Shown here: one piece after another, positions 1 through 47,183 of the stretch
Layout of the letters: each line of letters starts with the position of its first letter
How positions within the stretch are numbered: the first letter of the stretch is position 1
NCBI GenBank assembly: GCA_017471825.1
Contig: JAFURQ010000003.1
Span: 1 to 47,183, forward strand
DNA: 47,183 nt
Source of the DNA: Clostridia bacterium
GTDB lineage: Bacteria; Bacillota; Clostridia; Oscillospirales; CAG-272
Direction: 5' to 3'
The notes under the pieces: model-generated
Database searches by the model: none
What the model was told of the DNA's origin: nothing
What the model saw: only the letters and a program-made list of their open reading frames with translations
Program-made: the position numbers and the translations under genes

Positions 1-332
1 GACTTTTCGGTGGAGCAGTAGAAGCCGGTGCACTCAAGAACAACGTCAACACCAAGCTGGCCCCAAGGGCAGTTAGCTGCGTCCTTCTCTGCGTAGATCT
101 TGATGGTCTTTCCGCATACGGTGATGCTGTTGTCTTCCTCGTTTACAGAAACGGTGTCTGCAAACTCGTACTTGCCCTGAGCGGTGTCGTACTTAAGAAG
201 GTGAGCGAGCATCTTTGCGCTGGTGAGGTCGTTGATAGCTACGATTTCATAGCCCTCTGCGCCGAACATCTGTCTGAATGCAAGACGTCCGATACGGCCA
301 AAGCCGTTGATAGCAACCTTAACATTTGCCAT
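1..332 (-). CDS. gap: Glyceraldehyde-3-phosphate dehydrogenase, N-terminal part (cut by window edge)
   Basis: The first 110 codons of a type I GAPDH lie on the minus strand, starting at the ATG at 332 and running off the window at base 1. The protein begins [19 protein letters not shown], the Rossmann NAD-binding glycine loop of the family, and ends in the window in the LECTGFY segment that precedes the catalytic domain. The catalytic Cys lies outside. The enzyme oxidises glyceraldehyde-3-phosphate with NAD and phosphate in cytoplasmic glycolysis. A GGAGG ribosome site lies just upstream and a promoter at 411-439 drives it alone. Codon use looks like that of a highly expressed gene. Identification is secure; only completeness is unknown. 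Confidence 0.96.
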
Positions 333-410
333 TTTGAAAATCCTCCAAAAATATAAAATTATTTTGTTTTCGCATTTATGCGGAGAAGTTTCCCTCCCAC
401 GCCATTTTAT

Positions 411-439
411 ATTTTAACATATTTTTTTAAGATATACAA
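411..439 (-). promoter_or_regulatory. SigA-type promoter of gap
   Basis: Read on the minus strand, a -35 TTGTAT (434-439) and a -10 TAAAAT (411-416) are separated by exactly 17 bases. Transcription would start near 404, giving a leader of about 70 nt that contains a small CGCAT/ATGCG hairpin (371-382) and the GGAGG site of gap. The bases between this promoter and the rnpB promoter (440-548) are AT-rich and I see nothing else in them. Confidence 0.65.
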
Positions 440-548
440 TACCATTGCCTAAAATTTATCAAATTTGTGACTTTTGCTCAAAAAGAAATGCGGCTCTGTT
501 TATTTTTTGGTAAAAATGAATTTGTTTGCCTTTGTTTTTGGCGTATGC

Positions 549-577
549 TTGACAAAAAAAGCGTTTTTTGATATAAT
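549..577 (+). promoter_or_regulatory. Consensus promoter of rnpB
   Basis: A perfect -35 TTGACA (549-554) and a perfect -10 TATAAT (572-577) are spaced by 17 bases, directly in front of the RNase P RNA. The predicted start near 584 coincides with the 5' strand of the closing P1 helix, so promoter and RNA boundaries support each other. Such a full consensus fits an abundant stable RNA. Confidence 0.9.
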
Positions 578-583
578 AAAATC

Positions 584-958
584 TGACTGAGCGGGGCAAT
601 CGCGCGATATTGCGCCGAAAGGTATTATCGCGAGGAAAGTCCGGGCATCACAGAGCAGGATAACGGATAACGTCCGCCGAGGGTGACCTCAGGGAAAGTG
701 CAACAGAAATAAACCGCCGTTTTTACGGTAAGGATGGAAAGGCGAGGTAAGAGCTCACCAGTTTCTATGGTAACATAGATCCGCTGTAAACCCTATCCGA
801 TGCAACACCTTGAATTCGGGATTCCCGATGAGCTGCTCGCGAAATATTCATGGTGGCAGAGCCTTTTGGCTTGAACTGTACAGTAATGTGCAGTGAAGAT
901 AGATGATTGCCACGCCGCGAGGCGTACAGAACCCGGCTTACAAGCTCAGTCAAATTTA
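584..958 (+). ncRNA. rnpB: RNase P RNA (bacterial type A)
   Basis: This is the catalytic RNA of RNase P, which removes 5' leaders from pre-tRNAs. Hallmarks include GAGGAAAGTCCGGGC near the 5' side (P4 strand), the ACAGAAATAAACCGCC block, GGTAAGGATGGAAAGGCGAGG and a 3' part ending in ACCCGGCTTACA. The ends CTGACTGAGC (583-592) and GCTCAGTCA (944-952) pair as helix P1, which fixes the boundaries to within a few bases. The length of about 370 nt is normal for the class. It is followed by a terminator hairpin at 968-993. The short reading frame on the opposite strand here is not a gene. Confidence 0.96.
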
Positions 959-967
959 TGTAATTCT

Positions 968-1005
968 GCACACTACTCGGTAGAGTCGGTGTGCTGAAAT
1001 TTTTT
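968..1005 (+). terminator. Intrinsic terminator of rnpB
   Basis: GCACAC pairs with GTGTGC around an inner ACTC/GAGT stem with a GGTA loop, followed after a short gap by TTTTTT (1000-1005). It lies directly after the end of the RNase P RNA. Confidence 0.7.
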
Positions 1006-1040
1006 GAGGAAATCTAAAGCACGGTTTGTCATAAACTCTT

Positions 1041-1066
1041 ATTAGGCGTACCTAATGTTTTCTTTT
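1041..1066 (+). terminator. Second short hairpin with U-rich tail
   Basis: ATTAGG and CCTAAT pair around a CGTA loop (1041-1056) and are followed by GTTTTCTTTTT. It could be a backup terminator for rnpB. The stem is only six pairs, so the call is tentative. Confidence 0.45.
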
Positions 1067-1088
1067 TGTAAATTTTTCGGTTTTACTG

Positions 1089-1116
1089 TTGAAGTGTTGG
1101 GAAAATATTATATAAT
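1089..1116 (+). promoter_or_regulatory. Promoter of the murD operon
   Basis: A -35 TTGAAG (1089-1094) and a perfect -10 TATAAT (1111-1116) are separated by 16 bases. The predicted start is about 15-20 bases ahead of the murD ATG, leaving a very short leader with a CGGAGA ribosome site. Confidence 0.75.
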
Positions 1117-1137
1117 GGTATTGCCAACGGAGAATTT

Positions 1138-2508
1138 ATGAGAAAATTCGTTTATGACGGCAGGGATATCGGCTGTGCCGGCTTTTTGGGGCTGGGGCAG
1201 TCAACTATCGGTATTTGTGAGTACCTGAAAAAGAAGTATCCGAGACTTCCGCTTATACTGCGTTCCGACAGGGAAATAAATCCCGATGTGCAGGGGCGTG
1301 TGAATTTATTTGATGAAATCTATTGCGGAGAATCCGCGTTTTCAAATATACACGAGGATATAATTTTCACCTCACCTTCGGTACGCCGTGACAGGCGCGA
1401 GCTCGACCCCTTCCGCAGAAGCGGCGTTGTTTTTTCTTCGGATGCGGAGCTGTTTTTCCGTTTTGCCGAAATGCCGATTTTTTCTGTCAGCGGCTCTGAC
1501 GGAAAAAGCACCACTGCGACACTTGCGGCAATGATGATGACCGAGGGCAACAGGAGCGCCGCGGCGCTTGGAAATATAGGAGTTGCTATGGCGCCCTATA
1601 TTAACTCCTCTGTTACCGCCGCGGTAGCAGAGCTTTCGAGCTTTCAGCTGATGAATTTTGAGCCGACATCGCGCCGTGCGATTATCACAAATATTTCTCC
1701 GAACCATCTGGATTGGCACACTTCATTTGATGAATACACAGAGGCGAAGAAGAACATTATGAAGCGTGCATCGGAGCGCGTCTTCAACCTTGACTGCCCG
1801 ATTTGCCGCGAGCTCGCGGCGGAGCTTAAGGCGGATATTGCGTACAGCACTACTCTTTCCGAAACGGATATGCGAAAAGCCGTAAGGGCGGACTGCTATA
1901 TATGCCTTCAGGGGACGAAAATCCGGGCAAACGGGGTCGAAATTCTTGACACGGGTGCCATCAAACGTGCATCGAGGCACAATTTTATCAACTTTACGGC
2001 GGCGATAGCGCTGACGTACGGATATGCCTCGCGGTCGAGGATATACGAGGTAGCAAACGAGTTTTCCGGGCTTGGAAGCAGATGCGAAAGCATCGGCACC
2101 TTTGACGGTGTTGAGTACATTGATTCGTCAATTGATTCCACGCCGAGACGAACCGTTACGACCCTTTTGAGTCTACCGTCATCTGCGATTGTTATAATCG
2201 GCGGCAGGAGCAAGAGGCTCGATTATTCCGAGTTGATTCCGACGCTGTGCGACAAGGCTAAGGCTGTTGTTCTTACGGGCGAGGTAGGCGAGGAGCTCTT
2301 ACCGATGCTGAAGAGCACGCGAGAGCTCGAGGTACCCTACATTTACATAGCCGATTTCGACGGTGCGGTAAAATATGCCGCAAAAATAGCGAAATCAGGC
2401 GATACGGTTATACTCTCCCCTGCCTCGACAAGCTTTGATTGCTTTAAAAATTACAGGGAGCGCGCGGAGCGCTTCAAGCATATTATTTATACCATTTACA
2501 AAAAATAA
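1138..2508 (+). CDS. murD: UDP-N-acetylmuramoyl-L-alanine--D-glutamate ligase
   Basis: This cytoplasmic Mur ligase adds D-glutamate to UDP-MurNAc-L-Ala with ATP during peptidoglycan synthesis. The 456-residue length fits the family. Visible motifs are the P-loop GSDGKSTT near residue 119, NISPNHLDWH with the following EYTEAKKNI stretch in the central domain, and the C-terminal SPASTSFDCFKNYRERAERF block where the family has SPACASFDxF. The usual NDSKATN loop is replaced by IDSSIDSTPRRT; this resembles the variant I recall from other Clostridia, so I do not read it as loss of function. A CGGAGA ribosome site precedes the ATG. The gene is outside a division and cell-wall cluster and heads an operon with three unrelated genes. 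Confidence 0.9.
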   Translation: MRKFVYDGRDIGCAGFLGLGQSTIGICEYLKKKYPRLPLILRSDREINPDVQGRVNLFDEIYCGESAFSNIHEDIIFTSPSVRRDRRELDPFRRSGVVFSSDAELFFRFAEMPIFSVSGSDGKSTTATLAAMMMTEGNRSAAALGNIGVAMAPYINSSVTAAVAELSSFQLMNFEPTSRRAIITNISPNHLDWHTSFDEYTEAKKNIMKRASERVFNLDCPICRELAAELKADIAYSTTLSETDMRKAVRADCYICLQGTKIRANGVEILDTGAIKRASRHNFINFTAAIALTYGYASRSRIYEVANEFSGLGSRCESIGTFDGVEYIDSSIDSTPRRTVTTLLSLPSSAIVIIGGRSKRLDYSELIPTLCDKAKAVVLTGEVGEELLPMLKSTRELEVPYIYIADFDGAVKYAAKIAKSGDTVILSPASTSFDCFKNYRERAERFKHIIYTIYKK

Positions 2509-2521
2509 CGGAATTATAAAA

Positions 2522-2535
2522 TGCCGCGTGCGGCA
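2522..2535 (+). other. Short GC hairpin between murD and the lipoprotein gene
   Basis: TGCCG and CGGCA pair around CGTG just after murD and directly before the ribosome site of the next gene. There is no U-tract, so it is not a terminator. It may limit ribosome access or protect an mRNA end; that is inference. Confidence 0.4.
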
Positions 2536-2549
2536 GAATGGAGCAAAAA

Positions 2550-3677
2550 ATGAAGAAAATCTTTGCTATTCTTATGATAGCGCTTTCGATTTTTGCGCTT
2601 GCAAGCTGTGAGAGCTCGGACGTTCCCGAGGGTATGCAGCTTGTAAACGGCGGAGATGACAAGGGTTATTATTTTTATGCACCCGAGGAATTTACGGTTG
2701 CAAATCTTGCTGACGTGGATGCGGTTTACGTTTCCGCAGTCAACACCACGTCTATAACCTTCACCGAAATATCAGCCGAGGAAATCGGCGCCCCCGCCGC
2801 AAGCGAGATTACGATAGTAAACGATAAGCTCACTGCCGAAGAGAATTATTTCCTCTACCAATATTTTGACGCGCGCCGCAAGGATTTTCCCGAGGATATG
2901 ATGCTTCTCTCGGGTCCCACCGAGGATATTTTCGGTGCCGGGGAGGAGCGCGCAGATGCCGCGGTGGCATATTCATATACCTACACCTATGCAGAGGTGC
3001 AGTATGGCTTTACACAATACTTTGCACTTCACAACGGCTCGTACTACATACTCACCTATTCCGCCATATATGAGGTCCTCGACGGCTTTGAGAGCTCGAG
3101 GTATGACGAGTACCGCGAGAAGCTCGAGCAGGTGGTGGAAAGCTTCCGTTTTGTCAACAAGACGGGAGAGGACAAGCCCGAGGAGAGCTACCCTTCTGAC
3201 GAATACAGGCTTGTTACCGACCGGAAGCTTGCGGGATTTGAATTCTATGCGCCGGGAGATTTCACGGTTGATTATGCCAGCGCTATCGTCAGCGTTACTG
3301 CGAGCGACGGCTCAAACGTTTCTATGACTGAGGCAACAGCGGTTGGTACGACTGCCGATGAATATATGAAAAAGCGATTCAACGAGCTTTCTGCGATTGT
3401 TGATGACATAAAGCCTGCGGGGGCGTCGGTTGATCCCGAAAATCCCGAGTCGTTCGTCGGTGTTGCGACGAAGCTGGGTAACAACTCGTCCTGGGCTTTT
3501 GCATACGAATACACCTACACCTATAAAGGAGAAAGCTATCACGTTTATCAGATACTTGCCGTTGACGGCGTTGCTCTTTGGGCGGACGGATACGTTTTCA
3601 CCTATACGGCAAAAGAGGAAAACTATGCGGCGCACCTCGATAAGGTGATGGCTATGATAGAAAAGGTTGTATTCTGA
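2550..3677 (+). CDS. Predicted lipoprotein with two tandem copies of one domain
   Basis: I do not recognise a named family. From the ATG at 2550 the protein has a short signal peptide ending in the lipobox LASC, so it should be lipidated and exposed outside the membrane. A GGAG lies six bases before this ATG; the ATG at 2538 has no good site, so 2550 is preferred. The mature part is a tandem duplication. FYAPEEFTV, SYTYTYAEVQYGFTQ and a helix ending ESFRF in the first half match FYAPGDFTV, EYTYTYKGESYHVYQ and a helix ending EKVVF in the second half. The pattern resembles PsbP/DcrB-like folds, but that is a guess. Its stop overlaps the start of the cysteine desulfurase gene by one base. Confidence 0.8.
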   Translation: MKKIFAILMIALSIFALASCESSDVPEGMQLVNGGDDKGYYFYAPEEFTVANLADVDAVYVSAVNTTSITFTEISAEEIGAPAASEITIVNDKLTAEENYFLYQYFDARRKDFPEDMMLLSGPTEDIFGAGEERADAAVAYSYTYTYAEVQYGFTQYFALHNGSYYILTYSAIYEVLDGFESSRYDEYREKLEQVVESFRFVNKTGEDKPEESYPSDEYRLVTDRKLAGFEFYAPGDFTVDYASAIVSVTASDGSNVSMTEATAVGTTADEYMKKRFNELSAIVDDIKPAGASVDPENPESFVGVATKLGNNSSWAFAYEYTYTYKGESYHVYQILAVDGVALWADGYVFTYTAKEENYAAHLDKVMAMIEKVVF

Positions 3678-4849
3678 TGAAAAGACTTATCTATCTTGAC
3701 AACAGTGCAACGACGCGGATATGCGAGGAGGCTCTGGCAAAATATAACGAGGTTTCGCTATCCACCTACGGAAACCCGTCCTCTCTTCACTCCTTCGGCT
3801 TTGATGCGGAGAAGGAGATAAAGGACGTACGGCGCGCTATATGCGATTCGCTTGCGGCGAAGGATGCCAGCGTTATCTTCACCGCTTCGGGAAGCGAGGC
3901 AAACAACCTCGCCATAACGGGGCGCGCCTTTTCAAAGGAGCGCTACAAAAAGGGCGCAAAAATAATCACCACAGAGGGGGAGCACGCCTCTGTTACGGAG
4001 CCGCTGAAGCAGCTTGAAAAATCGGGCTTTAAAATAGAGTATGTCCCCACCCGTGCAGGAAAAATCGACCTTGATGCCCTCAAAAGAGAGCTTACCGCGG
4101 ACGTTATTCTCGTCACGGCTATGATGGTCAACAATGAGACCGGCGCCCTTTACGACATAAAGAGCGTATCGGAGATTATGAAGGAATGTGCGCCTGACGC
4201 GCTTTTGCACGTTGATGCCACGCAAAGCTATCTCAAGCTTCCGATTTCCATGCGCGCGCTCGGTGCAGATATGATTACCCTCTCCTCACACAAGATTGCA
4301 GGCCCCAAGGGTGTCGGCGCTCTCGTCGTAGCACCGTGGGTCATAAAGTCAAAGGGAATTTCCCCAATCATATTTGGTGGCGGTCAGGAGGGCGGATTGC
4401 GCTCGGGTACGGAAAACGTGCCCGGAATCGCGGCGTTTGGAGCGGCTGTAAGGCACGGCGTGGCAGGCCTTGCAAAGAAGCGCGAGGCTCTTGAAAATCT
4501 ACGTAGCTATCTTATAGAAAAATTGACACGGGTACCCACATTGGCGGAAATCAGCATTACAAATCCCGTGGCGCATGCACCGCATATTCTCAATATTACC
4601 CTGCCGTCGATAAAGAGCGAAACAATGCTCCACTACCTGTCGGCAGAGGGGATTTTCGTTTCAAGCGGCTCTGCCTGCTCCTCTAATTCTCACCATCTTT
4701 CGAGTGCTCTTATTGCCTTCGGTCGAAGCGAGCGAGAGGCGGATTGCTCTATCAGAATCAGCTTTTGTGCCGAGAACACCAAAGAGGACGTTGACGCCCT
4801 TTGCGATGCGCTCGAGCAGGGGTTGAAAAAGCTTGCGAGGATACGCTGA
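3677..4849 (+). CDS. Cysteine desulfurase (NifS/IscS family)
   Basis: This PLP enzyme takes sulfur from cysteine for Fe-S cluster or tRNA thiolation pathways. The 390-residue protein starts with YLDNSATT and carries GSEANNLA, the PLP-binding lysine in SSHKIAGPKG (about K206), the RSGTEN motif and the active-site cysteine in SSGSACSS (about C334). It overlaps its upstream neighbour by one base and its own stop overlaps the rlmH start, so the genes are translationally coupled. No scaffold (iscU/sufU) or thiI gene is next to it, so its sulfur acceptor cannot be named. Iron-sulfur demand is high here because of the hydrogenase operon elsewhere in the window. Confidence 0.93.
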   Translation: MKRLIYLDNSATTRICEEALAKYNEVSLSTYGNPSSLHSFGFDAEKEIKDVRRAICDSLAAKDASVIFTASGSEANNLAITGRAFSKERYKKGAKIITTEGEHASVTEPLKQLEKSGFKIEYVPTRAGKIDLDALKRELTADVILVTAMMVNNETGALYDIKSVSEIMKECAPDALLHVDATQSYLKLPISMRALGADMITLSSHKIAGPKGVGALVVAPWVIKSKGISPIIFGGGQEGGLRSGTENVPGIAAFGAAVRHGVAGLAKKREALENLRSYLIEKLTRVPTLAEISITNPVAHAPHILNITLPSIKSETMLHYLSAEGIFVSSGSACSSNSHHLSSALIAFGRSEREADCSIRISFCAENTKEDVDALCDALEQGLKKLARIR

Positions 4850-5328
4850 TGGTTAACGTTACCTTTATTAGCGTTGGCACCCTGAAGGAGGGATACCTAA
4901 AGGAAGCCTGCGCCGAATACAAGAAAAGACTCATGCAGTACGCGCGCGTAGACGAGATAAATCTGAAGGAAGAAAGCATACGCAACGAGGACGACGCGTC
5001 CGAAATAGAGCGAGCGCTTGCCGCGGAGGGAGAAAAAATACTCGCCGCAACCCCCAAGGATTCCTACAAAATCGCCATGTGCGTCGAGGGAACGCAGTAC
5101 GACTCGCCTGCGCTCGCACAGATAATAAGCCGCGCGGTCGACGAAAGCGGAAAAATTACGCTGATTATAGGCTCGTCCCACGGGCTTGCCGATACGGTAA
5201 AAAGAAAATGCGACCTGCGCCTTTCCATATCGAAGCTTACCTTTCCGCACCAGCTTATAAGACCTGTGCTTTACGAGGTTATGTACCGCTCGTTTACCAT
5301 TATATCGGGCAAAAAATATCACAAATAA
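4849..5328 (+). CDS. rlmH: 23S rRNA (pseudouridine1915-N3) methyltransferase
   Basis: This SPOUT-family enzyme methylates pseudouridine 1915 in helix 69 of 23S rRNA. From the ATG at 4849 the protein is 159 residues, the usual RlmH length. It starts MVNVTFISVGTLKEGYLKEA and ends with the knotted SAM-binding part: LIIGSSHGL, then LSISKLTFPHQLIRPVLYE and the tail ISGKKYHK. An upstream in-frame extension to 4801 would run into the desulfurase gene and is not needed. The start overlaps the preceding TGA by one base. The stop codon lies inside the shared terminator hairpin. Confidence 0.95.
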   Translation: MVNVTFISVGTLKEGYLKEACAEYKKRLMQYARVDEINLKEESIRNEDDASEIERALAAEGEKILAATPKDSYKIAMCVEGTQYDSPALAQIISRAVDESGKITLIIGSSHGLADTVKRKCDLRLSISKLTFPHQLIRPVLYEVMYRSFTIISGKKYHK

Positions 5329-5362
5329 AATAGGAGAATGCCTCGGCATTCTCCTATTTTAT
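5325..5362. terminator. Bidirectional terminator between rlmH and the CYTH gene
   Basis: An 18-base perfect inverted repeat (5325-5342 and 5345-5362, loop of two) starts with A/T-rich ends, so each strand reads a GC-containing stem followed by U-rich sequence. It contains the stop codon of rlmH (5326-5328) on one strand and that of the CYTH gene (5354-5356) on the other. Confidence 0.9.
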
Positions 5363-5857
5363 TTCAGCGGGAAACGAGCGCGACATCGAGGCGTTGGAAT
5401 ATGCCTTGTCGCCTGTGACCTCTCGGACTATTTCGATAAACTGCGGAATAAGCACCTCTTTTTCTTCGTTTTCAAGCTCGGTTTCCATAATGGCGGTGCT
5501 GTTCCACTGCGGATAAACGTCGATTTCAAAGGTTTGCGAATTATAAACAAAGGTATGTCTGGTTTTGATTACGGGGACGGTGCCCTCAGCTATATCTGCC
5601 GATATATTCTCAAACTCCTCAGCCGTTATTTCCCTTTCGTCCTCGAATGCGCTGATTTTATTGATTCTCACCTTTTTGGTTTCGGTGAAAACCGTTTTAT
5701 CGGCATATTTGCGTGAACGGACGCGGTGAGTTACTCTCGGCGCCGAGGAAACGTATATCTGACATATTTCGGAAACGGTATAGCCGCTCTGTGCCCGAAG
5801 AAGCTCGGTGCTCGGAAGCTTTATTACGTATTTGCGCTCTATTTCAATATTATTCAT
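5354..5857 (-). CDS. CYTH-domain protein (triphosphate tunnel metalloenzyme)
   Basis: The 167-residue protein begins with EIERKYVI, the ExExK signature of CYTH proteins, followed by alternating charged strands with RVRSR, TETKKVR and ETELENEE that would line the metal- and phosphate-binding tunnel. Members hydrolyse inorganic triphosphate or thiamine triphosphate or make cAMP; the sequence alone does not choose between these. It stands alone on the minus strand between rlmH and a small membrane protein and shares its terminator with rlmH. It is cytoplasmic, with no signal peptide. Confidence 0.82.
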   Translation of the reverse strand: MNNIEIERKYVIKLPSTELLRAQSGYTVSEICQIYVSSAPRVTHRVRSRKYADKTVFTETKKVRINKISAFEDEREITAEEFENISADIAEGTVPVIKTRHTFVYNSQTFEIDVYPQWNSTAIMETELENEEKEVLIPQFIEIVREVTGDKAYSNASMSRSFPAEIK

Positions 5858-5929
5858 AGCTCAACCGCCTATTTATTGATAAATATATGTTAACATATTT
5901 TTTCATTTTTTTCAATATATTTTTTTCTA

Positions 5930-5958
5930 TTGACATTTGCATAAATGTGTGTTACAAT
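5930..5958 (+). promoter_or_regulatory. Promoter of the 50-residue membrane protein
   Basis: TTGACA (5930-5935) and TACAAT (5953-5958) are separated by 17 bases, about 37 bases ahead of the ATG at 5995. It is nearly consensus, which argues that the tiny downstream gene is real and well expressed. Confidence 0.8.
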
Positions 5959-5994
5959 TATTACAAGAAAGTATCCGTATATGGAGGTCAGACA

Positions 5995-6147
5995 ATGTCT
6001 CGCGAATTTCTTACCGATGAACAGATAGCAAAGCAAAAGAAATGGGCTAACTTTTGGGATAAGGTTACAACAGTCCTTCTCATAGTGCTTATGGCATCTC
6101 CCATAGCAATTCTTGCATACATATTCGCATGGTTCTTAAATAAGTAA
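5995..6147 (+). CDS. Small single-pass membrane protein, 50 residues
   Basis: I do not recognise this gene. The ATG at 5995 follows a good GGAGG site (ATGGAGGTCAGACA). The protein has a charged, Lys-rich N-terminal half (EQIAKQKKWANFWDKV) and one hydrophobic helix (about residues 26-46) ending in FLNK. Its support as a gene comes from a near-consensus promoter, an ideal ribosome site and a dedicated terminator, making a complete one-gene unit. An in-frame upstream extension to 5887 is within the promoter region and is rejected. Function unknown; possible roles such as a membrane-complex regulator are guesses. Confidence 0.8.
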   Translation: MSREFLTDEQIAKQKKWANFWDKVTTVLLIVLMASPIAILAYIFAWFLNK

Positions 6148-6152
6148 TCTAT

Positions 6153-6181
6153 CAACGCGCCTTACGGGCGCGTTGTTTTTT
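6153..6181 (+). terminator. Terminator of the small membrane protein gene
   Basis: CAACGCGCC pairs with GGCGCGTTG across a five-base loop and is followed by six T residues. A strong intrinsic terminator six bases after the stop codon. Confidence 0.92.
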
Positions 6182-6236
6182 ATAACAAAATAACCTTCCT
6201 TGATGGAATTTTCCGTTGATTTTTGTAGTTTATTGC

Positions 6237-6267
6237 AAAAAAAGCGAGCCTCACGGCTCGCTTTTTT
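6237..6267. terminator. Terminator of pnp (bidirectional)
   Basis: AAAGCGAGCC (6241-6250) pairs with GGCTCGCTTT (6255-6264) across TCAC. Read on the minus strand the stem is followed by a run of seven U residues; on the plus strand by six. It sits just after the pnp stop. Confidence 0.9.
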
Positions 6268-6269
6268 AC

Positions 6270-8405
6270 TTATTCATTTTCGGTAGCCTTTGCTTCTGCG
6301 GGAGCGGCATCTCTCATAGAAAGATTCATTCTGCCCTTTTCATCGGTGCCGAGATACTTAACGCGAACGGTGTCACCAACGTTAACAACGTCCTCAACCT
6401 TCTCGGTTCTCTCCTTCTGAAGCTTGGAGATGTGTACCATACCCTCCTTACCGGGAGCGTACTCAACAAACGCGCCGATAGGAATGATTCTCGTAACGGT
6501 ACCCTCGTAGGTTTCGCCTACAACGGGCTCGAATACTATCGCATCAATTATAGCCTTTGCCATATCTGCGCTATCGCGGTCAACAGCTGCTATAAATACG
6601 GTACCGTCATCGTTGATATCAATCTTCGCGCCGGTGTCGGCAACTATCTTCTGAATTACCTTACCGCCGGAGCCGATAACCTCACGGATCTTGTCAGGGT
6701 TGATGTGCATGGTGATCATCTTGGGAGCATACTTGGAAACCTCTGCTCTGGGAGTAGGAATAGCGGCAAGGAGAATCTTGTCGATTATCTCATCTCTGCC
6801 CTGGTGAGTGGTTTCAAGCGCCTGCTTGATGATTTCGGGAGTAAGACCGTCAATCTTAAGGTCCATCTGGATAGAGGTGATACCCTTGTGAGTACCTGCT
6901 ACCTTGAAGTCCATATCGCCGTAGAAGTCCTCAAGACCCTGAATGTCTATCATAGTATCCCAAGAGCCGTCCTCTGCGGTGATAAGGCCGCAGGAGATAC
7001 CTGCTACGGGAGCCTTAATCGGAACGCCTGCATCCATAAGAGCAAGGGTGGAGCCGCATACAGAGCCCTGAGAGGTGGAGCCGTTAGAGCTTACAACCTC
7101 GGAAACAAGGCGGATAGCGTAGGGGAATTCCTCCTCGGAGGGAAGAACGGGAACGAGAGAGCGCTCTGCGAGTGCGCCGTGACCAATCTCGCGGCGGCCG
7201 GGGCTTCTCTGCGCCTTTGCCTCACCGGTAGAATAGCCAGGCATATTGTAATGGTGCATATATCTCTTGGTTGTTTCATCGTCAAGTCCCTCGAGCTTCT
7301 GTGCATCGGAGAGAGTGCCGAGAGTTGCGATGGTGAGAACCTGAGTCTGTCCACGGGTGAAAAGACCCGAGCCGTGAACTCTGGGAATGAGTCCAACCTC
7401 TGCGGCGAGGGGACGGATTTCGTCCATGCGTCTGCCGTCTACGCGCTTTTTGTCAACGAGGAGCCAACGGCGAACTATCTTCTTCTGAATCTTGTAGATA
7501 AGCTCGGGAAGGATAACCTTGATATCGGGGTACTTCTCCTCGAAGGTGGCAACGATGTCGTCCATAATGGGCTGCATTTTTGCATCTCTTACGGTCTTGT
7601 CATCGGTGTCAAGAGCCTCCATAACTGCGGTCTCGCAGTATGCGAAGATCTCGTCGAACATATCGTGATCGAGCTCGCCCGATGCGTACTCAAACTTGGG
7701 CTTGCCGATTTCAGCAACGATGCCGTTGATGAAGGCAACGAGCTTCTTAATCTCCTCGTGAGCGGTCATAATTGCATCGTACATAACGTCGTCAGCAACC
7801 TCGTTCGCGCCTGCCTCGATCATTACAACCTTCTTTTCGGAGGCTGCAACGGTAAGCTCAAGATCGCTCTTTGCGCGCTGCTCTGCGGTGGGGTTAACAA
7901 CGAGCTCGCCGTCTACAAGACCCATAAATACGCCGCCGATGGGGCCGTTCCACGGAATGTCCGAGATAGAGAGAGCTATGGAAGCACCGATCATAGCGGT
8001 GATCTCAGGTGAGCAATCAGGGTCAACGGACATAATAGTGAGAAGGAGCGAGATGTCGTTACGGAGATCCTTGGGGAAAAGGGGACGGATGGGACGGTCG
8101 ATAACACGTCCTGCAAGCACAGCCTTCTCGCTGGGCTTACCCTCACGCTTAAGGAAGCCGCCGGGGATCTTACCTACTGCATACATCTTCTCGTCGTAAT
8201 CAACCGACAGGGGAAGGAAATCAATGCCCTCTCTGGGCGCCGCGGATGCGGTTGCGCAAGCAAGAACGGTGGTTTCACCGTAGTGAATCATTACTGAGCC
8301 GTTTGCAAGACCTGCAACCTTACCGGTCTTTACTACAAGGGGTCTGCCTGCAAAATCGTACTCATAGACCTTGTAGTTGTCAAATGTTTTAAAGTTTTCT
8401 ACCAT
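6270..8405 (-). CDS. pnp: Polyribonucleotide nucleotidyltransferase (PNPase)
   Basis: PNPase degrades RNA 3' to 5' by phosphorolysis as part of cytoplasmic RNA turnover. The 711-residue protein shows the full family order: first RNase PH domain (IDFLPLSVDYDEKMYAVGKIPGG), an all-helical linker, second RNase PH domain (PRVHGSGLFTRGQTQ, the SEVVSSNGSTSQGSVCG catalytic loop and DIQGLEDFYGDMDFKVAGT), a KH domain with IREVIGSGGKVIQKI near residue 570, and a C-terminal S1 domain (YEGTVTRIIPIGAFVEY and GMVHISKL). It ends with a short acidic tail. It lies downstream of rpsO in the widespread rpsO-pnp arrangement, with two stem-loops in the spacer. Confidence 0.98.
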   Translation of the reverse strand: MVENFKTFDNYKVYEYDFAGRPLVVKTGKVAGLANGSVMIHYGETTVLACATASAAPREGIDFLPLSVDYDEKMYAVGKIPGGFLKREGKPSEKAVLAGRVIDRPIRPLFPKDLRNDISLLLTIMSVDPDCSPEITAMIGASIALSISDIPWNGPIGGVFMGLVDGELVVNPTAEQRAKSDLELTVAASEKKVVMIEAGANEVADDVMYDAIMTAHEEIKKLVAFINGIVAEIGKPKFEYASGELDHDMFDEIFAYCETAVMEALDTDDKTVRDAKMQPIMDDIVATFEEKYPDIKVILPELIYKIQKKIVRRWLLVDKKRVDGRRMDEIRPLAAEVGLIPRVHGSGLFTRGQTQVLTIATLGTLSDAQKLEGLDDETTKRYMHHYNMPGYSTGEAKAQRSPGRREIGHGALAERSLVPVLPSEEEFPYAIRLVSEVVSSNGSTSQGSVCGSTLALMDAGVPIKAPVAGISCGLITAEDGSWDTMIDIQGLEDFYGDMDFKVAGTHKGITSIQMDLKIDGLTPEIIKQALETTHQGRDEIIDKILLAAIPTPRAEVSKYAPKMITMHINPDKIREVIGSGGKVIQKIVADTGAKIDINDDGTVFIAAVDRDSADMAKAIIDAIVFEPVVGETYEGTVTRIIPIGAFVEYAPGKEGMVHISKLQKERTEKVEDVVNVGDTVRVKYLGTDEKGRMNLSMRDAAPAEAKATENE

Positions 8406-8443
8406 TTTGTTTCTCCTTTTCTTTTTTAGGGAAAGGCGAACAT

Positions 8444-8490
8444 AGCACTTAAATATATGCTCGATGGGCTCGAACGCATATTTAACTGCT
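8444..8490 (-). promoter_or_regulatory. Stem-loop in the pnp leader (proximal)
   Basis: AGCA/TGCT, TTAAAT..ATGC/GCATATTTAA and an inner TCGA/TCGA pair around TGGGC form a long interrupted hairpin, about 40 bases before the pnp ATG. Structured leaders cut by RNase III and then attacked by PNPase itself are known for E. coli pnp. That this one works the same way is inference. Confidence 0.45.
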
Positions 8491-8531
8491 ACTTCCGCCG
8501 CGCCCTTTTTGTTTTTCTTTTCAGTTTTGGG

Positions 8532-8579
8532 TTTTCACAACAAACGGGAACGAAATAATCCGTTCCCGTTCTGTGAAAA
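8532..8579 (-). promoter_or_regulatory. Long stem-loop in the rpsO-pnp spacer (distal)
   Basis: An AACGGGAACG/CGTTCCCGTT stem with an eight-base loop is flanked by a second TTTTCACA/TGTGAAAA stem, giving about 18 pairs just after rpsO. On the minus strand it is followed by TTTGTTGTGAAAA rather than a clean U-tract. It therefore looks more like a leaky terminator or RNase III site than a full stop. Confidence 0.6.
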
Positions 8580-8596
8580 ATCTCGGGAAGTAAAAA

Positions 8597-8863
8597 TTAC
8601 TTTCTGAGACCGAGTCTCTTGATTACCGAGCGGTATCTTTCGATATCCTTCTTTGCAAGGTAAGCGAGGAGCTGCTTTCTGTGACCAACCATCTTGGAAA
8701 GACCTCTCTGAGAATGGAAGTCCTTGGGGTTCTTCTTCATGTGCTCGGTAAGGCTGTTGATTCTATCGGTAAGGATAGCGATCTGTACCTCGGGCGAGCC
8801 GGTGTCATTCTCGTTGATCTTGTACTCAGCGATGATGGCGGTTTTGGTTTCCTTAGAAATCAT
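8597..8863 (-). CDS. rpsO: 30S ribosomal protein S15
   Basis: The 88-residue protein matches S15 along its whole length: [21 protein letters not shown], the [17 protein letters not shown] block that binds 16S rRNA, and the ending [13 protein letters not shown]15 nucleates assembly of the central 30S domain. It has its own promoter (8993-9021) and a leader of roughly 120 nt, and is followed by pnp. S15 is known to repress its own mRNA in several bacteria through leader RNA structure, and the length of this leader would allow that. Confidence 0.98.
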
Positions 8864-8986
8864 TGTTCTTCACCTTTCTTAATATTATTCTCCTGTACCC
8901 GAGTAAAGCGCGGGTGAAATACGCAAGCCACGCAAGGACTGTGTCCAGACGGAGCAGGGTCATACGCTTAACCAAGGCATAGGCCA
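8864..8986 (-). promoter_or_regulatory. Leader RNA of rpsO, candidate S15 autoregulatory region
   Basis: About 120 nt separate the predicted transcription start from the S15 ATG. On the minus strand it contains an ACCCGCGCTTTACTCGGGT hairpin immediately before the AGGAG-type site, and further G/C-rich segments (CTCCGTCTGGACACAGTCC, TTGCGTGGCTTGCG) able to pair. I cannot match it to a specific known S15 leader class. Confidence 0.45.
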
Positions 8987-8992
8987 AATGGT

Positions 8993-9021
8993 ATTATAGC
9001 ATACTTTTTTCAAAAAGTAAA
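8993..9021 (-). promoter_or_regulatory. Promoter of rpsO-pnp
   Basis: On the minus strand a -35 TTTACT (9016-9021) and a perfect -10 TATAAT (8993-8998) are separated by 17 bases. It lies about 30 bases after the end of the metallophosphoesterase gene; I see no strong terminator between the two. Confidence 0.75.
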
Positions 9022-9050
9022 GTGTTTTTATAAAAATAATTTATATATAA

Positions 9051-10976
9051 TTATATATCAGCTTTTTTCTTCCTAATAACTATTATAATTACTACTGCTA
9101 CCGCCACGGCAACTGCCAAAGCAGCTGACACTGCGATCACGGCGATTGAGCCGCTTTTCATTTCCGCCGAGCATACGTCGCACAGCTTATCTCCGTTTGC
9201 ATCCACGTGCTCACCCGGCTCTCGTGCTTGGCTACAGCCTGCCCTGTTGCACTCGGAATCGCAATCTCCACTGTACTTATGACCGCGAGGCTCGCCGTCG
9301 GTAGCGGAGCAGATCTCACATACTGCGGGCTCGGTGCAGGTGGGGTCGGAATATTCGTGGCCGCCGGCTCTGCCGCGGACATAATCGCATCCCTCTCTCT
9401 TACAGGTCTTGGGCTCGGTGCAGGTTGCGGGAGCGAGATCGTGCCCGAGGGGTGCTGTTACCTGCTCGTAGGGGGCGGTTTCAACCGTGCAGTCAAAATC
9501 GGCGAAGAAAAGATTGCACGACGTGCATTTCCAATACTCCGCATTTCCCCCGTTTATGCACGTAGGCTCGTGCGGCTCAACGCGCTCGAGGGTATGGATA
9601 TGCGCTGTCTTGGACACGGTAAACGTATCAAAAACGCTCATATCGTCAAGAAAATACGACGTCATAGTTATCTCGGTATCGGTCACGCTGAAATGTATGG
9701 CGCTCTTTCTGTGCTCGTCGTTTTTATACGCTATATAATTGGCATCGGTAACGTAGCAGTCGTAAAACTTCGTGCCCGTGGAGGAGCTTGCACAGATATG
9801 CAACGTGCCTATTGGGTCGGAAACAAAGCTACCGACAACCTCGTCGGTGCTGGGAGTAACGCCGTCCATCATTCTGCTACGCACGTAAATGTGATCGTGA
9901 CCGCTGAGAACGACGTCGATTTCAAGCTCTGTGAGAATCGGAGCCAGCGCCGCACGGAAAACGCCTATCTCGGTTTCAAAATGGGCATATTCCTCCCACG
10001 AGTGATAGCCTGCCGAAAACAGCGCGTTGTGGAGGACGACTATCTTCCACGCCGTGCCGGGATTTGCGGCAATTGCCTGCTCCATAAACGCCTTGTGCTC
10101 GTTATTGGTTGCGGCGGCGGTGTCCGCCATATTCAAGTGCATAAACCAAGTGTTATTGTAGGTATACCAATAATTTGCGCCGGAAACGTCAACGCCGTAT
10201 TCAGTGCTGACGTTGGGTAGATTAAAATGCTCGTAAAATGCGACGGACGGGCTATCGTGCGCAGGCCCTATGGTTGGCGCAAACGTAAATCCCGTGAGCT
10301 CATCGAGCAAAAGATAACCGTAATGCTCCTCCGATGCAGGAGTTACTATCTGGTCACCCGCAGAAACGAGCAATGAGGTACCGAGCTCGGATTTTATTGT
10401 GGCGAGCGTATCCGCCCATGCGGCACTTCCCTCCGCGCTATTGAGTTGAGGATCGCCTACGAAGGTGAATTCATAATCGCCTACGGGGTCGGTTGAGAAA
10501 TAGTACAGCTCGGATGAGTTATCACCGACAGACATACAGTAAACGTAGTCGGTATCGGGCTCGAGGTTTGTAAGCGTTGCCTTGTGTGAATAGTAGCCCG
10601 ACTTATTGGTAGCTACAGCGACCTCGGAGGAATGGGCGGTACCGTCAGGAAACTCGCCGTTTGTAACCTCAGCGATAGGGGCACAGTAGATTGTGCTACT
10701 GCTGGCTAACGTGCTGTACCAGGTAATCTGCCTTTGCGTTTCGTCGGAGCCGACGCAGAGAACCACGTCACAAAACGCGTTGTCCTCGGTCATATAAGTG
10801 GCGGTAAGGCTATTGAGGTCCGCGGCAGGATCGGTATTGTTGTCAAGATATTTCCATACGGTGTCGGTGTCAATAAGCGTTTCTTCGGTATCAACGGCGA
10901 GCGTCGAAACCGTGAAGGTGCAAATTATGAGTAAAACCGAACATAGTATAGCAGTTATTTTTATAGCTCTTCTCAT
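9051..10976 (-). CDS. Surface-anchored metallophosphoesterase with N-terminal Ig-like domain and Cys-rich C-terminal repeats
   Basis: The 641-residue protein has a signal peptide (residues 1-27, cleavage near STLA), a purple-acid-phosphatase-like N-terminal beta domain (to about 165), a calcineurin-type phosphoesterase domain (about 165-430) with FVGDPQ, SAGDQI, VVLHNALF and SGHDHIY, then Cys-pair repeats of the TCTEPxxCxxC type each ending GHxY. It ends in a hydrophobic helix (about 608-634) and the positive tail RKKKADI, anchoring it in the membrane facing outward. The usual GNH[DE] metal motif reads GPAHD, without the Asn ligand. It starts eight bases after mnmM, sharing the transcript. 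Its substrate is unknown. Confidence 0.85.
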   Translation of the reverse strand: MRRAIKITAILCSVLLIICTFTVSTLAVDTEETLIDTDTVWKYLDNNTDPAADLNSLTATYMTEDNAFCDVVLCVGSDETQRQITWYSTLASSSTIYCAPIAEVTNGEFPDGTAHSSEVAVATNKSGYYSHKATLTNLEPDTDYVYCMSVGDNSSELYYFSTDPVGDYEFTFVGDPQLNSAEGSAAWADTLATIKSELGTSLLVSAGDQIVTPASEEHYGYLLLDELTGFTFAPTIGPAHDSPSVAFYEHFNLPNVSTEYGVDVSGANYWYTYNNTWFMHLNMADTAAATNNEHKAFMEQAIAANPGTAWKIVVLHNALFSAGYHSWEEYAHFETEIGVFRAALAPILTELEIDVVLSGHDHIYVRSRMMDGVTPSTDEVVGSFVSDPIGTLHICASSSTGTKFYDCYVTDANYIAYKNDEHRKSAIHFSVTDTEITMTSYFLDDMSVFDTFTVSKTAHIHTLERVEPHEPTCINGGNAEYWKCTSCNLFFADFDCTVETAPYEQVTAPLGHDLAPATCTEPKTCKREGCDYVRGRAGGHEYSDPTCTEPAVCEICSATDGEPRGHKYSGDCDSECNRAGCSQAREPGEHVDANGDKLCDVCSAEMKSGSIAVIAVSAALAVAVAVAVVIIIVIRKKKADI

Positions 10977-10984
10977 AATGCTCC

Positions 10985-11548
10985 CTATGCCTTAATGCTT
11001 TTTTCAATCAGGAAGAAGTACGGCGAGGTGGGGGAATTAAGAATACGGAATTCTGACGGGCAGATTTTGTATTTCGAGAGAGTTTTGAAATACTCGCGGA
11101 GCATCTCGCCCTCGAGAGCGCCCTCCTCGTGCCCGGGATATATCGCCACGATGAGCACTCCGTCCGGGGCGAGCATATCTATCGCCGCCTCGACTGCGGG
11201 CATTGTCGTTTCGCGCATTGTTGTGACCGCCTTTTTGCCGCTGCCGGGGAGATAGCCGAGATTGAACATCCCTGCCTTTATCGGCTCATTCACAAATTCC
11301 CGCACTCTGTGATGCGAGGCGCAGATGAGCGTATAATTTTTCGGTGCGCCCTCGCGCTCGAGCAAATCTTTAGTGGAATCAAGGGCGAGCTGCTGAATAT
11401 CGAAGGCATAAACTCTGCCGCTGTCGCCAACCGTTTTGGATAGGAAGAGCGTGTCGTTGCCATTGCCCATTGTGAAATCAACGGCGACCGCGCCCTCACC
11501 CAGATGTTCAAGAATAAAATGCTTATGAAGCTCCTTTAAATCAACCAT
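10985..11548 (-). CDS. mnmM: YtqB/MnmM-type SAM-dependent methyltransferase (tRNA wobble uridine)
   Basis: The 187-residue protein has the SAM-binding VDFTMGNGNDTLFL motif, then FNLGYLPGSGKKAVTT and IYPGHEEG, which are the signatures of the YtqB family formerly called putative rRNA methylase. Members such as B. subtilis YtqB (MnmM) methylate the aminomethyl group on the tRNA wobble uridine. The assignment to that reaction is by family. Its ATG overlaps the rqcH stop by one base, so it is coupled to rqcH, and the next gene starts eight bases after its stop. Cytoplasmic. Confidence 0.85.
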   Translation of the reverse strand: MVDLKELHKHFILEHLGEGAVAVDFTMGNGNDTLFLSKTVGDSGRVYAFDIQQLALDSTKDLLEREGAPKNYTLICASHHRVREFVNEPIKAGMFNLGYLPGSGKKAVTTMRETTMPAVEAAIDMLAPDGVLIVAIYPGHEEGALEGEMLREYFKTLSKYKICPSEFRILNSPTSPYFFLIEKSIKA

Positions 11549-13293
11549 TAGGCACCACCCGTGTGAGATTTCGGCATAACAAATGCCGTATAATTGTAAT
11601 TGGTTTTATAAATTACGAAGCCCGGCTTTGAGCCTGCCGGCTTTTTAACGTTTTTCACTCTCGTGTAATCCACGGCAACGGGACCTGCCGTTGCTTTCGA
11701 ATAATACGCCGCGACCTCTGCCGCCTCGGTATAATCCGCATCTGTGGGCTCCTCTCCGTCGGTTACCAAAATCACGTGAGAGCCCGGCATATCCTTGACA
11801 TGGAACCATATATCATCCTTTGATGCGAGCTTAAAGGTGAGGTGATCGTTTTGGATATTGTTTTTGCCGACGTAGAGCGTTTTTCCGTCGCTCGTTTTCA
11901 ACGTCATAGGCTTCATTTTTATCTTTTTCTGTGGACGGTAGCCCTTGAGCTTTGAGGAATAGCCCGAGCGGTAAAGCTCCTCGCGTATTTCGGTCAGATC
12001 ATCCTCTGTTTCCGCCTTGTCGAGAAAGGCACGCACGCTTTCAAGGTAGACGAGCTCCTTTTCCCATATCGCTATCTGCTCGGCGAGGACGCGCTTTGCG
12101 GTTTTTGATTTGTTATAGAGCTTGTACAGGCGCTGTGCGTTTTGCGCAGGTGAGAGCCTGGAGTCAAGCTCGATTTCTATTTCCGAACAATTCTCGTCAT
12201 AGTAGTCTATACAGGTAAACGAGGTCATACCGCGGCTTATACGGTAGATATTCGCGGTTATCAGGTCCGCCTTGCGCTTATAAATATCTCCGTTTTCGCT
12301 TTCGAGAAGCGCCTCTCTCTGTATCGCCAGCTTACGCTCTGTACGCGCCACGGCGTTGTTAAGAAGCGTGATAAGGTCGTGGGCGCGCTGACGGATGCGC
12401 TCTATTCTGTCCTTCTCGGCAAAGTACATGTCAAACAGCTCGCGAAGCGTAGCGTAATGCTTTACGGTGACGGAATCGCCGAGATAGGTTATGTCCATAT
12501 AGGAATAATCTATCGGCTTCCCTGTTGAATCAATGACGGCGGTGGGATTGTATGCCCCGTCACGAAGGAGCTGCTGCCAGTTTGCAAAGACCGCAAAGAA
12601 TTTCTCCGAATCTATTTCCGATACCGGCACGTCGGTCGAGCCGGTCGCACGGTATACAAGCTCGCGCGCTATCTGGGTCGCTATACCCGAATAGGTCGAG
12701 GTGATAAACTTTTCACCCGTGCGCTCACAGGGAAACTCGGCTAATTTTTCGAAGAAAAGTGCCTTGTCGGTTTCAAGAGGAGAGAGCTTCTCCTGCTTTT
12801 CGGGGAGGACGTAGCGAAGCCCGGGAATTATCTGACGGACGGTGCTAGCCGCAAAATCTATAATTTTCAAGGCGGTGATTATCTTGTCATCTGCATCGAG
12901 AAAAATCAGGTTTGCGTACTTTCCCATTATCTCGACAACCAGCTTTTTCTCGGTCGGGAAGCCCATCTCGTCATAGCAGGAGAGTGTGAAATGCGCAATT
13001 CGGTCAAAGCCCGGCTGCTCTACGTTCACTATCCGCGCACCTATCAGGTGCTTGCGCAGGAACATACAGAGCATCGGTGCTTTAAGCGGGTTTTCCTTCG
13101 CTCTGTCGGAGAGCTGAAGCCTCGGGGCGTTTGGCCCTACGTTAAAAACCAAGCGGCGCGAGAGCTTGCCACTGTGGATAACGAGGTCTATCTCATCGTT
13201 TTGCGGTTGAAGAACCTTTTCAATTTTTGCATCCTTGAATTCGCGCGAATACTCGGTTAATACCGCGCGCATCATACAAGCATCAAAAGCCAT
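11548..13293 (-). CDS. rqcH: RqcH / NFACT-family ribosome quality control factor
   Basis: Members of this family (long annotated as fibronectin-binding proteins) bind stalled 50S-peptidyl-tRNA complexes and recruit alanyl-tRNA to add C-terminal Ala tails. The 581-residue protein has the expected order: an NFACT-N domain starting MAFDACMMRAVLTE with NVGPNAPRL and IMGKYANLI, a helix-hairpin-helix and coiled-coil middle (about 280-430), and an NFACT-R domain with VGKNNIQNDHLTF, DIWFHVKDMPGSHVI and the final MPKSHTGGA. It is the second gene of the cca run, 44 bases after cca, and overlaps mnmM by one base. Confidence 0.95.
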   Translation of the reverse strand: MAFDACMMRAVLTEYSREFKDAKIEKVLQPQNDEIDLVIHSGKLSRRLVFNVGPNAPRLQLSDRAKENPLKAPMLCMFLRKHLIGARIVNVEQPGFDRIAHFTLSCYDEMGFPTEKKLVVEIMGKYANLIFLDADDKIITALKIIDFAASTVRQIIPGLRYVLPEKQEKLSPLETDKALFFEKLAEFPCERTGEKFITSTYSGIATQIARELVYRATGSTDVPVSEIDSEKFFAVFANWQQLLRDGAYNPTAVIDSTGKPIDYSYMDITYLGDSVTVKHYATLRELFDMYFAEKDRIERIRQRAHDLITLLNNAVARTERKLAIQREALLESENGDIYKRKADLITANIYRISRGMTSFTCIDYYDENCSEIEIELDSRLSPAQNAQRLYKLYNKSKTAKRVLAEQIAIWEKELVYLESVRAFLDKAETEDDLTEIREELYRSGYSSKLKGYRPQKKIKMKPMTLKTSDGKTLYVGKNNIQNDHLTFKLASKDDIWFHVKDMPGSHVILVTDGEEPTDADYTEAAEVAAYYSKATAGPVAVDYTRVKNVKKPAGSKPGFVIYKTNYNYTAFVMPKSHTGGA

Positions 13294-13321
13294 TATATTA
13301 CCTTCTTTTTGACTATGATTG

Positions 13322-13337
13322 TTTACATTTTTGTAAA
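13322..13337 (-). other. Small perfect hairpin between cca and rqcH
   Basis: TTTACA and TGTAAA pair around a four-base T loop directly after the cca stop codon. The stem is AT-only and weak, so it is probably not a terminator; it could as well be a protein-binding palindrome. Confidence 0.3.
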
Positions 13338-14528
13338 TTAGTCGGCATGCGTGTCACTTTTTAAATACTCAATAAGCTCTTCCCTACCGTTTCGTACCGT
13401 GCCCGATACGACCGCTTCAAGAAGCCGTGCAAGAGCCCTTCCGACCTCGGTGCCGCGTATGCCGAGTGCCATTACGTCCTTGCCCCCTATGGCGAGGTGT
13501 GATAGCTTATACGGCTCGGCGGAGGCAACGATTCTATAAAGCTCTGAGAGCTCGGCTGCATTTGCGACTCCCTTGAGAATACGGCATTTTATTAAAAGCT
13601 CGGCTTCCTCCTCACCCAACTCCGACATAGCTCTTTTTATCGCGGCGGAGGTTGAGAGGTCGCGGTCAATTGATGAAAGCACTGTCAAGCCGTATTTTTT
13701 CAGCCTGTTATCTGCTTTCAGTCTTTCGCAAACGGCGGCAAACTCTGCCACGGGATCGGAAAAATCGAAAAAGAGAGAAAAAAAGCGAGAATAGAAATCG
13801 GCATCTGCAAAATCACTCTCATTCGGAAGAGTGTAGTCACTCATACCGAGGGCGGCGGTAATGACGTCCGAATATTCCGCGAGCACGGGGTATGCAAATT
13901 CTCCCGAGAGAAGCTTTCGCCACTCGACGTAAATACGCTCGCCGGATACGAGGCGAAGATGCGCTCTTTTTATCCTTGCGGCCTCGGCGGTTTTATCCTC
14001 CACGGCAAAGCCGAGCGTTGCCGCGAAGCGTACTGCGCGCATAACCCTCAGGGCATCCTCCTCAAAGCGCTTACACGGGTCGCCGACCGCGCGTATAATG
14101 CGGCGCGATATATCTTCCCTGCCACCGTACAAGTCGGTAAATCCGTCGTGCTCGTTGTAGCAGATGGCGTTCATTGTAAAATCGCGGCGCGAAAGGTCGC
14201 TCGGGAGCTCGGTAGTGAATTCCACACTCTCGGGATGCCTATGATCCTTGTATTCACCGTCACGGCGATAGGTGGTTATCTCTATCGACTCCGAATCCAT
14301 TATGACGGTAAGGGTGCCGTGCTTCAAGCCTGCTTCTACCGTTCGGAAGCCACAGAAAATCCTCTGCATTTCTTCGGGTGAGGCATTGGTTGTTATGTCG
14401 TAATCGTACGGTATTTTCCCGAGGAGAAAATCGCGCACACAGCCGCCGACAATATCGGCTCTGAAGCCTGCGGAATTAAGCAAACGGATAGCCGTTTTTA
14501 CGTTTTGAGGCAATGGTATGCTTCGCAT
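13338..14528 (-). CDS. cca: CCA tRNA nucleotidyltransferase
   Basis: The 396-residue protein adds or repairs the 3' CCA of tRNAs. The N-terminal nucleotidyltransferase core shows GFRADIVGGCVRD and GKIPYDYDITTNA, in which the DxD metal ligands sit, then RRDFTMNAICYN, IRAVGDP and FEEDALRVMRAVRFAATLGF, all typical of class II enzymes. The C-terminal half is the helical tRNA-binding part. I chose the ATG at 14528, preceded by GGGAGA; the in-frame extension to 14600 crosses the promoter. It heads the run cca-rqcH-mnmM, all concerned with tRNA or translation quality. Confidence 0.94.
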   Translation of the reverse strand: MRSIPLPQNVKTAIRLLNSAGFRADIVGGCVRDFLLGKIPYDYDITTNASPEEMQRIFCGFRTVEAGLKHGTLTVIMDSESIEITTYRRDGEYKDHRHPESVEFTTELPSDLSRRDFTMNAICYNEHDGFTDLYGGREDISRRIIRAVGDPCKRFEEDALRVMRAVRFAATLGFAVEDKTAEAARIKRAHLRLVSGERIYVEWRKLLSGEFAYPVLAEYSDVITAALGMSDYTLPNESDFADADFYSRFFSLFFDFSDPVAEFAAVCERLKADNRLKKYGLTVLSSIDRDLSTSAAIKRAMSELGEEEAELLIKCRILKGVANAAELSELYRIVASAEPYKLSHLAIGGKDVMALGIRGTEVGRALARLLEAVVSGTVRNGREELIEYLKSDTHAD

Positions 14529-14558
14529 ATTTTCTCCCTTCGACTGATTGATAAAATA

Positions 14559-14587
14559 ATTGTACCATATTATTTTAAAAAAGTCAA
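14559..14587 (-). promoter_or_regulatory. Promoter of cca
   Basis: On the minus strand TTGACT (14582-14587) and TACAAT (14559-14564) are separated by 17 bases. Its -35 box is six bases from the -35 box of the divergent esterase promoter, so the two polymerases would compete for one stretch of DNA. Confidence 0.75.
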
Positions 14588-14593
14588 AAGTTA

Positions 14594-14622
14594 TTGACAA
14601 AGTTTACCGAGGAATATATAAT
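14594..14622 (+). promoter_or_regulatory. Promoter of the CE15-like esterase gene
   Basis: A perfect -35 TTGACA (14594-14599) and a perfect -10 TATAAT (14617-14622) with a 17-base spacer. Predicted start near 14629, a short leader with a GAGG site. Confidence 0.88.
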
Positions 14623-14652
14623 AAAATCAAAGATTTTATGTGAGGTTAAGCT

Positions 14653-15744
14653 ATGAACGTCGAAAATTTGATAAAAAGCAGAAATATACCCGAGCTTTTG
14701 CGCCTCAACTGCGGACGTGCGGTTGAAAATGCCGCGGATTTTGAAATTCGCAAAAAGGAAATCAAAAAGCTCCTGCAGGAAGAGATTTACGGCGTGATCC
14801 CCAAGAAGCCCGATCACATGCAGGTTTCTCTTGCGTCCGAGAATCCTGTCTTTTGCGCAGGAAAGGCGGACCGAAAGGACCTCATATTTACCGTAACGGT
14901 CGGAGAGGCAGAGGCATCGTTCCCCGTCATTTCCGTAATCCCGAAGGGCAAGACGAGCTGCCCTGCCTTCGTATTTATGAATTTTTCCCCCGATAGCCCT
15001 GACAAATACCTTCCTATCGAGGAGATTGTCGATTCGGGATTTGCGGTTTTCTCCTTCTGCCATAAGGAAGTAACGAGCGACAGCGGTGATTTCAAGCACG
15101 GCATAGCTCCCCTTTTCCGCAAGAGCAGAACCCCTCTCAACGCCCCGGGAAAGATTGCGATGTGGGCGTGGGCGGCAATGCGCGTTATGGACTACGTTGA
15201 AACACTTGATTCTATCGACCTTGATAACGTTGCTGTCGTCGGACACTCCCGTCTTGGTAAAACGGCGCTTCTGGCAGGCGGCTTTGACGAGAGATTCAAG
15301 TACGTAATATCCAACGATTCCGGTTGCTCGGGCGCGGCACTCTCACGCGGCAAGCAGGGCGAAAGCGTTGCAGTGATAACAAACGTATTCCCCTATTGGT
15401 TCTGCCCCCGCTACGTAGCAAATGCCGCGACCTATGAAGAGCGCGGCTATGACCAGCATTTTCTCCTCGCACTCACTGCACCACGCGTGCTTATGGTGGG
15501 AAGCGCGGAGGAGGACCTCTGGGCAGACCCCGAGAGTGAATTCCTTTGTACCGCTGCGGCAAGCGAAGCATTCAGGCTTTACGGAAATCGCGGACTTGTA
15601 CACAACGATGAGGTTCCCACGGCAAAAAGCGTGCTTGACGAGGGTGATATTCTCTACCACGTGCGCCGCGGCACTCATTATATGAGCCGCGAGGACTGGC
15701 AGGAATATATGAAATACATAACAAAAATGATGGAAAGCAAATAA
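14653..15744 (+). CDS. CE15-like (glucuronoyl esterase-type) alpha/beta hydrolase
   Basis: The 363-residue protein has the fold and motifs of carbohydrate esterase family 15-like hydrolases: WAWAAMRVMDYVET, the nucleophile elbow VGHSRLGKTALLAG with the serine at about residue 199, ISNDSGCSGAALSR, and a late histidine in RRGTHYMSREDW (about H342). CE15 enzymes cleave esters between 4-O-methylglucuronate and lignin or related plant-wall esters. There is no signal peptide, so it acts inside the cell on a small imported ester; its true substrate is not known. It is a one-gene unit with a consensus promoter and terminator. An alternative is a related acyl esterase. Confidence 0.78.
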   Translation: MNVENLIKSRNIPELLRLNCGRAVENAADFEIRKKEIKKLLQEEIYGVIPKKPDHMQVSLASENPVFCAGKADRKDLIFTVTVGEAEASFPVISVIPKGKTSCPAFVFMNFSPDSPDKYLPIEEIVDSGFAVFSFCHKEVTSDSGDFKHGIAPLFRKSRTPLNAPGKIAMWAWAAMRVMDYVETLDSIDLDNVAVVGHSRLGKTALLAGGFDERFKYVISNDSGCSGAALSRGKQGESVAVITNVFPYWFCPRYVANAATYEERGYDQHFLLALTAPRVLMVGSAEEDLWADPESEFLCTAAASEAFRLYGNRGLVHNDEVPTAKSVLDEGDILYHVRRGTHYMSREDWQEYMKYITKMMESK

Positions 15745-15751
15745 AAAAACG

Positions 15752-15787
15752 AATAGCGGCAGAGAAAATCTGCCGCTATTTGTTTTT
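15752..15787. terminator. Terminator between the esterase and MBL-fold genes
   Basis: AATAGCGGCAGA (15752-15763) pairs with TCTGCCGCTATT (15769-15780) around GAAAA, followed by TGTTTTT. An A-run on the other side lets it serve the minus-strand gene too. Confidence 0.9.
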
Positions 15788-15791
15788 ACCT

Positions 15792-16658
15792 TTAAAGCTC
15801 TATTTCTTGTGTGCCATCCTTGACAACGTAGTGCTTTTTTACCCCGAGGATATCCATCCATTTGCGTGTGATCGCCGTTCCGTAAAGGCGCATTCTTCCG
15901 TTGCGGAACTGCTTTTCGGTATCGGCAAGGTAGCTCGGCATCTCGGGCTCGTTGTAAAGCCGTTCGGGACAGCACCAGAGGCAAGCCTCGGGCATTATTT
16001 CGGCATACACCTCCATACCTACGTTCATATGACCGTGATGCGCCATCTGAACCATATCGGATTTCAGAAGATGACGGGATTCGCGGAACAGAAAATCGCC
16101 GCCGTCAGCCCCCAGATCGCCAAGAAACAGAACGCTTTTGTTGGGGGTGACAAGCTTGAAGACGAGGGACGAATCGTTCATTACGTTACTGTAAAGTCCA
16201 TCGTGGAAGGTGTAGAGAAAATCTATCCTGCATTCGTCTATCACAATTGATTCGCCCTGCTGCACGATGTGTGTTTTGTGGCGTATTTGCGGCTCAATTT
16301 CGGAGAATGCGGGGAGCATTTCGTTGAGCTCCTCGGCAAAATACTCATAATTGGGGACGTTGTGATTTTCTATCAGAGAATACGGCGGAAAATTATAGTA
16401 TATTTTTTCAATATCGAAATCCTTACCCCCGTCCCTTGCCAGCTCGTCGACAAGGCCGCCGATATGATCCTCGTGCGCGTGGGTCAGTATCCAGGCGCTT
16501 ATATGCCTGCCACCGATGTACTTCTTCAGCTGTGGCATATCCGCAGGTCTGCCGCCGTCTATTACGATGGCGTTGTTTTCCCTCGTTACGATAACGAAGC
16601 CCATCATATAGCGGACGGTCGGGGCTATCTGATACATTAGGGTTTTTTCGTTTTTCAT
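15792..16658 (-). CDS. MBL-fold metallohydrolase
   Basis: The 288-residue protein shows the metallo-beta-lactamase-fold metal motif THAHEDHIGG near residue 59, a downstream LGDLG with the bridging Asp, and MAHHGHMN with a third His cluster. The layout resembles the ComEC C-terminal hydrolase type, but there is no membrane part. It has no signal peptide. Substrate unknown; phosphodiesters or small lactones are both possible. It has its own promoter (16688-16716), divergent from the DUF3737 gene, and ends at a shared terminator. Confidence 0.8.
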   Translation of the reverse strand: MKNEKTLMYQIAPTVRYMMGFVIVTRENNAIVIDGGRPADMPQLKKYIGGRHISAWILTHAHEDHIGGLVDELARDGGKDFDIEKIYYNFPPYSLIENHNVPNYEYFAEELNEMLPAFSEIEPQIRHKTHIVQQGESIVIDECRIDFLYTFHDGLYSNVMNDSSLVFKLVTPNKSVLFLGDLGADGGDFLFRESRHLLKSDMVQMAHHGHMNVGMEVYAEIMPEACLWCCPERLYNEPEMPSYLADTEKQFRNGRMRLYGTAITRKWMDILGVKKHYVVKDGTQEIEL

Positions 16659-16687
16659 AAAAGCCTCGCAGTGTTATTTTTTACTTT

Positions 16688-16716
16688 AGTTTAGCATACG
16701 GCGGATTTATTTGCAA
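16688..16716 (-). promoter_or_regulatory. Promoter of the MBL-fold gene
   Basis: On the minus strand TTGCAA (16711-16716) and TAAACT (16688-16693) with a 17-base spacer, about 30 bases ahead of the ATG with its GAGG site. Confidence 0.6.
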
Positions 16717-16753
16717 GGAAAATGATAAATTTTACTTATTTTCATTTTATTCA

Positions 16754-16782
16754 TTGATGTTTCTCGCAAAATATGTTATACT
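16754..16782 (+). promoter_or_regulatory. Promoter of the DUF3737 gene
   Basis: TTGATG (16754-16759) and TATACT (16777-16782), 17-base spacer, then a CCGGAG ribosome site and the ATG at 16813. Confidence 0.7.
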
Positions 16783-16812
16783 TTATCGAAAACAATAATT
16801 CCGGAGATAAAA

Positions 16813-17646
16813 ATGAAGCTTATAGAAAATGCCGTATTCGATAATGAGCGAGCTCTTTACGGAAGCTGTGGCGTGAGGGTGAAGAACTGCCGCTTTGACG
16901 GGCCCGCCGACGGAGAGAGCGCATTCAAGGAAAGCCGTGAGATCGAGGCCGACGAATGCTTTTTCAATTTACGCTACCCCTTCTGGCACGACAGGGGCGT
17001 TAAAATTTCAAAATGCGAGATGACCGAGCTTTGCCGCGCGGCGCTATGGTATTCGGAGACAGTTGAAATCTCCGACACTAAAATGCACGGAATCAAGGCA
17101 TTGCGCGAATGCAGGGATGTGACAATTGATAGCTGCGATATAAAATCGGTAGAATTCGGTTGGTTTAACGACACGGTAAAAATGTCTGACACCGACTGTA
17201 TCGGTGAGTATTTTATGATGCGGTCGAAAAACCTCGATTTCAAGGGCGTCACACTCAAGGGAAAATACTCCTTTCAGTACATAGAAAACTCGGTTTTCGA
17301 AAACTGCCGCTTTGATACGAAGGACGCGTTCTGGCACGCAAAAAACGTCACGGTCAGAAATTCGGTAATCAAGGGCGAGTATCTTGCGTGGTACTGCGAA
17401 AACGTAACGTTTGAGAACTGCAAAATTATAGGAACACAGCCGCTCTGCTATTGCAAGGGCCTGAAGCTTATCGACTGCGAGATGATAGATTGCGACCTCG
17501 CGTTTGAAAAGTCAACGGTTGAAGCAACGCTCACAGCACCTATATTGAGCATAAAAAATCCCGAGGATGCAAAAATCACCGTACCTGCGGTAAGCGAGCT
17601 GATAATGGATGACGAGGCTGCAAGGCTTATTCTTAATAACGCCTAA
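16813..17646 (+). CDS. DUF3737-type right-handed beta-helix protein
   Basis: The 277-residue protein fits the uncharacterised DUF3737 family. It is built of short beta-helix rungs of about 20 residues, with repeated patterns such as VRVKNCRF, VKISKCEM, VTIDSCDI, SVFENCRF, VTFENCKI and LKLIDCEM, in which a Cys sits at the same turn of many rungs. Recurrent FWHD/FWHA/WYSE/WYCE segments mark another face. No signal peptide is seen, so it is cytoplasmic. It is a one-gene unit with a promoter and terminator. The function of the family is unknown to me; a sugar- or polymer-binding surface is a plausible guess from the fold. Confidence 0.8.
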   Translation: MKLIENAVFDNERALYGSCGVRVKNCRFDGPADGESAFKESREIEADECFFNLRYPFWHDRGVKISKCEMTELCRAALWYSETVEISDTKMHGIKALRECRDVTIDSCDIKSVEFGWFNDTVKMSDTDCIGEYFMMRSKNLDFKGVTLKGKYSFQYIENSVFENCRFDTKDAFWHAKNVTVRNSVIKGEYLAWYCENVTFENCKIIGTQPLCYCKGLKLIDCEMIDCDLAFEKSTVEATLTAPILSIKNPEDAKITVPAVSELIMDDEAARLILNNA

Positions 17647-17670
17647 CGGCTCAGTGATAAAGAACGCATA

Positions 17671-17706
17671 AAAAAAGAACAGACAGCAATGTCTGTTCTT
17701 TTTTTT
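17671..17706. terminator. Bidirectional terminator, DUF3737 gene / decarboxylase-like gene
   Basis: AAAAAAGAACAGACA (17671-17685) pairs with TGTCTGTTCTTTTTT (17690-17704) around GCAA, with T-runs on both reading directions. The stop of the minus-strand gene is at 17706, so the hairpin serves both. Confidence 0.92.
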
Positions 17707-19046
17707 CAGCAATCAACGATTGCGATTTCGTTTATTCCGTATGCGGTAAGGAGTGCCGCAAGGTCCTCGGTGATTCGCTCGCCGCTTATCGCTATCGGAA
17801 TCGCAGGAGGGCAAGAGATTGCCGCATCGGCACATATTTTGCCGACGGAATCGGTGACGTTTACCCTTCTTCTCGGGGAAAAGACTGCCTCCCTTATTGA
17901 GATCACCTGCTCGGTGGGCTTAAGGGGCGGATAATCAGGCTCCTTTATCGGCTCGCGCTTTTCAAGAGAAGCAAGAGCAAGGAGCAGGCGCGATATATCC
18001 TCACCGTCATTTTCGGGCGTGAGCATAAGGGTTACGAATTTTTCGTCGGCGTATTCCGCCTCTATATTATTTTCTCTCAAAAACTGTGCTACCTCGTTAC
18101 CCGTGTAACCGAATTCGACGGTATCGAGGACAATTTTCAATGGCTCTGACAGTCTTATGGAGAAGCCGATCGAGCGGATTTTTTGCTTGGCAAGCTCAAG
18201 CCCCTTAACGAACTCTGAAAGCCGCTCGGTATAACTGTCGGCAAGATACGCGTTGCAAAGGTCAAGCGATTGCAAAACAAGATACGATGGGCTCGTAGAA
18301 GCAAAAAGCGAAAGAGCCGAGCGCGCGTTTTCCGCATAACGTGAAAACTGCTCTGATATATGCAGATATGCTCCGCCGGTGAGGACGGGAAGCGTTTTAT
18401 GTGCCGAGTCCACACACATTGCCGCGCCGAGTGCAATCGGGTGCAGGGTGGGCGAGGTAAAGGCGAGGTAGGCACCGTGGGCATTATCTACGAGGAGCGG
18501 AAGCCCGTGTCTTTCACAAACCCGTGCTATTCCCTCGACGTCGGCTATATTTCCGAGATAGTCCGGTGAGGTTATATATACAGCAAACGGGAGTGATGGC
18601 ATATTGCGTAATACCCCCTCAACAGCATCGGCACTGACGATGCACTCACAGAGCGATTCTGTTTTAGCGGGATAGAGCCATTCGACTGAAAAATCGATGA
18701 GCGCGGCGGCACTGATAAATGCCCTGTGAACGTTCCTTGCCGCCAGAACGACGGGGGGCGTGTCACTTTTTCGGCTCTGCATAGCTAACATAAGCATTGC
18801 TTTGATAGCAAGAGTCGAGCCCTCGGTGGAGTAGTACGTGTGTGCGGTTTTGAACAGGTGCGAGGCGTTGCGCTCGCTCTCGTCAATGATTCCGTGCGCG
18901 GAATAGAGAACGTCTGCGCCGTTTATTTCGGTTATATCAAGAGGCTCGCATCCGAGGAAGGCCTTTCCCTTGTGTCCCGGCATATGCAGTCTTACACTGC
19001 CCGAGTTTGCGTATGCCCGTACAAAATCTGCTATCGGAGTCCTCAT
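17706..19046 (-). CDS. Orn/Lys/Arg decarboxylase-like PLP enzyme
   Basis: A fold-type I PLP protein of the SpeA/YaaO group (446 residues, short form without the N-terminal wing domain). Motifs are LHMPGHKG near residue 23, the YSTEGST phosphate-binding stretch, LVDNAHGAYL with the PLP-binding Asp, and SAHKTLPVLTGG with the PLP lysine; a small C-terminal domain follows. It would decarboxylate a basic amino acid for polyamine or cadaverine formation, but the substrate cannot be read off. I chose the ATG at 19046, which overlaps the scfB stop as ATGA and has a GCAGAGG site; the longer frame runs into scfB. It is thus translationally coupled to the SCIFF maturase. Confidence 0.85.
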   Translation of the reverse strand: MRTPIADFVRAYANSGSVRLHMPGHKGKAFLGCEPLDITEINGADVLYSAHGIIDESERNASHLFKTAHTYYSTEGSTLAIKAMLMLAMQSRKSDTPPVVLAARNVHRAFISAAALIDFSVEWLYPAKTESLCECIVSADAVEGVLRNMPSLPFAVYITSPDYLGNIADVEGIARVCERHGLPLLVDNAHGAYLAFTSPTLHPIALGAAMCVDSAHKTLPVLTGGAYLHISEQFSRYAENARSALSLFASTSPSYLVLQSLDLCNAYLADSYTERLSEFVKGLELAKQKIRSIGFSIRLSEPLKIVLDTVEFGYTGNEVAQFLRENNIEAEYADEKFVTLMLTPENDGEDISRLLLALASLEKREPIKEPDYPPLKPTEQVISIREAVFSPRRRVNVTDSVGKICADAAISCPPAIPIAISGERITEDLAALLTAYGINEIAIVDC

Positions 19047-20416
19047 TCCTCTGCCTCTGCAACCTGAAGCATTACGGCACATTCGATGCGCTTTTTAAAG
19101 AGCTCACAGCCGTATTTGTACACGCCGCCTATGCTTCCCGTAGCGTGATATGCATTTGCCGCGCATCCGCCGGAGCAATAAAGCTTCGCCCAGCAATCCT
19201 TGCATTCGGGTCTTGAATAGGAGTTACAGCCGCGGAATTCGTCCTGAACCGCGGTATTCTTTACACCGTCCCATATATTTCCAAGGCTGTACTTGGAATC
19301 GCCAACAAACTGATGGCAGGGGAAAAGCTCGCCCCAAGGAGTTACCGCCATATATTCGGTACCCGAGCCACAGCCCGTTATACGCTTGTAGATGCAGGGG
19401 CCGTGCTTAAGGTCAAGCATATAGTGATAGAAGGTAAAGCCCCTGCCCTCCTTCTTCCTCTTTATCATTTCCTTAGCGAGTATTTCATACTGCTCAAACA
19501 GCTTGGGAAGATCCTCGTCGGTAAGTGCATAGGGGTCGCCGGGGGGACATACGACGGGCTCCATACTGAGCTCGGTGAAGCCGAGGTCTGCCATATGGAA
19601 AAGGTCGTTTGTAAAATCTACGTTATTATGGGTAAAGGTTCCGCGCACGTAGTAGCCCTTGCCACCGCGGCTTTCCACAAGGCGCTTGAAATTCGGAACG
19701 ATAGTGTCATAGCTTCCCTTACCGCTGTAATCGCGGCGGAAATGGTCGTTTACTTCCTTTCTTCCGTCAAGGGAGAGCACCACGTTGTGCATTTCCTTGT
19801 TTATGAAATCCATCATCTCATCGGTAAGTATCATTCCGTTTGTGGTGTACGTAAAGCGGAAGTTCTTGTTATGCTGCTTTTCAATGCTTCTCGCATACTC
19901 TACAAGCTGCTTTACAACCTCAAAATTGAGTGACGGCTCTCCGCCGAAAAAGTCCACCTCAAGATTGCGGCGACTTCCCGAATTGGCGATAAGGAAATCA
20001 AACGCCTGCTTACCGACCTCAAAGCTCATAAGCGCCCTGTCGCCGTGATATTTTCCCTGACTTGCAAAGCAATAGGAGCAGTTCAGGTTGCAGGTGTGGG
20101 CTACGTGCAGACAAAGAGCCTTCACAACGTTGCTGTTATTCTTATAGCTGTACGCGAGTGCCTCGTATTTGTCGACGGAGAAAAGCTTGCCTGCCGCCTC
20201 AAGTGATGCGATATCCTCAAGGCAAAGCTCTATATCCTCGCGCGTAACGTCGGGCATATGACCGTATTTTTCAAGAATGACAGAGATAATCTGTTCTCTG
20301 CCGTGAGTTTTATACATCTCGATTATATCGTATGCAACCTCGTCAACCGTATGTACCGAGCCGCTTGCCGTATCGAGCACTATATTATATCCGTTAAGCT
20401 TATACTGATGTACCAT
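19043..20416 (-). CDS. scfB: SCIFF peptide maturase, radical SAM with SPASM domain
   Basis: This enzyme forms thioether cross-links from Cys sulfurs to other residues in the SCIFF peptide. The 457-residue protein begins with a PqqD-like peptide-recognition segment (MVHQYKLNGYNIVLDTASG, roughly 1-85). The radical SAM domain has C109-x3-C113-x2-C116 in HTCNLNCSYC and the FFGGEPSLNF motif. The C-terminal SPASM region has Cys-rich signatures PCHQF, CKDCWAKLYCSGGCAANAYH and YGCELFKKRIECA, which bind auxiliary Fe-S clusters. Its substrate gene scfA lies just upstream, separated by a hairpin. Length and order match the family. Confidence 0.96.
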   Translation of the reverse strand: MVHQYKLNGYNIVLDTASGSVHTVDEVAYDIIEMYKTHGREQIISVILEKYGHMPDVTREDIELCLEDIASLEAAGKLFSVDKYEALAYSYKNNSNVVKALCLHVAHTCNLNCSYCFASQGKYHGDRALMSFEVGKQAFDFLIANSGSRRNLEVDFFGGEPSLNFEVVKQLVEYARSIEKQHNKNFRFTYTTNGMILTDEMMDFINKEMHNVVLSLDGRKEVNDHFRRDYSGKGSYDTIVPNFKRLVESRGGKGYYVRGTFTHNNVDFTNDLFHMADLGFTELSMEPVVCPPGDPYALTDEDLPKLFEQYEILAKEMIKRKKEGRGFTFYHYMLDLKHGPCIYKRITGCGSGTEYMAVTPWGELFPCHQFVGDSKYSLGNIWDGVKNTAVQDEFRGCNSYSRPECKDCWAKLYCSGGCAANAYHATGSIGGVYKYGCELFKKRIECAVMLQVAEAEE

Positions 20417-20443
20417 TTTAACCTCTTAAATTATAACATTTTT

Positions 20444-20475
20444 AAGGGGCTGAACGCCATTTGCGTCAGCCCCTT
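20444..20475 (-). promoter_or_regulatory. Strong hairpin between scfA and scfB without a U-tract
   Basis: AAGGGGCTGA and TCAGCCCCTT pair with an inner CGC/GCG, right after scfA. On the minus strand the stem is followed by AAAAATG, not by U residues, so it is unlikely to be an intrinsic terminator. A hairpin here could stabilise or process the scfA 3' end so that the peptide is made in excess over its enzyme. Confidence 0.6.
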
Positions 20476-20486
20476 ATCCGAAACCA

Positions 20487-20630
20487 TTACTTATGATTTT
20501 CGCACTGCTGATTTGCAACGCCGCAAGAAGTCTTGCAAGCGGACTGGCAAGAGGTCTGGCACTCGCCGCAGCCGCCGTTTTCAACAGTATTTGCAATATC
20601 CTTGGTTTCGATAGTCTTAATTCTGTTCAT
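20487..20630 (-). CDS. scfA: SCIFF precursor peptide (six cysteines in about forty-five residues)
   Basis: This 47-residue gene encodes the substrate of ScfB. It begins MNRIKTIETKDIANTVENGG, a conserved leader-like part, and its C-terminal half has six cysteines at positions 21, 24, 28, 32, 36 and 43, ending QQCENHK. The cysteine spacing and length match the SCIFF family, which is near-universal in Clostridia and becomes thioether-linked after maturation; its biological role is not established. It has a GGAGGT ribosome site six bases before the ATG and a consensus promoter with a palindrome over the -10. It heads the scfA-scfB-decarboxylase operon. Confidence 0.97.
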   Translation of the reverse strand: MNRIKTIETKDIANTVENGGCGECQTSCQSACKTSCGVANQQCENHK

Positions 20631-20662
20631 TGGTTTTACCTCCGTGGGTTATTAACGGTATA

Positions 20663-20691
20663 ATTATACCATACCGTAAAAATATTGTCAA
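20663..20691 (-). promoter_or_regulatory. Promoter of the SCIFF operon with overlapping palindrome
   Basis: On the minus strand TTGACA (20686-20691) and TATAAT (20663-20668) are both perfect and spaced by 17. A perfect 14-base palindrome GGTATAATTATACC (20657-20670) covers the -10 box, and a wider ACGGTAT/ATACCGT repeat (20655-20661 and 20671-20677) brackets it, so a repressor could bind there. Confidence 0.85.
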
Positions 20692-20722
20692 TAGAATAAA
20701 TAAAAAGTTTTATCGGGTATTT

Positions 20723-22168
20723 TTAACTCGATTTTATAAGGCGGATATAAAATTCCACGGTTTTAGCCACGGTTGACGTGGGGATTCGCTCGTTGTTACC
20801 GTGAATCATCGCGTTTTCCTCATTTGAAAGGGACATCGCGGAGAAGCGGTAAACTCTGTCGGAAATTTTACTCCAATGGCGCGCATCCGAGCATGCGGTC
20901 ATAAGGTAGGGGGATACGAGAGCCTCCTGCCAGGTTGCGTTAACCGCACCGACAAGCCTATGCCAGCCCTCTACGTCGGTTCTTGAAACCGCCGAGGGAT
21001 CGTTTCCGTTTATCACGCTGACCTCTATATCGGCGTCGGCAACCGTTTTTTTGATGTAATTAACCGCGCTTTCCACGGTCTCGCCCGGGAGTATTCTCGA
21101 GTTAGATGCCATAGTTGCGCTCGGGGGGATAACATTGATTCCCTGCGAGCCCTGCATTTTAGTAAATGCGAGGGTGGTTCGTGCTATCGCATTGATCTGT
21201 CCGCCGTTCTTTTTACCGAGAAAATTTAACACGGGTGCGAAGCACCACAGATTTGAGAACACAAGACGGTAGAAAAACGTGGAGTGTCTGCCGAGGGTGT
21301 TAAACATCTGATAGGTGGGGTCGGTGATGCGGAATTTGAAGGGGTGATTCTCAAGCCTTACGCACGCCGCGGCGAGTCTGCCAACGGGGGTGTGAGGCTT
21401 GGGAGCCGAGGAGTGACCGCCGTCGCTCGAAATCGAATATTCGACGTTGAGCATTCCCTTCTCGGCGATGCCTATTACCGCGCAGGGCTGCTTTACGCCC
21501 GGGAATATATTGGTTATAACAGCGCCGCCCTCGTCAAGCACGAGCGCAGGACTTATTCCTCTTTTTACAAACAGCTCGACTATATCGCTCGCGCCGTGGC
21601 CGTTTATTTCCTCATCGCCTGCAAAGGCAAAATACACGTCTGCCTCCGGCTGAAAGCCCTCCTTGGCGAGAGTCTGTGCCGCGGTAAGCGCACCGCAAAG
21701 AGAGCCCTTGGTGTCTATTGTGCCTCTGCCCCAGATGACGCCATCCTCTATTATGCCGTCGAAGGCAGGCTTTTCCCATTTGTCCTCCTCTACGCTTACG
21801 ACGTCGTAATGCGCCATAAGCACGGTAGGGTCTTTATCCGTCCTTCCGCGCCAGCGAAGGAGTATGGCTCTGTCCTTTACGTATTCGAGTATGCATACCG
21901 AATAAACCGTGGGGAAAAGCTTCGGAAGAAGGGCCTTGAATTTTTCAAACTCCTCCTCGGATTCAAGCGACTTGTCGCGGCTTGATACAGTTCTGCAACG
22001 AACCATTGCGGCAAGATTTTCCGCCGCCTGTGCCTCGTCAACCGCAACTGCCTCGGCTTCTCTCTTCTCAACCTTTAATGGCTTAAAAAGGAGCGCTCTT
22101 ATTAAAACAACGGCGATAAAGGCGAGTAAGACACCGCCGACTGACGCGCCTATTATTATACCTGTCAT
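20723..22168 (-). CDS. M20-family metallopeptidase with N-terminal membrane anchor
   Basis: A 481-residue dizinc peptidase of the M20 group, closest in layout to carboxypeptidase S/PM20D1-like proteins. A hydrophobic helix (about 1-27) anchors it. The catalytic part has LMAHYDVV (first metal His), GRGTIDTKG (bridging Asp), AFAGDEEINGHG (general base Glu and metal Glu), and a late MIHGNNERI with the last metal His. Most of the chain follows the helix, but which side of the membrane it faces is uncertain; the LFKPLKVEKREAE stretch after the helix is positive, suggesting a cytoplasmic catalytic domain. It is the last gene of a four-gene operon with two membrane proteins, which suggests peptide import followed by hydrolysis. 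Confidence 0.85.
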   Translation of the reverse strand: MTGIIIGASVGGVLLAFIAVVLIRALLFKPLKVEKREAEAVAVDEAQAAENLAAMVRCRTVSSRDKSLESEEEFEKFKALLPKLFPTVYSVCILEYVKDRAILLRWRGRTDKDPTVLMAHYDVVSVEEDKWEKPAFDGIIEDGVIWGRGTIDTKGSLCGALTAAQTLAKEGFQPEADVYFAFAGDEEINGHGASDIVELFVKRGISPALVLDEGGAVITNIFPGVKQPCAVIGIAEKGMLNVEYSISSDGGHSSAPKPHTPVGRLAAACVRLENHPFKFRITDPTYQMFNTLGRHSTFFYRLVFSNLWCFAPVLNFLGKKNGGQINAIARTTLAFTKMQGSQGINVIPPSATMASNSRILPGETVESAVNYIKKTVADADIEVSVINGNDPSAVSRTDVEGWHRLVGAVNATWQEALVSPYLMTACSDARHWSKISDRVYRFSAMSLSNEENAMIHGNNERIPTSTVAKTVEFYIRLIKSS

Positions 22169-22176
22169 CTTTTACC

Positions 22177-22893
22177 TCACAAAATATTTTTCTTGTAAAG
22201 AAATCTCGATACTATTATAGCAAAGACAACGCCTACGGGAACCATTATTCCAACAGATGAGGTGTTGATTGAGGGAACGAAGATGAAAAGCACGAGCATA
22301 AGAGCAACGGGGGCTATTGCTATCTTCCAATTCTTTGAAACGAAAACAACGCCGAGTGCTCCGAAGAGCGCGGGGAGAAGCTGGTTGAAGGCGGGCTCAA
22401 GCACGGGGCTTTCGAGTATGGGAGAAAGCGGTATAATGAGCGCAACGCCGAGAACAATTATCACGGTAGTCACTATCGAGGAAACCGCGATTGCTATCGT
22501 CGAGATTATCTCGCCCTCCTCGCTCTGCGCCTTGACATCTGCATTTTCGAGAGCGTTCAGAGCACAGGGGAGCTTAAGGTTTGAGATATTTCCCGTTACG
22601 AACGAAAGGTAGGAGCCGCCGGCACCGAGCATAGGGATAAAGGTGATAACCTCTACCACGCCCACTGCCCAATACATAGGAGCGGTTGCAAGCAGACCCT
22701 TGCCGAGTCCTGCCCAATCGGGAACGGCCTGGAATATAATTCCGATGATTACGGGGAATGAGAGAAGGAGAAACATCATAACGAGATTCCACACGGTACC
22801 GTCACGGTGTACACTGTTCATATACGCCTCGGAATCGGGAATGCTCTTGTTTTCTGCCGCGGCAGACGTATTTACGTTTTGCTGATTTTTCAT
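22177..22893 (-). CDS. Membrane protein, partner of the DUF5058-like protein
   Basis: I do not recognise a named family. The 238-residue protein has a polar N-terminal tail of about 35 residues and five or more hydrophobic segments (near 36-54, 72-92, 127-150, 165-185, 190-208, 213-232), including PMLGAGGSYLSFVTGN and short basic ends. It overlaps the upstream DUF5058-like gene by four bases (ATGA) and precedes the M20 peptidase by eight bases, so the three should be made together. The likely role is one half of a two-part membrane transporter for a peptidase substrate; that is inference from the neighbours only. Confidence 0.7.
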   Translation of the reverse strand: MKNQQNVNTSAAAENKSIPDSEAYMNSVHRDGTVWNLVMMFLLLSFPVIIGIIFQAVPDWAGLGKGLLATAPMYWAVGVVEVITFIPMLGAGGSYLSFVTGNISNLKLPCALNALENADVKAQSEEGEIISTIAIAVSSIVTTVIIVLGVALIIPLSPILESPVLEPAFNQLLPALFGALGVVFVSKNWKIAIAPVALMLVLFIFVPSINTSSVGIMVPVGVVFAIIVSRFLYKKNIL

Positions 22894-23708
22894 ACCGTGA
22901 TTTCACCTCCGAGCCAGGATGTAAGCGGAATAGCAACCGCCATTCCTACGATCATACAAATAGGAAGCGCGTAATCGTTGAGCCACTTCCAATTCAGTTT
23001 TTTCATTAAAAGTCCGCAAATCAGCATACAAACCGCGCTGACCGCCATTACGAGCACGGGCACGAGTCCCGAGGTTGATGTGAAATACTTCACCACGTCC
23101 TGACCGTTTTCGGTCGTTGATACGGTAAAAACGCCGTTTTCCGAGCGCCAGAGGCGTTCAAGGTCGGAGAATACGTATCCGACGAAGGCGGAAATCATAC
23201 CGATAAAGAGCGAGCTCTGGAGTATGTCAGACCACTTTTTGTCGCGCTTTTCAAAGCTGACAAGTCCCTTCTGCATTTTCTTTGCAATCAATGGAACGAG
23301 CCATATACCGACCATTATGGAGATAGTCATTACAGAAGCTATCGTGATGTACTGCGTTGCGGTCATACCGCCCGCGAGCTCTGTAAGAGTCTTGCCCATT
23401 CCCGACGCGGCGTTTGCGGCGGCAATCGTTTCATACGAGAGCGAGCCGACAACCGAGAGACGAAGCCACGGAAGAGCGACGCCGAGCGACTTTGAAAGAG
23501 CCACGACAGTAATAACTATTGAAACCGCAGGGGCAATCGTAAAAATCGCGGCGGTTATCATTGTTTTATTGATTTTTTTCATATCCATGCCGATTGCCTT
23601 CGCGCGGCGGTAGGATTTCACGAGGAAATACACCGACTGTGCAATGGCGGCGGCGATGATTATGCCGACTACCACGAAGATAATCGGATGGTTTACGCTG
23701 AATTCCAT
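22890..23708 (-). CDS. DUF5058-like integral membrane protein
   Basis: The 272-residue protein begins with a hydrophobic helix (HPIIFVVVGIIIAAAIAQS) and has about seven membrane segments, with a conserved-looking polar stretch VALSKSLGVALPWLRLSVVGS and a GGMTATQY segment. I believe it belongs to the DUF5058 family, by memory of its N-terminal pattern, so the label is tentative. It lies 15 bases after the DUF1846 gene and overlaps its membrane partner by four bases. The pair is co-transcribed with an M20 peptidase. Confidence 0.65.
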   Translation of the reverse strand: MEFSVNHPIIFVVVGIIIAAAIAQSVYFLVKSYRRAKAIGMDMKKINKTMITAAIFTIAPAVSIVITVVALSKSLGVALPWLRLSVVGSLSYETIAAANAASGMGKTLTELAGGMTATQYITIASVMTISIMVGIWLVPLIAKKMQKGLVSFEKRDKKWSDILQSSLFIGMISAFVGYVFSDLERLWRSENGVFTVSTTENGQDVVKYFTSTSGLVPVLVMAVSAVCMLICGLLMKKLNWKWLNDYALPICMIVGMAVAIPLTSWLGGEITV

Positions 23709-23723
23709 ATCCTTTTCCTTTCT

Positions 23724-25214
23724 TTATCTGTGAAACAGCTTTTTGGTTTGATATTTTGGCTCGGTGGTAAGATACATTCCAAGCTTGCGGAAGGTGTCAG
23801 TATCCACCTGAGAAAGAATTACCGTGGAATGAACCTCTGCATTTTTGAGTGTGGGAAGTGCGTCCATGGCGCGACGGGCGTCCTGATTGTTCACCGCGGA
23901 AATAGCGAGCGCAATCAGCACCTCGTCGGTGTGAAGCCTGGGATTGTGGTTGCCGAGGTTTGTTGTTTTAAGAGTCTGAATGGGGGCGAGAATTTCGGGC
24001 GATATAATATTTTTCGCATCGTCTATTCCGGCGACCGCCTTCAGTGCGTTGAGAAGCGCGGCGCTCGATGCGCCGAGGAGCGCTGAGGTTTTGCCCGTGA
24101 TGATTCTTCCGTCATTCAGCTCTATTGCCACGGCGGGCGTGCCGCCGTTTTCCTCGGATTTTTCAAGTGCCGGGGTAACGCATCTTCTCTCAATGTCGGG
24201 GGTTATGCCGAGCTGGCGCATCAGCATTTCTATCTTCTGAAGCTCGGTTTCCGAGCCACAGCCCTTGCGGATATTGGAGAGCGAGGAATAGTAGCGTCTG
24301 ACTATCTCCTGTCTTGCGGCGGCGCTTACCGCCTCGTCGTCGTAAATACAGAAGCCTGCCATATTTACGCCCATATCCGTGGGGGATTTGTACGAACATT
24401 CGCCGAGGATTCCCTCAAACATTGCACGCAAAACGGGGAAAACCTCAACGTCGCGATTGTAGTTTACCGTCGTTACGCCGTATGCCTCGAGGTGAAATGG
24501 GTCTATCATATTGATGTCGGCGAGGTCGGCGGTTGCCGCCTCGTAGGCGCGATTTACGGGGTGAGAGAGAGGAATGTTCCATATCGGGAAGGTTTCAAAC
24601 TTTGCATATCCCGACTTTATGCCCTTTGCCGCCTCGTGATATATCTGGGAGAGGCAGGTTGCCATCTTGCCGGAGCCGGGACCGGGAGCGGTGACAATTA
24701 CGAGCGAGCGAGAGGTCTCGGCATACTCGTTTTTGCCAAAGCCCTCATCGGAAACTATCTTCGGAATGTTGTGTGGGTAGCCGTCTATGGAATAGTGCTT
24801 GTACACCTTTATGCCGAGGTTTTCAAGTCTGGTTTTAAACGCCTCTGCCGCAGGGCTTGGCTCGTAGCGCGACATAACCACCGAGCCGACGTAAAGACCG
24901 TAGCCGCGGAAGGCGTCGATAAGGCGCAAAACGTCAAGGTCATACGTAATACCGAGGTCGCCCCTAACCTTGTTCTTTTCTATATCCGCCGCATTTATGG
25001 ATATTATGATTTCGGCAACGTCCCTAAGCTCTATAAGCATCTTGATCTTACTGTCGGGTGCGAAGCCCGGGAGCACTCGCGAGGCGTGAAAATCATCAAA
25101 AAGCTTGCCGCCGAATTCAAGGTAAAGCTTTTCGCCGAAGAGCGAAATTCTCTCCTTTATTTTCTGCGACTGGAGCTTCAGGTATTTGTCGTTATCAAAT
25201 CCCACACGTAACAT
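23724..25214 (-). CDS. DUF1846 family protein
   Basis: The 496-residue protein matches DUF1846 in length and in signatures: it begins MLRVGFDNDKYLKLQS, has GGKLFDDFHASRVLPGF, then TAPGPGSGKMATCLSQ (a loop resembling a nucleotide-binding P-loop) and the MGVNMAGFCI and NNQDARRAMDALP stretches. Family members have been crystallised, but I know of no settled reaction; the GPGSGK loop suggests nucleotide or phosphate binding. It is cytoplasmic. It heads the operon with two membrane proteins and an M20 peptidase and has its own promoter. Confidence 0.85.
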   Translation of the reverse strand: MLRVGFDNDKYLKLQSQKIKERISLFGEKLYLEFGGKLFDDFHASRVLPGFAPDSKIKMLIELRDVAEIIISINAADIEKNKVRGDLGITYDLDVLRLIDAFRGYGLYVGSVVMSRYEPSPAAEAFKTRLENLGIKVYKHYSIDGYPHNIPKIVSDEGFGKNEYAETSRSLVIVTAPGPGSGKMATCLSQIYHEAAKGIKSGYAKFETFPIWNIPLSHPVNRAYEAATADLADINMIDPFHLEAYGVTTVNYNRDVEVFPVLRAMFEGILGECSYKSPTDMGVNMAGFCIYDDEAVSAAARQEIVRRYYSSLSNIRKGCGSETELQKIEMLMRQLGITPDIERRCVTPALEKSEENGGTPAVAIELNDGRIITGKTSALLGASSAALLNALKAVAGIDDAKNIISPEILAPIQTLKTTNLGNHNPRLHTDEVLIALAISAVNNQDARRAMDALPTLKNAEVHSTVILSQVDTDTFRKLGMYLTTEPKYQTKKLFHR

Positions 25215-25245
25215 AAAAACCTCTCAAAAATAAAAAGATGTAAAT

Positions 25246-25274
25246 ATTTTAGCACAATTTTTTCCTTTTTTCAA
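25246..25274 (-). promoter_or_regulatory. Promoter of the DUF1846 operon
   Basis: On the minus strand TTGAAA (25269-25274) and TAAAAT (25246-25251) with a 17-base spacer, followed by a GAGAGG ribosome site at the ATG. Confidence 0.65.
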
Positions 25275-25368
25275 TAGAAACAGTTCAATTGAGGCGTGCT
25301 TTTTTGGAGAAATTAACCGACTGTTTTTCGGCATTTTTCATAAAAATTTTATACTTTACAAAAAAGTG

Positions 25369-25397
25369 TTGTATTATTCACAAATAAATGGTAAAAT
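25369..25397 (+). promoter_or_regulatory. Promoter of the CPBP-GH2-yfcE operon
   Basis: TTGTAT (25369-25374) and TAAAAT (25392-25397), 17-base spacer. The leader holds a short GCTGT/ACAGC hairpin (25420-25432) and then TTGGAGG before the ATG. The bases between this and the divergent promoter are AT-rich without further signals that I can see. Confidence 0.6.
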
Positions 25398-25444
25398 GAT
25401 ACTAATACACTTTTAATAGCTGTCGCACAGCGACTTGGAGGAAT

Positions 25445-26539
25445 ATGAATTACAACAGCTATGACAATCCCTTCGGCGTGGAGCCGAGGTATGATTTTTA
25501 CGATAATCTTGTGACACAGGATGCGAAAAGAGCGACCTCACGCACGTTTCTCGGCCTTTTCTTCCTGCTTTTGTCGGCATACGGATTGATTTTTACCGTC
25601 AGCATTATTCTGGCGTTTGCGCTCGGTGAGGACGGATACTACGCGCTTTATTCTAACGTATATTTCAACACCCTTATGTCAACTCTGCCTCTGTACGTGG
25701 TCGGTCTGCCGATCTGCTACGTTACCCTGCGCAACGTGCCGGTGAGAAAAATCAACCGCACGGGAATGAGAACGCGCGAGTTTCTCGCTTTGATACCCGT
25801 TTCGTTCGCGCTTATGATTCTCGGCAATTATATAGGCGTTGCAATAAACGAGTTTTTTGCAATCCTTAAGGGCGACGAGATCAGCAATTCTACAATAGAC
25901 GCGCTCTCAAGCGCTCCCGCGTGGCTCTCGTTCGTTCTGGCGATAGTAATAGGTCCGATAATCGAGGAGTTCATCTTCAGAAAGCTGCTTATCGACAGGC
26001 TTTCTGTTTACGGCAGTGTGTTCGCTATCGTTCTGAGCTCTGTTGCATTCGGTCTTTTCCACGGCAACCTTTATCAGTTCTTCTACGCCGCTCTGCTCGG
26101 CGCTGTACTCGGCTACATTTACGTCAACAGCGGAAGCTGGCTGTTGTCGGCACTTATGCACATAATTTTGAACTTTCTCGGCGGATTTCTGCCTATGCTG
26201 CTTGACGATGCGATGGTGGCATACAACGAGTTCGCGTTTGAATATTCCGAGCTTCTCGCATCGGGCGGTGATATTGACGCCTTCATTGAGGGTATTTCAA
26301 GCTCCCAAATGGCAAGCCTTCTGTTCGTTTCGCTATACGTAATGCTCCAGTACGCGCTCATTATAGGCGGTGTGGTTATCCTCGTGCTTGCTATCAGGAA
26401 AAGATGGATACACGTCGACAACTCCTGCACCGTTAAAATTCCCAAGGGACGCACGGGAACGGTTGTTTTCAAAAACGTCGGCTCCATTCTTTTCCTTGTA
26501 TTCACGGCTCTCACAATGATTCTCTCCATTACGGCGTAA
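25445..26539 (+). CDS. CPBP-family intramembrane metalloprotease
   Basis: This 364-residue polytopic protein carries the three CAAX-protease/bacteriocin-processing (CPBP) motifs in membrane helices: GPIIEEFIFRKLL with the Glu-Glu pair (about residue 180), AFGLFHGNLYQF with the catalytic His, and LMHIILNFLGG. Additional helices precede (about 35-60, 80-95) and follow (300-325, 340-362). Members cleave prenylated or other peptides in the membrane; the substrate here is not evident. The N-terminal 25 residues are polar and cytoplasmic. It is the first gene of a plus-strand set with GH2 and yfcE, 21 bases ahead of GH2. Confidence 0.88.
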   Translation: MNYNSYDNPFGVEPRYDFYDNLVTQDAKRATSRTFLGLFFLLLSAYGLIFTVSIILAFALGEDGYYALYSNVYFNTLMSTLPLYVVGLPICYVTLRNVPVRKINRTGMRTREFLALIPVSFALMILGNYIGVAINEFFAILKGDEISNSTIDALSSAPAWLSFVLAIVIGPIIEEFIFRKLLIDRLSVYGSVFAIVLSSVAFGLFHGNLYQFFYAALLGAVLGYIYVNSGSWLLSALMHIILNFLGGFLPMLLDDAMVAYNEFAFEYSELLASGGDIDAFIEGISSSQMASLLFVSLYVMLQYALIIGGVVILVLAIRKRWIHVDNSCTVKIPKGRTGTVVFKNVGSILFLVFTALTMILSITA

Positions 26540-26560
26540 TAATTTGAAAAGGACTAAAGT

Positions 26561-28306
26561 ATGAAAAAGGTCACAACAAACACCCTTGTTACGCCTCATT
26601 ACGAGGAGGCGCTCTGCGATACCCCGTGGAACGTATATCCCCGTCCGCAGCTGAAGCGCGATTCGTTCATATGTCTGAACGGAATGTGGGATTTTGCAAT
26701 GACGCGAGAGGACGGAAAGCCGAGAAAATTCGACGAGCAAATCAGAGTTCCCTTTCCTCCCGAAAGCAAGCTGTCGGGTGTGGAAAAAACGCCTGAAAAA
26801 TACGATTTTCTGCACTATCGGAGAACCTTCGTTCTTCCTGAGGGCTTTATCAAGGACAGACTGCTTCTCAGATTCGGCGCAATTGACAGACTCGCAACCG
26901 TTTCGGTAAACGGAACCGTTATCGGCTCACACAACAACGGCTATCTCCCCTTCTTTGCTGACGTAACAGATTACGTCAAAGAGGGAGAAAACGAAATATG
27001 GATAAAGGTTAAGGATAATCTCTCGCCGCTGTTCCCCTACGGCAAGCAGAAGAAAAAGCGCGGCGGTATGTGGTACACCTCAGTAAGCGGTATATGGCAG
27101 ACCGTCTGGCTTGAGAGCGTTCCGCGCGACTATATTCAAAATCTCACGGTAACACCTACCTGCAAAAACGTACGAATCGAGCTTTGCGGTGGTGGCGACG
27201 GAAAAAAAACACTGACGCTCAAGGCATCGGGCGAGGTCTTTGAGTTTGAGGGAAGCTCCGTCACCCTCACACCTCGCGAAATTCATTTGTGGACGCCGGA
27301 GGAACCGTATCTTTATGAGTTCACAATAGAGACCGAAAGCGACCGTATAGAGAGCTATTTTGCCCTCAGAGAGATCGGAATTTGTGACACGGGTGGCACC
27401 CAACGCCTCTCTCTGAACGGAAAACCGTATCTTTTCAACGGACTGCTCGACCAAGGGTATTACCCCGACGGAATATTCCTTCCGCCTACCCAGAAGGGAT
27501 ACGAGGAGGACATTCTCACGGCGAAAAGCCTCGGCTTCAATATGCTCCGCAAGCACATAAAAATCGAGCCGCCCATATTCTACTACCTCTGCGACAAGCT
27601 CGGTATGGCAGTATTTCAGGATATGGTAAACAACTCGAAGTATTCCTTTATTAAAGATACTGCTCTGCCCACTCTGGGCTTCAAGCGCAAGAGCGACAAG
27701 CTCTCGCACAAGAACGCCGTAAGCCGCAAGGCATTCGAGGATGCTATGGTCGGCACGGTCAACGCCCTATACAATTACCCCTCGGTTCTTTACTACACAA
27801 TCTTCAACGAGGGCTGGGGTCAGTTTACGGCAGACGAGATGTACGAAAAGGCAAAGTCGCTTGACGGAACGAGAATTTTTGACGCTACGTCGGGATGGTT
27901 CTTCCAAGAGAAGAGCGACGTAGACTCGCATCACGTCTATTTCAAGAAAATCAAATGCACTCCCTCAGAGAGCCGCCCCCTTGTTATCAGCGAATTCGGC
28001 GGTTATTCTCACAGAGTTGACGGGCATCTTTTCGGCAAGAAAAACTACGGCTACACGTCTTATGGAAGCGCCGAGGAGCTTGAGAGTGCGATTCTTCGCC
28101 TGTACAGAGAGGAGGTTCTCCCCCTCGTTAAAATGGGCGCATCTGCATTCGTTTATACCCAGCTTTCCGACGTTGAGGACGAAACCAACGGATTTATTAC
28201 CTACGACAGACGGGTTGTAAAGGTTTCACGTGAAACGTTCACGGAAATGGCAAACGGGCTCAAGGCTGCGGCGGAGAGCTTCGACGGCAACGGAGGTAAA
28301 GTGTGA
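26561..28306 (+). CDS. Glycoside hydrolase family 2 protein
   Basis: The 581-residue protein has the GH2 layout: a sugar-binding beta domain (about 15-185) with LNGMWDFA, HYRRTF and VSVNGTVIGSHNNGYLPF, an immunoglobulin-like middle domain, and a TIM barrel from about 290. The acid/base is in IFNEGWGQF (about E417) and the nucleophile in VISEFGGY (about E478), both present. Specificity (beta-galactosidase, glucuronidase or mannosidase type) cannot be fixed from these motifs. No signal peptide, so it works on imported oligosaccharides. It lies between the CPBP protease and yfcE and its stop overlaps the GTG start of yfcE. Confidence 0.9.
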   Translation: MKKVTTNTLVTPHYEEALCDTPWNVYPRPQLKRDSFICLNGMWDFAMTREDGKPRKFDEQIRVPFPPESKLSGVEKTPEKYDFLHYRRTFVLPEGFIKDRLLLRFGAIDRLATVSVNGTVIGSHNNGYLPFFADVTDYVKEGENEIWIKVKDNLSPLFPYGKQKKKRGGMWYTSVSGIWQTVWLESVPRDYIQNLTVTPTCKNVRIELCGGGDGKKTLTLKASGEVFEFEGSSVTLTPREIHLWTPEEPYLYEFTIETESDRIESYFALREIGICDTGGTQRLSLNGKPYLFNGLLDQGYYPDGIFLPPTQKGYEEDILTAKSLGFNMLRKHIKIEPPIFYYLCDKLGMAVFQDMVNNSKYSFIKDTALPTLGFKRKSDKLSHKNAVSRKAFEDAMVGTVNALYNYPSVLYYTIFNEGWGQFTADEMYEKAKSLDGTRIFDATSGWFFQEKSDVDSHHVYFKKIKCTPSESRPLVISEFGGYSHRVDGHLFGKKNYGYTSYGSAEELESAILRLYREEVLPLVKMGASAFVYTQLSDVEDETNGFITYDRRVVKVSRETFTEMANGLKAAAESFDGNGGKV

Positions 28307-28854
28307 CTATGAAAATTCTGATCTGCTCCGACATACACGGAGATCTTGACAGCTGTAAAAAAGCACTGGAGGCGTTCAAAAAAGAGGGGGCGGACAAGCT
28401 TCTTCTGCTCGGCGATATACTCTATCACGGGCCGAGAAACGATCTGCCGCCAACCTACGCACCCAAGGGCGTCATTCCCCTGCTCAACGAGCACAAAAAC
28501 GATATAATCGCGGTGCGTGGAAACTGCGACGCCGAGGTTGACCAGATGGTTCTTGATTTCCCGATTATGCAGGACTTTGCAGTCCTTGAGCTTGACGGCT
28601 TATCCGTGCTTGCAACACACGGGCATAAGTTCAACGTAAGCTGCCCTCCGCCACTCAAAAAAGGCGAAATAATGTTACACGGGCACACACATATCGTGAA
28701 AATTGAGGAGTTCGGCGATGAAAATTTCTGCATCAATCCCGGCTCTGTTTCCATCCCTAAGGAAGCCACACCGAGAAGCTATATAGTCTACTCCGAGCGC
28801 ACCTTCACGGCGAAGGATTTTGACGGAAACGTGATTTTCGAGAAGAAATTTTAA
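28303..28854 (+). CDS. yfcE: YfcE-type phosphodiesterase
   Basis: A compact calcineurin-type phosphoesterase, about 183 residues, closely following E. coli YfcE: KILICSDIHGD, LLLGDILYHGPRNDLP, VRGNCDAEVDQMVLDFPI, LATHGHKF, LHGHTHI and the late NPGSVSIPK. YfcE hydrolyses artificial phosphodiesters with Mn; its natural substrate is unknown. Two starts are possible. The GTG at 28303 overlaps the GH2 stop (GTGA) and is six bases after GGAGG. The ATG at 28309 would be 12 bases after it, so I prefer the GTG, although homologues usually begin at MKIL. Cytoplasmic. Confidence 0.93.
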   Translation: MTMKILICSDIHGDLDSCKKALEAFKKEGADKLLLLGDILYHGPRNDLPPTYAPKGVIPLLNEHKNDIIAVRGNCDAEVDQMVLDFPIMQDFAVLELDGLSVLATHGHKFNVSCPPPLKKGEIMLHGHTHIVKIEEFGDENFCINPGSVSIPKEATPRSYIVYSERTFTAKDFDGNVIFEKKF

Positions 28855-28876
28855 TACGGGGCTCGCTCCAAAAATT

Positions 28877-28934
28877 AACACCTTGCACTCATCATTCATA
28901 GTATGTGAATGAAGTTTTTGCGAGGTGTTTTTTT
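28877..28934 (+). terminator. Terminator hairpin that contains the ribosome site of the next gene
   Basis: AACACCTTGC (28877-28886) pairs with GCGAGGTGTT (28920-28929) around an inner CATTCA/TGAATG hairpin, followed by seven T residues (28928-28934). The GAGGTG in the 3' arm is the ribosome site of the aminotransferase gene, whose ATG follows the T-run directly. It ends the yfcE operon and can also switch the next gene. Confidence 0.7.
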
Positions 28935-29795
28935 ATGAGTATTGCCTATTACAACGGTGAAATATGCAAGCCCGAGGAGATAAGGATTCCGTTAAGCGAC
29001 AGGGCGGTTTTCTTCGGTGACGGAATTTACGATGCGGCGATAGGCTGTGACGGAAAGCCCTATTTGCTCGAAGAGCATATTAACCGTTTTCTGGGGAACC
29101 GAAAAAGGCTCGGTATTCCCCTGCCGTTATCCGAAAACGAGCTTTACGATACCGTTACGAAGCTTTGCTCACAGTACGGCGACGGATGCTTTTTCCTTTA
29201 TTTTCAGCTTTCGAGGTATGCCGAGGGGCGCAAACACGCCTGCCACGAGAAAAGAAGGGCTAATCTGCTGATGACGGTGACGCCGGCGCAAATGCCGCGT
29301 CCTGACAGGCGTCTGAAGCTCATCTGCTACCCCGATATGCGATACGGATATTGTGACATAAAAACGCTCAACCTGCTCCCCTCGGTTATGGCATCGAGCT
29401 ATGCCGAGGCGCTCGGCGCCGACGAAGCGATTTTTGTGCGCGACGGTGTCGTTACCGAGTGCGCTCATTCGAACATTTCAATTATAAGGAACGGAGAGCT
29501 GATAACCCACCCCAAGACAAACCGCATCCTGCCCGGAATAATGCGCGGGGAGCTTATCCGTATTTGTCGGGAAATGGGGATAAATTGCCGCGAGGAGCCG
29601 TTCACGCGCGATGAGCTCTTCCGTGCTGACGAGGTTATCGTTTCGAGCTCAACGAAGCTTTTTTCATTAGTCGACAAAATCGACGGCATCAGGCTTTCCC
29701 GTGCTTTAGCAAAAAAGGCAGGAGATGGAAAGGCGTCAATAGGCGAAAAGTTGACAAATTTCGTCTATTTTTCATTCGTCAAAAGCACCAAATAA
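28935..29795 (+). CDS. dat: D-amino-acid aminotransferase (class IV PLP)
   Basis: The 286-residue protein belongs to aminotransferase class IV and fits D-alanine/D-amino-acid aminotransferase: PLSDRAVFFGDGIYDA, the HINRFLGNRKRLGIPLP stretch, RYGYCDIKTLNLLPSV with the PLP lysine at about residue 143, the ADEAIFVRDGVVTECAHSNISII block, and the late VIVSSSTKLFSLV. It would interconvert D-alanine and D-glutamate with 2-oxo acids for peptidoglycan; 4-amino-4-deoxychorismate lyase or branched-chain enzyme alternatives fit the CDIK signature less well. I chose the ATG at 28935, nine bases after GAGGTG; the longer GTG start would lie inside the hairpin. No separate promoter is visible. Confidence 0.87.
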   Translation: MSIAYYNGEICKPEEIRIPLSDRAVFFGDGIYDAAIGCDGKPYLLEEHINRFLGNRKRLGIPLPLSENELYDTVTKLCSQYGDGCFFLYFQLSRYAEGRKHACHEKRRANLLMTVTPAQMPRPDRRLKLICYPDMRYGYCDIKTLNLLPSVMASSYAEALGADEAIFVRDGVVTECAHSNISIIRNGELITHPKTNRILPGIMRGELIRICREMGINCREEPFTRDELFRADEVIVSSSTKLFSLVDKIDGIRLSRALAKKAGDGKASIGEKLTNFVYFSFVKSTK

Positions 29796-29862
29796 ACCTT
29801 TTGATTTCTGTAACAATTGACAAAAATAGTTATTTTTTTATCATTGAATTATTCCGTAGCTA

Positions 29863-29906
29863 TTGTAAATAAAAAGTTGAAGTGATATAATGGACGTATG
29901 CATACG
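29863..29906 (+). promoter_or_regulatory. Promoter of the hydrogenase operon with a palindrome at the start site
   Basis: TTGTAA (29863-29868) and a perfect TATAAT (29886-29891) with a 17-base spacer. A perfect 12-base palindrome CGTATGCATACG (29895-29906) covers the predicted transcription start and could be an operator. I looked for a Rex-type TTGTTAA-N-TTAACAA site and did not find one. Confidence 0.7.
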
Positions 29907-29931
29907 CATAAATAAAAAGGAGGACAACAAA

Positions 29932-30426
29932 ATGATCAAAAAGCTTTCTACCCTTCCCTTCAAGTCAACGAAGGAACAGGAAGCACAGCTCCAGGCGGTG
30001 ATCGACGGACACAAGCATGACAAAAGTCTTGTCATGGCAGTTATGCAAAAGGCACAGGCAATCTACGGATATCTTCCGATTGAGGTTCAGAATGCCATTG
30101 CAGAGGGAATGAACGTGCCGCTTGAAAAGGTGTACGGAATTGCAACGTTCTACGCACAGTTCTCACTCACCCCCCAAGGAGATCACCACATCTCCGTATG
30201 TCTTGGTACCGCTTGCTACGTAAGAGGCTCCGGTGACATCTACAACAAGCTCCAGGAGGTTCTCGGCATTGGCGGTGACGAATGTACTGCCGACAGAAAA
30301 TTCTCCCTTACCGCTTGCCGTTGTATAGGTGCCTGCGGACTTGCTCCCGTTCTTACTGTAAACGAAGAGGTTTACGGCAGACTTACTGTTGACGACGTAC
30401 CCGGTATAGTTGCGAAGTATTCCTGA
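29932..30426 (+). CDS. hydC: NAD-dependent hydrogenase subunit, NuoE/HydC type
   Basis: The 164-residue protein is a thioredoxin-like [2Fe-2S] subunit. A helical N-terminal part (QKAQAIYGYLPIEVQNAIAEGMNVPLEKVYGIATFY) precedes the cluster ligands in CLGTACYVRG and CRCIGACGLAP. In trimeric NAD-linked [FeFe]-hydrogenases this subunit passes electrons beside HydB. I chose the ATG at 29932 after AAGGAGG; the frame could be extended to 29890 but that lies over the promoter. It is the first gene of the ten-gene operon, separated from hydB and hydA by the seven regulatory-type and accessory genes. Confidence 0.93.
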   Translation: MIKKLSTLPFKSTKEQEAQLQAVIDGHKHDKSLVMAVMQKAQAIYGYLPIEVQNAIAEGMNVPLEKVYGIATFYAQFSLTPQGDHHISVCLGTACYVRGSGDIYNKLQEVLGIGGDECTADRKFSLTACRCIGACGLAPVLTVNEEVYGRLTVDDVPGIVAKYS

Positions 30427-30457
30427 TAATTCCCAAAGGAAGTTCGAGGAAAACACT

Positions 30458-30814
30458 ATGAAAATCAGTACAATGCGAGATCTGCTCGATGCAGAGGTTC
30501 TATGCTGCGAGGAAAAGCTGGGAAGCCACGTTTATTCCGCGTTCGGCTGTGATCTTATGAGCGACGTGCTCGCTTTTGTCGATAATCAGGCGGTGCTGCT
30601 TTCGGGGCTTGTCAACCCGCAGGTAATTCGTACCGCAGTTATGATGGATATGAACTGTATCGTTTTTGTCCGCTCCAAAAAGCCCACCCCCGAAATGCTT
30701 GAGCTTGCCGAGGAAAGCGGCATCGTGGTTCTCTCAACCGACAAAACGATGTATACCTCCTGCGGCATCCTGTACAGCAACGGGCTTACGGGTGAACGCG
30801 AGGGCAAGAAATGA
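30458..30814 (+). CDS. DRTGG-domain protein 1
   Basis: The 118-residue protein resembles the small DRTGG-type domain found near HPr kinase/phosphorylase and in proteins beside clostridial hydrogenases. The sequence has FVDNQAVLLSGLVNPQVIRTA, CIVFVRSKKPTPEMLELAEESGIVVLSTD and a final YTSCGILYSNGL. The literal DRTGG tetrapeptide is absent, so the family name rests on overall pattern and context. It probably binds a ligand or nucleotide as a sensor. I start it at the ATG at 30458 behind GAGGA. It overlaps the next gene by four bases (ATGA), so it pairs with ATPase 1. Confidence 0.75.
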   Translation: MKISTMRDLLDAEVLCCEEKLGSHVYSAFGCDLMSDVLAFVDNQAVLLSGLVNPQVIRTAVMMDMNCIVFVRSKKPTPEMLELAEESGIVVLSTDKTMYTSCGILYSNGLTGEREGKK

Positions 30815-31233
30815 GCGAAGAATTAATCTTTCGTTTCAACGTTGACGGCGAAGATTTCACGTCTGCCGGTCAGGCGTCGGTTCAAATCAAGAAAAATTTA
30901 AGGCAGCTCGGAATCGACTCCGAAACCATTCGGCGCGTTTCGGTTGCTATGTACGAGGGTGAGATCAATATGGTAATACACGCAGGCGGCGGTGTTGCTG
31001 AGGTGCGCGTATGTGAGAGCTATATTGAAATCATACTCGATGACAAGGGACCGGGTATCAAAAATATCGATCAAGCAATGCAGGAGGGCTTTTCCACTGC
31101 GCCCGACACCATCCGCTCTCTCGGATTCGGCGCGGGTATGGGCTTGCCGAATATGAAAAGATACACCGATTCGATGAAGATAGAATCAGAGGTCGGTGTC
31201 GGTACCAGGGTCACGATGAGAGTAAATATCTAA
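30811..31233 (+). CDS. GHKL ATPase 1 (anti-sigma/RsbW-like)
   Basis: A 140-residue stand-alone HATPase_c domain with the N box in YEGEINMVIHAGG, the G1 loop DDKGPGI and the G2 stretch GFGAGMGLPNMKRY. This is the fold of RsbW/SpoIIAB anti-sigma kinases and of histidine-kinase ATP lids. No HisKA or partner domain is attached, so it must act on a separate protein. It overlaps the DRTGG protein gene by four bases and lies 18 bases ahead of the sensory hydrogenase gene. This order suggests these three make one module. Confidence 0.82.
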   Translation: MSEELIFRFNVDGEDFTSAGQASVQIKKNLRQLGIDSETIRRVSVAMYEGEINMVIHAGGGVAEVRVCESYIEIILDDKGPGIKNIDQAMQEGFSTAPDTIRSLGFGAGMGLPNMKRYTDSMKIESEVGVGTRVTMRVNI

Positions 31234-31251
31234 AAATTAGGGAGTGTTTCT

Positions 31252-32517
31252 ATGCACATTTACGAGCATTCCGTCCTTCTGGACGAAAGTAAATGCACCG
31301 GTTGCACCACCTGTCTCAGACACTGTCCCACAGAGGCAATAAGAATTCGTGAGGGTCATGCGGTTATTGATCCGCGCAAGTGTATTGACTGCGGCGAATG
31401 CATCAAGGTCTGTCCGCACAAGGCAAAAAAGGCTGTCTGCGGAAAGCTCTCGGACATTCAGCGCTTCAAATGGAAAATAGCGCTTCCCGCCCCCACACTT
31501 TACGGTCAGTTTGACAATCTTGACAGCGCAGACTACGTATTAAGCGGACTTCTGAAGCTCGGCTTCGATGACGTCTACGAGGTTTCAAAGGCCGCGGAGC
31601 TCGTTTCGGCTTACACCAGAGTGTATCTCAACACAGAGGGTGTTAAGAAGCCTGCGCTAAGCTCTGCCTGTCCGGTAGTGTTAAGGCTTATAAGCTTAAG
31701 ATTTCCATCACTCAGCGAGCACGTAATACATATGCTCCCACCAATGGAGATTGCCGCCAAGGCGGCAAAGGAGCGCGCGATAAAGGCGCACCCCGAATTG
31801 AAGCCCGAGGATATAGGCACGTTCTTTATCTCGCCCTGCGCAGCCAAGGCGAGCTACGTAAAAAACGGCTTCGCCGGCTATAAAAGCGCCGTTGACGGAG
31901 TTATTTCCATCAGCGACATATACTTCTCTCTTATCGGAACGATGCGCAAGGACGAAAGCATTGAGCCTCTTTCCGAATCGGGAAGAATCGGACTCGGCTG
32001 GGCAAGATCGGGCGGCGAGGCAACCGCTATTTTCAACGACGATTATCTCGCGGCTGACGGAATCGAAAACATTATCCACGTTCTCGATCAGGTAGAAACG
32101 GGAAACATCCCACCGCTCGAATTTATAGAGCTCAACGCCTGTACGGGCGGTTGCGTGGGCGGTGTGCTCACGATACAAAATCCCTTCATCGCCAAGGCGC
32201 GTCTTCAGACGCTCAGAAGATACCTTCCGATATCGCAAAATTCCATCTCCAAGGAGGAGTCTGCGTATATTCCCGACTCCTATTTGTTCGAGGATATGCC
32301 GGAGTATCATTCCAACACGAAGCTTGGCGGAAGCATTGCAGAGTCGATGCGAATGATGGCGGATATTCAGAAGCTCAAGGGCGAGCTTCCCGGTATAGAT
32401 TGCGGCTCCTGCGGAGCTCCGAATTGCAGAGCATTTGCGGAGGACGTAATCAACGGGCTTGCTACTGCTGACGGATGTCCCATAAAGGCTTTCAGAAATA
32501 AAACCGGAGAGGATTAA
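31252..32517 (+). CDS. Sensory-type [FeFe]-hydrogenase-like protein
   Basis: A 421-residue protein with two N-terminal [4Fe-4S] motifs (CTGCTTCLRHCP, CIDCGECIKVCP), a hydrogenase-like large domain and a C-terminal Fe-S motif CGSCGAPNCRAFAEDV. The H-cluster binding loops are SSACPVV (about residues 137-143), ISPCAAK and ELNACTGGCVGG. The proton-relay Cys of catalytic enzymes is an alanine (about A139), as described for sensory hydrogenases such as the Thermoanaerobacter HydS; the neighbouring cluster-ligand Cys (C140) is retained. It has no PAS or kinase domain, so any signal output must pass to the co-encoded ATPases, DRTGG or PHP proteins. Confidence 0.88.
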   Translation: MHIYEHSVLLDESKCTGCTTCLRHCPTEAIRIREGHAVIDPRKCIDCGECIKVCPHKAKKAVCGKLSDIQRFKWKIALPAPTLYGQFDNLDSADYVLSGLLKLGFDDVYEVSKAAELVSAYTRVYLNTEGVKKPALSSACPVVLRLISLRFPSLSEHVIHMLPPMEIAAKAAKERAIKAHPELKPEDIGTFFISPCAAKASYVKNGFAGYKSAVDGVISISDIYFSLIGTMRKDESIEPLSESGRIGLGWARSGGEATAIFNDDYLAADGIENIIHVLDQVETGNIPPLEFIELNACTGGCVGGVLTIQNPFIAKARLQTLRRYLPISQNSISKEESAYIPDSYLFEDMPEYHSNTKLGGSIAESMRMMADIQKLKGELPGIDCGSCGAPNCRAFAEDVINGLATADGCPIKAFRNKTGED

Positions 32518-32521
32518 TGCC

Positions 32522-32848
32522 ATGACGGTAAACGAGCTTGCAAAAAATATAAAATGCCGTGCCCTGTCCTTGCCCGACGGTGAGCGCGAGGTTTGCGGTG
32601 TTTATATCGGCGACCTGCTCAGCTGGGTTATGGGACGTGCAAGCGAGGGAGATGCGTGGATAACCATTATGTCTAACATAAACACGGTTGCCGTTGCTAC
32701 CCTTGCGGACGTATCCTGCATAATTTTAGCCGAGGGTGTGAGCCTCGACGACGAGGTTCTTGCCGTTGCAAAGGAAAAGGGCGTTAACGTCCTTACAACC
32801 GAGATGTCGGCGTATAATACCGCAGTTGCATTACACGGTATTATTTAA
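32522..32848 (+). CDS. DRTGG-domain protein 2
   Basis: A 108-residue protein of the same general type as the gene at 30458: VYIGDLLSWVMGRASEGDAWITIMSN, VADVSCIILAEG-like strand pattern and the ending VLTTEMSAYNTAVALHG. The two are distant paralogues by pattern (a strand, a conserved threonine-containing loop and a short C-terminal helix), although I could not align them by computation. It starts four bases after the sensory hydrogenase gene and overlaps the PHP gene by one base, so it pairs with the PHP and second ATPase genes. Confidence 0.75.
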   Translation: MTVNELAKNIKCRALSLPDGEREVCGVYIGDLLSWVMGRASEGDAWITIMSNINTVAVATLADVSCIILAEGVSLDDEVLAVAKEKGVNVLTTEMSAYNTAVALHGII

Positions 32849-33573
32849 TGAAAAGACTTTACTACGATCTACACAATCATTCCTGCCTTTCACCCTGCGC
32901 GGACAATGACAGCACCCCGAACAATATTGCGGGTATGGCATCGCTGTGCGGCATAAACGTTATGGCACTCACCGACCATAACACGTGTAAAAACTGCCCT
33001 GCTTTTTTCGAGGCGGCAGATAGGTACGGAATTATTCCCATTGCGGGAATGGAGCTGACGACGTCGGAGGATATTCACGTAGTTTTTCTCTTTGACGAGC
33101 TTCGGGACGCTATGCGCTTTGACGAGGCTATTTCAAAAAGACGCGTGCTTATCAAAAACCGACCCGATATTTTCGGCGAGCAGCTCATACTCGACGGTGA
33201 GGACAACGTTATCGGCAAGGACGAGCATCTTCTGTCCAACGCGACCACGGTTTCGGTGGAGGAGGTGCAACAGCTTGCGAAGGAATACGGAGCGGTGTGC
33301 TACCCTGCACATGTTGACCGCGAGTCAAACGGCATTATCGCCGTGCTGGGTGTAATTCCCGAGCATCTGAATTTCCGTTGCGTTGAAATTTATAACAAGG
33401 AAAACATTCCTGAATACAGGAAGCGCTATATTCCCGACGGAGTCGTGACAGTTATCGGCTCTGACAGCCACTGTCTTACGGATATGCGCGACGGGGAGAA
33501 CTATTTCGAGCTTGATACCGACACGGACGATATCAGCTCGCTACGAAGGCAGCTTCTCGATTTGTTGAGGTGA
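32848..33573 (+). CDS. PHP-domain phosphoesterase
   Basis: The 241-residue protein has the PHP metal-site motifs in order: DLHNHSCLSPCADN, LTDHNTCKN, GMELTTSED, CYPAHVDRESN and GSDSHC. This is a trinuclear metal site like that of the TrpH/YciV and histidinol-phosphatase families. Its substrate is unknown; a nucleotide or phosphoprotein is possible and would suit an ATPase partner. It overlaps the DRTGG gene upstream by one base and is three bases from ATPase 2, which makes it an integral part of the module rather than a passenger. Confidence 0.88.
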   Translation: MKRLYYDLHNHSCLSPCADNDSTPNNIAGMASLCGINVMALTDHNTCKNCPAFFEAADRYGIIPIAGMELTTSEDIHVVFLFDELRDAMRFDEAISKRRVLIKNRPDIFGEQLILDGEDNVIGKDEHLLSNATTVSVEEVQQLAKEYGAVCYPAHVDRESNGIIAVLGVIPEHLNFRCVEIYNKENIPEYRKRYIPDGVVTVIGSDSHCLTDMRDGENYFELDTDTDDISSLRRQLLDLLR

Positions 33574-33576
33574 AAA

Positions 33577-34125
33577 ATGAAGGAATTATCTCTTAACATA
33601 CTCGATATTGCGGAAAACTCCGCAAAAGCAAATGCCACTTTTATTGAAATCGGGATAACCGAAGCCGAGGATACCCTCGTGCTCACGATAGCCGATGACG
33701 GCTGCGGAATGAGCGCGGAAACGGTTGAGTCGGTCATAAACCCCTTTTTCACTACGAGAACGACACGAAAGGTTGGACTTGGTATCCCGCTTTTGAAGCT
33801 TGCCGCCGAGCAAACCGGAGGCGAACTCGACATAAAATCAAAGATGGCGAGTGACACCGACGCCGAGCACGGCACCGTTGTAAGAGCGCTGTTTTACAAA
33901 AACCACGTTGACTGCACGCCGCTTGGCGACGTTGCACAAACTCTGATAACTCTTATTCAGGGGCACCCCGATATTGACTTCGTTTTTGTTCATAAAAAGG
34001 GGGACAAGTCGGTAGCTCTTGACACGAGGGAGCTGAGGGTGGTTCTGGAGGACGTTCCCCTCCATACTTACGAGGTTATTATGTGGATAAAGGATAACCT
34101 CGAGGAGCAATACCAATCGTTTTGA
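33577..34125 (+). CDS. GHKL ATPase 2
   Basis: A 182-residue HATPase_c protein: N box LDIAENSAKANA, G1 loop ADDGCGM, the FFTTRTTRKVGLGIPLLK stretch with the G2 box, and a C-terminal extension of about 70 residues (LITLIQGHPDIDFVFVHKK onward) with no named domain. Unlike ATPase 1 it has the full F box and longer lid typical of sensor-kinase ATPases, but no HisKA domain. It lies three bases after the PHP gene. The 61 bases to the next gene hold no clear promoter. Confidence 0.82.
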   Translation: MKELSLNILDIAENSAKANATFIEIGITEAEDTLVLTIADDGCGMSAETVESVINPFFTTRTTRKVGLGIPLLKLAAEQTGGELDIKSKMASDTDAEHGTVVRALFYKNHVDCTPLGDVAQTLITLIQGHPDIDFVFVHKKGDKSVALDTRELRVVLEDVPLHTYEVIMWIKDNLEEQYQSF

Positions 34126-34186
34126 AATAATTTTACATACAGCACATTTCAAAAGAATCCAAATGAAATTTCAGAAAGGAATTAAA

Positions 34187-34555
34187 ATGAAATCTTTAGC
34201 TGAATTGCAAGCAATCAAAGACAGAATGAAAAGCAAAGTAGTTCTGCGTGAGGGCTCCGGAGACGTTCGCGTTGTCGTAGGTATGGCTACCTGCGGTATT
34301 GCAGCCGGAGCAAGACCCGTTCTCAATGCCTTCGTTGAGGCTGTGAACGCGGAAAATCTTACCGATAAGGTAACCGTTTCTCAGACCGGTTGCATCGGTA
34401 TCTGCCAGTTTGAGCCCGTTGTTGAGGTTTACGAGGCAGGCAAGGAAAAAACCACTTACGTAAAGATGACCCCCGAGAAGGTTGCGGAGGTTGTTGAAAA
34501 GCATCTTAAAGGCGGCAAGGTTGTTACAGAGTTCACTATTGCCGAAGTTAAATAA
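34187..34555 (+). CDS. [2Fe-2S] thioredoxin-like ferredoxin subunit
   Basis: The 122-residue protein has a thioredoxin-like [2Fe-2S] fold: GMATCGIAAGARP and QTGCIGICQFEPVVEV carry the four expected cysteines, and the ending VAEVVEKHLKGGKVV matches small NuoE-like ferredoxins fused or adjacent to NuoF in hydrogenases. I start it at the ATG at 34187, with AGAAAGGA six bases away; the frame extends upstream to 34163 but without a better site. It is 14 bases from hydB. The HydB N-terminus has a similar domain, so two of these electron-entry domains act in series. Confidence 0.9.
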   Translation: MKSLAELQAIKDRMKSKVVLREGSGDVRVVVGMATCGIAAGARPVLNAFVEAVNAENLTDKVTVSQTGCIGICQFEPVVEVYEAGKEKTTYVKMTPEKVAEVVEKHLKGGKVVTEFTIAEVK

Positions 34556-34569
34556 TTGGAGGTAAAGTT

Positions 34570-36396
34570 ATGATTCGTGCACATGTGCTTGTCTGCGGCG
34601 GTACAGGCTGTACCTCTTCCGGAAGTAAGGCGGTTCAGGAGGCTTTTACAAAGCATATCGCTGAATACGGTCTTGCCGAGGAGGTAAAACTCGTTCAGAC
34701 AGGTTGTTTCGGCCTTTGCGCCCTCGGTCCCGTTGTTATTGTTTATCCCGACGGAACCTTCTACAGCCGCGTTACTGCTGACGACGTAAAGGAAATCGTT
34801 GAGGAGCATCTTCTCAAGGGTAGAGTCGTTGAGCGTCTTGTTTACGCCGATACCGGTGAAGATGCAGAGGCTATCAAGGAAAAGGTTAACGTATCCCTTA
34901 ACGATACGGCATTCTACAAGTCCCAGAGAAGAATAGTTCTTCGTAACTGCGGTGTTATCGACCCTGACAACATCGATGAGTATATCGCTATGGACGGTTA
35001 TCAGGCACTTGCAAAGGTGCTTACCGAGATGACTCCCGAGGAGGTTATCAAGAAGGTTTCCGATTCCGGTCTTCGCGGAAGAGGAGGCGGAGGCTTCCCC
35101 ACCGGTCGCAAGTGGGCTCTTTGCGCTCCCAACAAGGCTCCCCAGAAGTACGTTGTTTGTAACGCAGACGAGGGCGACCCCGGAGCGTTCATGGACCGTT
35201 CCATTCTTGAGGGTGACCCCCACTGCCTTATCGAGGCAATGGCTATCTGCGGCTATGCAGTAGGCGCTACCAAGGGTTACGTATACGTTCGTGCAGAGTA
35301 TCCTATCGCAGTTGACAGACTTCAGAAGGCTATTGATGCGGCTAACGAGTACGGACTTCTCGGCAAGGATATCTTCGGCTCCGGCTTTGATTTTGATCTT
35401 CAGATCAGACTTGGTGCGGGCGCGTTCGTTTGCGGCGAGGAAACCGCTCTTATGACCTCGATTGAGGGTAACAGAGGTGAGCCCCGTCCCCGTCCTCCGT
35501 ATCCTGCTGTTAAGGGTCTTTTTGAATCTTCCACAGTTGAGAACAACGTTGAGACCTTTGCAAACATTCCTCAGATAATTCTTCACGATACCGAGTGGTT
35601 CACCTCTATGGGTACCGAAAAGTCCAAGGGAACCAAGGTATTTGCACTTGGCGGAAATATCGAGCACACCGGTCTTGTTGAGATCCCTATGGGTACTACC
35701 CTTCGCGAGATCATTTACGACATCGGCGGCGGTATTCCCAACGGCAAGCAGTTCAAGGCAGCGCAGACCGGCGGTCCCTCCGGCGGTTGTATCCCCGCAA
35801 GCCTTATTGACACCGAGGTTGACTACGATAACCTTGTATCTCTCGGCTGTATGATGGGCTCCGGCGGTCTTATCGTTATGGACGAGGATACCTGTATGGT
35901 TGACATGGCTAAGTTCTTCCTTGAGTTTACCGTTGACGAGTCCTGCGGTAAGTGTACCCCCTGCCGTGTAGGTACCAGACGTCTTCTTGAGCTCCTTGAG
36001 AAGATTACCGACGGTAAGGGCACGCTTGAGGACCTTGACAGACTTGAAGAGCTTTGCAACTACATAAAGCAGAACTCCCTTTGCGGTCTTGGACAAACTG
36101 CACCCAACCCCGTTCTCGCTACACTCAAATTCTTCAGAGAAGAATATATCGCTCACGTTGTTGACAAGAAGTGTCCTGCAGGCGTTTGTAAGTCACTCCT
36201 TTCCTTCAACATTGACAAGGATAAGTGTATCGGCTGCGGCAAGTGTGCAAAGAACTGCCCTGTTGATGCTATTACAAAGACAGATTATGTAGCTCCCGGA
36301 CATAAGCTTCCCTCCTACGTTATCGATACCGCAAAGTGTATCAAATGTAGTGCTTGTATGGCAGGCTGTAAGTTCGGCGCTATATCCAAGATATAA
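34570..36396 (+). CDS. hydB: NAD-linked hydrogenase subunit, NuoF/HydB type
   Basis: The 608-residue protein has a thioredoxin-like [2Fe-2S] domain (1-90; CGGTGC and QTGCFGLC), the FMN and NADH-binding NuoF core (LRGRGGGGFPTGRKW near 168-182; NADEGDPGAFMDR; GAGAFVCGEETAL), an SLBB-type region, the [4Fe-4S] motif ESCGKCTPCRVG near 457-468 with a fourth Cys in NSLCGLGQ, and a C-terminal 2x[4Fe-4S] ferredoxin (CIGCGKCAKNC from 553, CIKCSACMAGC from 590). It oxidises or reduces NAD(P)H for the hydrogenase. Codon use in hydB is strongly biased, as in abundant proteins. Confidence 0.97.
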   Translation: MIRAHVLVCGGTGCTSSGSKAVQEAFTKHIAEYGLAEEVKLVQTGCFGLCALGPVVIVYPDGTFYSRVTADDVKEIVEEHLLKGRVVERLVYADTGEDAEAIKEKVNVSLNDTAFYKSQRRIVLRNCGVIDPDNIDEYIAMDGYQALAKVLTEMTPEEVIKKVSDSGLRGRGGGGFPTGRKWALCAPNKAPQKYVVCNADEGDPGAFMDRSILEGDPHCLIEAMAICGYAVGATKGYVYVRAEYPIAVDRLQKAIDAANEYGLLGKDIFGSGFDFDLQIRLGAGAFVCGEETALMTSIEGNRGEPRPRPPYPAVKGLFESSTVENNVETFANIPQIILHDTEWFTSMGTEKSKGTKVFALGGNIEHTGLVEIPMGTTLREIIYDIGGGIPNGKQFKAAQTGGPSGGCIPASLIDTEVDYDNLVSLGCMMGSGGLIVMDEDTCMVDMAKFFLEFTVDESCGKCTPCRVGTRRLLELLEKITDGKGTLEDLDRLEELCNYIKQNSLCGLGQTAPNPVLATLKFFREEYIAHVVDKKCPAGVCKSLLSFNIDKDKCIGCGKCAKNCPVDAITKTDYVAPGHKLPSYVIDTAKCIKCSACMAGCKFGAISKI

Positions 36397-36414
36397 TGAA
36401 AGGAGTACGCTGTA

Positions 36415-38169
36415 ATGGAAATGCTTAATGTAAAAGTTAACGGTATCGCTGTAAGCGTACCCAAGGGCGCCACTATTCTCGAGGCTGCCCGTGCAGCAGG
36501 CGTGGAAGTCCCCACCCTCTGCTATATGAAGGAGAAAAATGAAATCGGTGCCTGCCGTATCTGCGTTGTTGAAGCAACCGGCGCGCGCGGACTTGTTACC
36601 GCCTGCGTATATCCCGTTACCGAGGGTATGGAGATTCAGACCAACTCACCCAAGGTAAGAGCGGCACGCAAAACCACCCTTGAGCTTATTCTCTCCACTC
36701 ACGATATGAGCTGTCTTTCCTGCTCGCGTTCCACCAACTGCGAGCTTCAGAAGCTTTGTCTTGAATACGGTGTAAACTCGAAGGAGTTTGAAGGCTTCAA
36801 GCCCACCTATGAGCTTGACTACTCTACCCCCCACCTCGTAAGAGATAACAACAAGTGTATCCTTTGCCGCAGATGCGTTGCGGTATGTGAGGAGCAGCAC
36901 GTTGCAGTTATCGGCGCAAACAACCGCGGTATCGATACCTGCATCGGTCAGCCCTTCAATATGGACCTTGGCGATACTCCCTGTATCTCCTGCGGTCAGT
37001 GTACTGCAGTTTGCCCCACCGGCGCACTCGTTGAGCGCGACGATACCGACAAGGTATGGGCGGCTCTCGCTGATTCCTCCAAGCACGTTGTTGTTCAGAC
37101 CGCTCCCTCCATCAGAGCAACTCTCGGCGAGTGCTTCGGTATGCCTATCGGAACCAACGTTGAGGGCAAGATGGTTGCGGCTCTGCGCCGTCTTGGCTTT
37201 GAAAAGGTATTTGACACCAACACCGCTGCTGACTTTACCATCGTTGAAGAGGCTACCGAGCTTCTTGAGCGCGTAAAGAACGGCGGAACCCTTCCCATGA
37301 TCACCTCCTGCTCTCCCGGATGGGTTAAGTTCTGCGAGTACTACTATCCCGAGTATATCGGACACCTCTCCTCCTGCAAGTCTCCTCAGCAGATGGGCGG
37401 CGCGCTCATAAAGACCTACTGGGCTGAAAAGATGGGCTACGATCCTAAGGATATCTTCGTCGTTTCCATCATGCCCTGTACCGCGAAGAAGTTCGAGGTT
37501 CAGAGAGACGATATGTGTGCGGCAGGCGAAGGAATCGTTGACGTTGACGTTGCTCTCACGACCCGTGAGCTTGCAAAGATGATTGGCAGAGCAGGTATCA
37601 AGTTCACCGCTCTTCCTGACGAAGAATTTGACACGGCTCTAGGTGTTGACACCGGTGCGGCTGTTATCTTCGGTGCAACCGGCGGCGTTATGGAGGCTGC
37701 ACTTCGTACCGCTAACGACGTTCTTACCGGTAAGGACAACAAGGAGATAGAGTTTACCGAGGTTCGCGGAACCGAGGGTCTCAAGGAAGCTACCTACAAT
37801 ATCGCAGGTATGGATATCAAGGTTTGCGTTGCTTCCGGCGCGGCTAATGCGAAGCTTGTTATGGACAAGATTGCAAGCGGTGAGGCAGATTGGACGTTCG
37901 TTGAGATTATGGGATGCCCCGGCGGCTGTGTAAACGGCGGCGGTCAGCCCATTCAGCCTCAGTACGTACGCGACACCGTTGATCTCAAGGCTGTAAGAGC
38001 TAAGGCTCTTTACGATCAGGATGCGGCAATGGAGATGAGAAAGTCGCACAACAACCCCATCATTAAGGAAGTTTACGACAACTACTTTAAGGGTGGATAC
38101 GGTTGTCACAAGGCGCACCACATTCTTCACACCTCCTACGTTGCTCGTAAGAGATTCGACAAGGTTTAA
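36415..38169 (+). CDS. hydA: [FeFe]-hydrogenase catalytic subunit
   Basis: The 584-residue enzyme has a plant-type [2Fe-2S] domain (GACRICVVE), a His-ligated [4Fe-4S] site (H96 in STHDMSCLSCSRSTNC), two [4Fe-4S] motifs (CILCRRCVAVC, CISCGQCTAVC) and the H-cluster domain. Its loops are TSCSPGW (297-303), IMPCTAKKF and EIMGCPGGCVNGGGQP, which place it with NAD-linked trimeric enzymes. Position 300 is Ser where CpI-type enzymes have Cys, and a Cys occurs in SSCKSPQQM (about 321). I recall both from trimeric enzymes but cannot check here. It catalyses reversible H2 formation with electrons from HydB and ferredoxin. A short Cys-free tail follows. Confidence 0.97.
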   Translation: MEMLNVKVNGIAVSVPKGATILEAARAAGVEVPTLCYMKEKNEIGACRICVVEATGARGLVTACVYPVTEGMEIQTNSPKVRAARKTTLELILSTHDMSCLSCSRSTNCELQKLCLEYGVNSKEFEGFKPTYELDYSTPHLVRDNNKCILCRRCVAVCEEQHVAVIGANNRGIDTCIGQPFNMDLGDTPCISCGQCTAVCPTGALVERDDTDKVWAALADSSKHVVVQTAPSIRATLGECFGMPIGTNVEGKMVAALRRLGFEKVFDTNTAADFTIVEEATELLERVKNGGTLPMITSCSPGWVKFCEYYYPEYIGHLSSCKSPQQMGGALIKTYWAEKMGYDPKDIFVVSIMPCTAKKFEVQRDDMCAAGEGIVDVDVALTTRELAKMIGRAGIKFTALPDEEFDTALGVDTGAAVIFGATGGVMEAALRTANDVLTGKDNKEIEFTEVRGTEGLKEATYNIAGMDIKVCVASGAANAKLVMDKIASGEADWTFVEIMGCPGGCVNGGGQPIQPQYVRDTVDLKAVRAKALYDQDAAMEMRKSHNNPIIKEVYDNYFKGGYGCHKAHHILHTSYVARKRFDKV

Positions 38170-38179
38170 TAACTGACTA

Positions 38180-38207
38180 AAAGCAGGGCTTCGGCCCTGC
38201 TTTTTTT
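38180..38207 (+). terminator. Terminator of the hydrogenase operon
   Basis: AAAGCAGGGC pairs with GCCCTGCTTT around a TTCG tetraloop, followed by a T-run. A textbook intrinsic terminator. Confidence 0.96.
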
Positions 38208-38218
38208 ATTTTTTGTTA

Positions 38219-38247
38219 TTGACTTAAATAATAGTATATGTTAAAAT
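38219..38247 (+). promoter_or_regulatory. Promoter of cysK-GH20
   Basis: TTGACT (38219-38224) and TAAAAT (38242-38247), 17-base spacer, directly behind the hydrogenase terminator; a TGAGGTG site precedes the ATG at 38276. Confidence 0.72.
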
Positions 38248-38275
38248 GGTTATACTTACATAGTGAGGTGATACT

Positions 38276-39205
38276 ATGTCAAACATTTACGATTCGGTAA
38301 CGGAGCTTATCGGAAGAACTCCGCTTCTGAGACTGCACGGTATTGAGAGAGAATTCGGACTCGAAGCGCGGCTTTTGGCAAAGCTTGAGTCCTTCAACCC
38401 TGCCGGCTCCGCAAAGGACAGAATTGCAGCAAAAATTATAAAGGATGCCGAGGATAGCGGCTTATTAACCGAGGGGGCGGTAATTATAGAGCCTACCTCC
38501 GGCAACACAGGAATAGCCCTTGCGGCGATAGGTGCGGCGCGAGGCTACCGCGTGATAATCGTTATGCCCGACACAATGAGCATTGAGAGGCGCAAGCTTA
38601 TATCCGCATACGGCGCAGAGGTTGTGCTGAGTGACGGAGCGCTCGGTATGGCAGGCGCTATCGCGCTGGCAAAGGATATAGCCGAAGGGACAGAAAATGC
38701 CTTTATAGCGGGGCAGTTTTACAACCCTGCAAACCCCAAGGCGCACTACGACAGCACGGGGCCCGAGATTTACGCCGACACCGATGGCGATATAGATATT
38801 TTTATCGCGGGCGTTGGAACGGGCGGAACCATCAGCGGCACAGGAAGATATTTGAAGGAGCAAAATCCCGAAATAAAAATAATTGCCGTTGAGCCGAAGG
38901 ATTCACCCATGCTTTCCGAGGGTAAAAAGGGTGCTCACGGCATTCAGGGGATTGGCGCAGGCTTTATTCCCGACACTCTTGATACCGATGTATACGATGA
39001 GATACTTACCGTTGAGCTCAAATGCGCGAAAAAAAGTGCCAATGCGTTGGCACGGTGTGACGGTATTCTTACGGGGATTTCATCCGGCGCGGCGCTTGAT
39101 GCGGCAATCCGCATGGCGAGGCGCGAGGAAAATCGCGGAAAATCAATAGTCGTTCTGTTGCCCGATACAGGCGAACGTTATTTATCGGCTGATTTATTTG
39201 ACTAA
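38276..39205 (+). CDS. cysK: Cysteine synthase A (O-acetylserine sulfhydrylase)
   Basis: This 309-residue fold-type II PLP enzyme makes cysteine from O-acetylserine and sulfide. Motifs are the PLP lysine in NPAGSAKDRIA, the PTSGNTGIALA loop, GTGGTISG phosphate-binding loop, VEPKDSPML, and GAGFIPDTLD. The length is normal for CysK. A GAGGTG site lies before the ATG. It is followed after 21 bases by the GH20 gene on the same transcript, an odd pairing with no obvious metabolic link. Cysteine supply would suit the demand for Fe-S clusters, but that link is inference. Confidence 0.95.
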   Translation: MSNIYDSVTELIGRTPLLRLHGIEREFGLEARLLAKLESFNPAGSAKDRIAAKIIKDAEDSGLLTEGAVIIEPTSGNTGIALAAIGAARGYRVIIVMPDTMSIERRKLISAYGAEVVLSDGALGMAGAIALAKDIAEGTENAFIAGQFYNPANPKAHYDSTGPEIYADTDGDIDIFIAGVGTGGTISGTGRYLKEQNPEIKIIAVEPKDSPMLSEGKKGAHGIQGIGAGFIPDTLDTDVYDEILTVELKCAKKSANALARCDGILTGISSGAALDAAIRMARREENRGKSIVVLLPDTGERYLSADLFD

Positions 39206-39226
39206 TTTTATAAGGAGATATAAAAA

Positions 39227-40849
39227 ATGGCAAAAAAATACGATTCACTCGGCGTTATGATTGACTTTTCCAGAAACGGAGTTATGACGCTCGATTCGCT
39301 CAAGAGATTTCTCACTACCATAAGAAAGATGGGCTACAACACCGTGTTTCTTTATATGGAAGACACCTACGAGGTGGAGGGTGAGCCCTATTTCGGATAT
39401 ATGCGCTCAAGATACTCCATAGAGGAAATGAAGGAAATCGACGAATTTTGCGCAAGCATTGGCATGGAGGCTATTCCCTGCATTCAGACGCTCGCACATA
39501 TGCGCACATTCTTCAAGTGGGATGCGGTTCCCGTTGACTGCGACGACATACTTCTCGCTGACAACGAGCGCACGTATCAGCTTATTGAGAATATGTTCAA
39601 GACTCTTTCCTCCTGCTTCCGTTCAAAGCGCATACATATAGGCATGGACGAGGCACACCTGCTGGGTAAGGGTAGATACTATCACGAGCACGGACACGTT
39701 CCCGCTAACGAAATAATCAAGAAGCACCTTGAGAGAATTTGTGAGATTGCAAAGCCGTACGGTTATGACCTCCTTCTCTGGTCGGATATGTTCATACGCA
39801 TCTGGAACCAGGACGCTTATTACATAAACGAGGTTAAAAAGGTGCCCGACGAGATTATAAAATCTCTGCCTGAGGGTGTTCTCCCTGTTTATTGGGACTA
39901 TTACCACGACAAGGAAGAAACCTATGACATAATGTTCAAAATACACAAGCAGTTCCCTGCTGAAACCTGGTTTGCAGGCGGTATTTGGAGCTGGGCAGGA
40001 TTTGCTCCGCTTAACGAATATTCCATCCGCACGATGAGCGCGGCTATGAAGTCTTGCAGAGCGAACAAAATAAAGAATATTTTCTTCACCATGTGGGGTG
40101 ACGACGGCATGGAATGCTCTCATTTCTCGCAGCTGCCCGCTCTTCATTACATTGCGGAATATGCAAGAGGAAACTATGACGAGGAAAAGATAAAAACAAA
40201 GTTCAAGAGAATTGTCGGCATTGATTACGACGATTTTATGAAGTGCGATATTCCCAACTACCTCACAGAAAACTCACCCGTAGGTCACGAATGTCCTTCA
40301 AAATATATGCTTTATTCCGATCCCTTCCTCGGATTCCTCGACTATACCGTTTCAGAGGGCGCGGGACAGCTCTACGGACAGTACAAGAAGGAGCTTGCCG
40401 AAATTGCAAAGCGCACGAGAAAATACGGTTACGTCTTTAACACTCTTGCGGAGCTGTGCAATGTTCTTGAGCTTAAATACGAGCTTGGCACCAAGACACG
40501 TGCGGCATACAAAGCAAAAGATAAGGCAGAGCTCGAAAGACTTGCTAAGGAAGACTACACCGAGCTTGAAAAGCGCGTAAAGGCATTCCACAGAGCCTTT
40601 GAAAAGCAGTGGTACATCGACAACAAGCCCTCAGGCTTTGAGGTTCACGACGGCCGTCTCGGTGCGTTGGTGCAGCGTCTTGCCTCCTGCAAAAAGCGTC
40701 TTATTGCTTATACAGAGGGCAAGCTTGATAAAATCGACGAGCTTGAATGCGAGATTCTTCCCTTCCTCAACGGTAAAAAGGGTGAAGCAATAACCTACAC
40801 CTGCTACGGAAGAATTGCAACGGCGAATCAGTTCACACACTCACTTTAA
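39227..40849 (+). CDS. Glycoside hydrolase family 20 (beta-N-acetylhexosaminidase-like)
   Basis: The 540-residue protein begins directly with the GH20 TIM barrel (MIDFSRNGVMTLDSLKRFL, YNTVFLYMEDTYE) and carries the catalytic Asp-Glu pair in IHIGMDEAH (D141, E142), the GIWSWAGFAPL and FTMWGDDGMECS segments, and a long helical C-terminal part from about 380. The usual N-terminal GH20b domain is missing. GH20 enzymes remove terminal GlcNAc or GalNAc by substrate-assisted catalysis. No signal peptide, so it acts on internalised amino-sugar glycans or muropeptides. An AAGGAGAT site precedes the ATG. Confidence 0.88.
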   Translation: MAKKYDSLGVMIDFSRNGVMTLDSLKRFLTTIRKMGYNTVFLYMEDTYEVEGEPYFGYMRSRYSIEEMKEIDEFCASIGMEAIPCIQTLAHMRTFFKWDAVPVDCDDILLADNERTYQLIENMFKTLSSCFRSKRIHIGMDEAHLLGKGRYYHEHGHVPANEIIKKHLERICEIAKPYGYDLLLWSDMFIRIWNQDAYYINEVKKVPDEIIKSLPEGVLPVYWDYYHDKEETYDIMFKIHKQFPAETWFAGGIWSWAGFAPLNEYSIRTMSAAMKSCRANKIKNIFFTMWGDDGMECSHFSQLPALHYIAEYARGNYDEEKIKTKFKRIVGIDYDDFMKCDIPNYLTENSPVGHECPSKYMLYSDPFLGFLDYTVSEGAGQLYGQYKKELAEIAKRTRKYGYVFNTLAELCNVLELKYELGTKTRAAYKAKDKAELERLAKEDYTELEKRVKAFHRAFEKQWYIDNKPSGFEVHDGRLGALVQRLASCKKRLIAYTEGKLDKIDELECEILPFLNGKKGEAITYTCYGRIATANQFTHSL

Positions 40850-41117
40850 TAAAAAGGGGCTGTCGTATTTAGGCATAACCGAATAAAAACAGAGGTATTG
40901 TGTAAAAAAACACAGTACCTCTGTCTTATTATAAAAGCATTTTTAGAGGAAAAGAGAGGTAGAAAACCTGCGGTTTTCCTCATTTTTTATTTTTACTGTT
41001 TTTATTCTATTGCCGTTTCCTCCCTCCGACGTATTCATATACGCCTCTCGGTCGGAGAACGACAATTTCTGCTCTAAATCCGTTCGCCCCCAAGGATGCT
41101 TGATGCGTCTTTTTTTA
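40850..41117. other. Structured 268-bp spacer with several hairpins
   Basis: I see no convincing gene here. ACAGAGGTATTGTG/CACAGTACCTCTGT (40889-40924) is a long hairpin after the GH20 stop with a weak T-rich tail, likely its terminator. GAAAACC/GGTTTTC (around 40961-40979) and CTCCGAC/GTCGGAG with an inner GTAT/ATAC (41024-41057) are further inverted repeats on the way to the minus-strand HD gene. The composition and repeated stems suggest a dispersed repeat or small RNA. The short reading frames in it look like shadows. Confidence 0.5.
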
Positions 41118-41711
41118 TTATTTCTTTTTCTTTTCGCTTTCGATAAAATAGGTGGCTTCGCTGTCTGCGGTGGAAAGCGCGAATGCCAGAGGAAACATTT
41201 CAAACGCCGCTGAAACGTTGCGCGGATCCTCGGTCGAGGAATATCCCATATGGTATCTGATGGCAAACGCCTCCTCGCGAGTAAGACGCATATAGCCCGA
41301 AATTATATATACGCTTTTTTCACCGTGGCCGTAGGGCATCTGATCGTCGTATTCAAAGGTATCTACCCTCTGCCACGCGCCCTTTTCATCCTTTACGTTG
41401 CGGAAGCCTTTTTTGTAAACGCCGATTTTGCAAAGGTCGTGCAACAGCGCTACTATGGCAATGCTCTCCTCCGAATAAGAGGTGCCTATAATTTCTTTTG
41501 TACGGGGTGAGTTAAGATAGCTCGTCAGACACTCGTAAACGTTCACGGAGTGATCCACAAGTCCGCCCTCGTACGAGGAATGAAACCGCGCGCTTGCGGG
41601 AGCTGTGAAAAAATCAGATGACGGCGAAAGGAGATATTCAAGCAGCTTATCCGCGCCCTCCCTTTTTATGTATTGGCTATAAATTTTTATAAATTTTTCT
41701 TTTGCGCTCAT
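41118..41711 (-). CDS. HD-domain phosphohydrolase
   Basis: A 197-residue protein with the HD superfamily metal residues: the first His in GGLVDHSVNVYE, the His-Asp pair in VALLHDLCKIGVY, GHGEKSVYII and RYHMGYS, and a late Asp in ALSTADSEATYFIE. Many members act on nucleotides or nucleic acids, but nothing here names the substrate. It has its own promoter (41749-41777) and ends in Lys-rich KKKK. It stands alone on the minus strand between two structured spacers. Confidence 0.85.
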   Translation of the reverse strand: MSAKEKFIKIYSQYIKREGADKLLEYLLSPSSDFFTAPASARFHSSYEGGLVDHSVNVYECLTSYLNSPRTKEIIGTSYSEESIAIVALLHDLCKIGVYKKGFRNVKDEKGAWQRVDTFEYDDQMPYGHGEKSVYIISGYMRLTREEAFAIRYHMGYSSTEDPRNVSAAFEMFPLAFALSTADSEATYFIESEKKKK

Positions 41712-41748
41712 ATACTTCTCCTTTGAGATATAAATATTTCATTAATTT

Positions 41749-41777
41749 ATTTTATCATGTTTAAACGAGGAATGCAA
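41749..41777 (-). promoter_or_regulatory. Promoter of the HD-domain gene
   Basis: On the minus strand TTGCAT (41772-41777) and TAAAAT (41749-41754), 17-base spacer, followed by AAAGGAG before the ATG. Confidence 0.65.
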
Positions 41778-41823
41778 GGGAAATAATTTTTTTGTATTCT
41801 TTTTCATTTTTTCGTTAAAACAC

Positions 41824-41852
41824 TTTACAAAGACAAGTTTTTCTGCTATACT
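41824..41852 (+). promoter_or_regulatory. Promoter of the CofE-like gene
   Basis: TTTACA (41824-41829) and TATACT (41847-41852), 17-base spacer. The leader has a TTTTGC/GCAAAA hairpin (41869-41884) that ends at the AAAGGAG ribosome site. Confidence 0.7.
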
Positions 41853-41898
41853 TATATGGTATTAAAAGTTTTGCTTTAGCAAAAAGGAGTGATTTTCC

Positions 41899-43092
41899 AT
41901 GAGCCGTATGATAGGCACAGTGTCCCGCGGTGTTAGAGCGCCGATAATCAGAGAGGGTGACAACATTGTTGATATAGTTACCACATCGATTCTTGAGGCG
42001 GCAAAGGACGGCGGTTATGAAATCCGCGACCGCGATATTGTGGCAATGACCGAGGCGATAGTTGCCAGAGCGCAAGGAAATTACGCATCTGTTGACGATA
42101 TCGCAGAGGACGTAAGAGCAAAATTCGGATATGAAACCGTAGGCGTTATCTTCCCCATTCTCAGCCGCAACCGTTTTGCAATCTGCCTTCGCGGTATAGC
42201 AAAGGGAGTGAAGAAGGTAGTTTTGATGCTCTCCTACCCCTCCGACGAGGTTGGAAACCACCTTATATCTCTTGATGCTCTTGACGAAAAGGGAGTAAAT
42301 CCCTACACCGACGTGCTCTCGCTTGAAAAATACCGCGAGCTTTTCGGCTATGAAAAGCACAGATTCACCGGTGTTGATTACGTTGAATATTACGAGGAGC
42401 TTATAAAAGAGTGCGGCGCAGAGGTTGAAATAATATTTGCAAACGATTGCCGTGCGGTTCTCGATTACACTAAAAACGTTATAAACTGCGACATTCACAC
42501 AAGAGCGCGCACAAAGCGTTTGCTCAAGAATGCAGGTGCCGAAAAGGTTTTCGGACTTGATGAGATTCTCGCATCGCCCGTTAACGGAAGTGGATATAAC
42601 AAAAATTACGGTCTGCTCGGCTCTAACAAGGCAACCGAGGACAGAGTAAAGCTCTTCCCTCGCGACTGTCAGCCAATTGTAGATGCTATTCAGAAGAAGC
42701 TTTACGAAGCGACGGGCAAGGTTGTCGAGGTTATGGTTTACGGTGACGGAGCCTTCAAGGATCCCGTAGGAAAAATATGGGAGCTTGCAGATCCGGTTGT
42801 TTCACCTGCATACACTTCAGGTCTTGAAGGTACTCCCAACGAGCTGAAGCTCAAATATCTTGCAGACAATGAATTCTCCGCGCTTTCAGGAGATGAGCTA
42901 AAGGAAGCTATAAAGGCAAAGATTGTTGAAAAGGACTCGGACCTCTTTGGTCAGATGGCATCTGAGGGCACCACTCCCCGTCGCCTTACCGACCTTATCG
43001 GTTCTCTTTGCGACCTCACCTCAGGTTCGGGTGACAAGGGAACGCCCATCGTTCATATTCAAGGCTATTTCGACAATTATACAACCGACTAA
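41899..43092 (+). CDS. CofE-like protein (coenzyme F420-0:L-glutamate ligase family)
   Basis: The 397-residue protein matches the F420-0:gamma-glutamyl ligase (CofE) family pattern: VSRGVRAPIIREGDNIVDIV, RDRDIVAMTEAIVARAQGN, and MVYGDGAFKDPVGKIWELADP with the family's metal-binding Asp and Gly residues. It is longer than archaeal CofE (about 250 residues), with a middle insertion (roughly 85-220) whose function is unknown. Nothing else in the window suggests F420 synthesis, and most Clostridia lack F420, so the protein may ligate glutamate to another acceptor. It is a one-gene unit with promoter and terminator. Confidence 0.78.
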   Translation: MSRMIGTVSRGVRAPIIREGDNIVDIVTTSILEAAKDGGYEIRDRDIVAMTEAIVARAQGNYASVDDIAEDVRAKFGYETVGVIFPILSRNRFAICLRGIAKGVKKVVLMLSYPSDEVGNHLISLDALDEKGVNPYTDVLSLEKYRELFGYEKHRFTGVDYVEYYEELIKECGAEVEIIFANDCRAVLDYTKNVINCDIHTRARTKRLLKNAGAEKVFGLDEILASPVNGSGYNKNYGLLGSNKATEDRVKLFPRDCQPIVDAIQKKLYEATGKVVEVMVYGDGAFKDPVGKIWELADPVVSPAYTSGLEGTPNELKLKYLADNEFSALSGDELKEAIKAKIVEKDSDLFGQMASEGTTPRRLTDLIGSLCDLTSGSGDKGTPIVHIQGYFDNYTTD

Positions 43093-43110
43093 TGTATCTT
43101 AAACGTTACA

Positions 43111-43142
43111 AAAGCCGCGCCTTTATGCGCGGCTTTGTTTTT
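43111..43142 (+). terminator. Terminator of the CofE-like gene
   Basis: AAAGCCGCGC (43111-43120) pairs with GCGCGGCTTT (43127-43136) around CTTTAT, followed by GTTTTTT. Confidence 0.93.
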
Positions 43143-43186
43143 TAAAATTTCACACGGGGTCCTCTTAAACCCATAAAGGAGATAAA

Positions 43187-44605
43187 ATGCGTAAGACAAA
43201 AATTATTTGCACCATAGGCCCTGCCTCAGATACCGAGGCTACCCTAACTGCTATGTGCCGTGCGGGTATGAACGTGGCAAGACTCAACTTTTCACACGGA
43301 ACTCACGATCAGCACAGGGAAAAAATCGAGCTTATCAAAAAGGTCAGAGAGAAGCTCGGGCTTCCTATTCCCATTATGCTTGATACAAAGGGACCCGAAT
43401 ACCGAATAGGAACCTTTGAGGGTGGCAAAATATTTCTTAACGACGGTGACACCTTCACCTTCACGACCGATGACATAGTCGGCACAAGCGAGCGCGTATC
43501 GGTTTCCTATAAGCATCTTATGGAGGAGCTGGCGGTTGGTGACAGAATTTTGCTCAACAACGGACTTGTAATTTTCGAGGTTACCGAAATTTCCGGTAAA
43601 GAAGCGCACTGTACCGTTATTGCGGGCGGTGAGCTTTCAGACAGGAAGAGTATGAATTTCCCCAACAAGATTCTCAAGCAGGAGTATCTTGGCGAGCAGG
43701 ACAAGGCAGACCTTTTGTTCGGTATTGAAAATGACGTTGATTTCGTTGCGGCATCCTTCGTTTCCTGCGAGGATGACATTCGCAAGGTTCGTAATTTCCT
43801 TGACGAAAACGGCGGCGCCGATATTGACATTATCGCAAAAATAGAAAACCGCTCGGGCGTTGACAATATAGACTCCATCTGCAACCTTGCCGACGGAATT
43901 ATGGTTGCGCGCGGCGACCTCGGCGTAGAGATTCCCTTTATGGAGGTTCCCACCGTACAGAAATATCTCATTAAAAAATGCCGACTTCTCGGTAAGCGTG
44001 TTATCACCGCTACGGAGATGCTCGAATCTATGATTCACAATCCCCGTCCGACAAGAGCGGAAATATCAGACGTTGCAAATGCGGTTTACGACGGCTCGTC
44101 TGCCGTTATGCTCTCGGGAGAAACCGCCGCAGGAAAATATCCCGTTGAAGCGGTTAAGAATATGGCAGAGATTGCCGAATTTACCGAAAAGGGCATAGAC
44201 TATAAGAGCTGGTTCCACTCCACCGACTTCAGAATACGCAACATACTCGACGCGGTTTCACACGCGACGTGCGCTATGGCGATTGACGTGGATGCAAAAT
44301 GTATTGTCGTAAGCTCAAAGAGCGGTCAGACCGCACGAATGGTAAGCCGTTTCAGAGCGCCTGCCGATATTATCGGTATGACTACGACCGAGCGCGCTTG
44401 GCGCAAGCTCAATTTGAGCTGGGGCGTCACACCCGCGCTGGTAGAGGAATTTAATTCCACCGAGGTTGTTTACTATCACGCTTTGGCGCAGGCAAAGAAG
44501 ATAATGAAGCTTCAGAAGGGCGACAACGTGGTTCTTACGGGCGGACAGATAAACGGAAAGCCCGGTAATACTAACACCATCAAGGTTGAAACGGTTACTA
44601 AATAA
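43187..44605 (+). CDS. pyk: Pyruvate kinase
   Basis: The 472-residue enzyme converts phosphoenolpyruvate and ADP to pyruvate and ATP at the end of glycolysis. Motifs are IGPASDTEATL, MNVARLNFSHG, MLDTKGPEYRIG (substrate and metal site), IIAKIENRSGVDNI, MVARGDLGVEIPF and ATEMLESMIHNPRPTRAE. The length is that of the short form, without the extra C-terminal PEP-utilizer domain found in some Bacillota. An AAGGAGA site precedes the ATG. It lies between two terminators and should form its own transcript; no clear promoter is visible in the 43143-43186 stretch, so some read-through may occur. Confidence 0.97.
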   Translation: MRKTKIICTIGPASDTEATLTAMCRAGMNVARLNFSHGTHDQHREKIELIKKVREKLGLPIPIMLDTKGPEYRIGTFEGGKIFLNDGDTFTFTTDDIVGTSERVSVSYKHLMEELAVGDRILLNNGLVIFEVTEISGKEAHCTVIAGGELSDRKSMNFPNKILKQEYLGEQDKADLLFGIENDVDFVAASFVSCEDDIRKVRNFLDENGGADIDIIAKIENRSGVDNIDSICNLADGIMVARGDLGVEIPFMEVPTVQKYLIKKCRLLGKRVITATEMLESMIHNPRPTRAEISDVANAVYDGSSAVMLSGETAAGKYPVEAVKNMAEIAEFTEKGIDYKSWFHSTDFRIRNILDAVSHATCAMAIDVDAKCIVVSSKSGQTARMVSRFRAPADIIGMTTTERAWRKLNLSWGVTPALVEEFNSTEVVYYHALAQAKKIMKLQKGDNVVLTGGQINGKPGNTNTIKVETVTK

Positions 44606-44618
44606 TACATTACTTTAT

Positions 44619-44654
44619 AAAAAACGGTATAACCGAGCGGTTATACCGTTTTTT
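44619..44654. terminator. Bidirectional terminator, pyk / lysA
   Basis: AAAACGGTATAACCG (44621-44635) pairs with CGGTTATACCGTTTT (44638-44652). A-runs and T-runs on the two sides let it stop both pyk and the oncoming lysA transcript. Confidence 0.93.
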
Positions 44655-44655
44655 C

Positions 44656-45972
44656 TTATACGTCGAGTGAGGTTATGTCCTCTTCTGTTTCTCTTTTGAC
44701 TGCAAGATAGCTTTTTCCGCCGCTTAACATTACCACGGCGGGTCTGCCAAGGCGGTTATAATTTGAAGCCATAGAGTAATTGTAAGCACCCGTTGTAAGA
44801 CAGGCGATAAGATCGCCGCGCTTCATATCGGGGGGGAGCGGAACCGATTCCTGAATAATATCTCCGCTCTCACAGCATCTGCCCACAACCGAGCATTCAA
44901 CCGAATTATCGGGAGTCGGGGCGGCAACGGGGAGTATAGTGTACTGTGCGCCGTAAAGTGCAAATCTCGGATTATCGGTCATGCCGCCGTCGACGGAAAC
45001 GTAGGTTTTGTAGCCCGGAATACGCTTAACCGTTCCGACGGTATAAAGGGTGAGTCCTGCATCCGCCACAATACTTCTTCCCGGCTCGAAGGCAACCTGC
45101 GGCATCGGTATTCCAAGCTTGTCCGCAAGGGCATTCATATATTCCGCGACCTCTGCGATATTTGCGGCGATATCAATCTCAGGCTGCTCCTCAACGTAGC
45201 GTACGCCGTAGCCGCCGCCCAGATCGAGCTCTGCCGCAAGAAAGGCGTATTTGTCATTTATATGTGCTACGTAGCGAAGCATAACCTCTGCGGCGCGTAT
45301 ATACACGTCCGAATCAAAGACCTGCGAGCCGACGTGACAGTGAAAGCCGCGAAGCTCTATTCCGTCAAGAGAAAGTGCAAGGGCGGTAATGGCATCTGCC
45401 TGTCCCGTTTCAATGGCGGAGCCGAATTTTGAATCAACCTTGCCCGTTGAAACTGCGGCATAGGTATGGGGGTCTATTCCGGGAGTTATACGGAGCAGCA
45501 CACGCTGACGTATGCCGCGTGAGATAGCAATCTCGTTGATGGCGAGAAGCTCCTCCTCGTTATCGACAACGAAGGTGCCTACACCGTGCTCCATAGCGTA
45601 TTCGATATCTCTGTCGGTTTTATTGTTGGAATGAAAATATGCACTCTCAAGCGGAAAGCCTGCGGAATAGGCGGTGAATATCTCACCTGTGGAAACCACG
45701 TCAATACCCATTCCCTCCTCACGCATAATCTCGTAAAGGCGCTTGAAGGATGCCGCCTTTGATGCGTAGAGCACCTTGGCACCAAGACCAAAGCCATCGC
45801 GCACAGCACGAAGATACGTGCGGCAACGCTCGCGTATCCTATCCTCGTCGAAAAGATACAGCGGTGTGGAATATTCCCTTGCCATACACGAAAGCGGCAC
45901 ACCTGCGAATGCAAGCTCGCCTGCCTCGGTCCTTGATATATTTTCACAAATAAATTTGTTTTTTGTAATCAA
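44656..45972 (-). CDS. lysA: Diaminopimelate decarboxylase, TTG start
   Basis: The 438-residue fold-type III PLP enzyme makes L-lysine from meso-diaminopimelate. Motifs are VLYASKAASFKRLYEI with the PLP lysine, LRGFHCHVGSQ, LDLGGGYGVRYVEEQPE, EPGRSIVADAG and VGRCCESGDII, which bind PLP and substrate. The first in-frame start with a ribosome site is the TTG at 45972, seven bases after GGAG; the next Met is residue 30, within the conserved N-terminus. A GGTGCG/CGCACC hairpin (45987-46004) sits right before that site. It lies 44 bases after ddh in the same operon. Confidence 0.95.
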   Translation of the reverse strand: MITKNKFICENISRTEAGELAFAGVPLSCMAREYSTPLYLFDEDRIRERCRTYLRAVRDGFGLGAKVLYASKAASFKRLYEIMREEGMGIDVVSTGEIFTAYSAGFPLESAYFHSNNKTDRDIEYAMEHGVGTFVVDNEEELLAINEIAISRGIRQRVLLRITPGIDPHTYAAVSTGKVDSKFGSAIETGQADAITALALSLDGIELRGFHCHVGSQVFDSDVYIRAAEVMLRYVAHINDKYAFLAAELDLGGGYGVRYVEEQPEIDIAANIAEVAEYMNALADKLGIPMPQVAFEPGRSIVADAGLTLYTVGTVKRIPGYKTYVSVDGGMTDNPRFALYGAQYTILPVAAPTPDNSVECSVVGRCCESGDIIQESVPLPPDMKRGDLIACLTTGAYNYSMASNYNRLGRPAVVMLSGGKSYLAVKRETEEDITSLDV

Positions 45973-45986
45973 TTATTTACTCCTTC

Positions 45987-46004
45987 GGTGCGTTAGTCCG
46001 CACC
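45987..46004 (-). promoter_or_regulatory. Small hairpin in front of the lysA ribosome site
   Basis: GGTGCG and CGCACC pair around TTAGTC, ending a few bases before the GGAG of lysA. It has no U-tract. Together with the TTG start it may keep lysA translation low relative to ddh; that is inference. Confidence 0.45.
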
Positions 46005-46016
46005 CGTGTTAAAAAA

Positions 46017-46994
46017 TCAGAGAAGATGTGCGCGAAGCTGCTCGGGAGAAAGAGGTGACAAATCAGCGGGGGCGATATCAAATACGGTTATACAGCCGCT
46101 CTCGCCTCTTTTGCTTTTTCTGTTGATCGCTCTGGCACACGCCAGAAGAACACTGCCTGTAAATTCGGGATTCGAGTCAAGCTTCAGGCTAAACTCCACC
46201 GTATGGGTATTCTCAGCTGAAAAGCCGGTCTTACCGCTTCTGATAACAGACCCACCGTGAGGCATACCGCTATGTTGGCTCCTCAGCTCTTCCATAGAAA
46301 TGAAGCTGACAGTTGTATCATAGTCTGCAAAATAGTTGGGCATATTTTTTATTTCGGCCTCGATGCGCGCCTTATCGGCTCCGTCTGCCGCGACGACAAA
46401 GCACTCGCGCTTGTGCTTTTGCCTTGTGGTAAGCTCGGGGGCTTCACCGTTTCTGACAGATGCAAGTGCTTCCTCAACGGGAACGGTATACTGTCTGGCA
46501 TCAACAACGCCGTCTATGCGGCGGATTGCGTCGGAATGTCCCTGACTGATTCCCCTGCCCCAAAACGTGTAATCACTACCGCACGGAAGAACGGCAGATG
46601 AATAAAGTCGGGCTATCGAAAAAAGTCCGGGATCCCATCCTGAGGATATGAGTGCAAGGGTACCCGCTTGTCTTGCCGCTTCATTTACCGCATTAAAGTG
46701 CTCGGGGATTTTTGCGTGAGTATCAAAGCTGTCGACAACGTTGAAATTACGGGCGAGGGTCGGCGTCATTTCCGGCAAATCGGTAGCGCTACCGCCGCAT
46801 ATGATGAGCACGTCTATCCCGTTTTTAAAGCTCTTCAGCTCATCGGCGTGATAAACCCTTACTCCGCTTACGGTTTTTACGGTGCTCGGATTTCTTCGTG
46901 TAAATATGCCGACGAGCTCAACGTCGTCATTATATTTCACTGCGGCCTCTACCCCACGTCCGAGATTACCGTAGCCATAAATTGCTATTTTCAT
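46017..46994 (-). CDS. ddh: meso-Diaminopimelate dehydrogenase
   Basis: The 325-residue NADPH enzyme converts tetrahydrodipicolinate and ammonia to meso-diaminopimelate in one step, bypassing the succinyl or acetyl routes. It starts KIAIYGYGNLGRGVE (NADP loop), then CGGSATDLPE, NVVDSFDTH, SSGWDPGLFS and FWGRGISQGHSDAIRRIDGV, all signatures of Ddh, and the late LDSNPEFTGSVLLACARA. The AAGGAAAAG site precedes the ATG. It heads an operon with lysA, so the two last steps of lysine synthesis are together, and a large structured leader lies in front of it. Confidence 0.95.
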   Translation of the reverse strand: MKIAIYGYGNLGRGVEAAVKYNDDVELVGIFTRRNPSTVKTVSGVRVYHADELKSFKNGIDVLIICGGSATDLPEMTPTLARNFNVVDSFDTHAKIPEHFNAVNEAARQAGTLALISSGWDPGLFSIARLYSSAVLPCGSDYTFWGRGISQGHSDAIRRIDGVVDARQYTVPVEEALASVRNGEAPELTTRQKHKRECFVVAADGADKARIEAEIKNMPNYFADYDTTVSFISMEELRSQHSGMPHGGSVIRSGKTGFSAENTHTVEFSLKLDSNPEFTGSVLLACARAINRKSKRGESGCITVFDIAPADLSPLSPEQLRAHLL

Positions 46995-47013
46995 TTACTT
47001 TTCCTTTCGGTAG

Positions 47014-47148
47014 GCAAGAGAGAATAATACGAACTCGCTCTAAAGCCTGAATTTTCAGCGCTTTAGGCACTTATCTCTCTTGCAAAGTCTGCACTTGGCT
47101 ACGAGAGCCAAGCACCAAAATCATCTTAAAATTCAGGCTTGAGAGTTC
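47014..47148 (-). promoter_or_regulatory. Structured leader of ddh-lysA with mutually exclusive folds
   Basis: The leader has a long-range stem, AGCCTGAATTTT (47044-47055) with AAAATTCAGGCT (47128-47139), extended by GAACTC/GAGTTC ends (47031-47036, 47143-47148) and enclosing a CTTGGCT/AGCCAAG hairpin (47094-47112). The left arm can instead form a local hairpin, CTAAAGC-CTGAA/TTCAG-GCTTTAG (47040-47066), inside GCAAGAGAG/CTCTCTTGC (47014-47022, 47075-47083). The two folds exclude each other. I do not find the lysine riboswitch core (GAGGTGC, GCCGAAG). The element may begin outside the window. Confidence 0.5.
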
Positions 47149-47183
47149 TACGAATTTTAAAGAGAACAAATTTTGACAGAAGA

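Follow-up and report, generated by a model that had tools for sequence, protein, structure and literature searches.

The window, that is, the whole 47,183-nucleotide stretch analysed here, carries ten genes on the + strand in the order hydC, DRTGG1, ATP1, HydS, DRTGG2, PHP, ATP2, ferredoxin, hydB and hydA (Table 1). This is the order given by the first-pass annotation, and the gene names agree with Pfam and NCBIfam matches; DRTGG1 and DRTGG2 score 29.8 and 34.5 bits for the DRTGG domain, where the cut-off is 25.2. The tight packing it had claimed for the regulatory genes is also seen in the coordinates: DRTGG1 and ATP1 overlap by 4 bases and DRTGG2 and PHP by 1 base, and the gaps ATP1-HydS, HydS-DRTGG2 and PHP-ATP2 are 18, 4 and 3 bases. 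PHP and ATP2 share a frame, with one TGA and one codon between them. The hydC start (ATG at 29932) is preceded by GGAGG, and the ferredoxin start at 34187 was picked by its ribosome site, 34163 being possible too. The annotation had bracketed the genes by one promoter and one terminator. The terminator stands, with the longest stem among the 12 listed, but the promoter is no better than plausible: of the two sites upstream of hydC, 29817-29844 matches at 11/12 positions and 29863-29891 at 10/12 with a TG, and the whole region contains 8 such sites against 10.6 +/- 2.8 in shuffles, no excess. At gathering scores, Rfam matched only an RNase P RNA. We infer that the ten genes form a single transcript.

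Table 1. Features of the hydrogenase locus (positions in the window).
Feature	Position	Strand	Basis
Two promoter-like sites 5' of hydC	29817..29891	+	pattern match
hydC, NuoE-like HydABC subunit	29932..30426	+	PF01257, 164.8 bits
DRTGG1 (D1), 118 aa	30458..30814	+	DRTGG domain match
ATP1, SpoIIAB-like GHKL ATPase, 140 aa	30811..31233	+	HATPase domain, PDB match
HydS, group D (M2e) [FeFe]-hydrogenase (predicted)	31252..32517	+	Fe_hyd_lg_C and C-terminal FeS domain
HydS C-terminal Cx2Cx4Cx16C iron-sulphur motif (Cys384, 387, 392, 409)	32401..32481	+	PF04060, 48.0 bits
DRTGG2 (D2), 108 aa, Ser34	32522..32848	+	DRTGG domain match
PHP-family metal phosphoesterase (predicted), 241 aa	32848..33573	+	PHP, 42.2 bits vs 26.4
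ATP2, GHKL ATPase, 182 aa, conserved extra C-terminal region	33577..34125	+	HATPase
2Fe-2S thioredoxin-like ferredoxin (F)	34187..34555	+	Pfam
hydB, NuoF-like flavoprotein subunit	34570..36396	+	PF01512
hydA, group A6 catalytic [FeFe]-hydrogenase (predicted)	36415..38169	+	NF040763, 864.5 bits, cut-off 765
Intrinsic terminator	38179..38204	+	11-pair stem, T tail

Based on the hydA cut-off and the NuoE- and NuoF-like subunits, HydABC is assigned to group A6 and predicted to be electron-bifurcating. The TSCSP motif of hydA was considered as a missing cluster ligand, an idea that was dropped because HydA1 of the solved entry 7q4v has the identical TSCSP. HydS had been described as a sensor-type hydrogenase with Ala at the proton-relay position, and the alignments agree. 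Its motif is SSACP, with A139 at the relay Cys and C140 at the cluster ligand, and lies opposite TSCCP in 1hfe and TSACP in 8rxj; from these aligned rows 8rxj appears to be a relay-Cys-to-Ala variant. In all 114 HydS rows, window included, the H-cluster ligands L1, L2 and both L3 cysteines are kept, and the relay position (C299) is never Cys (Ala in 98, Ser in 13, and Phe, Thr and His in one each). Cys384, Cys387 and Cys392 are present in 114/114 rows and Cys409 in 113, the remaining row being gapped. HydS has no PAS match in Pfam and is encoded beside trimeric bifurcating-type hydrogenase genes. Together, its ligands, relay position, C-terminal motif, lack of PAS and neighbours indicate a group D (M2e) enzyme. 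About two thirds of the rows in these residue counts are close relatives (82/113 for HydS), the close-relative set being the best 80 of a longer match list. Score floors were 350 (HydS), 130 (ATP1), 105 (ATP2), 170 (PHP), 90 (D1) and 60 bits (D2); L183 (a split frame) and L186 (pieces) fell below the HydS floor, and the distant hydrogenase frames of L146, L147, L187 and L195 were also left out of that alignment.

As far as the relevant sections of PMC8163306 and PMC13104023 describe it, the group D enzyme TamHydS resembles HydS of the window in domain layout, in not keeping C299, in its C-terminal Cx2Cx4Cx16C and in having no PAS domain, and its operon likewise lies upstream of a bifurcating HydABC with a histidine kinase-like ATPase alongside. 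A sensory hydrogenase with an adjoining 'histidine/serine kinase' is already known. However, the partners mentioned there are an ATPase/kinase and an AraC regulator, and no set made up of two DRTGG proteins, a PHP protein and a second ATPase is described (Calusinska 2010, their gene-cluster citation, aside). In the parts of Land 2020 and Schumann 2026 that deal with group D, the signalling route is called unknown; the former treats the passing-on of the H2 signal as an open question, and the latter argues against the C-terminal cluster as a redox relay. Group C (M2f) enzymes C1, C2 and C3 are likewise putative sensor hydrogenases, linked to a kinase, chemotaxis protein or phosphatase in the account in PMC5037454. 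In contrast to group C, with its fused PAS and kinase/phosphatase partners, no HisKA/DHp, PAS or SpoIIE domain was matched by Pfam in the ten operon proteins. In the literature searched, the full set, its fusions and its sensor swap were not found described; the one paper that mentions both DRTGG and hydrogenase deals with a gene for growth on lactate, whose domains are AAA and DRTGG, and has nothing on the set. In C. aceticum, an ATP-binding protein flanks the rnf operon, according to the part of PMC7911925 that covers it.

Across the phylum, the signalling genes belong to a single linkage group. Among 259 genomes, ATP1 lies within 8 kb of a group D HydS in 105 of the 113 genomes that have it, PHP in 95 of 105, ATP2 in 94 of 113 and, among the matches listed, DRTGG2 in 100 of 114. 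In a further 1 (ATP1), 6 (PHP), 7 (ATP2) and, again among the matches listed, 5 (DRTGG2) genomes, the only HydS is on another draft contig. The HydS counts take in group D matches, including fragments, down to a floor of 240 bits; the highest below it scored 202 bits (the same G040 gene again, in another fragment) and 181 bits. In the DRTGG2 search, D1 proteins appeared as weaker second matches, at 61.5 bits or less against 64.2 for the weakest D2. The first-pass annotation held that the regulatory genes belong together and with the hydrogenase, and across these genomes they lie mostly near a hydrogenase gene rather than away from one. PHP is missing at times: 6 of the 107 HydS genomes have no PHP match, and among these G206 and G278 have unbroken D1-ATP1-HydS-D2-C-ATP2-F-B-A loci without it, and in G260 both PHP and D1 are absent from the stretch.

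The claim that the module is embedded in one ten-gene operon is true of the window but not as a general rule, since this arrangement is a feature of a lineage and other orders occur elsewhere. In the more distant loci, the order seen most often is [D1-ATP1-HydS-D2-PHP] and then [hydC-ATP2-Fd-hydB-hydA]; the set may also be divergent from hydABC, kilobases apart or, in G205, 270 kb apart, and in Parabacteroides the six signalling genes, including ATP2, are together about 58 kb from an Fd-B-A-C operon. In Table 6 of PMC3561251, each of the six M2e entries is separated by exactly five locus tags from the closest bifurcating gene listed there. This is the spacing of the commonest order (S-D2-P-C-A2-F), and the tags between would then be D2, P, C and A2. 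For C. thermocellum, that paper names the M2e gene Cthe_0335 and the bifurcating genes Cthe_0340-0342. The DRTGG and ATPase types do occur twice by domain, as had been noted, but not as duplicates: D1 and D2, and ATP1 and ATP2, are distinct families with different neighbours.

Fusions, each a single open frame, suggest which proteins touch. ATP1 is fused to HydS in L145, HydS to D2 in L146 and L147, D1 to ATP1 in L159 and L160, and PHP to ATP2 in L148-L150; both Pfam domains were confirmed in L145, L147, L148, L149, L159 and L160. These come from 51 diverse stretches (L145-L195) chosen partly for looking unusual, so that tallies among them are not frequencies. Over the 62 loci that have all nine proteins above thresholds, inter-protein distances correlate at 0.94 for HydS-ATP1 and 0.90 for D1-ATP1, values that shared ancestry inflates, like every such correlation. 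It is conceivable that unrelated housekeeping regulators became neighbours by chance, loosely related genes being known to collect in operons, but near all-or-none co-occurrence in about 100 genomes (with Fisher values that ignore phylogeny) and the recurrent fusions make this hardly credible, and a chance arrangement was rejected on these grounds. HydS-less sets in G125, G150 and G179 carry two CBS domains N-terminal to ATP1. Because a CBS pair replaces HydS on ATP1, the sensor input looks exchangeable.

Taken together, gene linkage, fusions, the conservation of catalytic residues described below and the CBS pair in place of HydS are consistent with the six genes D1-ATP1-HydS-D2-PHP-ATP2 being a signalling set that reads H2 or redox state and adjusts HydABC, a reading in which we have moderate confidence. 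HydS, as a relay-less hydrogenase, would be the input, docking on ATP1; that it gates this ATPase is likely. The closest PDB match of ATP1 is the anti-sigma F factor SpoIIAB, with whose Glu/Asn box Glu49 and Asn53 align; these two residues, part of a Glu-x3-Asn N-box accompanied by G1 and G2 boxes, are kept in 120/120 rows. At 64 bits, ATP1 is below the curated cut-off of 135 for the spIIAB equivalog. ATP1 and ATP2 match HATPase domains and not HisKA, as the first-pass annotation had proposed, and a classic two-component system was rejected because neither HisKA nor a receiver domain is found in the ten proteins. SpoIIAB phosphorylates a serine of SpoIIAA, and ATP1 acting on a DRTGG protein would resemble this step. 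ATP1 is like SpoIIAB/SpoIIAA and RsbW/RsbV in fold family, in the Glu/Asn N-box and in a small partner gene adjoining; however, where SpoIIAB/RsbW switching employs a STAS partner and PP2C, the window has a DRTGG partner and PHP as presumed phosphatase, and no STAS anti-anti-sigma partner or sigma factor gene was found by Pfam among the ten operon genes. ATP1, for which DRTGG1 would be the direct partner, may well be a protein kinase, at about even odds. Its target would be the DRTGG1 serine (Ser35), invariant in 117/117 aligned rows, and perhaps Ser34 of DRTGG2, kept in 121/123 rows, the other two being solitary copies that are not part of a cassette. A constant serine can also be structural alone.

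PHP, working with ATP2, would take the phosphate off. The PHP phosphoesterase claimed from the first reading is consistent with the conservation of H9, H11, D43, H44, E69, H77, H155, D206 and H208, presumably metal binders judging from the family, in all ungapped rows (108-110 of 110 per column; pieces from L096 and L186 were left out). That the DRTGG serine is the ATP1 target and PHP the phosphatase is nonetheless a doubtful proposal. The phosphate signal put forward in the first-pass annotation, diffusible or protein-bound, is likewise hypothetical. Nucleotides or nucleic acids are common substrates of PHP-family enzymes, and the weak PDB matches of PHP include endonuclease Q and an exoribonuclease. 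Alternatively, PHP could make or remove a nucleotide signal, with the DRTGG proteins and the CBS variant binding AMP, ATP or ApnA, so that the set would integrate energy charge and H2. The CBS pair in the place of HydS is in keeping with this, as are a weak NCBIfam match of PHP to 3',5'-nucleoside bisphosphate phosphatase (33 bits, cut-off 400) and weak matches of DRTGG1/2 to manganese-dependent inorganic pyrophosphatases. CBS-DRTGG pyrophosphatases have both kinds of domain together; unlike them, the set lacks a pyrophosphatase domain, and its HydS-less variant has CBS fused to the ATPase. According to PMC11172384, as far as it bears on this, CBS pyrophosphatases are regulated by AMP, ADP, ATP and diadenosine polyphosphates. 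However, solved pyrophosphatases are matched no more than marginally (E 0.027-0.054), the top PDB row of DRTGG1 is an unrelated repeat protein (E 0.011), and the set includes no nucleotide synthase, which leaves a second messenger improbable.

In the preferred reading, in which the set signals through protein phosphorylation, ATP2, often within the hydC-ATP2-Fd-hydB-hydA core, would convey the state to HydABC at the protein level. Its position varies, however: G205, L174, L180 and Subdoligranulum (L034) have it next to hydC and apart from the other set genes. The place of ATP2 among the hydC-F-B-A genes, its single fusion to F (L175) and its MutL-like N-box could instead point to a role for the GHKL ATPases and for the DRTGG and PHP proteins in assembling or protecting HydABC and HydS, rather than in signalling. 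This we regard as very unlikely: a Peptoclostridium acidaminophilum plasmid, on the record of which PHP was not found, carries hydA-hydC-hydB without the set in the stretch, the CBS swap points to sensing, and ATP2 distances track the five other signalling proteins (0.84-0.90) somewhat more than HydB (0.81), HydC (0.78) or HydA (0.68) in the 62 loci, where HydA distances correlate poorly with all other proteins.

Rex is an NADH repressor, and where rex adjoins the set a second output via Rex may be possible. The gene abuts the set in five families, lying within 715 bases of set genes or overlapping their open frames in seven loci (L154, L156, L158, L159, L160, L186 and L188); two of these are D1-ATP1 pairs whose stretch has no hydrogenase subunit scoring above threshold. 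Together with SpoIIAB being closest to ATP1, this would suit a transcriptional partner switch, in which ATP1 would serve as an anti-sigma-like kinase, and a sigma or transcription factor (Rex is a natural candidate) controlling hydABC and other redox genes would be freed by the set. However, rex was found in just 12 of 134 stretches (133 loci and the window), many of them short, and in neither the window nor the best 80 close relatives; a Rex box in the window was rejected, since no match to the operator consensus scored above chance, and Pfam matched no DNA-binding or response-regulator domain in the ten operon proteins. In C. thermocellum, according to data in PMC3990059 and PMC3478167, hydABC with this same gene arrangement did not change on poplar and was the one exception to the up-regulation seen with ethanol. 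We therefore consider this switch unlikely, and whether the output is post-translational rather than transcriptional seems to us a nearly even choice, with the former retained here.

In summary, group D membership, the gene fusions, the CBS sensor swap and the rex link go beyond the first-pass annotation. A small, widely conserved cassette around a sensor-type hydrogenase travels with a catalytic hydrogenase, and its probable role is to signal when the catalytic enzyme should run. In its full form, the proposal is tentative and rather improbable as a whole: a new class of device in which ATP1 and a DRTGG protein would take an exchangeable input, an H2-reading hydrogenase or an adenylate-reading CBS pair, phosphorylation of the DRTGG serine would be undone by PHP, and HydABC and, in some lineages, Rex would be tuned without HisKA, a response regulator or a sigma factor. 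The cassette gives named partners and a likely contact order, DRTGG1-ATP1-HydS-DRTGG2 and PHP-ATP2, and the question of group D signalling is therefore testable with a few proteins or deletions. Control of HydABC by H2 is relevant to gut and rumen fermentation and to bio-hydrogen strains, and, to judge from the CBS swap, this device may read energy charge in other lineages.

In the phylum sample of 259 genomes, which includes that of the window, group D HydS, the putative sensory [FeFe]-hydrogenase, was found in 107 genomes, the phosphoesterase-family protein PHP in 105, and the GHKL ATPases ATP1 and ATP2 in 113 each, with clearly bimodal scores. DRTGG2 (D2), whose scores are not quite bimodal because DRTGG1 (D1) appears as a weaker second match, was found in 114 among the matches listed. 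Copies are few, with 113 places for HydS, 106 for PHP, 114 for ATP1, 113 for ATP2 and, among the matches listed, 120 for D2. The first-pass annotation had asked whether the DRTGG, ATPase and PHP genes lie mostly away from any hydrogenase gene, and they do not: the share within 8 kb of HydS runs from 94/113 genomes for ATP2 (separate contig in 7, HydS missing in 10, same contig but farther in 2) to 105/113 for ATP1 (separate contig in 1, HydS missing in 7), with PHP at 95 of 105 (6 and 4, respectively) and D2, among the matches listed, at 100 of 114 (5 and 9). The linkage is imperfect both ways, since set genes also occur without HydS, and the 107 HydS genomes include some without a match to PHP (6), ATP2 (4), D2 (2) or ATP1 (1), in some cases at contig ends.

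Within the window, most of the regulatory genes were described as overlapping or within 20 bases of each other, and the D1-to-ATP2 block indeed ranges from a 4-base overlap to an 18-base gap. The proposed single terminator is borne out by a strong one 3' of hydA, and the single promoter is plausible, although the candidate sites 5' of hydC do not stand out statistically. PHP is in frame with ATP2, with one stop and one codon between them, which is noteworthy because the two are fused in another family.

Coordinates of features in the window and in two collected loci
Feature	Location	Positions	Strand	Remark
hydC, D1, ATP1, HydS, D2, PHP, ATP2, F (2Fe-2S ferredoxin), hydB, hydA (in order)	window	29932-38169	+	ten genes
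RNase P RNA, class A	window	584-956		
Lone DRTGG2-like gene	L190	around 8748-9086		His for Ser
Lone DRTGG2-like gene	L191	around 9084-9425		His for Ser

Among close relatives (the best 80 of a longer list of matches, 56-79% identity), D1-ATP1-HydS-D2-PHP is uninterrupted in 75 and hydC lies immediately 5' of D1, as in the window, in 74; contig ends explain at least some of the remainder. Close copies of the cassette with HydS at 67-69% identity (L050-L053, L060 and L063) come from MAGs labelled Coriobacteriales, Atopobiaceae or actinobacterium, suggesting either inter-phylum transfer or binning errors. In 51 more distant loci, selected partly as odd cases, the arrangement seen most often has D1-ATP1-HydS-D2-PHP first and then hydC-ATP2-F-hydB-hydA (complete in 11), and the front-placed hydC is therefore a trait of the window's lineage. 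Carere et al. 2012 (PMC3561251) observe that a sensory hydrogenase is usually encoded upstream of a bifurcating one, in many cases with a histidine/serine kinase gene in between. In their Table 6, each of the six M2e entries is five locus tags away from the closest bifurcating gene given there; in terms of locus tags, this is the spacing predicted by the commonest distant order.

The set and the bifurcating hydrogenase genes hydABC can also be separated. They are divergent in L148-L150, L180 and L034 (Subdoligranulum) and about 5 kb apart in L174, and in genome G205 hydC-ATP2-F-hydB-hydA lies 270 kb from the set. In one record of Parabacteroides distasonis, D1-ATP1-HydS-D2-PHP-ATP2 is about 58 kb from an F-hydB-hydA-hydC operon, its D1 scoring below the Pfam cut-off (23.6 vs 25.2 bits). 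ATP2 is thus grouped with the signalling genes in Parabacteroides, as in the PHP+ATP2 fusions, whereas it is grouped with hydC in G205, L174, L180 and L034. Protein-distance correlations over 62 loci, to be read as relative rankings because shared ancestry lifts every value, are 0.84-0.90 between ATP2 and D1, ATP1, HydS, D2 and PHP, versus 0.81 with HydB, 0.78 with HydC and 0.68 with HydA, which correlates poorly with everything; these distances lean towards placing ATP2 nearer the signalling side. The highest value, 0.94, joins HydS and ATP1. A reduced cassette is seen in L177 and L178, second copies in two genomes, which carry HydS-D2 5' of an F-hydC-hydB-hydA cluster in stretches where D1, ATP1 and PHP were not found. 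L186 has HydS and PHP only as short pieces and full-length matches to D1, D2, ATP2 and hydC-F-hydB-hydA; its ATP1 was not found.

Single open frames join D1+ATP1 (L159, L160), ATP1+HydS (L145, one genome), HydS+D2 (L146, L147, one family), PHP+ATP2 (L148-L150, one family) and ATP2+F (L175, one genome), and open-frame lengths suggest more D1+ATP1 fusions in the families of L159 and L160. Pfam recognises both partners in L145, L147, L148, L149, L159 and L160, and only the ATPase part in L175. Read by the usual fusion logic, these link D1, ATP1, HydS and D2 in that order as a chain and PHP with ATP2 as a pair.

In HydS the H-cluster cysteines are retained and the proton-relay residue is Ala; the protein lacks a PAS domain and ends in a Cx2Cx4Cx16C motif. 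These are the same traits that the group D (M2e) passages of Land et al. (PMC8163306) describe; these passages also place a histidine kinase-like ATPase next to TamHydS and treat the signalling route of such a sensor as an open question. Schumann et al. 2026 (PMC13104023) state, in the portion on the C-terminal cluster, that H2 leaves its oxidation state unchanged. In the parts of the literature covered by our search, which did not include Calusinska 2010, no paper was found in which a sensory hydrogenase is connected with DRTGG or PHP genes.

Catalytic residues were counted over collected members, with the window counted once and about two thirds of the rows being close relatives. The SpoIIAB-type Glu and Asn are each present in 120/120 ATP1 rows, and the nearest solved relatives of ATP1 are SpoIIAB structures; ATP2 has Asp10 in 116/117 and Asn14 in 117/117, and the PHP metal ligands occur in every ungapped row. 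In the D-x-x-S motif, Ser is found in 117/117 DRTGG1 and 121/123 DRTGG2-like rows, both exceptions being lone copies away from any cassette gene. Such conservation would be expected of an active ATP1 kinase and of a DRTGG serine that has a role, and proves neither.

The two Fe_hyd_lg_C proteins of the window's genome (89.8% complete) both come from the ten-gene operon, and their H-cluster ligands are intact. HydG was not found in this genome, and HydF had no match over the cut-off. In a 40-genome family sample, 16 genomes carry group D HydS; HydF was found in 7 of these, HydG in 6 and neither in 9, four of which are 96-98% complete in 10 to 150 contigs. Draft gaps account for part of this absence, but hardly all. 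A HydF match was absent from 34 of the 107 HydS genomes of the phylum sample, a soft figure because scoring there was limited to six candidates in each genome.

Three genomes without group D HydS (G125, G150 and G179) contain a D1-ATP1-D2-PHP-ATP2 set whose ATP1 carries two N-terminal CBS domains, and G150 has a second CBS-ATP1 adjoining D1 and F (L152). The same ATPase thus seems to take either HydS or the CBS pair as its input. L155 and L157, of one family, retain D1-ATP1-D2-ATP2, and L156 and L158, of another, D1-ATP1 only, with RseC and Rex genes next to the pair in L156 and rex next to it in L158. The gene for the NADH/NAD+ repressor Rex lies within 715 bases of the set in seven loci of five families (L154, L156, L158, L159, L160, L186 and L188), two of them holding D1-ATP1 by itself in a stretch where no hydrogenase subunit passed the thresholds; no rex was found in the window or in the stretches of the best 80 close relatives. 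A figure legend in PMC7911925 places an ATP-binding protein beside the rnf operon of C. aceticum.

In the mechanism that we propose, HydS would report H2 or redox conditions through its state or shape and gate ATP1, which would form the switch together with DRTGG1; D2 would bind HydS, PHP would reset the system, and ATP2 would pass the state to HydABC. The cassette contains no DNA-binding protein, and C. thermocellum HydABC genes of this arrangement are listed as unchanged on poplar (PMC3990059) and as an exception to ethanol induction (PMC3478167) in the expression results of these papers, where the conditions were poplar and ethanol rather than varied H2. Together, these mildly favour an output at the protein level.
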